From a virus, in the IMG/VR virus record IMGVR_UViG_3300030328_000112, positions 1 through 35,125 of that record: a DNA stretch of 35,125 nucleotides. The stretch is one strand, 5' to 3'. Made by a program: the position numbers and the translations under genes. Positions 1 to 35,125 of the stretch are shown here, piece by piece (position 1 is the first letter of the stretch; each line of letters begins with the position of its first letter). The notes beneath the pieces are model-generated. The model saw only the letters and a list, made by a program, of their open reading frames with translations. It did not search any database and was not told where the DNA came from.

Positions 1-139
1 GAAAATAATAGCGATTATTCTCATTTATTCCGAAACTTCCCCATTCTTTACAGTCTTTAACCGAACAAACCTTATATTTAACTTGTTCTTCTCTACTCCA
101 GTTCAGGATTTGAACTATGTTGAAGTACTTTTTTGACAT
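1..139 (-). CDS. Small zinc-finger protein, 5' part (gene split by window ends)
   Basis: Reading leftward from the ATG at 137-139, the frame stays open to base 1 and continues in the right-end copy to a TGA at 34988-34990, giving a 58-residue protein when the ends are joined. It carries C25-x4-C30 and C48-x2-H51, a probable single zinc-binding unit. Short C-x4-C...C-x2-H proteins are common in phages and resemble the zinc knuckles attached to HNH endonucleases, but no HNH catalytic motif is visible here. There is no clear Shine-Dalgarno sequence. The gene lies between the small terminase and the promoter of the late operon. That the frame is intact only across the junction supports a circular map. 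Function unknown. Confidence 0.6.
   Translation of the reverse strand, partial: MSKKYFNIVQILNWSREEQVKYKVCSVKDCKEWGSFGINENNRYYF
3..100. repeat. Terminal direct repeat, left copy (98 bp)
   Basis: Bases 3-100 are identical to 35028-35125. Base 2 differs from its counterpart (A against G), so identity stops almost exactly at the window edge. The length and the end-to-end position are what an assembler leaves when it closes a circular or permuted genome. The repeat lies inside a coding sequence, which argues against it being the physical T7-type terminal repeat, but this is not proven. Confidence 0.9.
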
Positions 140-159
140 CTAATGTTTGTGTAACACCT

Positions 160-210
160 GTTCACTACCGAATCAAGCAGTTTTTAACCCCCCACCCCCT
201 CGTAGTGAAC
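160..210. other. Inverted repeat with C-rich loop beside the small terminase gene
   Basis: GTTCACTAC (160-168) and GTAGTGAAC (202-210) form a perfect 9-bp inverted repeat. The 33-nt loop contains a T run followed by two C runs (about 187-199). It lies just downstream of the small terminase stop codon, between that gene and the zinc-finger gene. It could be a transcription terminator for the small terminase transcript, although on the minus strand no U tract follows the hairpin. It could also be part of a packaging recognition site. Nothing in the sequence decides between these. Confidence 0.5.
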
Positions 211-235
211 TAAGCAGTGTTGTCTGCGTTTCAAA

Positions 236-649
236 CTATCCTAGGTCTATGTTGATCTTCAGTTGTCCTTCGACACTATGCTGAACTTTGTCGGGGGTGC
301 GTAGACCAACCCTGTCAAGTATATCTCTACTTGCTTCTAACTGTACATACTCACTCTTGGCTCCACCAGCTAAATGGACAAGTTTGTTTGACGCAACCAC
401 TGCTCCTAGTCCTAGTGTTCTCGCACACTGATCCATCATGTACTTTTGTACCTTTGATGTTCGTAGTGTTCGTGACGCCTGTACTCTACCCCCATCTTTC
501 GTTGAATATCCAGCCTTTACTGATGCTTCTTTGATGCTACATCCTGTGGCTACAAGTGTATCTACCAACCTTACTTGCTTGGTTGTTAGTCCATACTTTG
601 CTACTGCTGACTTCTCTTTGTCGGTTAATTGCGTTTCTTGCGTAGGCAC
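236..649 (-). CDS. terS: Terminase small subunit
   Basis: A 137-residue protein with the layout of phage small terminases. An N-terminal region (about residues 18-60) resembles the family helix-turn-helix, with the pattern of many residues up to an 'AGYS' turn at about 46-49 followed by a helix rich in Arg and Ser. The C-terminal part is mixed and probably mediates oligomerisation. Small terminases recognise the pac/cos DNA and hand it to the large subunit. The only upstream start is GTG at 647-649, since a TAA lies in frame two codons earlier. The GTG overlaps the only purine-rich stretch, so the usual spacing for a ribosome site is missing. It is separated from the large terminase by about 1.5 kb across the circular junction, which is unusual because the two are normally adjacent. 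Confidence 0.7.
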   Translation of the reverse strand: MPTQETQLTDKEKSAVAKYGLTTKQVRLVDTLVATGCSIKEASVKAGYSTKDGGRVQASRTLRTSKVQKYMMDQCARTLGLGAVVASNKLVHLAGGAKSEYVQLEASRDILDRVGLRTPDKVQHSVEGQLKINIDLG

Positions 650-658
650 CTCTTGTTA

Positions 659-685
659 GTTATAGATAAGAAATATTGATGTCAA
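659..685 (-). promoter_or_regulatory. Candidate sigma70-like promoter for the small terminase
   Basis: On the minus strand a perfect TTGACA (680-685) is followed after 15 bases by TATAAC (659-664). The spacing is shorter than the ideal 17. A transcription start 6-8 bases downstream would fall almost on the GTG start at 649, so the message could be leaderless or nearly so. Predicted from sequence only. Confidence 0.4.
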
Positions 686-1044
686 GAAGAAAATGGAGAC
701 ATTGAATATCTTACTGAATACACTGCATATTTTGTTGGGGGTACACAACCCCCAAACCCCCACTTATCTCATAAAGGATTCTTAAATCCTTTAGAACCTA
801 GCTGGGAAACTAAGTAAAAATAATAATAAAGAGGACAACTTGACTATGCATACATTATTACGCTGGGTCCCCACCCAGCGATATAGAGAATAACAAGTGG
901 TCGCAGTAACTGCCAAGCTCTTTAATATTATTTTCTATTAGTTTCTTTAAAATACAAGGCGTTATCATGGAGATAACACCATATAACAATATTATAAAAT
1001 ATATAAATAATATAAATTATAATATCTTAAATAGGAGAACTAAA
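686..1044 (+). promoter_or_regulatory. Divergent control region and leader of the early operon
   Basis: This stretch separates the leftward small terminase from the rightward early operon and holds no convincing gene. It contains three clean hairpins: TTGGGGGT with ACCCCCAA (735-742/748-755), a 9-bp AT-rich stem (772-780/785-793), and CGCTGGGT with ACCCAGCG around a CCCC loop (861-880). Smaller symmetric sites are GCAGT-A-ACTGC (903-913) and GTTATC/GATAAC around 962-978, which look like operator half-sites. A TTGACT lies at 840-845 without a matching -10, and a perfect TATAAT lies at 1018-1023 without a good -35, so the early promoter is not pinned down. The last 80 bases are almost entirely A and T. 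The XRE protein at 4411 is a plausible ligand for the palindromes. Confidence 0.5.
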
Positions 1045-1581
1045 ATGACTACAATAGAACAAAAAGAAACTGAAGTACTAGCATCTGTTAAAACTGATAC
1101 AACATCAGCATTAAATACTCAACATAAAGCATTGTTGCAGTATGATGATATGTTCAATCTAAAATGTGAGGTTGGCTCTGAGATCAGAAGATTAGATTAC
1201 AGAATCAATAATCAAAAATCATTGATGGACGCAAAAGCTATTGAGTACCAAAAACTCAAAGAAATTAATGGTTCTAACATTAATAGTGTTAAAGCATCAT
1301 TTCAAGGTCAAGAAACATACTCACAACAATTAAGCAAAATTGAGTGGTCTGTTGAAAGAATGCAATATACCCTTGAATTACTTGAAACCAAGAGGCAAGC
1401 AACTGTTGAGTTTTACGAAACACACATTGAAAAATATGTTCCTTATTCATCTGGTAAAGTTAAAGATCTAAAGAACTTACAATCAAAAAGTATTAAAGGT
1501 CAGGAGTGGTTAGCAAAACATAACCAAAAATTACCAAAGGTTATTACTGGATCTGAATTGATACCAGCGATTGCTGAATAA
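1045..1581 (+). CDS. Early coiled-coil protein of unknown function
   Basis: A 178-residue protein, first gene of the early operon. I chose the ATG at 1045 over an in-frame ATG at 967 because AGGAG lies 6 bases before it and the extra 26 residues are low-complexity Asn/Ile/Tyr translated from an AT-rich leader. The protein is hydrophilic and mostly helical, with heptad-like stretches at about residues 30-70 and 90-130. It has no signal peptide or membrane segment and no recognised motif. Position suggests an early host-interaction or regulatory role, but that is inference only. It is followed by a run of hairpins instead of directly by another gene. Confidence 0.7.
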   Translation: MTTIEQKETEVLASVKTDTTSALNTQHKALLQYDDMFNLKCEVGSEIRRLDYRINNQKSLMDAKAIEYQKLKEINGSNINSVKASFQGQETYSQQLSKIEWSVERMQYTLELLETKRQATVEFYETHIEKYVPYSSGKVKDLKNLQSKSIKGQEWLAKHNQKLPKVITGSELIPAIAE

Positions 1582-1608
1582 GGTTTTTTCATAATAAAAA
1601 CATTTTAT

Positions 1609-1677
1609 GATAAGGCGTTAATACGCCTTATCTGGTGATAGTCATCACCAAAAAAATTCGGGTTGCATACGCAACCC
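1609..1677 (+). other. Cluster of three hairpins after the first early gene
   Basis: Three perfect hairpins stand in line: GATAAGGCGT with ACGCCTTATC (1609-1618/1623-1632, loop TAAT), GGTGAT with ATCACC (1634-1639/1644-1649), and GGGTTGC with GCAACCC around an ATAC loop (1660-1677). On the plus strand they are followed by A runs and not T runs, so they are not classical terminators for the early operon. Read on the minus strand, the third hairpin is followed by a T run. The third hairpin is a close relative of the one at 3779-3796. They may act as RNA processing or stability elements. A further 65 bases to 1744 show only a weak G/C-rich hairpin. Confidence 0.6.
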
Positions 1678-1744
1678 AAAAAAAAAAAGGGTCGCTGCGC
1701 TCCCCTCTATAAAACCGAAAGCGATAAATAAGAAAGGATATAAA

Positions 1745-1831
1745 ATGATATTAGCAATAATATGGTTATTAATAATATACTTTATGTTAAGATTTCATCT
1801 AGTAGTAGAAAGGAATAGAGATGACAAATAA
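1745..1831 (+). CDS. 28-residue single-pass membrane microprotein
   Basis: An ATG at 1745 preceded by AAAGGA at good spacing opens a 28-codon frame ending in TAA at 1829-1831. It overlaps the next start (ATG at 1821). The first ~17 residues are strongly hydrophobic (Ile, Leu, Trp, Tyr, Phe), followed by a charged tail with Arg, Glu and Asp, as expected of a small inner-membrane protein with its C-terminus in the cytoplasm. No family is recognised. The ribosome site and the coupling to the next gene are the main support. Confidence 0.5.
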   Translation: MILAIIWLLIIYFMLRFHLVVERNRDDK

Positions 1832-2063
1832 AGAAAAGTTAACCGAACAGTTAAAAGGATTTAAAGCTGTTCAGTATGAATTAAAACATAATAACGAAGG
1901 TATGGATATAGAAACAGTAGATCATTATTATAAATGGATTGAAGATGCAATTAAAATAATTGAATTTCAAATCAATAAAGAAGATGAATTTGATTTAATC
2001 AAAGAAAAAATGATTGAAAAAAATAATGATTTAGTATTTCCGTTTGTAGAAAGGACAGAATAA
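1821..2063 (+). CDS. Small acidic early protein, unknown
   Basis: An 80-residue hydrophilic protein rich in Lys, Glu and Asn and predicted to be largely helical, with no Cys, no membrane segment and no recognised motif. A strong ribosome site (AAAGGA) precedes ATG 1821. It overlaps the 28-residue membrane gene upstream by 11 bases and is followed after one base by the next gene, so translation is probably coupled. Function unknown. Confidence 0.65.
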   Translation: MTNKEKLTEQLKGFKAVQYELKHNNEGMDIETVDHYYKWIEDAIKIIEFQINKEDEFDLIKEKMIEKNNDLVFPFVERTE

Positions 2064-2064
2064 C

Positions 2065-2451
2065 ATGATTAAATGGACTTTAAAATTAGCACCGAAAGTT
2101 GCTAAAGCAGTTGCTACAACAGTAGTATACAAATATGCAAAAGATAGAGCAGTATGGTACTATCATAATGCAATCAATCCTAAATACTCTGAAACAATGT
2201 TAAATTTATATAGAGTAAATAAGATGGAGAAACAAATGAATCGTGCCGAAGCATTTGGTATTCAGAAGAAAGTATTTCATATATCAAAAGAAGGATATAT
2301 TTATGATGTAAGCACTGGTGCAATATATGGAAACATAGATGAACCGAGTGGTAATAAATATGAATTTGATGAGAAATTTAAATCTGAAATTAACGAAGAA
2401 AAAGATGCTAACTTCGATCCGTATAAAGCATCTCATTTAGGAGCATTTTAA
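2065..2451 (+). CDS. Early protein of unknown function
   Basis: A 128-residue protein. The N-terminal 30 residues are basic and amphipathic (Lys/Ala/Val-rich). The middle has a Tyr/Trp-rich stretch, and residues 75-95 read like a small beta segment with several Tyr and Gly. The C-terminus is acidic. AAAGGA precedes the ATG, and the neighbouring genes lie within 1-2 bases. The N-terminal helix could associate with membrane, but there is no clear transmembrane segment. No family recognised. Confidence 0.65.
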   Translation: MIKWTLKLAPKVAKAVATTVVYKYAKDRAVWYYHNAINPKYSETMLNLYRVNKMEKQMNRAEAFGIQKKVFHISKEGYIYDVSTGAIYGNIDEPSGNKYEFDEKFKSEINEEKDANFDPYKASHLGAF

Positions 2452-2452
2452 A

Positions 2453-2668
2453 ATGAAAAATGATAAAAATTACGACCAACACGAGATAAATCTAACTATA
2501 AATAAAGCTCTAGAATTAAATAATGATATACATAAACGTATAAATGATACTCATGCTGTTTTATTAAAAAGAGTTATATCATTAGAAACAACAGTTGATT
2601 TATTAACTCAATTAATTAGTGATTTAGGTAATAAACACAGAAAACTATTAAAGAAAATAAAGGAGTAA
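2453..2668 (+). CDS. Small coiled-coil early protein, unknown
   Basis: A 71-residue protein with a charged N-terminus and a leucine-rich heptad pattern over about residues 20-65, ending in a Lys-rich tail. It probably forms a short coiled-coil dimer. The start at 2453 follows the previous stop after one base, with GGAG upstream. No enzymatic motif. Confidence 0.6.
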   Translation: MKNDKNYDQHEINLTINKALELNNDIHKRINDTHAVLLKRVISLETTVDLLTQLISDLGNKHRKLLKKIKE

Positions 2669-2671
2669 TTT

Positions 2672-2923
2672 ATGGGCAAAGTTAAAGCAATGTATCAAGA
2701 CCAAATGGAAGATATAGAAAGACAAATTTCTGATCTAGAAAATGATCGAGAAAAACTAAAAGAAGTATATGTATTGTTAAGTGGGTTAACTAATGCGAAA
2801 ATTGTTCGAGGGGAACAATTAAATACTTCTATAAAATTGATAGACAATATTATTAAAGAAACTGATATTGCTATTGATGGATTTTATGCCGAACTAGATG
2901 GTAATCCATTGACTACCATCTAG
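2672..2923 (+). CDS. Small coiled-coil early protein, unknown
   Basis: An 83-residue protein with an AAGGAG ribosome site 7 bases before ATG 2672. Residues 8-35 are a charged helix with heptad spacing and residues 45-75 a second helix, so a helical hairpin or coiled coil is likely. It sits three bases after the previous gene in the same operon. It resembles its upstream neighbour in composition but not clearly in sequence. Function unknown. Confidence 0.6.
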   Translation: MGKVKAMYQDQMEDIERQISDLENDREKLKEVYVLLSGLTNAKIVRGEQLNTSIKLIDNIIKETDIAIDGFYAELDGNPLTTI

Positions 2924-2950
2924 TTTTGTATAAGAGGAAAGGACTATACA

Positions 2951-3769
2951 ATGAATACACTAATACAAACCGAACTGGATAAAAATGCACATTTATTTTT
3001 TCCAGTTCAAGAAATGCCTATATATAACCAACAAGGTGAACATATTAAAGGTTATAAACAGCTAAGAAATGGTACAACAGACCAGTTATTAGCAGTACAA
3101 AAAGAATCATATCAAGTATTTACTAATGAAGAATGTTTAGTAAATACAATGACTTATTTGGATAATCATTTTGATACTGAGGGTATGATAATTACTCCTC
3201 ATTCATCACCTGATGGAACTGTATTAAGATATGATTTTACATTACCGAAATATCAACAACCTTTTAAAGATAGTAAAATATTATTAAAAGGATCTATGTT
3301 TAATAGTTTAAATGGTACTAGATCATATATACTATTACTTAGTTATGTATATGAAATATGTACTAATGGTTTAGGTCATAAACTATGGGATATATATATT
3401 ACTAAAAGACATAGCAGTAAGAAAGATTTTGTCTTAGATAGTAGCCAAAATACTACTGATATTAAAAACTTAGGCAAAGTTACTACATATTTAAATGATT
3501 GGTATAATGAGAATGTATCTCAAAATGATATTAAAGATCATATTAATATATTATGTTTTCAGCCAACTGCTAAAGATAAAAGTCATGTTAATCAAGCAAT
3601 GGCTCAATACATAGATAAAGAATATACTAAATATCGTAGTAGATATGGAGATAATTTGTTTACTGCATATCAAGCATACACTCATTGGGCAACACATTAC
3701 CCAAGTGCATCTATCAATACAGTATATGATAGACAAAGAAAAGTTGCTAATATGACAGTATTTAACTAA
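2951..3769 (+). CDS. DUF932-like phage/plasmid protein
   Basis: A 272-residue protein with the general pattern of the DUF932 (phage/plasmid-like) family. It has an N-terminal beta-rich part with a conserved-looking 'Y-Q-V-F-T-N-E-E' region (about residues 54-61), a central 'EICTNGLG' segment (about 134-141), and a C-terminal helical part ending in a 'NLFTAYQAYTHWATHYP' stretch. These proteins are widespread in phages and plasmids and their function is not established. Host takeover or DNA metabolism are common guesses. It has a strong ribosome site and is the largest early gene. It ends just before the structured non-coding region. Confidence 0.7.
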   Translation: MNTLIQTELDKNAHLFFPVQEMPIYNQQGEHIKGYKQLRNGTTDQLLAVQKESYQVFTNEECLVNTMTYLDNHFDTEGMIITPHSSPDGTVLRYDFTLPKYQQPFKDSKILLKGSMFNSLNGTRSYILLLSYVYEICTNGLGHKLWDIYITKRHSSKKDFVLDSSQNTTDIKNLGKVTTYLNDWYNENVSQNDIKDHINILCFQPTAKDKSHVNQAMAQYIDKEYTKYRSRYGDNLFTAYQAYTHWATHYPSASINTVYDRQRKVANMTVFN

Positions 3770-3778
3770 AAAAATTTT

Positions 3779-3796
3779 GGGGTGCATACGCACCCC
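3779..3796 (+). other. GGGGTGC-ATAC-GCACCCC hairpin
   Basis: A perfect 7-bp stem with loop ATAC, 9 bases after the DUF932-like stop codon. The hairpin at 1660-1677 has the same loop and the same inner base pairs, but two paired positions differ in a way that keeps the pairing (GGGTTGC/GCAACCC against GGGGTGC/GCACCCC). Both follow an A run and a short T run. It may mark the 5' border of the structured RNA that follows. Confidence 0.7.
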
Positions 3797-4384
3797 ATAA
3801 AAGTTTGGGCGTTGAATCGTAATACTAGTTTAATTAACTTAATGCGTGGATATAAATGAAAACGAATCCACCACCCATAAAAGTTTCGTGATATTGATTA
3901 GCTGTCAATATCGGCTGACTGAATAACGTCTATACAGAGGCGTAAGGTACACTAAAGATGAAGTATGGGCAAATGCCTGAGGTAATCAGAGGTGGTTGTA
4001 AGTAGGTAAATGATGAATGTATATCTGTAGCTGAAAGCATGAGGGTAATAACACTAATCCCTCGCCTGTAGCGAATTGAGTTCCCTTTAGGGAGAGGGTG
4101 CGTGGTCTAAGTAGCTTGATCTCTACTAATCCAGATATGATACTGCCGTTCTGGCCACCCTCGTAAAAGTTTCGGTGAAACTCCAGTCTCACCGAATAAC
4201 ACTTGTCGGAGTGTATAACTCATACCGACTGCTTGACAGAAGTGTGTCAACGATTAATACAGGCGTTATATCCTAGTTAAAGCGTGTGTTGGTCAGCTTC
4301 TGAAAGATTACTAGAGGAATCGAGTTGGAGCAAATATACCTAAGGCAAGGTAGTAGCCGTAATGACATATGATCCTTGCCTTTC
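3797..4384 (+). ncRNA. Large structured non-coding RNA region (about 590 nt), unidentified
   Basis: No credible ORF lies here on the plus strand, and GC content rises sharply (24/60, 27/60 and 30/60 in 3961-4020, 4081-4140 and 4141-4200, against 12/60 in coding 3301-3360). Perfect or near-perfect stems follow one another: 3846-3851/3866-3871, 3890-3897/3905-3912, 3926-3931/3938-3943, 4041-4045/4059-4063, 4082-4085/4090-4093, a multibranch unit closed by 4094-4100/4156-4162 holding 4110-4114/4123-4127 and 4131-4135/4150-4154, then 4171-4178/4189-4196, 4205-4209/4225-4229, 4233-4238/4245-4250, 4273-4277/4310-4314, and a 9-bp closing stem 4342-4350/4374-4382. A TAAAAGTTT motif recurs three times, each time after an ACCC. 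Size and richness recall the ornate large RNAs of phages (GOLLD, ROOL), but I cannot match it to them. Strand is inferred from the operon direction. There is no tRNA, group I core or group II domain V that I can recognise. Confidence 0.7.
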
Positions 4385-4410
4385 GTATAAAAAAATAATA
4401 CTTCTTGAAT

Positions 4411-4653
4411 ATGGAATATGCTTTGGGTAAAAAATTTTTTTCACAAGTTATTCCTCAATTCGTAGAAGCTAGAAATAAAAAGAATATTACACAAGCTAAT
4501 CTTGATGACATATTAGGAGTAGCTAAAGGTCTAGTATCAAAATGGGAAGTAGGCATAAGGAAACCGAGTGGCTATTTATTTTGTTGCTGGGCAGATGCTT
4601 TAGATTGTGATATTGTATTAGAGTTGAGGAATAATGAGGATAATATATCATAA
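4411..4653 (+). CDS. XRE/Cro-type helix-turn-helix regulator
   Basis: An 80-residue protein consisting almost wholly of an XRE-family DNA-binding domain. Residues about 10-60 have the five-helix pattern, with the recognition segment around 'GVAKGLVSKWEVGIRKPS'. Such proteins bind palindromic operators as dimers. I chose ATG 4411 over the in-frame TTG at 4405. Neither has a clear ribosome site, because the start directly follows the structured RNA and a poly-A stretch. That lack suggests translation depends on upstream RNA context. It could repress its own operon or the early leader at 660-1044. No integrase is present, so it need not be a lysogeny repressor. Confidence 0.75.
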   Translation: MEYALGKKFFSQVIPQFVEARNKKNITQANLDDILGVAKGLVSKWEVGIRKPSGYLFCCWADALDCDIVLELRNNEDNIS

Positions 4654-4819
4654 TAAAAAATTATATATTTCATTAACTAAAGATGAAGTTAATAAAGTAA
4701 ATAAAAAGGTGGGTAGTCCCACCGAAATCTATATAGGTAATTTAAAAGTTTTACATGAAGATGTAAATAAAGCTGTTTTTGAAAATTGGAAGGATTTAAT
4801 AGATGCAGAATATAAATGA
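4634..4819 (+). CDS. Small early protein, unknown
   Basis: A 61-residue protein whose ATG lies inside the end of the XRE gene (20-base overlap) with GAGGA a few bases upstream, so it is translationally coupled. The N-terminal half reads as a beta hairpin (alternating Ile/Tyr/Leu) and the second half as a Lys/Asp-rich helix. No motif recognised. Coupling to the regulator is the only clue to function. Confidence 0.6.
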   Translation: MRIIYHNKKLYISLTKDEVNKVNKKVGSPTEIYIGNLKVLHEDVNKAVFENWKDLIDAEYK

Positions 4820-5093
4820 ACTATTAAGAAAATTATCAAAAGCAGTAGAAGATAACAAACTTTCTCCAATGGAAAGAAAACAAAAAAAAAGAGAGTTTGT
4901 TACTAAACTTGGTTATAAGTATTTGGAATATAATAAAGCCAGATGGTTTGACTATTTATATAATTCAAAAAAAGTAGCCGAAAATAAAATTGTGTATTAT
5001 CAAGCCGAATTGTTGTACGCAAAATATCGAGAGGAAATCGAACAATGGAAGACATACAAAAACAAAAAGAGGGAACGGAGTTTAAGGTCCTAA
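4803..5093 (+). CDS. Basic helical early protein, unknown
   Basis: A 96-residue, strongly basic protein, rich in Lys, Glu, Arg and Tyr with many aromatic residues, predicted all-helical. It starts inside the end of the previous gene (17-base overlap, AAGGA 8 bases upstream) and its own end overlaps the exonuclease gene by 49 bases. The overlap on both sides suggests coupled production with the exonuclease, perhaps as an accessory factor. No family recognised. Confidence 0.6.
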   Translation: MQNINELLRKLSKAVEDNKLSPMERKQKKREFVTKLGYKYLEYNKARWFDYLYNSKKVAENKIVYYQAELLYAKYREEIEQWKTYKNKKRERSLRS

Positions 5094-5692
5094 AGACTAT
5101 TGGTGGCAGTGATGCCAACAAACTTGTTCTTGGTACTTATAATGAATGGCGTAAAATTGTAGAAGATAAGATCAATGAAGTAACTACTGATCTATCTAAT
5201 GTATTACCAGTTCAGATGGGTATAGCAACCGAAGAATTAAATCGTAATTGGTTTACAATGGTTACTGGATTACCAGTAACTACTTCAGATGATATATGGA
5301 CTGATCCAGATAAACCATATGCACACGCTAGAGTAGATGGTTTAGTTCATTCAAACGAAAAAGGAGATAGAGATGGCGAAGAAGGTATCTTTGAAGCTAA
5401 ACATACTAATCCTTTTAAACCAGTAGGAGACCAAGTACAAAAATATTATGGTCAACTACAACATTACATGAATGTATTAGATTTTAGTCTAGCATATTTA
5501 TCAATATTTACTGGTAATATGAATCATCATATTTTCAAAGTAGAAAGAGATGATAAATATATTGCTGATTTAGTATTAGCAGAAAAATATTTGTATTTAT
5601 GTATTAAAGATAAAACAATACCTCATTTTGATTGGTATCAGGATTATCAAAAGAAAAGAAAAACACAATATTTAGTAGAGGAAATAGCATGA
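5045..5692 (+). CDS. YqaJ/lambda-exonuclease-type recombination nuclease
   Basis: A 215-residue protein with the PD-(D/E)xK order of the YqaJ/lambda exonuclease superfamily: a 'GGSDA' motif (residues 20-24), a helix with paired acidic residues (63-64), RVDG (96-99) supplying the catalytic Asp98, E117-A-K119 supplying the second acid and the lysine, and a C-terminal Q139-H-Y141. These enzymes degrade one strand of duplex DNA 5' to 3' to expose tails for a partner annealing protein, which is present at 6000-6464. The start overlaps the previous gene, and the end overlaps the next start as ATGA. With no polymerase encoded, this is probably the core of the phage's replication/recombination system. 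Confidence 0.8.
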   Translation: MEDIQKQKEGTEFKVLKTIGGSDANKLVLGTYNEWRKIVEDKINEVTTDLSNVLPVQMGIATEELNRNWFTMVTGLPVTTSDDIWTDPDKPYAHARVDGLVHSNEKGDRDGEEGIFEAKHTNPFKPVGDQVQKYYGQLQHYMNVLDFSLAYLSIFTGNMNHHIFKVERDDKYIADLVLAEKYLYLCIKDKTIPHFDWYQDYQKKRKTQYLVEEIA

Positions 5693-6003
5693 AATATCCT
5701 AATAGTGCTGGTTATACTAATAATACTACTAGTAAAGAAGCAGCAGAAAAAATTGGTTCTTATAAAAGAGCCAAGCTCTTACATAGAGTTGAAGATGTTT
5801 TGTCATACTTTAAATTAGGTATGACAGGAGAAGAACTTGCAATATATTTAGAAGAAGATTTACTAAATATAAGACCAAGACTAACAGAATTATCAGAACA
5901 AAATAAAATAATTGATTCTGGTAATAGAAGAAAAAATCATAATAACAGAAATGTTATTGTGTGGATTCACAAAACAAATCAGGAAAGGATTGTGTTTAAA
6001 TGA
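5689..6003 (+). CDS. Winged-helix-like protein of the recombination cassette
   Basis: A 104-residue protein. ATG 5689 is chosen because it forms an ATGA overlap with the exonuclease stop; the longer upstream frame lies entirely inside the exonuclease gene. Residues about 28-85 show a winged-helix pattern: a helix, a 'GMTGEELAIYL' helix-turn, a 'RPRLTEL' recognition helix, then a short hydrophobic wing ending in 'VIVWIH'. It probably binds DNA. It lies between nuclease and annealing protein, joined by 4-base overlaps at both ends, so it may load or regulate them. Confidence 0.65.
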   Translation: MKYPNSAGYTNNTTSKEAAEKIGSYKRAKLLHRVEDVLSYFKLGMTGEELAIYLEEDLLNIRPRLTELSEQNKIIDSGNRRKNHNNRNVIVWIHKTNQERIVFK

Positions 6004-6464
6004 GTGAGAAATTAAAGACTAATAAACAAATATGGGATCAATTAAAAGTAACTGATCCTAGATTTACTAAAGAAGTAACCTTCGGTCGTGGTTTTACTAG
6101 TATAGATCCAATGTATCAAATTGGTAAAATGACTGAAAACTTTGGTCCATGTGGACATGGCTGGGGTTATGATGTAAAGTATCATTATGCTGATGATTAT
6201 ATATCAGCTGAAGTAACTGTCTGGACAAAACACCAAGCAAATAGTTATGGTCCAGTATGTTCTTTACTTCCTTTGAAAAATAGCAAAGGTAAGTTTGATG
6301 ATGAAGCTGGTAAAAAAGTTATGACTGATGCATTAACAAAAGCATTTAGTCATCTTGGTATGTCAGCAGATGTATTTTTAGGTTTGTTTGAAAGTAGTAA
6401 ATATGTCGAACAAGTCAAAAAGGATTTAGGTATTGGCTCTGCTAAAGTAGAAAAAATATCTTAA
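6000..6464 (+). CDS. ERF/Rad52-like single-strand annealing protein
   Basis: A 154-residue protein with the pattern of phage ERF/Rad52-related annealing proteins. It has a 'GFTSIDPMYQIGKMTENFGPCG' block at about residues 31-52 (conserved substrate-binding beta/helix region), a beta sheet through about 80, and a helix 'MTDALTKAFSHLGMSADVFLG' at about 108-128 that is the family's most recognisable part. Such proteins form rings on ssDNA and anneal complementary strands. It overlaps the previous gene by 4 bases. It pairs with the exonuclease at 5045 and the SSB at 6915, the usual trio for phage recombination. Confidence 0.75.
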   Translation: MSEKLKTNKQIWDQLKVTDPRFTKEVTFGRGFTSIDPMYQIGKMTENFGPCGHGWGYDVKYHYADDYISAEVTVWTKHQANSYGPVCSLLPLKNSKGKFDDEAGKKVMTDALTKAFSHLGMSADVFLGLFESSKYVEQVKKDLGIGSAKVEKIS

Positions 6465-6468
6465 CCAG

Positions 6469-6550
6469 TTGGGTCCTGAGGTAGTTCTTCGCAAAACTAT
6501 CAGGGGTAGTGAACCTCGGTGTACCCAATGTGTCTTTGCACTACCCCTGA
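6469..6550 (+). ncRNA. Compact structured RNA with mutually exclusive or pseudoknotted stems
   Basis: Five bases after the annealing-protein stop are several interlocking pairings. TTGGGT/ACCCAA (6469-6474/6523-6528) encloses a hairpin of CCTGA..TAGTT with AACTATCAGG (6475-6486/6495-6504, two G bulged). A perfect 12-bp stem, TCAGGGGTAGTG with CACTACCCCTGA (6500-6511/6539-6550), uses four bases of the first hairpin and spans the 3' half of the outer stem. GAGGT (6478-6482) can also pair with ACCTC (6513-6517). The arrangement is either a pseudoknot or a two-state switch. It is GC-rich against its surroundings. No U tract follows, so it is not a simple terminator. No known riboswitch class is recognised. 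Confidence 0.6.
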
Positions 6551-6559
6551 CTAAATCAA

Positions 6560-6721
6560 ATGAATCATGTAACTAAACTAGAATCTTATAATTTTATTAT
6601 TCAATCTTGTAGTAAGTGTAAAAAGAAATACACAAAAGCTATGATGATAAAATTAATATGCATTCGTTGTTATAATCGAAAGGAAAAAAATGAGAACAAT
6701 CCCAGATATGTTATGGCATGA
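6560..6721 (+). CDS. 53-residue zinc-ribbon protein
   Basis: ATG 6560 opens 53 codons to TGA at 6719-6721. Residues 17-20 (CSKC) and 34-37 (CIRC) form a four-cysteine zinc ribbon separated by 13 residues, with many Lys around it and a polar tail. No ribosome site precedes the ATG; the structured RNA ends 9 bases upstream, which may replace it. It overlaps the next gene by 32 bases. Zinc ribbons of this size bind nucleic acid or protein, and position in the recombination cassette favours the first. Confidence 0.5.
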   Translation: MNHVTKLESYNFIIQSCSKCKKKYTKAMMIKLICIRCYNRKEKNENNPRYVMA

Positions 6722-6899
6722 CGTATGCCAATCATCCATTAAAAATTTTGATGGTGATAATCATTATGAAATATGTAATAATGTTTATAAAGGGTTAGCA
6801 TGGTATAAGAAAATCTTTTACCTAATAACACAAGGAAGATCATATTTAGATAGTGTGATTGATGAATGTGTCAGAGAGAGGCACGATGAACTAAAATAG
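6690..6899 (+). CDS. Small early protein, unknown
   Basis: A 69-residue protein with an AAAGGA ribosome site before ATG 6690. The N-terminus is acidic with Trp, His and Cys, the middle has an aromatic helix, and the C-terminus is charged. No motif recognised. It is 15 bases upstream of SSB in the same operon. Confidence 0.6.
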   Translation: MRTIPDMLWHDVCQSSIKNFDGDNHYEICNNVYKGLAWYKKIFYLITQGRSYLDSVIDECVRERHDELK

Positions 6900-6914
6900 T
6901 GAAAGGAAATAAAT

Positions 6915-7337
6915 ATGACTATTAACAAAGCAATCTTACTTGGTAATCTTGGAGCAGATCCAGAAATAAAAGAAACTACTGGTGGTTCTAAATTTGCAAG
7001 ATTAAATCTAGCAACTAATGAAAGATTTAAATCTAAAGATGGAGAACTACAGGAGAAGACACAATGGCATAATGTTGTTGTGTTTGATCCTATGGTTGCC
7101 GACACAGTAGAAAAATACTGTAAGAAAGGTCAGACACTCTATTTAGAAGGTCAGATCGAAACTAGAAAATACGAACAAGATGGTGTTACTAAGTACACCA
7201 CAGAGATCGTAATAGCTAAATTTAAAGGAATGCTTAAAATGATAGGCAGACCAGAAGGTTCTGCTAAAACTTCTAAACCAGTAGATACAAAAGTATTAAA
7301 ATCTTTAGAAGAAGAACCAGCAGATATACCTTTTTAA
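6915..7337 (+). CDS. ssb: Single-stranded DNA-binding protein
   Basis: A 140-residue bacterial-type SSB. It has an OB fold over residues 1-110, with the typical start (NKAILLGNLGADPE), the 'TQWHNVVVF' strand, and 'GQTLYLEGQIETRKYEQDG'. A short linker ends in an acidic tail, EEEPADIPF. That tail matches the conserved DDDIPF-like tip through which SSB recruits partner enzymes, so this SSB probably docks host replication proteins, fitting a phage with no polymerase of its own. GAAAGGA precedes the start. It is the last gene before the convergent terminator. Confidence 0.95.
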   Translation: MTINKAILLGNLGADPEIKETTGGSKFARLNLATNERFKSKDGELQEKTQWHNVVVFDPMVADTVEKYCKKGQTLYLEGQIETRKYEQDGVTKYTTEIVIAKFKGMLKMIGRPEGSAKTSKPVDTKVLKSLEEEPADIPF

Positions 7338-7350
7338 TAAGGTACTTAAT

Positions 7351-7383
7351 CATACAGGGGAGTATTTAATTACCCCCTGTATG
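7351..7383. terminator. Convergent hairpin between early and late operons
   Basis: CATACAGGGG (7351-7360) and CCCCTGTATG (7374-7383) form a perfect 10-bp stem with a 13-base loop, placed exactly between the ends of the SSB gene (+) and the holin gene (-). T-rich bases follow on the plus side (CTTTTAAAAG then ACTATTTTTT) and only weakly on the minus side. Probably a bidirectional terminator. Confidence 0.7.
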
Positions 7384-7395
7384 GCTTTTAAAAGA

Positions 7396-7797
7396 CTATT
7401 TTTTCCAGTTCTGGGCTATCTTTTCACCACTTCTACCAGCAATATACCCACCAACACCGATTGTAAGCAAATTCCACATTGGATCAGGAATGCTTAACTC
7501 TATCGAAGCACCGAATACAAGATTAGCAAAAGGAAGAATTATATAATTATTAAAAATTACTATAATGCAAATCCACATAAGAGCTGGTCGCCAAGTTGCA
7601 GTAAGCCAGTGCTTACTACTTGCTTCAGCTTGAATAATAGATGCAGCACTTTGTAATTCTTTGCTTTTGTTATCTAACATCTGCGAAGTTATTTGTGATT
7701 TAAGTTTTTCTGCTAAGTCTTTATCTTGAACAGACTTATCAACAACACCTAACGCTATTTTAGCAATAGGTCCAATAGCACCTAATAGATTTAACAT
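7396..7797 (-). CDS. Holin of the 3TM superfamily
   Basis: A 133-residue protein with an N-terminal helix, a Lys/Ser-rich middle, and a C-terminal half with 'HWLTATWRPALMW' (about residues 62-74), a hydrophobic segment to about 96, and 'GVGGYIAGRSGEKIA' near the end. The WRPALMW and GRSxEK signatures mark the three-TM holin family found in gene transfer agents and many phages. Holins permeabilise the inner membrane to time lysis. It is the last gene of the late transcript. Its ATG overlaps the stop of the 35-residue membrane gene (TAATG), and the lysozyme lies about 1.3 kb upstream in the operon. Confidence 0.8.
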   Translation of the reverse strand: MLNLLGAIGPIAKIALGVVDKSVQDKDLAEKLKSQITSQMLDNKSKELQSAASIIQAEASSKHWLTATWRPALMWICIIVIFNNYIILPFANLVFGASIELSIPDPMWNLLTIGVGGYIAGRSGEKIAQNWKK

Positions 7798-7904
7798 TAG
7801 GTAAGTATTAATGCAGCTAATAATACAGCACTAATTATCATCCATATCTTATAATGACCAAGAATTGCCTCATATTTAACCCATAGTTTATTTAATATAT
7901 TCAT
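7797..7904 (-). CDS. 35-residue single-TM protein coupled to the holin
   Basis: ATG at 7902-7904 has an ideal GGAG 6 bases upstream, and the TAA overlaps the holin ATG. The first ~20 residues form a charged/aromatic helix (with Trp, Lys, Tyr, His). Residues 21-35 are a hydrophobic segment (Ile, Val, Leu, Ala) that runs to the C-terminus. Size, topology and coupling to the holin suggest a holin partner or antiholin. That is inference; no family is recognised. Confidence 0.6.
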   Translation of the reverse strand: MNILNKLWVKYEAILGHYKIWMIISAVLLAALILT

Positions 7905-7913
7905 TTCTACTCC

Positions 7914-8618
7914 TTATAAATAGATATTATTATCCCATGACCCGTTGTTCTTTAAAACCATAGGAACGATATAAGGTATACCTTCTGTAATAACTCCACA
8001 AGATAATACTGGCTTGGCTAAATTCACTTTCATGTAAGCCATAGCCAAAGATTTCTTATCTACTAAGCACCCAACCGACATACCCCAATTCAAATGAAAA
8101 TCATTTGCTACATATTTGATCTCTGAGGTGGTATGAAAATGTCCTTGCACACATGACATAGACGATTCTTTAACAGCTTTAGCAATATCTTTACTAAATT
8201 GATGAGCAAACAAAATTCTTCCTTTATCAGTTTCAATAATATGTTTCTCTTTCCACACCCAATCTTTACCCACTTCTAGTATTTCATTGTAATCTTTAAT
8301 AAAGAATTTAGACATACCTTTTGCCATTGCTCGCCTAAGTATCATAGAACCATGATTACTTTCTAGTAATACCATTTTAGGAAATATTTTTTCTAATTGA
8401 TGACACAAAGAACGACCACCTAACAATTCATCAGCTGGAGATGGTAAGTCAGGATTAATTACATGACTTACATTAATGGAGTGCCAATCCATTTCATCTC
8501 CAATATGAACAACTGTGTCTGGCTTATATTGTTTGTTTAGTTTCTTTAGGAAAGGAAATAATGAATCGTGATGATACGGAAAATGAGTATCACTTATTAC
8601 TAATATTCGCTTAGACAC
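7914..8618 (-). CDS. Calcineurin-type metallophosphoesterase
   Basis: A 234-residue protein with the full metal-binding motif set: D10-T-H12, G40-D41, N88-H89-G90, H139, and G159-H160-F-H162. These bind two metal ions and hydrolyse phosphoester bonds. Family members act on nucleotides, RNA ends, proteins or nucleic acid, so the substrate cannot be named. It is placed in the lysis region of the late operon, which is odd for a DNA-metabolism enzyme. No signal peptide. Possible roles are late nucleotide salvage, degradation of host signalling nucleotides, or nucleic acid trimming before packaging. Confidence 0.85.
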   Translation of the reverse strand: MSKRILVISDTHFPYHHDSLFPFLKKLNKQYKPDTVVHIGDEMDWHSINVSHVINPDLPSPADELLGGRSLCHQLEKIFPKMVLLESNHGSMILRRAMAKGMSKFFIKDYNEILEVGKDWVWKEKHIIETDKGRILFAHQFSKDIAKAVKESSMSCVQGHFHTTSEIKYVANDFHLNWGMSVGCLVDKKSLAMAYMKVNLAKPVLSCGVITEGIPYIVPMVLKNNGSWDNNIYL

Positions 8619-8637
8619 GAATTTAGATTAATATTTT

Positions 8638-8844
8638 TTAAACACCTTGTATAGTTTTAGTTGTACAAAAACCCGTTAGATATAAATCTGTAAGATCGGA
8701 ATTATCTTTTTTAATTTTAGCTGCTTCTGCTAAACAAGTAGCAATATTATCAAAAGGTTCTTTTTGATATTCAATTACACAAGTATTTTCTACAGGAGTT
8801 AATGCATTTTGTACGCAAAAAATCATTACAAGAAAAACTTTCAT
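8638..8844 (-). CDS. Small secreted cysteine-containing protein
   Basis: A 68-residue protein with a hydrophobic N-terminus (residues 2-11) like a signal peptide, then four cysteines in all (C10, C22, C37, C59) and a Lys/Asp-rich middle. The later cysteines could form a periplasmic disulfide. It overlaps the next upstream gene in an ATGA arrangement and lies in the lysis region. It resembles the cysteine protein at 9499 in design. Function unknown; a spanin-like or periplasmic role is possible. Confidence 0.55.
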   Translation of the reverse strand: MKVFLVMIFCVQNALTPVENTCVIEYQKEPFDNIATCLAEAAKIKKDNSDLTDLYLTGFCTTKTIQGV

Positions 8845-9047
8845 TGACCATTAATGCCTAACATTTTAGTAACAAAAACTGTTATTGCTATAATAATACC
8901 ACCAAATATAGCTATTGCTTTAATGCCACCAGCACCCATATTCATTTTTCTTTTAAGTTCTTCTATATCTTGTTTATTTTTAGTTAAATCATTATGCATC
9001 GAATCTAGCTTTTGTTCTATTTTAGCTAGTTTCGTTATAGTACTCAT
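8841..9047 (-). CDS. Coiled-coil plus C-terminal membrane anchor protein
   Basis: A 68-residue protein. Residues 4-36 are a charged coiled coil and residues 41-63 a clean transmembrane segment rich in Gly, Ile, Ala and Val, so it is tail-anchored. It shares TAATG/ATGA overlaps with the lysozyme upstream and the cysteine protein downstream. Position suggests a lysis accessory (second holin, or a T7 gp18.5-like partner), but no family is recognised. Confidence 0.6.
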   Translation of the reverse strand: MSTITKLAKIEQKLDSMHNDLTKNKQDIEELKRKMNMGAGGIKAIAIFGGIIIAITVFVTKMLGINGQ

Positions 9048-9499
9048 TATGCTTCTTGTATTAATTTAACCATTGGATCATATCTTGATGTCAATGTTCT
9101 ATACAATTTACTATCTTTAAGTTGATTCCCCATTTCAACAAAATTTCCATCTTGCATTGCTTGACGCATATTAACAAATTGAAATAATTTAGGTTCTCCA
9201 ATATTATAGGCAATTTCTATAACACAATCTTTAATAACTTCTGGTACTTCACACTTGCCAATATATCTTTCAGCTGCATGAAGATACACAAGAAAGTCTT
9301 TTTCAAATTGTTGTTCTAAAACTTCTTTAGAATATTCAATACCTTCTTTATAAGGATCACCATCTACAACTTTATGCCCATAACCAATGGTCATAAAGTC
9401 TTCTTTAATAGTTCCAGCATCAGTTTGATATTCTAAAAAATACCCAGTTCCAGAATATCCTTCTGATTGTTTAATTTTATTTTTAACTTCTGTATACAT
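9047..9499 (-). CDS. Endolysin, GH24 lysozyme-like
   Basis: A 150-residue protein with the lysozyme order of GH24: E13 in 'KQSEGYSG', D27, and T37-I-G-Y-G-H42, corresponding to the Glu-Asp-Thr triad of T4 lysozyme. Late helices include 'CVIEIAYNIGEP' (about 106-117) and a C-terminal 'SRYDPMVKLI'. It cleaves peptidoglycan glycan strands. The gap between Glu and Thr is longer than in T4, with an insertion. There is no signal peptide, so release needs the holin. It is linked by TAATG overlaps to the genes on both sides. Confidence 0.8.
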   Translation of the reverse strand: MYTEVKNKIKQSEGYSGTGYFLEYQTDAGTIKEDFMTIGYGHKVVDGDPYKEGIEYSKEVLEQQFEKDFLVYLHAAERYIGKCEVPEVIKDCVIEIAYNIGEPKLFQFVNMRQAMQDGNFVEMGNQLKDSKLYRTLTSRYDPMVKLIQEA

Positions 9500-9717
9500 T
9501 AATTTACTTTACTCATTGATCTAATAAATTCAACGCCTTCTACAGTTTCTATTTGTGCTTCTACTTTAACACAAGATACTCTTGCAGTATCAGATTGCAT
9601 ATTTCTTTCAATGATTCTTTTCTTTTCAAGACAATCTTTAACACCATCAGTAACAGTATGTTCAATCATAGTTCCACCAGAAAATAATAATAATGCTATA
9701 ATTACTTTAGTTACCAT
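9499..9717 (-). CDS. Small secreted cysteine-containing protein
   Basis: A 72-residue protein with a Lys-containing hydrophobic N-terminus (residues 3-16) typical of a signal peptide or anchor, and two cysteines (C29, C49) in a charged helical body. The two Cys could form a disulfide in the periplasm. It begins inside the end of the upstream gene and ends on the lysozyme start (TAATG). It could be the outer member of a spanin-like pair with the coiled-coil protein upstream, but there is no lipobox. Confidence 0.55.
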   Translation of the reverse strand: MVTKVIIALLLFSGGTMIEHTVTDGVKDCLEKKRIIERNMQSDTARVSCVKVEAQIETVEGVEFIRSMSKVN

Positions 9718-10072
9718 ATCCGTTTGCTCTCACTTTATCTTTTAATTCCTCTATATCTTCTAATGCTTTTTCCATATCAGCTTGTAATCTCATAATATTT
9801 ACTTTGTTATGTGCCATGTTTTCTAAATCTTCTGACATACCTTCTACTTGTTCTGATACAAATTCTAATAGCATAAACTGTTCCTGATCTATAGGAGTTT
9901 GGTCTGCGTTTTTTACAAGATCAGCTTCGAATAAAGTAGCTCTAGTTTCTATATTATTTAGTCTTTCAATAATACCAAAATAAGCCCAAACTGCTGTTGC
10001 AGTTATACCTAATAATCCTAATAGATTTTTAAGAGGTAATCCTATCTCTGTCTTTTCAGAAAGAGAAGGCAT
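9707..10072 (-). CDS. Membrane-anchored coiled-coil protein (possible i-spanin)
   Basis: A 121-residue protein. One N-terminal transmembrane segment (about residues 15-36) is followed by an acidic helical region with heptad repeats (about 40-112). An N-terminal anchor with a periplasmic coiled coil is the layout of inner-membrane spanins, and it lies next to the lysozyme. The ATG overlaps the stop of the 12-residue cysteine peptide (TAATG). Assignment as spanin rests on topology and location only. Confidence 0.55.
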   Translation of the reverse strand: MPSLSEKTEIGLPLKNLLGLLGITATAVWAYFGIIERLNNIETRATLFEADLVKNADQTPIDQEQFMLLEFVSEQVEGMSEDLENMAHNKVNIMRLQADMEKALEDIEELKDKVRANGYGN

Positions 10073-10110
10073 TACCTACAAATACATTCGCCATTGCAGT
10101 ATTCACACAT
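10072..10110 (-). CDS. 12-residue four-cysteine micropeptide
   Basis: After the tail-fibre-associated gene's stop, three bases separate it from an ATG (10108-10110) that has a strong AAAGGAG at 6-base spacing. The frame encodes MCEYCNGECICR and stops in a TAA that overlaps the next ATG (TAATG). The pattern C-x2-C-x3-C-x-C in 12 residues would suit metal binding. The ribosome site and stop-start coupling look real, but the frame could also be just a translational coupling leader. Confidence 0.4.
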   Translation of the reverse strand: MCEYCNGECICR

Positions 10111-10113
10111 ACT

Positions 10114-10443
10114 TTACTCCTTTGGATTATCTGTTTTAACTTGTGCGATTCTAGCTTTCCAAGCATCCATATCTTTATAGATCTCGTCTAACTGATCGCC
10201 AATATCACCATAAGCTGCTCTACGAGTTGCTCTTATTTGGTTATTGTTTTCTTCTGTATCACCAGCAGATTCAAATGTAGCAAGTTGATCGTTAGTTGGT
10301 TGAGCAATATCAAGATTCCATTCTTTAATATATGCACCATTACCATCTCCATCATCTTGCAACATAACATCTTTAGTAAAATCTACAGAAGATACTCCAA
10401 GAGAATCTGCGTAAAGTGTTATTTTAGTTGATAGTTGAGCCAT
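10114..10443 (-). CDS. Tail-fibre-associated protein (XkdW-like)
   Basis: A 109-residue acidic protein. The C-terminal 'RRAAYGDIGDQLDEIYKDMDAW' region (about residues 73-94) is the motif seen in many small phage tail-fibre-region proteins. The N-terminal half contains an Asp/Gly-rich loop and a 'IKEWNLDIAQPT' segment. It sits at the end of the fibre cluster, just after four jelly-roll proteins. A chaperone or small structural role is likely. AAAGGA lies upstream of the ATG. Confidence 0.65.
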   Translation of the reverse strand: MAQLSTKITLYADSLGVSSVDFTKDVMLQDDGDGNGAYIKEWNLDIAQPTNDQLATFESAGDTEENNNQIRATRRAAYGDIGDQLDEIYKDMDAWKARIAQVKTDNPKE

Positions 10444-10461
10444 TTGTTTTTCCTTTCTTTG

Positions 10462-10947
10462 TTAAGTTATTAATTTATATCCATTAAAAGTACAATGATT
10501 CCCAATATTTCTTGCTGAACCTGAACCTTGATAATAAGCAATCTGTACATAATCACCAGCACTGAGGTCTATTGTAATTTGTGTACTTAAAGTACCATAA
10601 TTATCATTTACAAACCAAGCACCAGCATAAGATTGTATTGAACCATTTACTAAAATATATATTTCATTACTATTCCAATCGGCAGTTTCTGAAGTACGAA
10701 TTTTTGTACTGATAAAATACTTTCCACCTTTACCACTAGGTACTGTAAATTTTCCAGTAGAGGTGTCATAAGCTGAATCTGTATCAAAAAGTTCTGAATC
10801 AAATATTACTATTGTATCAGCACCATTAGCACAAGACTGGTTACTATTTCTTCTAGCCATAAAAGCTGGAGTATTAGTTACAGCTACAGCACTAGGTAAA
10901 GCAGTAATTGATGTTATTGAGTTGTTGTTTAATCTAGTTATTGCCAT
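10462..10947 (-). CDS. C1q-like jelly-roll fibre protein, paralog 1
   Basis: A 161-residue protein with alternating beta strands and many Ser, Thr, Gly, Asn and Tyr. It shares with the next two genes the markers 'TPAF' near residue 28, 'DTDSAY...FTVPSGKGGKY', a 'Y-N-G-S' type turn, 'LSAGDYV' and a C-terminal 'GYKLI'. This is the pattern of trimeric C1q/TNF-like jelly rolls used as tips or decorations in phage fibres. It probably binds host surface glycans or protein. It follows its paralog with a one-base gap. Confidence 0.7.
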   Translation of the reverse strand: MAITRLNNNSITSITALPSAVAVTNTPAFMARRNSNQSCANGADTIVIFDSELFDTDSAYDTSTGKFTVPSGKGGKYFISTKIRTSETADWNSNEIYILVNGSIQSYAGAWFVNDNYGTLSTQITIDLSAGDYVQIAYYQGSGSARNIGNHCTFNGYKLIT

Positions 10948-10948
10948 G

Positions 10949-11482
10949 CTATGCTCCTATTAATTTAAATCCACCAAACCAAGTTCTTGGTTCTCCTGAT
11001 TCGCCAGAAATATTTTGAGAACCTGATGAATTTTGTTTAACATATATTTCTATATAATCACTTGCAGATAAGTTCATAAGTGCAATGCCTGATGTATATT
11101 GATTAGAGTTGCTTCCACTTCCATAGTTAATTACTCTTACATACATACTCCCATTTTTATAAATATATGCTGATACATACTTGTTATCTTCTAAAGTTGC
11201 TTGTGAAACATGAAAGTAAATATAATACTTTCCATCTTCTCCACTTGGTACAACAAATTTTGAATCAGCAAAAGCATTATTAGTATCAAAATATTCTTCT
11301 GTAAATGTAATCTTTGTAGCACTATTAGCACTACACGAAGTGCTATCTGTTTTATTAACGTGAAAAGCTGGAGTATTGTTACCAGCTATATTGTTAGTAG
11401 TAATACTTCCTGATCCATTAGATATTAATAGGTTGTTTCCACCTACATCTTGTATTGTATTTACTTTAATAATTGATGTCAT
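10949..11482 (-). CDS. C1q-like jelly-roll fibre protein, paralog 2
   Basis: A 177-residue protein with the same plan as its neighbours: an N-terminal anchor ('IIKVNTIQDVGGNNLLISNGSG'), then 'NTPAF' (about 37-41), 'DTNNAF..KFVVPSGEDGKYYIY', 'LSASDYIEIYV' and 'GGFKLIGA' at the end. The N-terminal 'KVNxIxDxGGNxLL' element is shared with paralog 3 and probably attaches the domain to the fibre. Separate gene, not a domain of a longer chain. Confidence 0.7.
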   Translation of the reverse strand: MTSIIKVNTIQDVGGNNLLISNGSGSITTNNIAGNNTPAFHVNKTDSTSCSANSATKITFTEEYFDTNNAFADSKFVVPSGEDGKYYIYFHVSQATLEDNKYVSAYIYKNGSMYVRVINYGSGSNSNQYTSGIALMNLSASDYIEIYVKQNSSGSQNISGESGEPRTWFGGFKLIGA

Positions 11483-11483
11483 G

Positions 11484-12020
11484 TTATGCTCCTATTAACC
11501 TTTGACCACTTAACCAACTTTCTCTATAAAAAGTTTGGTTATCTCCATTATTTTGATTTACATAATACTCAATGTAATCTCCAGCACTTAAATTTCCTAT
11601 CCAACTCCAACCTATATCAACTTCGTGATTAGTTCCACTTGACATTATTCTAACTGATGAACTTCCTGTAGTTGTTCCACCAGCATTAGATCCATTTTTA
11701 TATAATCTTGCTTCTACTTTTTTTCCATCATCAAAAGATGTCAAATAAATATGAGCATGAAAAATATACTTACCACCTTTGCCTGTAGGTACAGTCCATT
11801 TATCTGTACTCCAAGCACTATCAGTGTCCCATAAAGGAGTAGACCATGAAGTAATTTTAGTCCATGTTGCTGTTGAAATTGTTTGATCGCTACCTTTTAC
11901 AACCATAAAAGCTGGAGTATTAGTAATAGCACCACCACTAGAGATAACACCACTACCATTACTGGTTAGTAGTTCGTTACCCCCTAAGTCAGTTATTTGA
12001 TTTGTTTTTAATATGCTCAT
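11484..12020 (-). CDS. C1q-like jelly-roll fibre protein, paralog 3
   Basis: A 178-residue protein, the closest to paralog 2: 'ILKTNQITDLGGNELLTSNGSG' at the N-terminus, 'NTPAF', 'DTDSAW..KWTVPTGKGGKYIF', 'LSAGDYIEYYV' and 'GQRLIGA' at the C-terminus. The body is aromatic-rich (several Trp), which suits carbohydrate contact. It overlaps paralog 4 by one base (TAATG). Confidence 0.7.
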   Translation of the reverse strand: MSILKTNQITDLGGNELLTSNGSGVISSGGAITNTPAFMVVKGSDQTISTATWTKITSWSTPLWDTDSAWSTDKWTVPTGKGGKYIFHAHIYLTSFDDGKKVEARLYKNGSNAGGTTTGSSSVRIMSSGTNHEVDIGWSWIGNLSAGDYIEYYVNQNNGDNQTFYRESWLSGQRLIGA

Positions 12021-12631
12021 TATGATATATTTGTACTTAACTGTATTACAGAAAAGCTCCCATTTCTTACAACAACATTTGATGGCCCGTTGTCATGTCT
12101 ATATTTAAAATCTATTGTGTCATTAGCATCACATGGAACTATACAAGCACCAGCAAGTCTTAGGTTATCACCAAGATCATTATAACATTTTATACTTGCT
12201 ATTTCCATTCTACCACCAGCGGCATAATTATTAGAACCTTCTAGTGTTACTTTACACACTTGTCCTGTTTGTGAAGTTGTGCTTGATTCAGCCATCATGT
12301 GAACAAAATATAGTCCAGCATTAGCACAAGTTATAACGCCACTACTGTAAGATACGCCAGTACCAATAGTAGTTACATTTTCCCAAGCTGTAATTGTAGT
12401 AAAAGATCCAGCACCTATAGTTTGTGAAGAACTCCAAGCACCACTATTATTTGGTTTACTATAACAACCATTACCAGTTCCAGATAATGGTAATCCATTT
12501 ACTGTTGGTGTATTAGTAGAAAAATCTACTGTAGTTCCACTAGCAAATTTTATATTTTTAGATGAGCCACCAAGTAAAACATCAGAACTACCTGATATTG
12601 GCTCGATTGCATTTACTTCTATTTTACTCAT
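12020..12631 (-). CDS. C1q-like jelly-roll fibre protein, paralog 4 (divergent)
   Basis: A 203-residue protein. It begins with 'MSKIEVNAIEPISGSSDVLL', the counterpart of the shared anchor, and a 'NTPTVNGLPL' segment. The C-terminal ~130 residues are a beta-rich domain with 'SYSSGVITCANAGLYFVHM' as in C1q-like domains. It contains more Cys than its paralogs and lacks 'TPAF'. Overlaps its upstream neighbour by 4 bases. Likely a structural fibre component. Confidence 0.65.
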   Translation of the reverse strand: MSKIEVNAIEPISGSSDVLLGGSSKNIKFASGTTVDFSTNTPTVNGLPLSGTGNGCYSKPNNSGAWSSSQTIGAGSFTTITAWENVTTIGTGVSYSSGVITCANAGLYFVHMMAESSTTSQTGQVCKVTLEGSNNYAAGGRMEIASIKCYNDLGDNLRLAGACIVPCDANDTIDFKYRHDNGPSNVVVRNGSFSVIQLSTNIS

Positions 12632-13080
12632 AATACTACAAATGTACTCCCTGAAGGTATAGTTAAAGTGCCTGATACTGTGATAGTGCCTACTGCCATA
12701 CCATTATCGCCACTCGCTAAACTAATATTGTTAAATGTCTGTCCGTTAGTCATGAAGAAAGTAGAGGATAGACTTGATGATGATACTGTTCCGTCAGTAG
12801 GTGTACCAATATCTTTACTATTACCAAGAACTCTACCACTAAAAGTATCTGTCGATAATGGAGCAGAACTAAATGTTATAGTGCTACCTGATATAGCATA
12901 ATCTGAAGTGTATTGTACAACACCTGAAATAGATATTAAGGCATTAGCATCTGTCTGAGGAGTAACAGCAGTACCACCACTTGTTAAGTTAAATGTTGTT
13001 AATGATCCATTAAAGCCAGAAGATATATCATCTAAGATTGAATATTGTCCAGATGTGGGAGCTGTTCCAATGTATGCCAT
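12628..13080 (-). CDS. Short tail-fibre-like protein
   Basis: A 150-residue Ser/Thr/Gly-rich beta protein beginning 'MAYIGTAPTSGQYSILDDIS', an N-terminus shared in style with the gene at 13389 ('MGYIGRTPTGSIL') and common in marine phage fibres. The middle has 'DYAISGSTITFSSAP', typical of phage fibre repeat units, and the end is a beta-helix-like 'TITVSGTLTIPSGSTFVVL'. No catalytic motif. Joined to neighbours by 1- to 4-base overlaps. Confidence 0.65.
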   Translation of the reverse strand: MAYIGTAPTSGQYSILDDISSGFNGSLTTFNLTSGGTAVTPQTDANALISISGVVQYTSDYAISGSTITFSSAPLSTDTFSGRVLGNSKDIGTPTDGTVSSSSLSSTFFMTNGQTFNNISLASGDNGMAVGTITVSGTLTIPSGSTFVVL

Positions 13081-13388
13081 TACTTTAATACCTCTGTTGG
13101 AAATTCGTATGCTTGTACTTTCTCCACAGTATCTAAACCTTCAGTAGCATCACGAAGTTTTTGTCTATATTCTCTCATTTCTGAACTCATTGTTAAATCT
13201 GAACTTGCACTCCAATCTGTTTTAGATAATAAACCATTTCTTTTATTTCTTAAATTACCTAATGATAATTCTAAAGGAGTAGGTTCTGGATTAGCATCTC
13301 TCCATGCTTTTTCTTCTGCTTCTAAAACAGTTATTTCTTCTGCTGTTAATTCTTCAACAACACCATTTACTATTCTTGTTCTACTCAT
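13080..13388 (-). CDS. Tail-fibre assembly chaperone-like protein
   Basis: A 102-residue charged protein. The region 'LRNKRNGLLSKTDWSASSD' (about 46-64) followed by 'EYRQKLRDATEG' matches the R-N-x-L-L-x-x-T-D-W ... Y-R-Q-x-L-R-D pattern of phage tail-fibre assembly proteins. It lies between two fibre genes. Such proteins aid folding or trimerisation of fibres and are usually encoded next to their client, probably the 236-residue fibre at 13389. Confidence 0.7.
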   Translation of the reverse strand: MSRTRIVNGVVEELTAEEITVLEAEEKAWRDANPEPTPLELSLGNLRNKRNGLLSKTDWSASSDLTMSSEMREYRQKLRDATEGLDTVEKVQAYEFPTEVLK

Positions 13389-14099
13389 TTAACCTTTAAT
13401 TCCATATAAAAAATAATAACCATAAATGTTTCCACTACTTAAAGTGAATTTAAAATAATTGTATGGGCTACTATTTTGTTGTTCAAAAGTTCCATTGGTA
13501 GCGTATGCTTCACCCCCACTATGTCTAAATCCAAATAAATAATTAATATATTTCCAAGTTGAATAAGCACTACCATTAACCCATAGATTTAAACTACCAC
13601 CAGCAGTGCTGTCAGCAATAGAACCACCTATTACAGCTTTTCCATTATTTGTGGTTGATTGTTCATGCCCAAAAGAAGAACCTGAATATAAATTTCTATA
13701 CACTTGTCCTCTTTTACAATCATTAGTAAAAGTACTTCCGTTATCATCTGATAGTGAAAATTCAAAATTTACTGAATTTGAAGAACCATAAATTCTATGA
13801 CCAACAATATAAAAATGTTTATATGCAGTAGTTACAACAGAACTATTAAAAATTACTGCTGAAGTTCCACTACTAGCATCTACTGTACTTAACAATACCA
13901 TATCTTGTGGTGTACCAGTTATAGTGCCAGTAAAAGCATAGTTAGCAGTAAGGTCTAACTTAGTATTACCTATTGCATCATCAGCAATCTTAGCTGTACT
14001 AACTGCTGTGTCTGCTATCTTAGCTGTAGATATAGATCCGTCTGCTATATCTGCACCAGTAAGTATAGATCCTGTAGGTGTTCTGCCTATATATCCCAA
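13389..14099 (-). CDS. Tail-fibre-like protein
   Basis: A 236-residue protein. The N-terminus ('MGYIGRTPTGSILTG') is followed by a repeat of 'ISTAKIADTAV' units (about 23-50), a common stalk motif in marine phage fibres. The rest is an aromatic- and Ser-rich beta domain ending in 'YGYYFLYGIKG', probably the receptor-binding tip. One base after its stop comes the chaperone-like gene. Confidence 0.7.
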   Translation of the reverse strand: MGYIGRTPTGSILTGADIADGSISTAKIADTAVSTAKIADDAIGNTKLDLTANYAFTGTITGTPQDMVLLSTVDASSGTSAVIFNSSVVTTAYKHFYIVGHRIYGSSNSVNFEFSLSDDNGSTFTNDCKRGQVYRNLYSGSSFGHEQSTTNNGKAVIGGSIADSTAGGSLNLWVNGSAYSTWKYINYLFGFRHSGGEAYATNGTFEQQNSSPYNYFKFTLSSGNIYGYYFLYGIKG

Positions 14100-14100
14100 T

Positions 14101-14451
14101 CTATGTAATCTCCATTATTGATAATGCTGCATCTATTTTTGCAGATACAGAACAATCAACTTTAACAACATCTGTAGTTTGTAATACCACCTTAGAACCA
14201 GTTAGTACTTCAAGAGTACCACCAACTGGAATAGGTGCATTTTTAACTACGAACACAGTTTGATTTGTTTCCGTATCAGAAGTATCTGATTCAATTTTAA
14301 CACTAACATTTACTTCAGCTGTATGAATATTACATAGTAATAATCCTAATACTACCGAAGTAGTAGAACTTGGTACTGTGTATAGTGTTAAAGGTGTACC
14401 AGAACTAGATGGCATAGCATCATTAGTTTTTATTTTAAATGTATTAGCCAT
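14101..14451 (-). CDS. Small beta-rich virion protein
   Basis: A 116-residue protein with a likely immunoglobulin-like or jelly-roll beta sandwich (alternating Val/Thr strands, e.g. 'TSVVLGLLLCNIHTAEVNVSVKI'). Related small proteins sit beside fibre genes in marine podophages. No enzymatic motif. One base from the fibre gene downstream, 10 bases from the main fibre upstream. Confidence 0.6.
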   Translation of the reverse strand: MANTFKIKTNDAMPSSSGTPLTLYTVPSSTTSVVLGLLLCNIHTAEVNVSVKIESDTSDTETNQTVFVVKNAPIPVGGTLEVLTGSKVVLQTTDVVKVDCSVSAKIDAALSIMEIT

Positions 14452-14461
14452 TCTATCCTTT

Positions 14462-16021
14462 CTAGCCTAATGCTATTGCTAGAGCTGTGGCATCATCTAA
14501 TGAAGCTCCTGAACTAGCTATTGTTAATGTTTCATTACTACCATTATTATTTTCTGTAAAAGAAATATTTGATCCAGCTACTAGCTTACCATTAAGATAA
14601 CCAGCAGTTGTATCATTACTAGATACTTTAACTAAAGCATCAGTATCGGCAGTAATACTTACCCAAGCACTTCCATTATAATATTTTAATGCATTGCTTG
14701 TGCTATTGTAAAATAAATCACCTTCATCTAAAGATGATGATGGATCACTTGATCCAATTCTATAAGTATTGGCAAAACTATTAACATCTGAAATATTAGA
14801 AGCAACAGTAGTAACATTAGAATTATTACCAGCTACTGTGGTTACATTACTAGATATTCCAGCAACAGTAGTAACATTTGATGATATACCAGCTACTGTA
14901 TTAATATTTGATGAATTAGAATTTACTGTACTAATTGCAGAGTTCATTCCAGCTACTGTCGTAACATTAGATGAAATTCCAGCAACTGTATTTACATTCG
15001 TAATATTTGTTGCAACTGTGTCCATGTTAGTTACGTTAGAACTTGTAGCTAAAGTATTCATATCACTTACAATATCTGAAGTAGCAAGTGTATTCATGTC
15101 AGATACTACATCGGCAGTACCCAGAGTATTCATATCTGCAACAACATCAGCGGTTGCTAAAGTATTCATATCAGAAACTATGTCAGCTGTGGCTAGGGTA
15201 TTCATATCTGATACAACATCAGAAGTACCTAATAAGTTCATAGCAGTTACAGTTGCAGAACTACCTAAAACATTCATGTCATTAACAACATCAGCAGTTC
15301 CTAAGATAGCCATATCTGCTACAGCGTCTGCTGTACCTAATCTACCTATTTCTGTGGCTTTACCAGCAACAGCACCTATATCAGTTGCATCAGCTGCAAC
15401 AGCATTAATATTAGTTGCATTACCAGCAACAGCAGTAACATTAGATGCAATACCACTTACTGTAGTAATATCACTAGCAATACCAGCAACAGTTGCTACA
15501 TCTGTAATTGATTGACTAAACTCTAAAGCAGTACCACCACTATTAACTGTTAATATTTTATTGGCTACTAATTCTGGAAATATTAATCCATAAGCAGTAG
15601 ATGTGGTTGAGGCTGCTCTTGGAGATAAATTAATATCAACAGTTTGTTGTTGCATCATTGCAACAATTTTATCTAATTCTGTGTTTAAAGATTCGACTGG
15701 GAAAATACCAGTAGTAGCAAAATCAGTAGTTCTAGATATAGGTAAATTTCTAGTAATAGTATATTTGTCATTAACTGTGGCACCACCACCTAGTGTAATT
15801 GAACCACCACCAGTAACTCCAGCACCAGTAACTCTGTACTGAGTAGCAGAAGAAGGACTGGCTGCCAAAACTAAAGTGGTAATAGCACCATCAGCTACAG
15901 CAGTTTTTTTAACTATTAGATCAGAATCTGCAAAAAACTCGAAAGGAACTGTAAATGAAGTTTGACTAGCAGTTGCTGTATATTGTACTCTAGGTGAGGT
16001 GTCTGATATTGCTATTGCCAT
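14462..16021 (-). CDS. Main tail fibre with T7 gp17-like N-terminus and long repeat stalk
   Basis: A 519-residue protein. Residues about 10-150 match the pattern of the T7 gp17 N-terminal virion-attachment domain ('TASQTSFTVPFEFFADSDLIV', 'YTITRNLPISRTTDFA', 'ESLNTELDKIVAMMQQ'). Residues about 165-430 are short repeats (see separate entry) and probably a coiled-coil or beta stalk. Near the C-terminus is a 'DPSSSLDEGDLFYNSTSN' domain known from marine phage fibres. No large receptor tip is present, so the separately encoded jelly-roll proteins downstream may supply it. It follows the 1113-residue internal protein gene directly. Confidence 0.8.
   Translation of the reverse strand: MAIAISDTSPRVQYTATASQTSFTVPFEFFADSDLIVKKTAVADGAITTLVLAASPSSATQYRVTGAGVTGGGSITLGGGATVNDKYTITRNLPISRTTDFATTGIFPVESLNTELDKIVAMMQQQTVDINLSPRAASTTSTAYGLIFPELVANKILTVNSGGTALEFSQSITDVATVAGIASDITTVSGIASNVTAVAGNATNINAVAADATDIGAVAGKATEIGRLGTADAVADMAILGTADVVNDMNVLGSSATVTAMNLLGTSDVVSDMNTLATADIVSDMNTLATADVVADMNTLGTADVVSDMNTLATSDIVSDMNTLATSSNVTNMDTVATNITNVNTVAGISSNVTTVAGMNSAISTVNSNSSNINTVAGISSNVTTVAGISSNVTTVAGNNSNVTTVASNISDVNSFANTYRIGSSDPSSSLDEGDLFYNSTSNALKYYNGSAWVSITADTDALVKVSSNDTTAGYLNGKLVAGSNISFTENNNGSNETLTIASSGASLDDATALAIALG
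14760..15530 (-). repeat. Coding repeats in the tail-fibre stalk
   Basis: Two families of short tandem repeats encode the stalk. One is a ~12-residue unit of the type 'TADVVSDMNTLA', at least six copies (about 15030-15340). The other is a ~10-residue unit of the type 'GISSNVTTVA', in two blocks on either side. The repeats also keep a 248-codon antisense frame open, which is not a gene. Such tracts can change length by recombination and alter fibre reach. Confidence 0.8.
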
Positions 16022-19000
16022 TTATCTTAATACTTTTTTCTCCAATTGATCGAATAATGAATCCAAAAACCATACATTCTGGAATGGTACTAGTCTACGC
16101 ACATTCCTTGCTGTGTGATGGTTGTATTTACCAGTTCCCCATGTCCACATAACATCTGCAATATTTGTAATTTGACTTGCAGTCGGGCCTAACACATCAG
16201 GAATAGGATTATTTAATATATCTTTATATGTACCATAAGGTTTTTTACCACCTAATAATGGTCTTAAACCTATTTGATTATTACCTAATCTTTCTATTGC
16301 ATTATTTATATCAGAAAAAATACCACCTAATCCTGATCTATCAAAACCATCTACTAGTTTTTGACCAAAAGGTTTTTTACTATAATCTCTACCAAATTGA
16401 TGTTGTCTAAATGCATCTACCATCATACCAGCACCCATTAATAAGAAAACACCTTGCATAAAATTCATGTCTTTTTCTTGTAATCCACGCATTAACATTC
16501 TTTGTGTAGCAGCAGCACCAAATTTTTTAAACTGTGCTATAGCACCACCTATTTCACCATTTGCCCAGAGAGGAATATCTCCTTTACTTGGAGTAACAAT
16601 ATCTACATTTACTTGTTTAGATAATCCTTGATGATATATTTCAGCAGCTTTTTTTGCTGCTACAGTATCGTCCCAAGCATCACTATTAGCGACACGCATA
16701 TATTTAAAATCATTACCATCTGCTTTTGTTGCTATTTTACCATTTTTACCAACACCATGTTTTTGATATTGTTTATATATCTCTCTAGCAATACTATCAT
16801 CTATTCCTAAAAAACTTAATCTAGCTCTATTGAGCTTAGATATTTTTTTTCCTAATGCTATTTTTTCTACATTTTCTATTATTCTAGTACCATTATAAAA
16901 ACCAGCCATAGTTTTTACTGAAGCGTTCCATGGGTTACTAGCATTTAAAAATGTAAAATAGACATTTCCTACTTTGCTCATTCCTCTTTCCATTTTATTA
17001 AATACACCGAAAGCATCTTCCATACCATACATACCCATTGCTCTAGAACTATCTATCATGTCTAATGCTTCACCACCTAACTGTGTAGAGTTTTTAGACA
17101 TTTTAAGTATTTCTTTAGCCATGCCACTTTGGAACATTTCTACTTGTATTTTAAATGTTTTACCCATGCCATTAATCATAACTAATCTAGCTGTATCTAC
17201 TACTTGTGCTATACCAGTAAGCATAGTTGTAGCATTATACAGCTTCATCATTCTAAGACCTCTACTAAAAGTTCTATTAGGATCTTGTGCTAAACCATAT
17301 GTTCCTCTAATTAAATGTATAGAAGCATCTAAATCTTTTAAGATGCTTATTTGTTCTTTAGTTAAATAATCACCTATTGGTTTTGCTTTTGCATCAAATT
17401 TTTGATTATAATATCTATTATAATTACCATTTTTTCTTAACATATTGTCAGTAATTTGAATTAAACCTTCAGAATATTGATTGGTTGTTGACCATCTAGT
17501 TCCGTACCCCATAGGATCACCAAATACTTTTGTTATTTCTATATCAGGAACTACTTGATTAAAATAATGTCTTTGTAGAAGCATTATGTCATCTTCCATA
17601 AATCCTTCTTTCATTAATCTTGTATAATCAATATCTAAATCTCTCCCTAAAAATCTACTAGATATTTTATTAACTTCTCCTATTGCTTCATCTGGTATTT
17701 TAGTAAGTACATCATCAATATCTCTTAATCTAAGAGTAGGTTGATATTGCATAAATGATTCAATAATATCGTCTATTAAATCGTTTGTTTGCTGTATAGA
17801 CCATTTTTTTTTGTCATCATAAAATCTTCCAGTTACTTTGTTTAAATCTTTATTAAGATTTCTACCCATTAATTTTTCTAATTCTTCTCTCATTATTTTT
17901 TTAAAAAGTTCTGGATTAGCTTCTATTGCATCTCTTCTGTATAATGGATTAATATAATTTTTTCTAAGTTGTATTCCTGTGTTTTGCATTAATTCTAATT
18001 TAGATTGAATTTTGTTTCTGATAGCTATTAAATTCATTAATTGATTACGATCTGTTTTTTTATTTGATTCCATTCTTCTAATAAAACCATTTAATCTATC
18101 AATTTGATATGTATGCCATGCAACAGCTATACCACTTTCTTGATATTCTTTTCCTAATGGACCATAAAACAAATCTTCAGTATGTTTAGCAGCAGCTCTT
18201 ACTTCAGGTGCAACTGGTAAATTAGGATTTAATCTAGCTCTAGTTACAGCAGCAGAAAATTCTCTAGGTGTCATTACACCAGTTTTTTCTAAGCCTGTAC
18301 CTAATTTTGTATTAATAGTTTTTTCTAAAATATTTTGTTCATTTTTACCAAGTCTTTTTAGATAAGTATTGTATTCAGCCATAACAGCATCATCACTAAT
18401 CTTAATCATGTAATGACGAGATTTTACTTTTCTTTCAATAGTGGGTCCAGATTGTATTCCTTCAAAATTACCTTTAGTTAATAAAGGACTTTCTAATACA
18501 GTAGTAATAAAATCTTGTTGGTCTAATTCACCTTTATTTAATACTCTAAATACTGGTGTAAACCCAGATTTTTCTCCAAATATACCTAACCCAGTAGTTT
18601 CAATTTGATTAGCTTTTATCCATTCTGTTTCAGTTCTAACTTTTCCTATTTGAGCCGCACCAACAGATTTATCTTTATAAATACCACCACCAACATATTG
18701 GCTATTAGAATAATGTGTGTCCATGTTATCTAATTTATCAGCAGTTTCATCAAATTTCTTACCAGCTAATTTATTATTAAATGATGGAAATAATGCTGGG
18801 ATAACAAAACCACTTGCTGTTATTAAAACAGTATCTTCCCATGCTCTTGTATCGCTTAATCCCTGTTTAATACTTTCTTCAACAGTTATCATACTTCCTA
18901 ATTTAATTGATTTTGATAATTTATTACCAGTAAATAAAAAACTACCAGCTTTTGTAAATGCAAAAAGACTAGTAGGATCTGTAAATCCACCTAATATTCT

Positions 19001-19363
19001 ACCTACTATATAAGAAGGAGAACCTTTTTGGTTTTTAGCATTTTTAATAAATTTAGAAATTAATCTTGTAGTATGTTTTTTACTTTTACTATGTAAGAAA
19101 TTACCTATATATGGTTCTAATCCTTTAATTTGAGAATCTTGGAATATATTGTAATTAGTATCTCTTACAAATTCTGTATCATCTTCAGCTACACTAGCAT
19201 CTACAATATATTTATAACCAATTCCAAATATGTTTTCATCTGCCCAACCAGCTCCTATATCTCTTAACCCTTGAAAATAATTTATGGGATCTGTAGGATC
19301 AGGTCTACCACTAATATTGGGTCTTCTTACATTTTGATCTCCTAAAGGACTAAACTCTCCCAT
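16022..19363 (-). CDS. Large internal virion (DNA ejection) protein, gp16-like
   Basis: At 1113 residues this is the longest protein, placed where T7 encodes gp16. Hydrophobic segments lie near residues 125-145, 185-200, about 700-730 and about 965-985, the last in a context 'VFLLMGAGMMVDAFRQHQFG' like the C-terminal regions of podovirus ejection proteins. The rest is helical and charged. No transglycosylase motif is visible at the N-terminus, unlike T7 gp16; that activity may be in the neighbouring 19363 protein. It probably forms part of the trans-envelope DNA channel. The start overlaps the previous stop by one base. Confidence 0.65.
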   Translation of the reverse strand: MGEFSPLGDQNVRRPNISGRPDPTDPINYFQGLRDIGAGWADENIFGIGYKYIVDASVAEDDTEFVRDTNYNIFQDSQIKGLEPYIGNFLHSKSKKHTTRLISKFIKNAKNQKGSPSYIVGRILGGFTDPTSLFAFTKAGSFLFTGNKLSKSIKLGSMITVEESIKQGLSDTRAWEDTVLITASGFVIPALFPSFNNKLAGKKFDETADKLDNMDTHYSNSQYVGGGIYKDKSVGAAQIGKVRTETEWIKANQIETTGLGIFGEKSGFTPVFRVLNKGELDQQDFITTVLESPLLTKGNFEGIQSGPTIERKVKSRHYMIKISDDAVMAEYNTYLKRLGKNEQNILEKTINTKLGTGLEKTGVMTPREFSAAVTRARLNPNLPVAPEVRAAAKHTEDLFYGPLGKEYQESGIAVAWHTYQIDRLNGFIRRMESNKKTDRNQLMNLIAIRNKIQSKLELMQNTGIQLRKNYINPLYRRDAIEANPELFKKIMREELEKLMGRNLNKDLNKVTGRFYDDKKKWSIQQTNDLIDDIIESFMQYQPTLRLRDIDDVLTKIPDEAIGEVNKISSRFLGRDLDIDYTRLMKEGFMEDDIMLLQRHYFNQVVPDIEITKVFGDPMGYGTRWSTTNQYSEGLIQITDNMLRKNGNYNRYYNQKFDAKAKPIGDYLTKEQISILKDLDASIHLIRGTYGLAQDPNRTFSRGLRMMKLYNATTMLTGIAQVVDTARLVMINGMGKTFKIQVEMFQSGMAKEILKMSKNSTQLGGEALDMIDSSRAMGMYGMEDAFGVFNKMERGMSKVGNVYFTFLNASNPWNASVKTMAGFYNGTRIIENVEKIALGKKISKLNRARLSFLGIDDSIAREIYKQYQKHGVGKNGKIATKADGNDFKYMRVANSDAWDDTVAAKKAAEIYHQGLSKQVNVDIVTPSKGDIPLWANGEIGGAIAQFKKFGAAATQRMLMRGLQEKDMNFMQGVFLLMGAGMMVDAFRQHQFGRDYSKKPFGQKLVDGFDRSGLGGIFSDINNAIERLGNNQIGLRPLLGGKKPYGTYKDILNNPIPDVLGPTASQITNIADVMWTWGTGKYNHHTARNVRRLVPFQNVWFLDSLFDQLEKKVLR

Positions 19364-20934
19364 TAATCTAAAACTGACTTATTTTTTTTACTAATTTGTG
19401 GGGAAGCCGCAATTTGCAATTCAGGGAAATAAGTCATTTGACCTTGCGACCAAGCAGTAATAAAACCACCTACATCTTCCATCATTGTTAGAAAACCACC
19501 CATTCCATTTGCATTCATGCTTTCAGCATCATTCCATAATTCATTTAATAATGTTGGTTCATATTGTTCAATTTCTTTTCTATTAGGACCACCTAATATT
19601 TTAGGGCGATCTTCTGAATAAAATTCATTAGAACCTGAATTATAACTACTAAAAGTACCTAACCATTTTTCATCTCCTGTTTCTATATACATTTTTAATG
19701 CTTTTTGAAATCTAGGACCAATCCAAGAACTACTATTGTATGCTAGTTTTATTAACCCAATAGTTAAATAAGCATTTTTATTTGTTGCTAATTCATTAAC
19801 AGGAATACCAACAAGATCACTTACTATATTTAATTTTTGATCTATCATTTTCATCATTACAATATTATTATCTTTTCTAGTTAAAGATTGTTCGCCAGTT
19901 AATAATTTATCAATATTATATCCAAGATTTTGTAATTCTTTAATAACAGTAGGATCTTTTAATGATAGCCCAGTACCAATAGTAGGATCACCAATTTCAG
20001 ACATCATTAAATCATATTCTGCTTTATGTATTTTACTATCTTTAGCTGCCATTTCTATTGGTCCACCACCAACACCTCTAACACCGGGAATAAATGTTTT
20101 ATTTCTATCTGCTGTATATCCAGAATCATATGCATAAGAACGAAAGCCACCTTCTTGGTCATTAATAGTACTAAATAATATACTTGTTCCTGTGTCTTCA
20201 AATCCTAATGCTGTTTGTTCGCTTCCTTCAAATTTACCAGATATAGTTTCATCAAAAATTCCTTCTTCTTTTTGTTGTTGGTATGTAAGAAAATTAATTT
20301 GATTTTCTTGTAATTGTCTTTCTACAGTATTCATATCAAACTCTACATCTGGTAGCCAATCTATGTCATTAAACATTCTAGCTACATCTTCTACACCATT
20401 TTTTCCTTTGTTATATCCATTATACATAAGGTTAAACATTCCTTTTAAAGTAGACATAACAAATGGCACTTCTGATACTGGATCAAACATATATTTTTGA
20501 GTAAATGATTCAGTTGGAAATGTATTCATCCAATTTTCCCAAGCCTCATTTTGAAATTCTGCTCTAACTCCTTCTAAAGTTAAAGAACCATTTAATGTTC
20601 TATTTGCTTCTGGTTTAAAACTTATATCTGGATCTGTTGGATTATTTAAAGCCATAAACAATCCATCTCCATCTAAGTCCATAGATATTCTATATGTTGG
20701 ATCTCCAATACTTCTTGGATCATAATCAAATCTAATTCTTCCGTTATCCCAAAGACCTAATACATTTTCTGCTGTCCAAAAATCTTCACTTACACCTAAT
20801 GCTAATCTTTCTGAATTTGACATTCTTAAACCTCTGTTAATAATAGTCATTGTTGCATCTGATTTAATTTGATCTTTTGTTAATCCTTTTTGAGTATAAG
20901 TTTGAAACATTGGAAATTTTACTAGCTGACCCAT
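19363..20934 (-). CDS. Internal virion protein with a probable embedded GH24-like lysozyme domain
   Basis: A 523-residue protein from ATG 20932-20934 (TAATG overlap with the upstream stop), or 528 residues from an earlier in-frame ATG at 20949. In the longer numbering, residues about 260-470 look like a stretched GH24 lysozyme: E266-G-G-F-R-S-Y-A-Y-D275 at the catalytic Glu position, 'GDPTIGTGLSL' (320-330) where TIGYGH is expected, 'LAYNSS' (402-407) like the family's AYN helix, and a late helix with Arg457. The His of TIGYGH is missing. T7 carries a peptidoglycan-cutting domain in gp16; here the activity would sit on a separate protein. The rest has no recognised domain. Placement among ejection proteins suggests local wall digestion during DNA entry. 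Confidence 0.6.
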   Translation of the reverse strand: MGQLVKFPMFQTYTQKGLTKDQIKSDATMTIINRGLRMSNSERLALGVSEDFWTAENVLGLWDNGRIRFDYDPRSIGDPTYRISMDLDGDGLFMALNNPTDPDISFKPEANRTLNGSLTLEGVRAEFQNEAWENWMNTFPTESFTQKYMFDPVSEVPFVMSTLKGMFNLMYNGYNKGKNGVEDVARMFNDIDWLPDVEFDMNTVERQLQENQINFLTYQQQKEEGIFDETISGKFEGSEQTALGFEDTGTSILFSTINDQEGGFRSYAYDSGYTADRNKTFIPGVRGVGGGPIEMAAKDSKIHKAEYDLMMSEIGDPTIGTGLSLKDPTVIKELQNLGYNIDKLLTGEQSLTRKDNNIVMMKMIDQKLNIVSDLVGIPVNELATNKNAYLTIGLIKLAYNSSSWIGPRFQKALKMYIETGDEKWLGTFSSYNSGSNEFYSEDRPKILGGPNRKEIEQYEPTLLNELWNDAESMNANGMGGFLTMMEDVGGFITAWSQGQMTYFPELQIAASPQISKKNKSVLD

Positions 20935-23102
20935 TATTGCATTGACCATCCAGTATTTTCATCATAACCCCAACCTTGTGATCTTAAAGTCATTAAAAGA
21001 TAAGGTAATTGTTTGTTTATTTGGTTTCTAATTACTTGTTCACTTAATCCTCTAGTGCTGTCTATACTAGACGCTAATCTTGTATATATTTCATCACCAG
21101 CTAATTCCATTACTAAATTAAATTCAGGTATTAAATCTGCATCATCTCCAACCAAATTAATTTCAGGATTACCAGTTAATAATCCTTGATCTGTAAAAAA
21201 TAAACCATACCACGGACCATCTTCTTCTCTATCTTTAAAATAATCAGCCATCATACCAGTAAGGTCTATATCATTATCGTTAATAAAATTTCGTATATCT
21301 GTTATTCTTTCATCTAATTTTGTTTGATTTGGTAAATATTTTGCTGTCCATTGTTCTACAATAAATTTTTCATAATCAGCTATATCGATAGTATCATTTA
21401 TTTCTCTTTCATTTAAATTTAATCTATCAGGATTTGTTTTATCTACTCTTAGAAATTCTTGGTGTAAATCTACTAATGCTTCAAATGCTTTATTAGCTTT
21501 TTCATCATCTCCTAATGGAATAGGGAATCTACCATTATTTAAATATAAATTATTTGCAAATGCAGCCATATTTCTTAATCTAAGTCTATCATCTGCTAAT
21601 TCAAAATTAAAAGTGTCATAAGTATCAAAATACTCTAATAACATACTAGGTGCAGAGCCATATTTATCTGTTATCTTTACTAAGGCATTAGTTAAAAAAT
21701 TATTATTAGAAATAGGTTGGTTAGTTATAACAGTATCAAGATCCATAGATAGAAAATCCTGATATGTTGCTTCTGGATTTAATATACTAAAGACACTATA
21801 CATATTACTCATCATTACTCTATCTGTAAATTCCTCTAAAGTAATTTCTACACCTTTGTCTTGTAACCATTTTGTATTCGTTTGAAGTGTTTTTATTATG
21901 TCGCCTTGCGTGAAATCCTTGTTTATTATAAAATCATAATTGCCAGTTTCTTTACTTACTTTATATGTTCCAATACTTTTGGACACTGAATCAATTTGTA
22001 ATTGAAGTAAATTTTCATTTTGTAAGTTTGTTAATTGACTTTCATTAAAACCTTGGGATATTCCATATGCTCGTAACTCGCTAGAATCCCAAGTTGATCC
22101 ATTTTTTATGGAGGCTATTATATTTTTTACTTCTTCTTGTTTTCCTACTTCTAATATTGTATTTTGTTTTAATACATTTTTTTCGTTTTTTTGATTCCAA
22201 TCAGTAGTAAATTTTTGTACTTGCTCTAAAATAACCATTCTATCGTTTCTGTCAGTGTCTTTTAAAACACTTGCATCTTCTTCATCATGTGTTGGATTGT
22301 CTAAATAATTTTCTCCCCATTTGGCATGTTTATCATTAACTTTAGATACTTCTGTAATATAATCTTCTGGATATTCCCCATTAGCTTGAATCATATTAGA
22401 ATCATCTACTTGTGCTTGTATTAACTCTTTGTTTGCTATGCTAATTAATCTTGTTGTTTCAGCTTGTATCATTACAGTTTTTGCAAATACATCTGGCGTT
22501 CCAAATTTATCAGCTAACAAAGCCTGTATACTAGAATCTACAGAATCATAAAAAGTTTCATAATCACTTATTTCATCTGCCATTTGAGGTTTCAAACTTT
22601 GCGTAAAATAATCTTGCATTTCAAATGAGTTTTTATTCATAATACCTTCATTCATATCAGCAAGAAAATTTGAGTGTTGTTTTTGCCAATTTGAAAATTC
22701 TAATATTTCTTTTTGAGCTTTAGCTTCTTTCCAAATATTATCCCCATATTCAAATGCTATATTACCTGTGTATTCTTTTGCATATTCTTTAAACCTAGTA
22801 GGTGCTGCAGTAATAAGAGTATTTCTATAAGTATCAGCTTCTTTTGTGAAAGCATCAGGATCATCATAATGTTTTCTTGCAAGTTCTAATAAATGATTTC
22901 TGCTTTTAAGTTTAAAATCTGTTTTCCAAGATAATTCTTCTTTTTTAGCTTCTCTTTCTGCAAAGACATCTAAAACAGCTGATGCATTTTTTGCAGCTAA
23001 CCCTATTGGATTTTCACCACTATAAGTATCAACAACTCCCATTCTACTTTGTATAGAACTAACTGTTGCTTGTTTTTGTTTTTCGCCTGATGTTAATGCC
23101 AT
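20934..23102 (-). CDS. Internal virion protein, gp15-like
   Basis: A 722-residue, acidic, mostly helical protein without membrane segments or catalytic motifs. Its position between the small gp14-like and larger internal proteins, its size and its composition match T7 gp15, which forms the middle of the ejection channel. The N-terminal 200 residues are rich in charged helices. It overlaps the next gene by one base or by 16, depending on that gene's start. Confidence 0.65.
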   Translation of the reverse strand: MALTSGEKQKQATVSSIQSRMGVVDTYSGENPIGLAAKNASAVLDVFAEREAKKEELSWKTDFKLKSRNHLLELARKHYDDPDAFTKEADTYRNTLITAAPTRFKEYAKEYTGNIAFEYGDNIWKEAKAQKEILEFSNWQKQHSNFLADMNEGIMNKNSFEMQDYFTQSLKPQMADEISDYETFYDSVDSSIQALLADKFGTPDVFAKTVMIQAETTRLISIANKELIQAQVDDSNMIQANGEYPEDYITEVSKVNDKHAKWGENYLDNPTHDEEDASVLKDTDRNDRMVILEQVQKFTTDWNQKNEKNVLKQNTILEVGKQEEVKNIIASIKNGSTWDSSELRAYGISQGFNESQLTNLQNENLLQLQIDSVSKSIGTYKVSKETGNYDFIINKDFTQGDIIKTLQTNTKWLQDKGVEITLEEFTDRVMMSNMYSVFSILNPEATYQDFLSMDLDTVITNQPISNNNFLTNALVKITDKYGSAPSMLLEYFDTYDTFNFELADDRLRLRNMAAFANNLYLNNGRFPIPLGDDEKANKAFEALVDLHQEFLRVDKTNPDRLNLNEREINDTIDIADYEKFIVEQWTAKYLPNQTKLDERITDIRNFINDNDIDLTGMMADYFKDREEDGPWYGLFFTDQGLLTGNPEINLVGDDADLIPEFNLVMELAGDEIYTRLASSIDSTRGLSEQVIRNQINKQLPYLLMTLRSQGWGYDENTGWSMQ

Positions 23103-23551
23103 TAACTATACCACTTATAATTTCCGTAACCATTTACTAATTGTGCAACTGCTGAAGTATAGCCACCAAATGTAACTGCCTGAGTTCTAGCTTCATTTTC
23201 AAAAACTTGTTGTCTAAATTTTACATCAACAGATTTTCCCATTAATCTAATATCTGATATATCTTTATTTCTATTTTCAATAACTTGTTTATTCATATTT
23301 AAAAAAGACATACTATCATCTGCATACCCAGCTATAGATTGGTAAGCTAAGTTATTAGCTATTTCTTTTTTAGCATATTGAGTTCTAGCATTTTCTTCTT
23401 GTAAGGCTGCTAATTTAGCCATTTGTGATTCTGTTTCTATTCTATAATTTTCTCTATTAAGAGCAGCTTGTTGCGATCTCATAGATGATAATGTTCCTAC
23501 AGCTGATATCCCAGATGATATTAACATTAATGTTGCTGCATTAGCACTCAT
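23102..23551 (-). CDS. Internal virion protein, gp14-like
   Basis: A 149-residue protein. The N-terminus has a hydrophobic segment ('ATLMLISSGISAVGTLSSM', about 5-23) followed by a Gln/Ala/Glu-rich helix with heptad repeats and a Gly/Tyr-rich C-terminus ('GYGNYKWYS'). This is the layout of podovirus gp14 internal proteins, which insert in the outer membrane during ejection. It overlaps tail tube B by 4 bases upstream and abuts the gp15-like gene. Confidence 0.75.
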   Translation of the reverse strand: MSANAATLMLISSGISAVGTLSSMRSQQAALNRENYRIETESQMAKLAALQEENARTQYAKKEIANNLAYQSIAGYADDSMSFLNMNKQVIENRNKDISDIRLMGKSVDVKFRQQVFENEARTQAVTFGGYTSAVAQLVNGYGNYKWYS

Positions 23552-25761
23552 GCGAATTGTATCTCCATTGCCAATCCTAATACCTTTAGAGGTAGAGGAC
23601 TATCTTGTGATATTGTTATTGTTGGTGATTTACTATATCCCAGAAAAGTAAATTCTTTTTTACCACCTACTGATGCTAAATCTGTACCAATATTAAAATC
23701 TGCTTGTTGAATTATTAATTCTTTAGATGTTAAGTCAGCAGCTTTCATTGTTACGTCTAACCCCCCTGAAATATCTATTATAGCTTTATTAATCCTTCTT
23801 GGCTGTCCTGTCAATGGTCCAGTATCAATTTCTTTATCAATAGGCATTGTTTCTAATATAGGCGTAAAGTTATATCCTACTCTAACGCCTGTAGGTTGTG
23901 GAGCATTAGCCAAAGTAATTCTATTATTAGCATCAATAGTATATGATCCCAACGCACCATTTCCATAAACTGCTTCTACAACATTTGTGGCTTCGTAAAT
24001 AGCATTAACAGTATGTACAAATCCTTTTACTATTGTAATTACAGCATTATCTGAAGGAGTTGCCGCTAATGATTTATCTAATTGTAAACTATATTCATTT
24101 GTTGCTGTATTAGTTACTGCTTGAATAGTGTATTCTGTAGCATTCCCAGCAATAGTAAATGTTTCTTGAATAGCTGGTGCAGTAGTAATCCCATCCATTA
24201 ATAATGTTGTTCCTGATTGGCTACCACCTTTTACAGCTGGTGATCCTTTTTGATATACTGTAGTAGTTGTACTACAATCTACAGTTATTGAATCATCATT
24301 ACTAAACTTTTCTAATAAATATTTAGTACCTGAAGGTAATATTCTTTTAGAAACAACAAATAAAAATTCATTAACAGAAGTTATACTATAAAACTTATCA
24401 TTTGTTTTAGTACTCCATATAGTCCAACCAGCTATTTTTTCATCTCTAATACTATGAAAAACTCCTATTTGCCCATCTAATGTAGTACCACTATTAAGGA
24501 AATAAGCAAATTGCTCTGGTCTTTCTTCATTACCAGTCATCATTGTAATATCTTTAGGATTGTCAATAACTTGAGAAGATAATACAGAAATACTATTAGA
24601 TTTATATGCTTGTTCTAAATCTGAAAAAACATACTCACGAATTGACTTGCCATTTTTAGATGTAAAAATAGTAGCACCATCAAAAGGAGTTGGTTTTGCT
24701 CTATTACATCCATAAGGTGTTTGTCTTAAAAAAGATATACTTGCTGGTGTAATAGCACTGTCTGTACTTTGTGGAATATAATATTCTCCAGAATCTGTAA
24801 AGATTTGTAAGTTTCTACCTGATATTAAATGCCTAATTTCATTTACAGTATCAGCAGTTATATTAACATTAATTGCTTCATTGGCTAATCCTGTACCTAA
24901 ATCAAAACTAAAGTATGCTCCTATCTCTGATGCTATAACAGAAGAAGGTGCATCTTTTATACCAGCAAACCAAATTCTATTATCATGGAAAGTAACTGCT
25001 TGAGGATAACCTCTAACAGCAGATATTAATTGTTCTTCCCAATCTGTTTCAGCAGTCGTTGCAGCTAATGTTTCTAAAATTGTTACAGCAACTTGAGTTC
25101 CACTTGTATACCCAGTTATTTTACATTGTTTACCACCAATCCGAATATATGTTCCATTATGGTCTGAGGTAAATACACTTGAACTTGCAGTAACAGTTAC
25201 TCCTGTACCACTTGTTGCTGCTGGTGTTAAAGTAATAGTAGGTTCTTCATATTTATAAAATGGTTGTAATGTTTTATTAATACCACCTACTGTAACACTG
25301 TCGTCTTCTTCAAAGGCATATAAACTTGCTGAAAATGTAGAAGCAGCAGTTCTTTTAATTTGTACAATGGGATTGTTTCTATGACAGATAAATACTGTAT
25401 CAGCAAATTGAGCATAACTTAATTCAAAGAGTTGTGCTGTAGTCCAATTACAATTACTTGTAATGTTAGATGCTATTGCAGTACCACTAGAATTGTAAAC
25501 ATCTAGTCTATTATTAGATAAAGCAAAAATTGCTACTTCGTCTTCTGCAAAAATAAAAGGAATAATTCTAGCTTCTGCTGGTAGTTCTGCTGTAAATTGT
25601 GTGGCTGGTCTACGCATGACACCACCTTCATCTAAAAGATACCAGTTCTTACATTGCCTAGCACCTTCAAAATATGCTTTAGCATCTGTTCTTGCGTTAA
25701 GTAAAGGGTTAAGCTCTCCAGCTGAAAAGTTGGTAAATACTTGTCTGACTTTTCTGGGCAT
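23548..25761 (-). CDS. Tail tubular protein B (nozzle), gp12-like
   Basis: A 737-residue protein with the N-terminal signature of podovirus tail tube B ('FTNFSAGELNPLLNARTDAKAYFEGARQCKNWYLLDEGGVMRRPATQF', read in parts: start about 9, arginine pair about 50). It then continues as a long beta-rich body, with fibre/nozzle-like segments such as 'NRIWFAG' near 263. It forms the tail nozzle below the tail tube A ring. Its ATG overlaps the tail tube A stop (TAATG). Confidence 0.85.
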   Translation of the reverse strand: MPRKVRQVFTNFSAGELNPLLNARTDAKAYFEGARQCKNWYLLDEGGVMRRPATQFTAELPAEARIIPFIFAEDEVAIFALSNNRLDVYNSSGTAIASNITSNCNWTTAQLFELSYAQFADTVFICHRNNPIVQIKRTAASTFSASLYAFEEDDSVTVGGINKTLQPFYKYEEPTITLTPAATSGTGVTVTASSSVFTSDHNGTYIRIGGKQCKITGYTSGTQVAVTILETLAATTAETDWEEQLISAVRGYPQAVTFHDNRIWFAGIKDAPSSVIASEIGAYFSFDLGTGLANEAINVNITADTVNEIRHLISGRNLQIFTDSGEYYIPQSTDSAITPASISFLRQTPYGCNRAKPTPFDGATIFTSKNGKSIREYVFSDLEQAYKSNSISVLSSQVIDNPKDITMMTGNEERPEQFAYFLNSGTTLDGQIGVFHSIRDEKIAGWTIWSTKTNDKFYSITSVNEFLFVVSKRILPSGTKYLLEKFSNDDSITVDCSTTTTVYQKGSPAVKGGSQSGTTLLMDGITTAPAIQETFTIAGNATEYTIQAVTNTATNEYSLQLDKSLAATPSDNAVITIVKGFVHTVNAIYEATNVVEAVYGNGALGSYTIDANNRITLANAPQPTGVRVGYNFTPILETMPIDKEIDTGPLTGQPRRINKAIIDISGGLDVTMKAADLTSKELIIQQADFNIGTDLASVGGKKEFTFLGYSKSPTITISQDSPLPLKVLGLAMEIQFA

Positions 25762-26369
25762 TAATAATCAACAAGCCCACTTCGACTACTCCTTCTCTCA
25801 GCTATAAATCTTGTAGTATTTAACTTCTTAGTAGTTGTTTCTTGAGAAGCAATATTTCTAGCTTTGATTAACTGTCTTTCTGCTTTAGTTTCATAAGAAT
25901 TAATTAAGTCTGCATCTCTACCTAAAGAACCACCATAAGCACTAGCTAGTTTATATATTAAAGCTAATCTAAAATATGTTGGGAATAAAGATTCATCCTG
26001 TCTAAATACATAATCCATATATACTTTACTACTAGAACCATATCCATTTAGATAAATTTTATCTTCATATCTAGCATAAGGAATAGGATTGTCATTATTA
26101 GTTACAGTCATAATTGTAATAACTGCTGGATCACTAGGCATTTGATATGCGTATTCATATCTAGTTGTTGGAGCATCAGCCAATAAAGATAATTGTTTTT
26201 GACCCATAGCAAATCTCCAATGTGATTCTGCTAAAGTAGATTCTACTACTTCTTCATAAATAGTATTTGTAATTAAGGCTTCTGTAGAGTTATCAGTAAA
26301 AGAAGATATAGGATTAGCTCCTACTAATACTAAAGCTCTTGAGGCAATATCTACTTTAGTTACTGCCAA
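25761..26369 (-). CDS. Tail tubular protein A (adaptor), gp11-like
   Basis: A 202-residue protein beginning 'VDIASRALVLVGANPISSF' with a helical body including 'ALIYKLASAYGGSLGRDADL', the recognisable pattern of T7 gp11-type adaptor proteins, which join portal to nozzle. The start is TTG (26367-26369): an in-frame TAG lies just upstream and the next ATG is not until residue 55, so no better start exists. AGG lies about 8 bases upstream of the TTG. Confidence 0.85.
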   Translation of the reverse strand: MAVTKVDIASRALVLVGANPISSFTDNSTEALITNTIYEEVVESTLAESHWRFAMGQKQLSLLADAPTTRYEYAYQMPSDPAVITIMTVTNNDNPIPYARYEDKIYLNGYGSSSKVYMDYVFRQDESLFPTYFRLALIYKLASAYGGSLGRDADLINSYETKAERQLIKARNIASQETTTKKLNTTRFIAERRSSRSGLVDY

Positions 26370-26371
26370 TA

Positions 26372-27256
26372 TTAAAACCTAGGACTTGAAATTAACATAT
26401 TTTTATTACCTCTTTCGTTTAATCCTTGAGGCATAACTATATTTAAATTTTTTCCTTGTATTGTTGTTATTCCATGTTTAAGATTTAAATATGCAGCTAT
26501 TTGTGAAAATTGTCTTTGTTGTTTTCTAGGATCTTCACTTAAAAGAATAGAATCTAATATTGCAATACCTCTTCTAACTTCATCTAAATCTTTACCACTA
26601 ATTTGTTTTGTACTAGCAAAAAGATTATTATTATCATCTTTAAACCTAGTTACATAACTACCATTAGAATCTTTTTTTATTTCTACCGCTGCTTCTTTAG
26701 GTGTAGAAGATTTTAGCATAGATGCAGCTAACGCACCAGTTGCAGCTAATCCTAAAGCACCACCAACACCAGCACCTATTTTAGCACCTTTTATTGGATC
26801 TTTTGCACTTACAAAGCCTGTAGTTGCTCCTAAAACAGCACCACCAAGAGTAGGTGCGGCTGCCATTCCACCAGCTAATCCTAAAGCACCACCAGTTGCG
26901 GCAGCAGTTCCTCTTGCTACTCTTTTTGCAGTATCTCTAACTTTTGGTCCAGCTTTTCTACGAGCTTTAACAGATGCAGCTCTAGCAGTTTCTTTAGCTT
27001 TATCTACTGCTGGTTTTGCTTTTTCTTTTACTTTAGCAACTGCATCTTTAGTTTTATCTACTGCTTTTTTAACAGCTGGTTTTGCTTTAGCAACTGCACC
27101 AGTTACTGCAGCAGATCCAGTAACTTTTTTTGTGTTTACTTTTACTGCTTCTTTTAATTTGTTTGTTTGTTTTGTAGTTACATTAATCGCTTTTTTAAGA
27201 CTTTTATTTTTAAGTAATTTTTTCGCTAATGCTTTTGCTGCTATACCTATTGCCAT
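26372..27256 (-). CDS. Histone-H1-like Ala/Lys-rich virion-region protein
   Basis: A 294-residue protein in three parts. Residues 1-120 are basic, with tandem Lys/Ala/Pro-rich units of the type 'KAKPAVKKAVDKTKDAV', resembling histone H1 tails or bacterial H1-like proteins. Residues about 120-190 are rich in Gly and Ala with two or three hydrophobic stretches, like the Gly-zipper segments of membrane-penetrating phage proteins. Residues 195-294 are a soluble domain ending in a Met/Asn-rich tail. It lies between capsid and tail-tube genes. It could condense DNA inside the head or insert in the envelope at infection. No family confidently recognised. Confidence 0.6.
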   Translation of the reverse strand: MAIGIAAKALAKKLLKNKSLKKAINVTTKQTNKLKEAVKVNTKKVTGSAAVTGAVAKAKPAVKKAVDKTKDAVAKVKEKAKPAVDKAKETARAASVKARRKAGPKVRDTAKRVARGTAAATGGALGLAGGMAAAPTLGGAVLGATTGFVSAKDPIKGAKIGAGVGGALGLAATGALAASMLKSSTPKEAAVEIKKDSNGSYVTRFKDDNNNLFASTKQISGKDLDEVRRGIAILDSILLSEDPRKQQRQFSQIAAYLNLKHGITTIQGKNLNIVMPQGLNERGNKNMLISSPRF

Positions 27257-27272
27257 TTTTTACCTTTCATTG

Positions 27273-27294
27273 TGTGGGGGATTACTCCCCCACA
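27273..27294 (-). terminator. GC-rich hairpin after the capsid-decoration genes
   Basis: TGTGGGGG (27273-27280) and CCCCCACA (27287-27294) make a perfect 8-bp stem around a 6-base loop, between the 83-residue gene and the H1-like gene. No T run follows on the minus strand. T7-like phages often place a partial terminator or processing site just after the capsid genes to lower downstream expression, and this could serve that purpose. Confidence 0.5.
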
Positions 27295-27304
27295 TCTAAA
27301 TAAA

Positions 27305-27556
27305 TTATGCTAGTAATACTGTATTTAGGTTAGATCCACCATCGTTTACAGATACAATTAATATATCTACAACAGCGTTTGATCCACCACTATTTACAAT
27401 AATAATATCTCCAGCAGTTAATTCTTTGTAAGACAAGATAAAATAATCATCGTTGTCAATATCCCCAATAGCATCGCCATCGGTGTAATACCACATTGAA
27501 TTGGAATCACCCATCTGGGAGATTTTTTTTACGGGGTTTGCTAATGCGTAAGCCAT
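27305..27556 (-). CDS. Small head-associated protein (possible decoration protein)
   Basis: An 83-residue acidic protein with beta-strand pattern and several Gly/Ser turns ('DGDAIGDIDNDDYFIL', 'IIIVNSGGSNAVVDILIV'). It sits 15 bases after the major capsid gene and before a hairpin, so it is probably made in large amounts with the capsid. A decoration or cement role is inferred from that position. AAGGAG precedes the start. Confidence 0.55.
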   Translation of the reverse strand: MAYALANPVKKISQMGDSNSMWYYTDGDAIGDIDNDDYFILSYKELTAGDIIIVNSGGSNAVVDILIVSVNDGGSNLNTVLLA

Positions 27557-27571
27557 ATTTTTATCTCCTTA

Positions 27572-28417
27572 TTATTCTGCACACTTCTGTACACGAATAC
27601 CATTAGTATCAATTAGGATTGAACCCATTGATAGGTATGATGTTAATAGATGAGCTACTTTCTCAGGAATGTAGTTTACTTCAGTTCTAACTTCAGAACC
27701 CACACCAAGACCCATTGATGACTTATGCCATGCAATAGTATGTCTGTCTGTAGAGCCAGAAGTATCAAGACCTGAATGAACAAATGTTAAGAAACCTAAA
27801 AATCTCTTAGCAGTATAATTCATTCCAGCAAAAGGTAATTGGCTAGGACCAATGTAGTCTAGGTTTGACCAGTTATCTTCTGCAAGCAAATCTCCCCATT
27901 GAGTTGGACCAATAGCCCAATATCTCTGGTCATCATCAGGAACATCGTTGTTCCCAAATAGAGCTTGCATATCTTTGAACTTTGCAACATTCATATCAGT
28001 TGCTACAGATGCACCATTTGCACCAGCATTGTTTGCTACTGTAGTAGCAGAAGACATTGCTGTTGTAATGATACTGTCAGTCTTACGACCAAGAGCATAT
28101 GCTGCGTTATTCGCAATAACTGCTCTTTCGTCTATGTTGGTTTTTAGCTCGTCTAATTTATCCACATAGTCTGATGCATAGTAATCAGCAAGTGTTGCTG
28201 TTACGTTTGTGTGTGAAATATTCATCGCTACAACCTCAGCGTGTCTTGCTTTAGTTGTTGCTTCTCCTGTTCCTACTTTTTGGAACTTAACGGATTCACC
28301 TGATACACCATTAACTGTACGGATTAAATTTTTGAGCTTACTTCCCATTCTTTGGTATGCCATATGTACTTCAGCTTCAAACTGAGTAATAAAAGCATTA
28401 CTTATAGATGCACTCAT
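27572..28417 (-). CDS. Major capsid protein
   Basis: A 281-residue protein with composition and order of podovirus/cyano-pelagiphage capsid proteins: N-terminal 'FITQFEAEVHMAYQRMGSKL', a hydrophilic loop with 'TKARHAEVVAMNISH', a helix near 'DNDVPDDDQRYWAIGPTQW' and a C-terminal beta part. Expected HK97-like fold. A strong AAGGAG ribosome site and less biased codon use (more C and G at third positions than neighbouring genes) fit very high expression. Its upstream region holds a long inverted repeat. Confidence 0.85.
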   Translation of the reverse strand: MSASISNAFITQFEAEVHMAYQRMGSKLKNLIRTVNGVSGESVKFQKVGTGEATTKARHAEVVAMNISHTNVTATLADYYASDYVDKLDELKTNIDERAVIANNAAYALGRKTDSIITTAMSSATTVANNAGANGASVATDMNVAKFKDMQALFGNNDVPDDDQRYWAIGPTQWGDLLAEDNWSNLDYIGPSQLPFAGMNYTAKRFLGFLTFVHSGLDTSGSTDRHTIAWHKSSMGLGVGSEVRTEVNYIPEKVAHLLTSYLSMGSILIDTNGIRVQKCAE

Positions 28418-28550
28418 TTTAACTCCTTTTAAGTTATTTGTTTATGTAAAAAGATTATCTCGTTTGGAAGCAATCGTTATCCTTTTCAGGGCGATCCTAA
28501 TGCCATCTGAGGTCTTATTAAGTTATCAGTTACATAGATAACTTAATAAT
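28418..28550 (-). promoter_or_regulatory. Inverted repeat and leader upstream of the capsid gene
   Basis: A perfect 13-bp AT-rich inverted repeat (28515-28527 with 28537-28549, 9-base loop) stands directly after the stop of the overlapping 3' gene. About 95 bases of leader then run to the capsid ATG, with AAGGAG at the end. The hairpin may end or process the upstream transcript so that capsid mRNA has its own 5' end. No strong -35/-10 pair is evident in the leader. Confidence 0.55.
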
Positions 28551-28862
28551 TCAACGCACAAATTTAAATGATTTAATATTTTCTGTAGGAATTACAGTAA
28601 GATCACCAACATCAGTATCATTATATGACATATAAACTATTGTTGATTCTTTATTTTTTTCTAATAAATAACCTTCAGTAGTATTTATTGCTGGTTTATA
28701 TAGTTTTGCTTCACTAGGAGAAAGCCATTCAGAATGGCTGATAGCATCTCTCCATAGTATTTTAACTTTCTTACGCTTTTTTTTGCGAATATTTTTCGTA
28801 AAGGTTAGTAACTTTTTTGATATATGCTGGATCTTTTGCTCCATCTTTCCAATACCTTTCAT
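28551..28862 (-). CDS. Conserved-looking small virion-region protein overlapping the scaffold gene (start uncertain)
   Basis: The frame encodes up to 103 residues. The part that looks like a real domain starts at about residue 30 ('KKVKILWRDAISHSEWLSPSEAK') and ends with 'IPTENIKSFKF', resembling small phage proteins of one beta-rich domain. The only ATGs (28862, 28844) lie well inside the scaffold gene, an overlap of up to 92 bases, with poor ribosome sites. The scaffold gene ends in a run of eight A residues, and skipping one base there joins the two frames. So this may be an independent gene or a frameshift extension of the scaffold. Confidence 0.5.
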   Translation of the reverse strand: MKGIGKMEQKIQHISKKLLTFTKNIRKKKRKKVKILWRDAISHSEWLSPSEAKLYKPAINTTEGYLLEKNKESTIVYMSYNDTDVGDLTVIPTENIKSFKFVR

Positions 28863-29520
28863 CAGCCATCATTGATCTTAAGTCTAAAGGATCAAGAGAT
28901 ACATCTACTTTAGTTTCTGTACTAGGAATAGGAGCATCTTTGTTAAGGCTCATTATTTCTTCTATTGCTTTAACCCCATCAGCAGTACTGGCTATATTAG
29001 CCATAGCTGCATAACTTGATTCAGTTAAATTTTTTTTTGCCCATAAATCAGCAGATTCAATTCTTTGTGTAGCATTCTCGCCTAATAAATTTATTTGTGT
29101 TTCTTTATCAGGTAACCCAGAAATTTCATTATTAACAAAAGCCTCAATGCCTTTATTAAAATCATCGTTACTTAATCCTTTTGATCTAGCAGTTTCTTCC
29201 CACCATTTCAATAAAGGTTGTTCTGGATCTACATCTACTTGAACACCATCAGGTAGTTCGGGTATTTTTATTTCGTATGATTCAGGTGCTTGACCTTTAA
29301 TGTCTGCTAATACTTCTTCTCTAATAGTACCAGCCAGTTCATCTGTTCTTTGACCTAATTTTTTTTCTAATGCTTTATAAGAAGCACCCATTTCTTCTAC
29401 ATTGATTTCACTTAATTCACTGTTCCAAAATTTTTCAGGAACATAAGAAGGAATATCAGAAGTACTTTCTTCTGTTGTATTTTCTTCTGTCGTATTTTCA
29501 TTTACTTGATCTTCACTCAT
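28771..29520 (-). CDS. Capsid scaffolding protein
   Basis: A 249-residue, very acidic, Glu/Thr/Ser-rich helical protein immediately before the major capsid gene, as expected of a podovirus scaffold. The N-terminus is a low-complexity Glu/Asn/Thr stretch, and the C-terminal helix 'KKVTNLYEKYSQKKA' is basic, matching the capsid-binding end of known scaffolds. I chose ATG 29520, with GAGG 8 bases upstream, over GTG 29529. Eight A residues lie just before the stop. No protease is seen nearby, so scaffold is probably released whole. Confidence 0.8.
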   Translation of the reverse strand: MSEDQVNENTTEENTTEESTSDIPSYVPEKFWNSELSEINVEEMGASYKALEKKLGQRTDELAGTIREEVLADIKGQAPESYEIKIPELPDGVQVDVDPEQPLLKWWEETARSKGLSNDDFNKGIEAFVNNEISGLPDKETQINLLGENATQRIESADLWAKKNLTESSYAAMANIASTADGVKAIEEIMSLNKDAPIPSTETKVDVSLDPLDLRSMMADERYWKDGAKDPAYIKKVTNLYEKYSQKKA

Positions 29521-29758
29521 TGTTTGCACCTCGTTTTATTTTATTTTTAATAATGTGTAATAAATATCTCTGTCCTTCCAAATGCCATAATGTTGAATCA
29601 GTGGCTTGTGGAGTACATATACTATTTATAGTTATAGATTCTAAATACTCAATTACTTTTTTACCATTAACTTGATTAAAGACTGAAGTAAATATCTGAT
29701 CTATTTCTGTAGATTCAGGTTTATTGGATTTCTTGTTCTGTAGGTCTTTCCAACTCAT
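29513..29758 (-). CDS. Bbp19-like small phage protein
   Basis: An 81-residue protein from the ATG at 29756-29758, overlapping the end of the portal gene; an upstream ATG at 29806 would add 16 Asn/Cys-rich residues from inside the portal gene and is less likely. The pattern 'FTSVFNQVNGKKVIEYLE ... WHLEGQRYLLHIIKN' matches the Bbp19-type phage domain found beside portal genes, of unknown role. It overlaps the scaffold start by 8 bases. Confidence 0.65.
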   Translation of the reverse strand: MSWKDLQNKKSNKPESTEIDQIFTSVFNQVNGKKVIEYLESITINSICTPQATDSTLWHLEGQRYLLHIIKNKIKRGANNE

Positions 29759-31319
29759 TAGGTTGCATATTAGCTTGTTGTTGTTGCGATTGCAACTGTT
29801 GAACAACCTCTTGTTGCTCTTCTGTTGTTCGTATTAATTTTTCAGGTAAATTCATTTTATCTACTAAATACCTAGCTATTTCGTCTTGTTTTACTACCAT
29901 GTTTAACATTTCTGGCCCGAATGTAGTTCCAAGTATTTCTGAAAATCTCATAACATCAGCTATATCTTGTTGATGTTGTGCTTTAGAAAGAGGTGATGTA
30001 GATACTACTTTCACTTCTCTATCATTAACTGTAGGTATTTTTATCTTACCTTGTTTAGTTAATATTCTAATTACCCTTCTTAGTAAGGGTGTTACAAACT
30101 CTGATTGTAATCTTCCGAATGATGATCCTATTTGTCGTGATAGATCAGACATTCTTTCTGCTACTTCAGTAGCTGACATTGGTGTACCTTCAGGTCTACC
30201 TAATGTTTCCATGTATAAAGCCTTTTTAATATTTGCTCTCATATCTCCTAAGATTAATTGAGCTACATCAAATCTACCAGCTGCTGGTAGTGCTTGTAAT
30301 CCTCTGCTGTTTGGTGCTACAGGGATTAGACTACCGGGCTGTAGTGCAATATTTTCTGGGTTTATTACTCCATCATCTTCAAAAGTATAGATACCAGATA
30401 TACTCATTTGAGCATTTTGTAAGATGAGTTCTACTGTTAAGTTTGTAGTTTTAATTGCAGCCATTGCATTAAATACTGGACCACGACCATAAACTTCTCC
30501 TGATGCTTTGTTCCATCTAAACGCAATATAAGGATTTGAACCAATACCTTTTAATTCTTTTTCAAAAATCATTTCTTGCATACTCATACAAACTACACAG
30601 TACTTAAATCTTTCTTCATTAGGCTTATCGTATAATTTAAAAACACCTTCAACTATTTTAGCTTTACTATGCCCATCATCAGAAATCTTCTTCATCATTT
30701 CAGGAGACATTTCTGCTTTAGGATATGCTGTTTTAATCTGATTATAATTAATATATCTAGTTCTAAAGACTGTATCTATTTTATTATCAGGTCCATTGTT
30801 AAGCATAACTCTTGGTAAAGGTATAGCTTGAAAGTTTATAGGATTAAGACTATCTCCTTCTTCTACTAACAGAACAGAAGTTCCAATAGCTAAGTCCATG
30901 AATGCTTCATGTACTTCTTGATTAAAGTTAGATCCACCTAATATTTCAAATACATATTCAGTAATAGCATCTAACTGTTCATTAACTTGTGGTATTGCAT
31001 CATCTGGTATTTCAGAACCAGCTTCAAAGTTTGCCCAACGACCATATGTTGGAACCATTCCAGCTTGTAGTCTTGATGCAAATTCTTGTATACCTACTAC
31101 AGCTGTTTCATCAAATATTTTATCTGTTCTTCTTTCGCCTATAGTTTCGTCATAAAAAGATTCTCTTTGAGGCATAGTATATTCATATGCTTCTTCATAC
31201 TTATCTTTCCAATTATCAAATATATATTCAGCATCTTTAAATTTTTTAATAAAAGAAGCTACTCTTGGATCGTTTCCACTATAAGGAGTATCATCTTCTG
31301 CTGTTGGTAAATAAGGCAT
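29721..31319 (-). CDS. Portal (head-tail connector) protein
   Basis: A 532-residue protein with the pattern of T7 gp8-type connectors: an N-terminal helical part with 'DNWKDKYEEAYEYTMPQRESF', 'ETAVVGIQEFASRLQAGMVPTYGRW', a long beta/helix stem, and 'ETLGRPEGTPMSATEVAERM' (about 390-410), followed by a Gln-rich C-terminus. It forms the dodecameric ring through which DNA is packaged and ejected. It overlaps both neighbours slightly. Confidence 0.9.
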   Translation of the reverse strand: MPYLPTAEDDTPYSGNDPRVASFIKKFKDAEYIFDNWKDKYEEAYEYTMPQRESFYDETIGERRTDKIFDETAVVGIQEFASRLQAGMVPTYGRWANFEAGSEIPDDAIPQVNEQLDAITEYVFEILGGSNFNQEVHEAFMDLAIGTSVLLVEEGDSLNPINFQAIPLPRVMLNNGPDNKIDTVFRTRYINYNQIKTAYPKAEMSPEMMKKISDDGHSKAKIVEGVFKLYDKPNEERFKYCVVCMSMQEMIFEKELKGIGSNPYIAFRWNKASGEVYGRGPVFNAMAAIKTTNLTVELILQNAQMSISGIYTFEDDGVINPENIALQPGSLIPVAPNSRGLQALPAAGRFDVAQLILGDMRANIKKALYMETLGRPEGTPMSATEVAERMSDLSRQIGSSFGRLQSEFVTPLLRRVIRILTKQGKIKIPTVNDREVKVVSTSPLSKAQHQQDIADVMRFSEILGTTFGPEMLNMVVKQDEIARYLVDKMNLPEKLIRTTEEQQEVVQQLQSQQQQANMQPNELERPTEQEIQ

Positions 31320-32065
31320 TATTTCATTGAACCTAAAAATGTTTTAGCTGAAGATACTAAAAATTTTCTGTTAGGACTACCACCAGTTTGACTTGCTGCT
31401 AGTTTTTGTATTCTAGCTAATGCTTTTTTATCTCCTCTTGCAGCAGCATCTTGATCGCTTGCTAATTTGGGAGTATCTTTTATAGTAACAGTTTTAGTTT
31501 TATTATTATTTTGATTAGTTGTTACACCTCTGTTAGTGCTTTGATTATTTTTATTTAAAAATTCACCAATATAGTCAGCATATGGTTTCCTACTAGACAT
31601 ATATGCAGCAGTATAAAATGAAGGCATACCAGTAAATCCTGTAGCAATAGCACCAGCTATTTGTTTAAATCTTTGTTGTGAATCATACATTTGTCTAGAT
31701 AAAGGCATTGGTTCTCTTTTAGATGCTTCATATGCACCTCTAGTTGCATTTGTAAATGTTAATCCTTTATCTGTTTGTACTCCAGCCATAAAACCACCAT
31801 CAGCTCTGACAGTTCCTAAACCTTGACTAGCTAAATATTCATTTCTTGCTGCTTGATAGTCTGCACCATACATTTGACTAGGAACTGTTGAAGATGTAAA
31901 ACCTCTTGTTACTACTTGCCCAGCTTCATAACTAACATTAGGTCCAGTTATTCCTAATTTATTTTTAGCATATTGATCTGCTTTTATGCCTTGTACTACT
32001 GCATTTGATTTAGCAGATTTATTAGACATTCCCTTTTTTGATGACGATGGTGTATTACTACTCAA
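31319..32065 (-). CDS. Unknown virion-region protein, low-complexity C-terminus
   Basis: A 248-residue protein rich in Ser, Thr, Asn, Gln, Lys and Gly, without a signal peptide or catalytic motif. The start is TTG (32063-32065), which overlaps the previous stop as TTGA with GGAG 8 bases before it; an ATG 12 codons later has a purine run but very short spacing. The C-terminal 80 residues are Asn/Lys/Ala-rich and probably disordered. It lies between portal and terminase, where marine T7-like phages carry small head-associated proteins. Confidence 0.6.
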   Translation of the reverse strand: MSSNTPSSSKKGMSNKSAKSNAVVQGIKADQYAKNKLGITGPNVSYEAGQVVTRGFTSSTVPSQMYGADYQAARNEYLASQGLGTVRADGGFMAGVQTDKGLTFTNATRGAYEASKREPMPLSRQMYDSQQRFKQIAGAIATGFTGMPSFYTAAYMSSRKPYADYIGEFLNKNNQSTNRGVTTNQNNNKTKTVTIKDTPKLASDQDAAARGDKKALARIQKLAASQTGGSPNRKFLVSSAKTFLGSMK

Positions 32066-32286
32066 ATTTCTTCTCCATCTCTAAAATATCCTTGTTGTCC
32101 AGCACTAGAAAATAAACTTCTATTTCCTAATAAACCTTTACCCATTCTTTTCTTTTTTCTTTTTTCTTGTTTTTCTAGTCTAAGTTTTTCTTCTTCTTCT
32201 TTTTTACGTTTTCTTTCAATATCTTCACGCAGAGCTTTGTCTGCTTCTGTTTCTCTATATCTTGTTGAACCGAATAAATTTCCCAT
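32062..32286 (-). CDS. Highly charged small protein next to portal genes
   Basis: A 74-residue protein. Residues 13-48 are an almost pure Lys/Glu/Arg helix, while the ends contain 'NLFGSTRY' and 'GLLGNRSLFSSAGQQGYF', short Gly/Ser/aromatic motifs typical of a small family adjacent to portal genes in phages. It may bind nucleic acid or act as a linker in the head vertex. Six bases from the next upstream gene. Confidence 0.6.
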   Translation of the reverse strand: MGNLFGSTRYRETEADKALREDIERKRKKEEEEKLRLEKQEKRKKKRMGKGLLGNRSLFSSAGQQGYFRDGEEI

Positions 32287-32291
32287 GAGGT

Positions 32292-32705
32292 TTATAAATC
32301 TATCTCAGAATATCCTTCTTTTTTCAACGCACAATATAATTGATAGGGTGTAAAGATCCACCATTTATTATAACCTATTAATCGTTGAACATAACTCACA
32401 CAACTATGTTCTTTAATCCATGACCCCATAAAGCTAGGAAACCCAGTCTTTTTATGTTCCATTTGACCATCTAAAACTACTCCGTTTCTCATTCTAATCA
32501 TTCTAAAAAAGGCTTCTGCTGTTTTATCTGTAATTGTTTCTACTAATACTTGACCAAATATATATTCTATAATTAGCCAATGCTTAGTTGTTGGATCATA
32601 ACTAATACACCCACAGTGTTTAAATCCTTTTCTAAATTTCTTAGTATGTTTATGACCATCTTCATTTTCAAAGAAATAAACTAAAAATTTGTTCTGTTTT
32701 GCCAT
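32292..32705 (-). CDS. Unknown conserved-looking protein after large terminase
   Basis: A 137-residue basic protein, rich in His, Lys, Trp, Phe and Cys. The region 'RNGVVLDGQMEHKKTGFPSF' followed by 'SCVSYVQRLIGYNKWWIFTPYQLYCAL' gives a compact mixed fold with conserved-looking Cys, Arg and Trp residues, resembling papain-like small phage proteins, but no catalytic triad can be assigned. It overlaps the end of the large terminase by 25 bases with a weak ribosome site. Confidence 0.6.
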   Translation of the reverse strand: MAKQNKFLVYFFENEDGHKHTKKFRKGFKHCGCISYDPTTKHWLIIEYIFGQVLVETITDKTAEAFFRMIRMRNGVVLDGQMEHKKTGFPSFMGSWIKEHSCVSYVQRLIGYNKWWIFTPYQLYCALKKEGYSEIDL

Positions 32706-34195
32706 ACTGATTTCTTTTTCTTCTTGTCAAAGATATTCCAACCCCTAGTTTTAACTACAGCACTAGGTGTTGATATTCCTACTGTTAGCTGTTTACCTTC
32801 TCCAGCACCCATTAACATATACTGCAACGCATCGTGTACATGGGAGTATTTGTTTTTATTAGGCTTTTCATCATAACGATCTCCAGATGTTTGTATTCTT
32901 CTATAATGGTAGCCACCATTAAAACCTTTTTTAAGGTTCACACAACTATTATTTAATAAAAAACCAGACTTACCCTCTACTAATCTACTTAAAGCTGTTT
33001 CTACTGCCTCTATACGCAGAGAAACGTCATTACTTGGAGCTGGTCTAGCCTTAACTCCTTGTGATCTCATAATTTGAAAGGGTGTTGCTTCATCTGTCTG
33101 CACTCTAAAGTCTCCAGCTGGATCACCATAGATGTCTATTGATAATCCTTTATATGTTTTAGCTATTTCATGTTTCAATAATTCAGTAAATCTAACTATA
33201 CCCATATCAAAACATACAAGTTCTTGTAAGATTACCCATCTTCCACTTGATAGTTTCTGTCCAAAGACTGCTGCTGGTGTTAATCCAAAATCAATACCAA
33301 TAAAAACATCTGTAGGAAAAGGAGTAATTACTTCTGTACTAAGATGTATATCTTCACTCCAACTAGGATAGACAGGCTTGCCTTCTTCTAATGATCCTAG
33401 TTTATTCATTACATAAACATCAATCCACCCTTTAGTTTTTCCTTTAACTATGTTCTCATAATAAGCATCTGTAATGTATTTTTTATTTTCGCATAAAGGA
33501 TTTCTATTATATCCTGTTAGTTCACCCTTATCATCTTTAGTTTCTAACAATGCTGGGGGTTGTGTATGAAAACTCCAGTTATCAGGCTTAACTAACATCA
33601 AGGCTTCTTCTCTACCAATATGGTCAGGCACTGGTACATCACCAGCCATGACTGCCCACCAATGATCTTCTTCAGGTGCGTTGGTATCTGCTATAACACC
33701 ATACCATGATGCACCACCATCACGCATGGAAGGGAATCTGCCTACACGCATAGTACAAGCATCAATGATTGACTTAGGTAATTCTCTTGCTTCATTAACC
33801 CAAACACCAGTTAGTTCTAATGATAAAAGTTTTTTGACATCTTCTGGTCTATCTAATGCAAGAAATATAACTTCTAAGTCTGCATCGCCAATAGTTATCT
33901 GATGTGTATAGGGAATTGACCATCTAAAAGGTCCGAAGGTATTTTCTGGAAACCAATCCAGCCATGTTTTAATTGTTGTAGTTTTTAATTGAGGGTTCGT
34001 GTTTCTGATAACAGCCCAACGAGACTTTCGTCTTCCATCACTACCTTTAGACTGCTGAAGTGACCTTCTAAATATTTCAATACAGCAAGCAACTGACTTA
34101 CCGCTACCAACTGGTCCTCGAAGTCCTCTAAAGAAATCGTTTGATTTAAGAAAGCCTCTAAGTGTTTGTCCATCGGGTTTATAATTAAATTCCAT
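32681..34195 (-). CDS. terL: Terminase large subunit
   Basis: A 504-residue packaging ATPase-nuclease. Walker A GPVGSGKS at residues 27-34, Walker B-like VWVNEA at 131-136 with catalytic Glu135, and a C-terminal RNase H-like nuclease with Asp302 in 'GIDFG', Asp358 in 'YGDPAG' and Asp455 in 'HVHDALQYM'. It drives DNA into the prohead and cuts concatemers. The TerL type should tell the packaging mode but I cannot place it by eye. The start directly follows the 81-residue gene. Confidence 0.95.
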   Translation of the reverse strand: MEFNYKPDGQTLRGFLKSNDFFRGLRGPVGSGKSVACCIEIFRRSLQQSKGSDGRRKSRWAVIRNTNPQLKTTTIKTWLDWFPENTFGPFRWSIPYTHQITIGDADLEVIFLALDRPEDVKKLLSLELTGVWVNEARELPKSIIDACTMRVGRFPSMRDGGASWYGVIADTNAPEEDHWWAVMAGDVPVPDHIGREEALMLVKPDNWSFHTQPPALLETKDDKGELTGYNRNPLCENKKYITDAYYENIVKGKTKGWIDVYVMNKLGSLEEGKPVYPSWSEDIHLSTEVITPFPTDVFIGIDFGLTPAAVFGQKLSSGRWVILQELVCFDMGIVRFTELLKHEIAKTYKGLSIDIYGDPAGDFRVQTDEATPFQIMRSQGVKARPAPSNDVSLRIEAVETALSRLVEGKSGFLLNNSCVNLKKGFNGGYHYRRIQTSGDRYDEKPNKNKYSHVHDALQYMLMGAGEGKQLTVGISTPSAVVKTRGWNIFDKKKKKSVWQNRTNF

Positions 34196-34440
34196 TACTT
34201 GACTTTTGCAATATGCTCAATCAGTAACTTCTCCCTAACACTTGGTCCTAATGCTTCTATCATTTTATCAGCTTCTTTATTAGTTAATAACTCCTCTGGT
34301 AAAAATTTAAGATGAACTTTCTTAACTATCTTTCTTAATCTTTGTCTATCTTGGAATGATAAAGGAAATTGCTTTCTATTATCAATATCTACTTCAGCAT
34401 CAATCGGATCAAAGTCAGGTGGTCTGATTATTTCCGACAA
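34195..34440 (-). CDS. Small protein upstream of large terminase
   Basis: An 81-residue protein: Pro/Asp-rich N-terminus, then basic helices ('RQRLRKIVKKVHLKFLPEELL', about 32-52) and a C-terminal Lys/Glu helix. It overlaps the terL start by one base. In many phages this place holds the small terminase. Here a better candidate for that exists at 236-649, so this could be a second DNA-binding packaging factor or the real small terminase. Confidence 0.6.
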   Translation of the reverse strand: MSEIIRPPDFDPIDAEVDIDNRKQFPLSFQDRQRLRKIVKKVHLKFLPEELLTNKEADKMIEALGPSVREKLLIEHIAKVK

Positions 34441-34442
34441 TA

Positions 34443-34553
34443 TTACTTTTTCTTTTTAGCACTCATCTTTACAGACTTTTTGGTAGCAGCTTTTTTAGCA
34501 GCTTTCATACCAGCTGGTGTATAAGGAAAAGTTTTTTTTCCAACTTTAGGCAT
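34443..34553 (-). CDS. 36-residue Lys/Ala-rich basic protein
   Basis: ATG at 34551-34553 opens 36 codons to TAA 34443-34445. After 'MPKVGKKTFPYTPAGMKAA' the sequence is nearly all Lys, Ala, Ser and Thr, ending in four lysines. Short proteins with this start are frequent in phages. It probably binds nucleic acid nonspecifically. It overlaps the upstream gene by 8 bases and ends 2 bases before the 81-residue gene. Confidence 0.6.
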   Translation of the reverse strand: MPKVGKKTFPYTPAGMKAAKKAATKKSVKMSAKKKK

Positions 34554-34770
34554 TTGGTTGTTTCTCCATTATTTTTGTTTTAAATTCAATAAACTCATCA
34601 ACTGTTTTGTTGATAGTTCCTGTTCTTAATTCAAACAGCTGTTCGTTTTTTAGTTCTAACCTATCAGTTAAGAATTTAACTTGTAGGTTTAGTTCACTAA
34701 CTTCTTTCTTTAATACCTTGTTCTCTTTACGGAGATCATGGTGCTTCTTTTCTGATGGTGTCATAGCCAT
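34546..34770 (-). CDS. Small coiled-coil protein, first gene of the main late operon
   Basis: A 74-residue protein, or 72 from a second ATG two codons later, whose spacing to AAGGG is better. Residues 8-60 form a leucine-rich coiled coil ('LKKEVSELNLQVKFLTDRLEL'). No other feature. It is the first gene downstream of the promoter at 34891-34919 and is coupled to the following small gene. Function unknown. Confidence 0.6.
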   Translation of the reverse strand: MAMTPSEKKHHDLRKENKVLKKEVSELNLQVKFLTDRLELKNEQLFELRTGTINKTVDEFIEFKTKIMEKQPNA

Positions 34771-34890
34771 ATACCCTTTCTACAAAAAATTTTTACAAAC
34801 TTCAAGAGTAAAATCCAGCTGGATGAACACCATGTCATAACCTGACAAGCTAGAACTTATGTAAGTTCCTTTTTGAAGTGTTGTTTATTT

Positions 34891-34919
34891 AATATATCTA
34901 TAAGGATAAACTATATCAA
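34891..34919 (-). promoter_or_regulatory. Sigma70-like promoter for the late operon
   Basis: On the minus strand TTGATA (34914-34919) and TATATT (34891-34896) are 17 bases apart; each differs from consensus by one base. The predicted start near 34884 gives a leader of roughly 110 bases before the first late gene, with a small perfect hairpin, GAACTT-ACAT-AAGTTC, at its 5' end (about 34852-34867). No phage RNA polymerase gene exists, so host polymerase must read it. The rest of 34771-34987 shows no gene. Confidence 0.55.
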
Positions 34920-34987
34920 TGCACATAAATTGTTCATTGACAGATTAGTAGGTGTCTGAACCTAAAAATATTTCATGTTCGTCTTTC

Positions 34988-35125
34988 TCAAGACGCTTTT
35001 TGCCCTTTATAATGTTTACCACAAAGGAAATAATAGCGATTATTCTCATTTATTCCGAAACTTCCCCATTCTTTACAGTCTTTAACCGAACAAACCTTAT
35101 ATTTAACTTGTTCTTCTCTACTCCA
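34988..35125 (-). CDS. Small zinc-finger protein, 3' part (gene split by window ends)
   Basis: This is the 3' part of the 58-residue zinc-finger gene that starts at 139. The fragment begins with codon 14 (Trp) at the last base of the window and ends at TGA 34988-34990. The second half of the metal site, C48-x2-H51, is encoded here; C25 and C30 are encoded in the part duplicated at both ends. It is not a truncated pseudogene, because the break comes from where the circular sequence was opened. Confidence 0.6.
   Translation of the reverse strand, partial: WSREEQVKYKVCSVKDCKEWGSFGINENNRYYFLCGKHYKGQKAS
35028..35125. repeat. Terminal direct repeat, right copy (98 bp)
   Basis: Exact copy of bases 3-100. 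Removing one copy gives a circular map of about 35,025 bp in which the zinc-finger gene is continuous. Confidence 0.9.

Follow-up and report, generated by a model that had tools for sequence, protein, structure and literature searches.

The segment from about 3779 to 4386 of the window, in the early operon, consists of RNA modules that fold independently of one another on the + strand and are arrayed in the order H0, A, manA-like M2, new pseudoknotted M1, C1, C2, and the constant hairpin T. As judged by comparison with related sequences, the modules come and go, change order, and move from phage to phage and among at least five intergenic sites. Each module is regarded as an independent unit because related phages vary in module strings, order, and site, and we hold the anatomy of the array and the shuffling of its modules with high confidence. 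Whole-module shuffling appears to be undescribed: no account of structured-RNA modules shuffled between sites or diverged phages, of manA in SAR11-type phages, or of M1 was found in a search of open papers.

The window, meaning the whole stretch of DNA analyzed, is a virus record of 35,125 bases whose two ends repeat each other almost exactly. The phage is small and podovirus-like, with genes for the terminase, a T7-like head-tail adaptor, an internal virion protein, and the tail on the - strand, and an early operon on the + strand encoding a RecE-like exonuclease, a recombination protein, a single-stranded DNA-binding protein (SSB), and a helix-turn-helix (HTH) protein. Its host is probably a SAR11 bacterium, because the terminase is closest to that of an isolated Pelagibacter phage, EXVC031P Hodr (65% identical). 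SAR11 (Pelagibacter) is among the most abundant marine bacteria, and since the closest cultured relative by terminase infects it, the array RNAs may rank among the commoner phage RNAs in the sea. Hodr itself carries no manA, M1, or other Rfam match, and its early-region leader (L112, 12036-12374) contains large hairpins with CCTCC in a loop and no known module. Named phages searched by DNA with the region and with the modules of a relative gave no match. The features of the site are as follows.

2951-3769, + strand: upstream flanking gene, 272 aa, phrog_1221, function unknown; fixed left border of the site.
3779-3797, no strand assigned: H0, a 7-bp GC hairpin (GGGGTGC-ATAC-GCACCCC) just after the phrog_1221 gene.
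3798-3884, + strand: module A, with TAAAAGTTT linkers at 3798-3806 and 3878-3886; its folding by itself is not significant.
3885-4075, + strand: M2, divergent manA-like RNA; Rfam RF01745 match at 3892-4071.
4081-4163, + strand: M1, new pseudoknotted RNA; covariation in 12 sequences.
4082-4085/4090-4093: M1 helix P0.
4094-4100/4156-4162: M1 helix P1.
4103-4106/4145-4148: M1 pseudoknot P2, in which the strand after P1 pairs with the loop of P4.
4111-4114/4123-4126: M1 helix P3.
4131-4135/4150-4154: M1 helix P4.
4164-4248, + strand: module C1, folding z -2.6.
4249-4338, + strand: module C2, folding z -2.4 on the + strand and +0.7 on the - strand.
4338-4386, + strand: T, hairpin AAGGCAAGG..CCUUGCCUU, the constant 3' end of the array in those relatives read through this site.
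4405-4653, + strand: downstream flanking gene, 82 aa, helix-turn-helix regulator-like; fixed right border of the site.

Within these refined limits, no + strand ORF reaches 60 aa and the longest has 33 aa with a GTG start; a hidden ORF was thus rejected, in agreement with the preliminary description, which had seen no credible ORF. The GC content is elevated, as had also been claimed, at 42.1% in 3779-4384 compared to 32.1% genome-wide and 27-29% in the flanking genes, but the wording "about double" overstated a difference of about 1.5-fold. Just 0.6% of the 606-nt windows of this genome have a GC content as high and, among those listed, they start within the first ~210 nt of the record. A 621-nt stretch folded better on the + strand than 20 of 20 dinucleotide shuffles (z -3.4), and the reverse strand of the region scored equally by folding energy (z -4.55). 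Since both strands fold alike, energy alone proves neither an RNA nor its strand, and it was rejected as strand proof. Some single modules are unexceptional by energy as well (manA-like M2, z -0.9; M1, z -1.4; module A, z 0.25), so a comparison across relatives was needed. In the resulting alignments, the proof of structured RNA is the compensatory pairs in M1 and in the manA-like module, and these bear out the earlier proposal of a structured RNA on this strand. The helices contain frequent G.U pairs and no observed A.C cells, an indication that the + strand RNA is the functional form.

A stretch of 781 bases was scanned against all Rfam families at a relaxed threshold (up to E 5), and manA (RF01745) was the sole strong match. 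It extends over 3892-4071 and model positions 1-192, with an E value of 7.2e-7 and a score of 33.6 bits, below the gathering score of 55.2. M2 is closed by UUCGU/GCGAA and contains the core GACUGAAUAAC-hairpin-GUAAGGUA and a helix GAGGGU..AAUCCCUC. The manA model detects one copy each in 15 of 24 relatives (E 1e-12 to 9e-9, 33-45 bits) and nothing in the 14 control genomes. An alignment of 14 manA-like copies, with pairs predicted from this group's own alignment and not imposed from Rfam, has 45 pairs with 99.4% of the cells paired, two-sided changes in 8 pairs, and a covariation score above all 500 shuffles. Judged by the model match and this alignment, 3885-4075 is a divergent member of the manA family. 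The preliminary description suggested a possible new class; most of the array indeed belongs to no known class, with the exception of 3892-4071, where manA is matched over its full length at E 7e-7. M2 resembles the published manA RNA (RF01745, PMC2864571) in aligning over all 192 model positions, in its marine phage setting, in its core (GACUGAAUAA-hairpin-GUAAGGUA), and in a hairpin GGGUA..AAUCCC. It differs in sitting in a shuffled module array of a small podovirus-like phage, not by itself, and in scoring under the gathering threshold.

The manA core pattern occurs in 62 viral contigs, in a few of them by chance; in 257 Gb of bacterial genomes there were 26 core-pattern matches, by estimate no more than chance. 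In the cyanophage-type contigs L051, L058, and L068, manA lies between tRNA genes, and in L041 it lies 42 nt after a tRNA. Six further contigs (L014, L019, L021, L042, L044, and L067) share the manA core GACTGAATAAC-hairpin-GTAAGGTA in elements that are apparently larger or differently built than manA, with weak or nil Rfam manA scores except for L014 (47 bits); a wider manA superfamily may exist. Just after the manA-like element of one contig group (L008, L016, L022, L025, L026, L033, L048, L049, and L069) come a ribosome-binding site and a very short conserved ORF, M(L/I)(I/V)IVLDPW*, with its stop codon inside a GGTAGCCC..GGGCTACC hairpin. This ORF is a possible leader peptide. Contig L053 carries a type II hammerhead ribozyme (5296-5358, - strand, 40 bits) on the same strand as its manA-like element and some hundreds of bases away.

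Directly downstream of M2, no family match in Rfam 15 overlaps M1 (4081-4163) at E <= 5. M1 folds into four nested helices plus a pseudoknot, and among 12 distinct sequences each helix shows two-sided compensatory changes. In the hand alignment, 295 of 299 cells pair; in the unadjusted alignment, there are 24 pairs with 96.9% of the cells paired, and 12 of the pairs have two-sided changes. The covariation of 0.453, compared to 0.211 in shuffles, was reached by 0 of 500 shuffles, and the signal collapses when the partners are slid by 1-3 columns. The helix 4094-4100/4156-4162, picked out earlier from the letters as closing a multibranch unit, is real and is exactly P1; all 12 sequences form it, and 5 of its 7 pairs show two-sided changes. 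Covariation thereby proves the multibranch unit. The pseudoknot haplotypes include UCCUC/GAGGA, UGCUA/UAGCA, UGUUA/UAACG, and CGGUA/UGCCG. Taken alone, M1 would on this evidence be a new RNA class, and as a compact pseudoknotted RNA with clear covariation it is suited to structural work.

Among the remaining modules, A is identical over 87 of 87 nt in L094, where it directly follows the SSB gene. The 90 nt of C2 are identical in L094 and 98.9% identical in L040, after the SSB gene in both. C1, which consists of a TAAAAGTTT linker, a hairpin UUCGGUGA..UCACCGAA, and two more hairpins, was found by blastn in the window only; the first of its hairpins is similar to CGGUGG..CCACCGAAU hairpins of the L095 and L109 arrays. 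Modules commonly start with UUUC or UUCC after A-rich linkers (..AAAG), and a UUC..GAA stem closes several of them. H0 is present at the same place in L002, L003, and L005, and T closes the array in the relatives that were read through this site. Tested as intrinsic terminators (GC hairpin plus T run), H0 fits on the - strand (stem, then AAATTTTTTT) and not on the + strand, and T fits on neither. Elsewhere in the window, a run of short hairpins at 1582-1820 includes one 84% like H0 (H0-like hairpin at 1651-1681), and both the hairpin 1680-1657 and H0 (3797-3778) score as - strand terminators. Both might keep antisense transcripts from reading into the early operon.

Bounded by phrog_1221 and the HTH gene, the arrays of relatives measure 100 to 649 nt, with the same end hairpin T and different interiors. 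The flanking proteins of L002 are 97% and 95% identical to those of the window, yet its array is mostly different and shares only H0, M1, and T, and the L006 and L007 arrays consist of one hairpin plus T. The genes of L094 are 37-66% identical to those of the window at the amino acid level, while modules A and C2 are 100% identical (87 and 90 nt) and stand after SSB with a different module between them. Their transfer would be recent, since 177 identical bases are practically impossible at gene-like divergence (about 30% at the DNA level, where alignable). The order is M2-M1 in the window and L072, and M1-M2 in L010, L028, L082, and L099. Four array segments are 100% identical in pairs of contigs (L099/L110, L012/L063, L038/L059, and L072/L085), and because the contigs of each pair were assembled separately, chimeric assembly is ruled out for these segments.

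M1 and manA-like modules occupy five intergenic sites (after phrog_1221, before phrog_1221, after SSB, and before two small-gene groups), co-oriented with the neighboring genes each time. The count was one per record for M1 (14 records) and for manA (33 records); these copy numbers are lower bounds, since incomplete records are numerous and some divergent copies escape the Rfam model, such as those visible in L072 and L108 and missed at E <= 1. A ribosome-binding site follows some manA-like and M1 copies at a distance of a few to tens of nucleotides. Two hexamers are enriched in the arrays, AAGTTT (16 seen versus 2.1 expected, inflated by relatedness and in part belonging to closing stems) and AAGGTA (17 versus 2.4, likewise inflated and partly inside stems).

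The covariance search called for in the preliminary description was run, and the GOLLD, ROOL, and OLE models gave no match in the region up to E 5. Rfam and ARAGORN searches for group I and II introns, RNase P, HEARO, tRNA, and tmRNA gave none either, and identity with a tRNA, tmRNA, intron, RNase P, GOLLD, or ROOL was rejected for lack of a model match. GOLLD and ROOL are large structured phage RNAs of unknown function, often near tRNA islands (PMC12286853). Like them, manA is found in tRNA clusters of some phages; unlike their one conserved fold, the region in the window is several exchangeable modules. Phage tRNA arrays offer a working likeness, as co-transcribed, separately folding RNA genes whose number and order vary among relatives, whereas the window has no tRNA and its modules match no tRNA model. 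In cyanophage S-CREM1, no more than about 1 kb separates wcaG, manA, and an abiF RNA (PMC9964418). The region in the window differs from this in having no Rfam match to wcaG, and the accessible text of that report describes no shuffling of RNA elements.

As a whole, the region is best explained as an array of accessory RNA modules exchanged horizontally, a reading to which we give an even chance. The modules would be accessory RNA genes transcribed together with the early operon and perhaps then separated by host nucleases cleaving in the linkers, as with tRNA arrays. Once freed, they could persist as stable small RNAs that act in trans on host or phage machinery early in infection, and recombination between the short shared linkers would swap whole modules. 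Such a trans-acting role for RNAs released from the early transcript is given slightly under an even chance. It is favored because the modules behave like RNA genes: they are found once per genome, are indifferent to their neighbors, keep invariant unpaired bases, and move by exchange. M1 and manA were each found in single copy per record, even with five sites in use and a variety of genes downstream; the loss of direct repeats by recombination, or a failure to detect divergent copies, could also give single copies.

The main rival, quite conceivable and somewhat short of even, is that the modules are cis-acting post-transcriptional elements, folded parts of the mRNA that control the translation, stability, or processing of their neighbors, some of them perhaps riboswitches, the role suggested for manA. 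Every copy examined is flanked by co-oriented genes, the end of several manA-like copies is a few nucleotides short of a AAAGGAGG ribosome-binding site, and Weinberg et al. in 2010 classed manA as cis-regulatory and a likely riboswitch (PMC2864571). That proposal was based on 5'-UTR position (PMC2864571), which is nearly automatic in a compact operon, where any insert has some gene downstream. Moreover, one module precedes many different genes, one gene pair is parted by different modules in different phages, and manA is also found between tRNA genes; with modules and neighboring genes combined so variably, no module is tied to a gene.

The other alternatives fare far worse. If the modules were generic mRNA armor that just blocks exonucleases or delimits processing, any stable fold would serve and modules would drift and swap freely. 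Their interchangeability at one site and the constant hairpin T at the end of each array fit this, but M1 and manA keep long invariant unpaired stretches and pseudoknots beyond the needs of a roadblock, and each of these types was found once per record, so we consider this improbable. A DNA-level element, with hairpins acting as folded single-stranded DNA or recombination sites and the RNA incidental, would account for recombination of the modules, the near-perfect inverted repeat of H0, and folding of both strands. It is very improbable, given conserved helices rich in G.U (A.C on the other strand) with no A.C cells seen, copies always sense to the flanking genes, and the established status of manA as an RNA, with 48 significantly covarying pairs (PMC7779021). 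The single ornate RNA of ~600 nt resembling GOLLD and ROOL, as first proposed, draws on the whole-region folding (z -3.4) and a total length similar to theirs. Relatives carry the same modules in other strings, orders, and sites, with arrays of 100 to 649 nt and modules standing alone elsewhere, and Rfam gives no match to GOLLD or ROOL; this idea is strongly disfavored and was abandoned.

Returning to the trans-acting reading, a bolder version is that the marine phages of this group share an exchanged pool of RNA-gene cassettes (manA, M1, A, C2, and others) that act in trans and are recombined into early-operon sites like accessory genes, with manA as an effector RNA and not a riboswitch. This version is offered tentatively, as one that may well prove wrong. 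That manA is independent of position, was found in single copy, and is exchanged with unrelated modules argues against a tie to one gene, and the shuffling amounts to a natural experiment on an orphan RNA long called a riboswitch candidate.

CCTCC, an anti-Shine-Dalgarno-like motif, occurs in loops of several array hairpins (L012, L095, L109, L002, L006, and L108) and is absent from loops in the window; as a common theme it was dropped, with 7 occurrences versus 2.0 expected being within the shuffle range (maximum 8). A further non-coding segment of the window, 6465-6562, follows the recombination gene and contains interleaved TTGGGT..ACCCAA and CAGGGGTAGTG..CACTACCCCTG pairings, a possible pseudoknot. 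By folding energy, its + strand is unexceptional (z -1.0) and its - strand exceptional (z -3.6).
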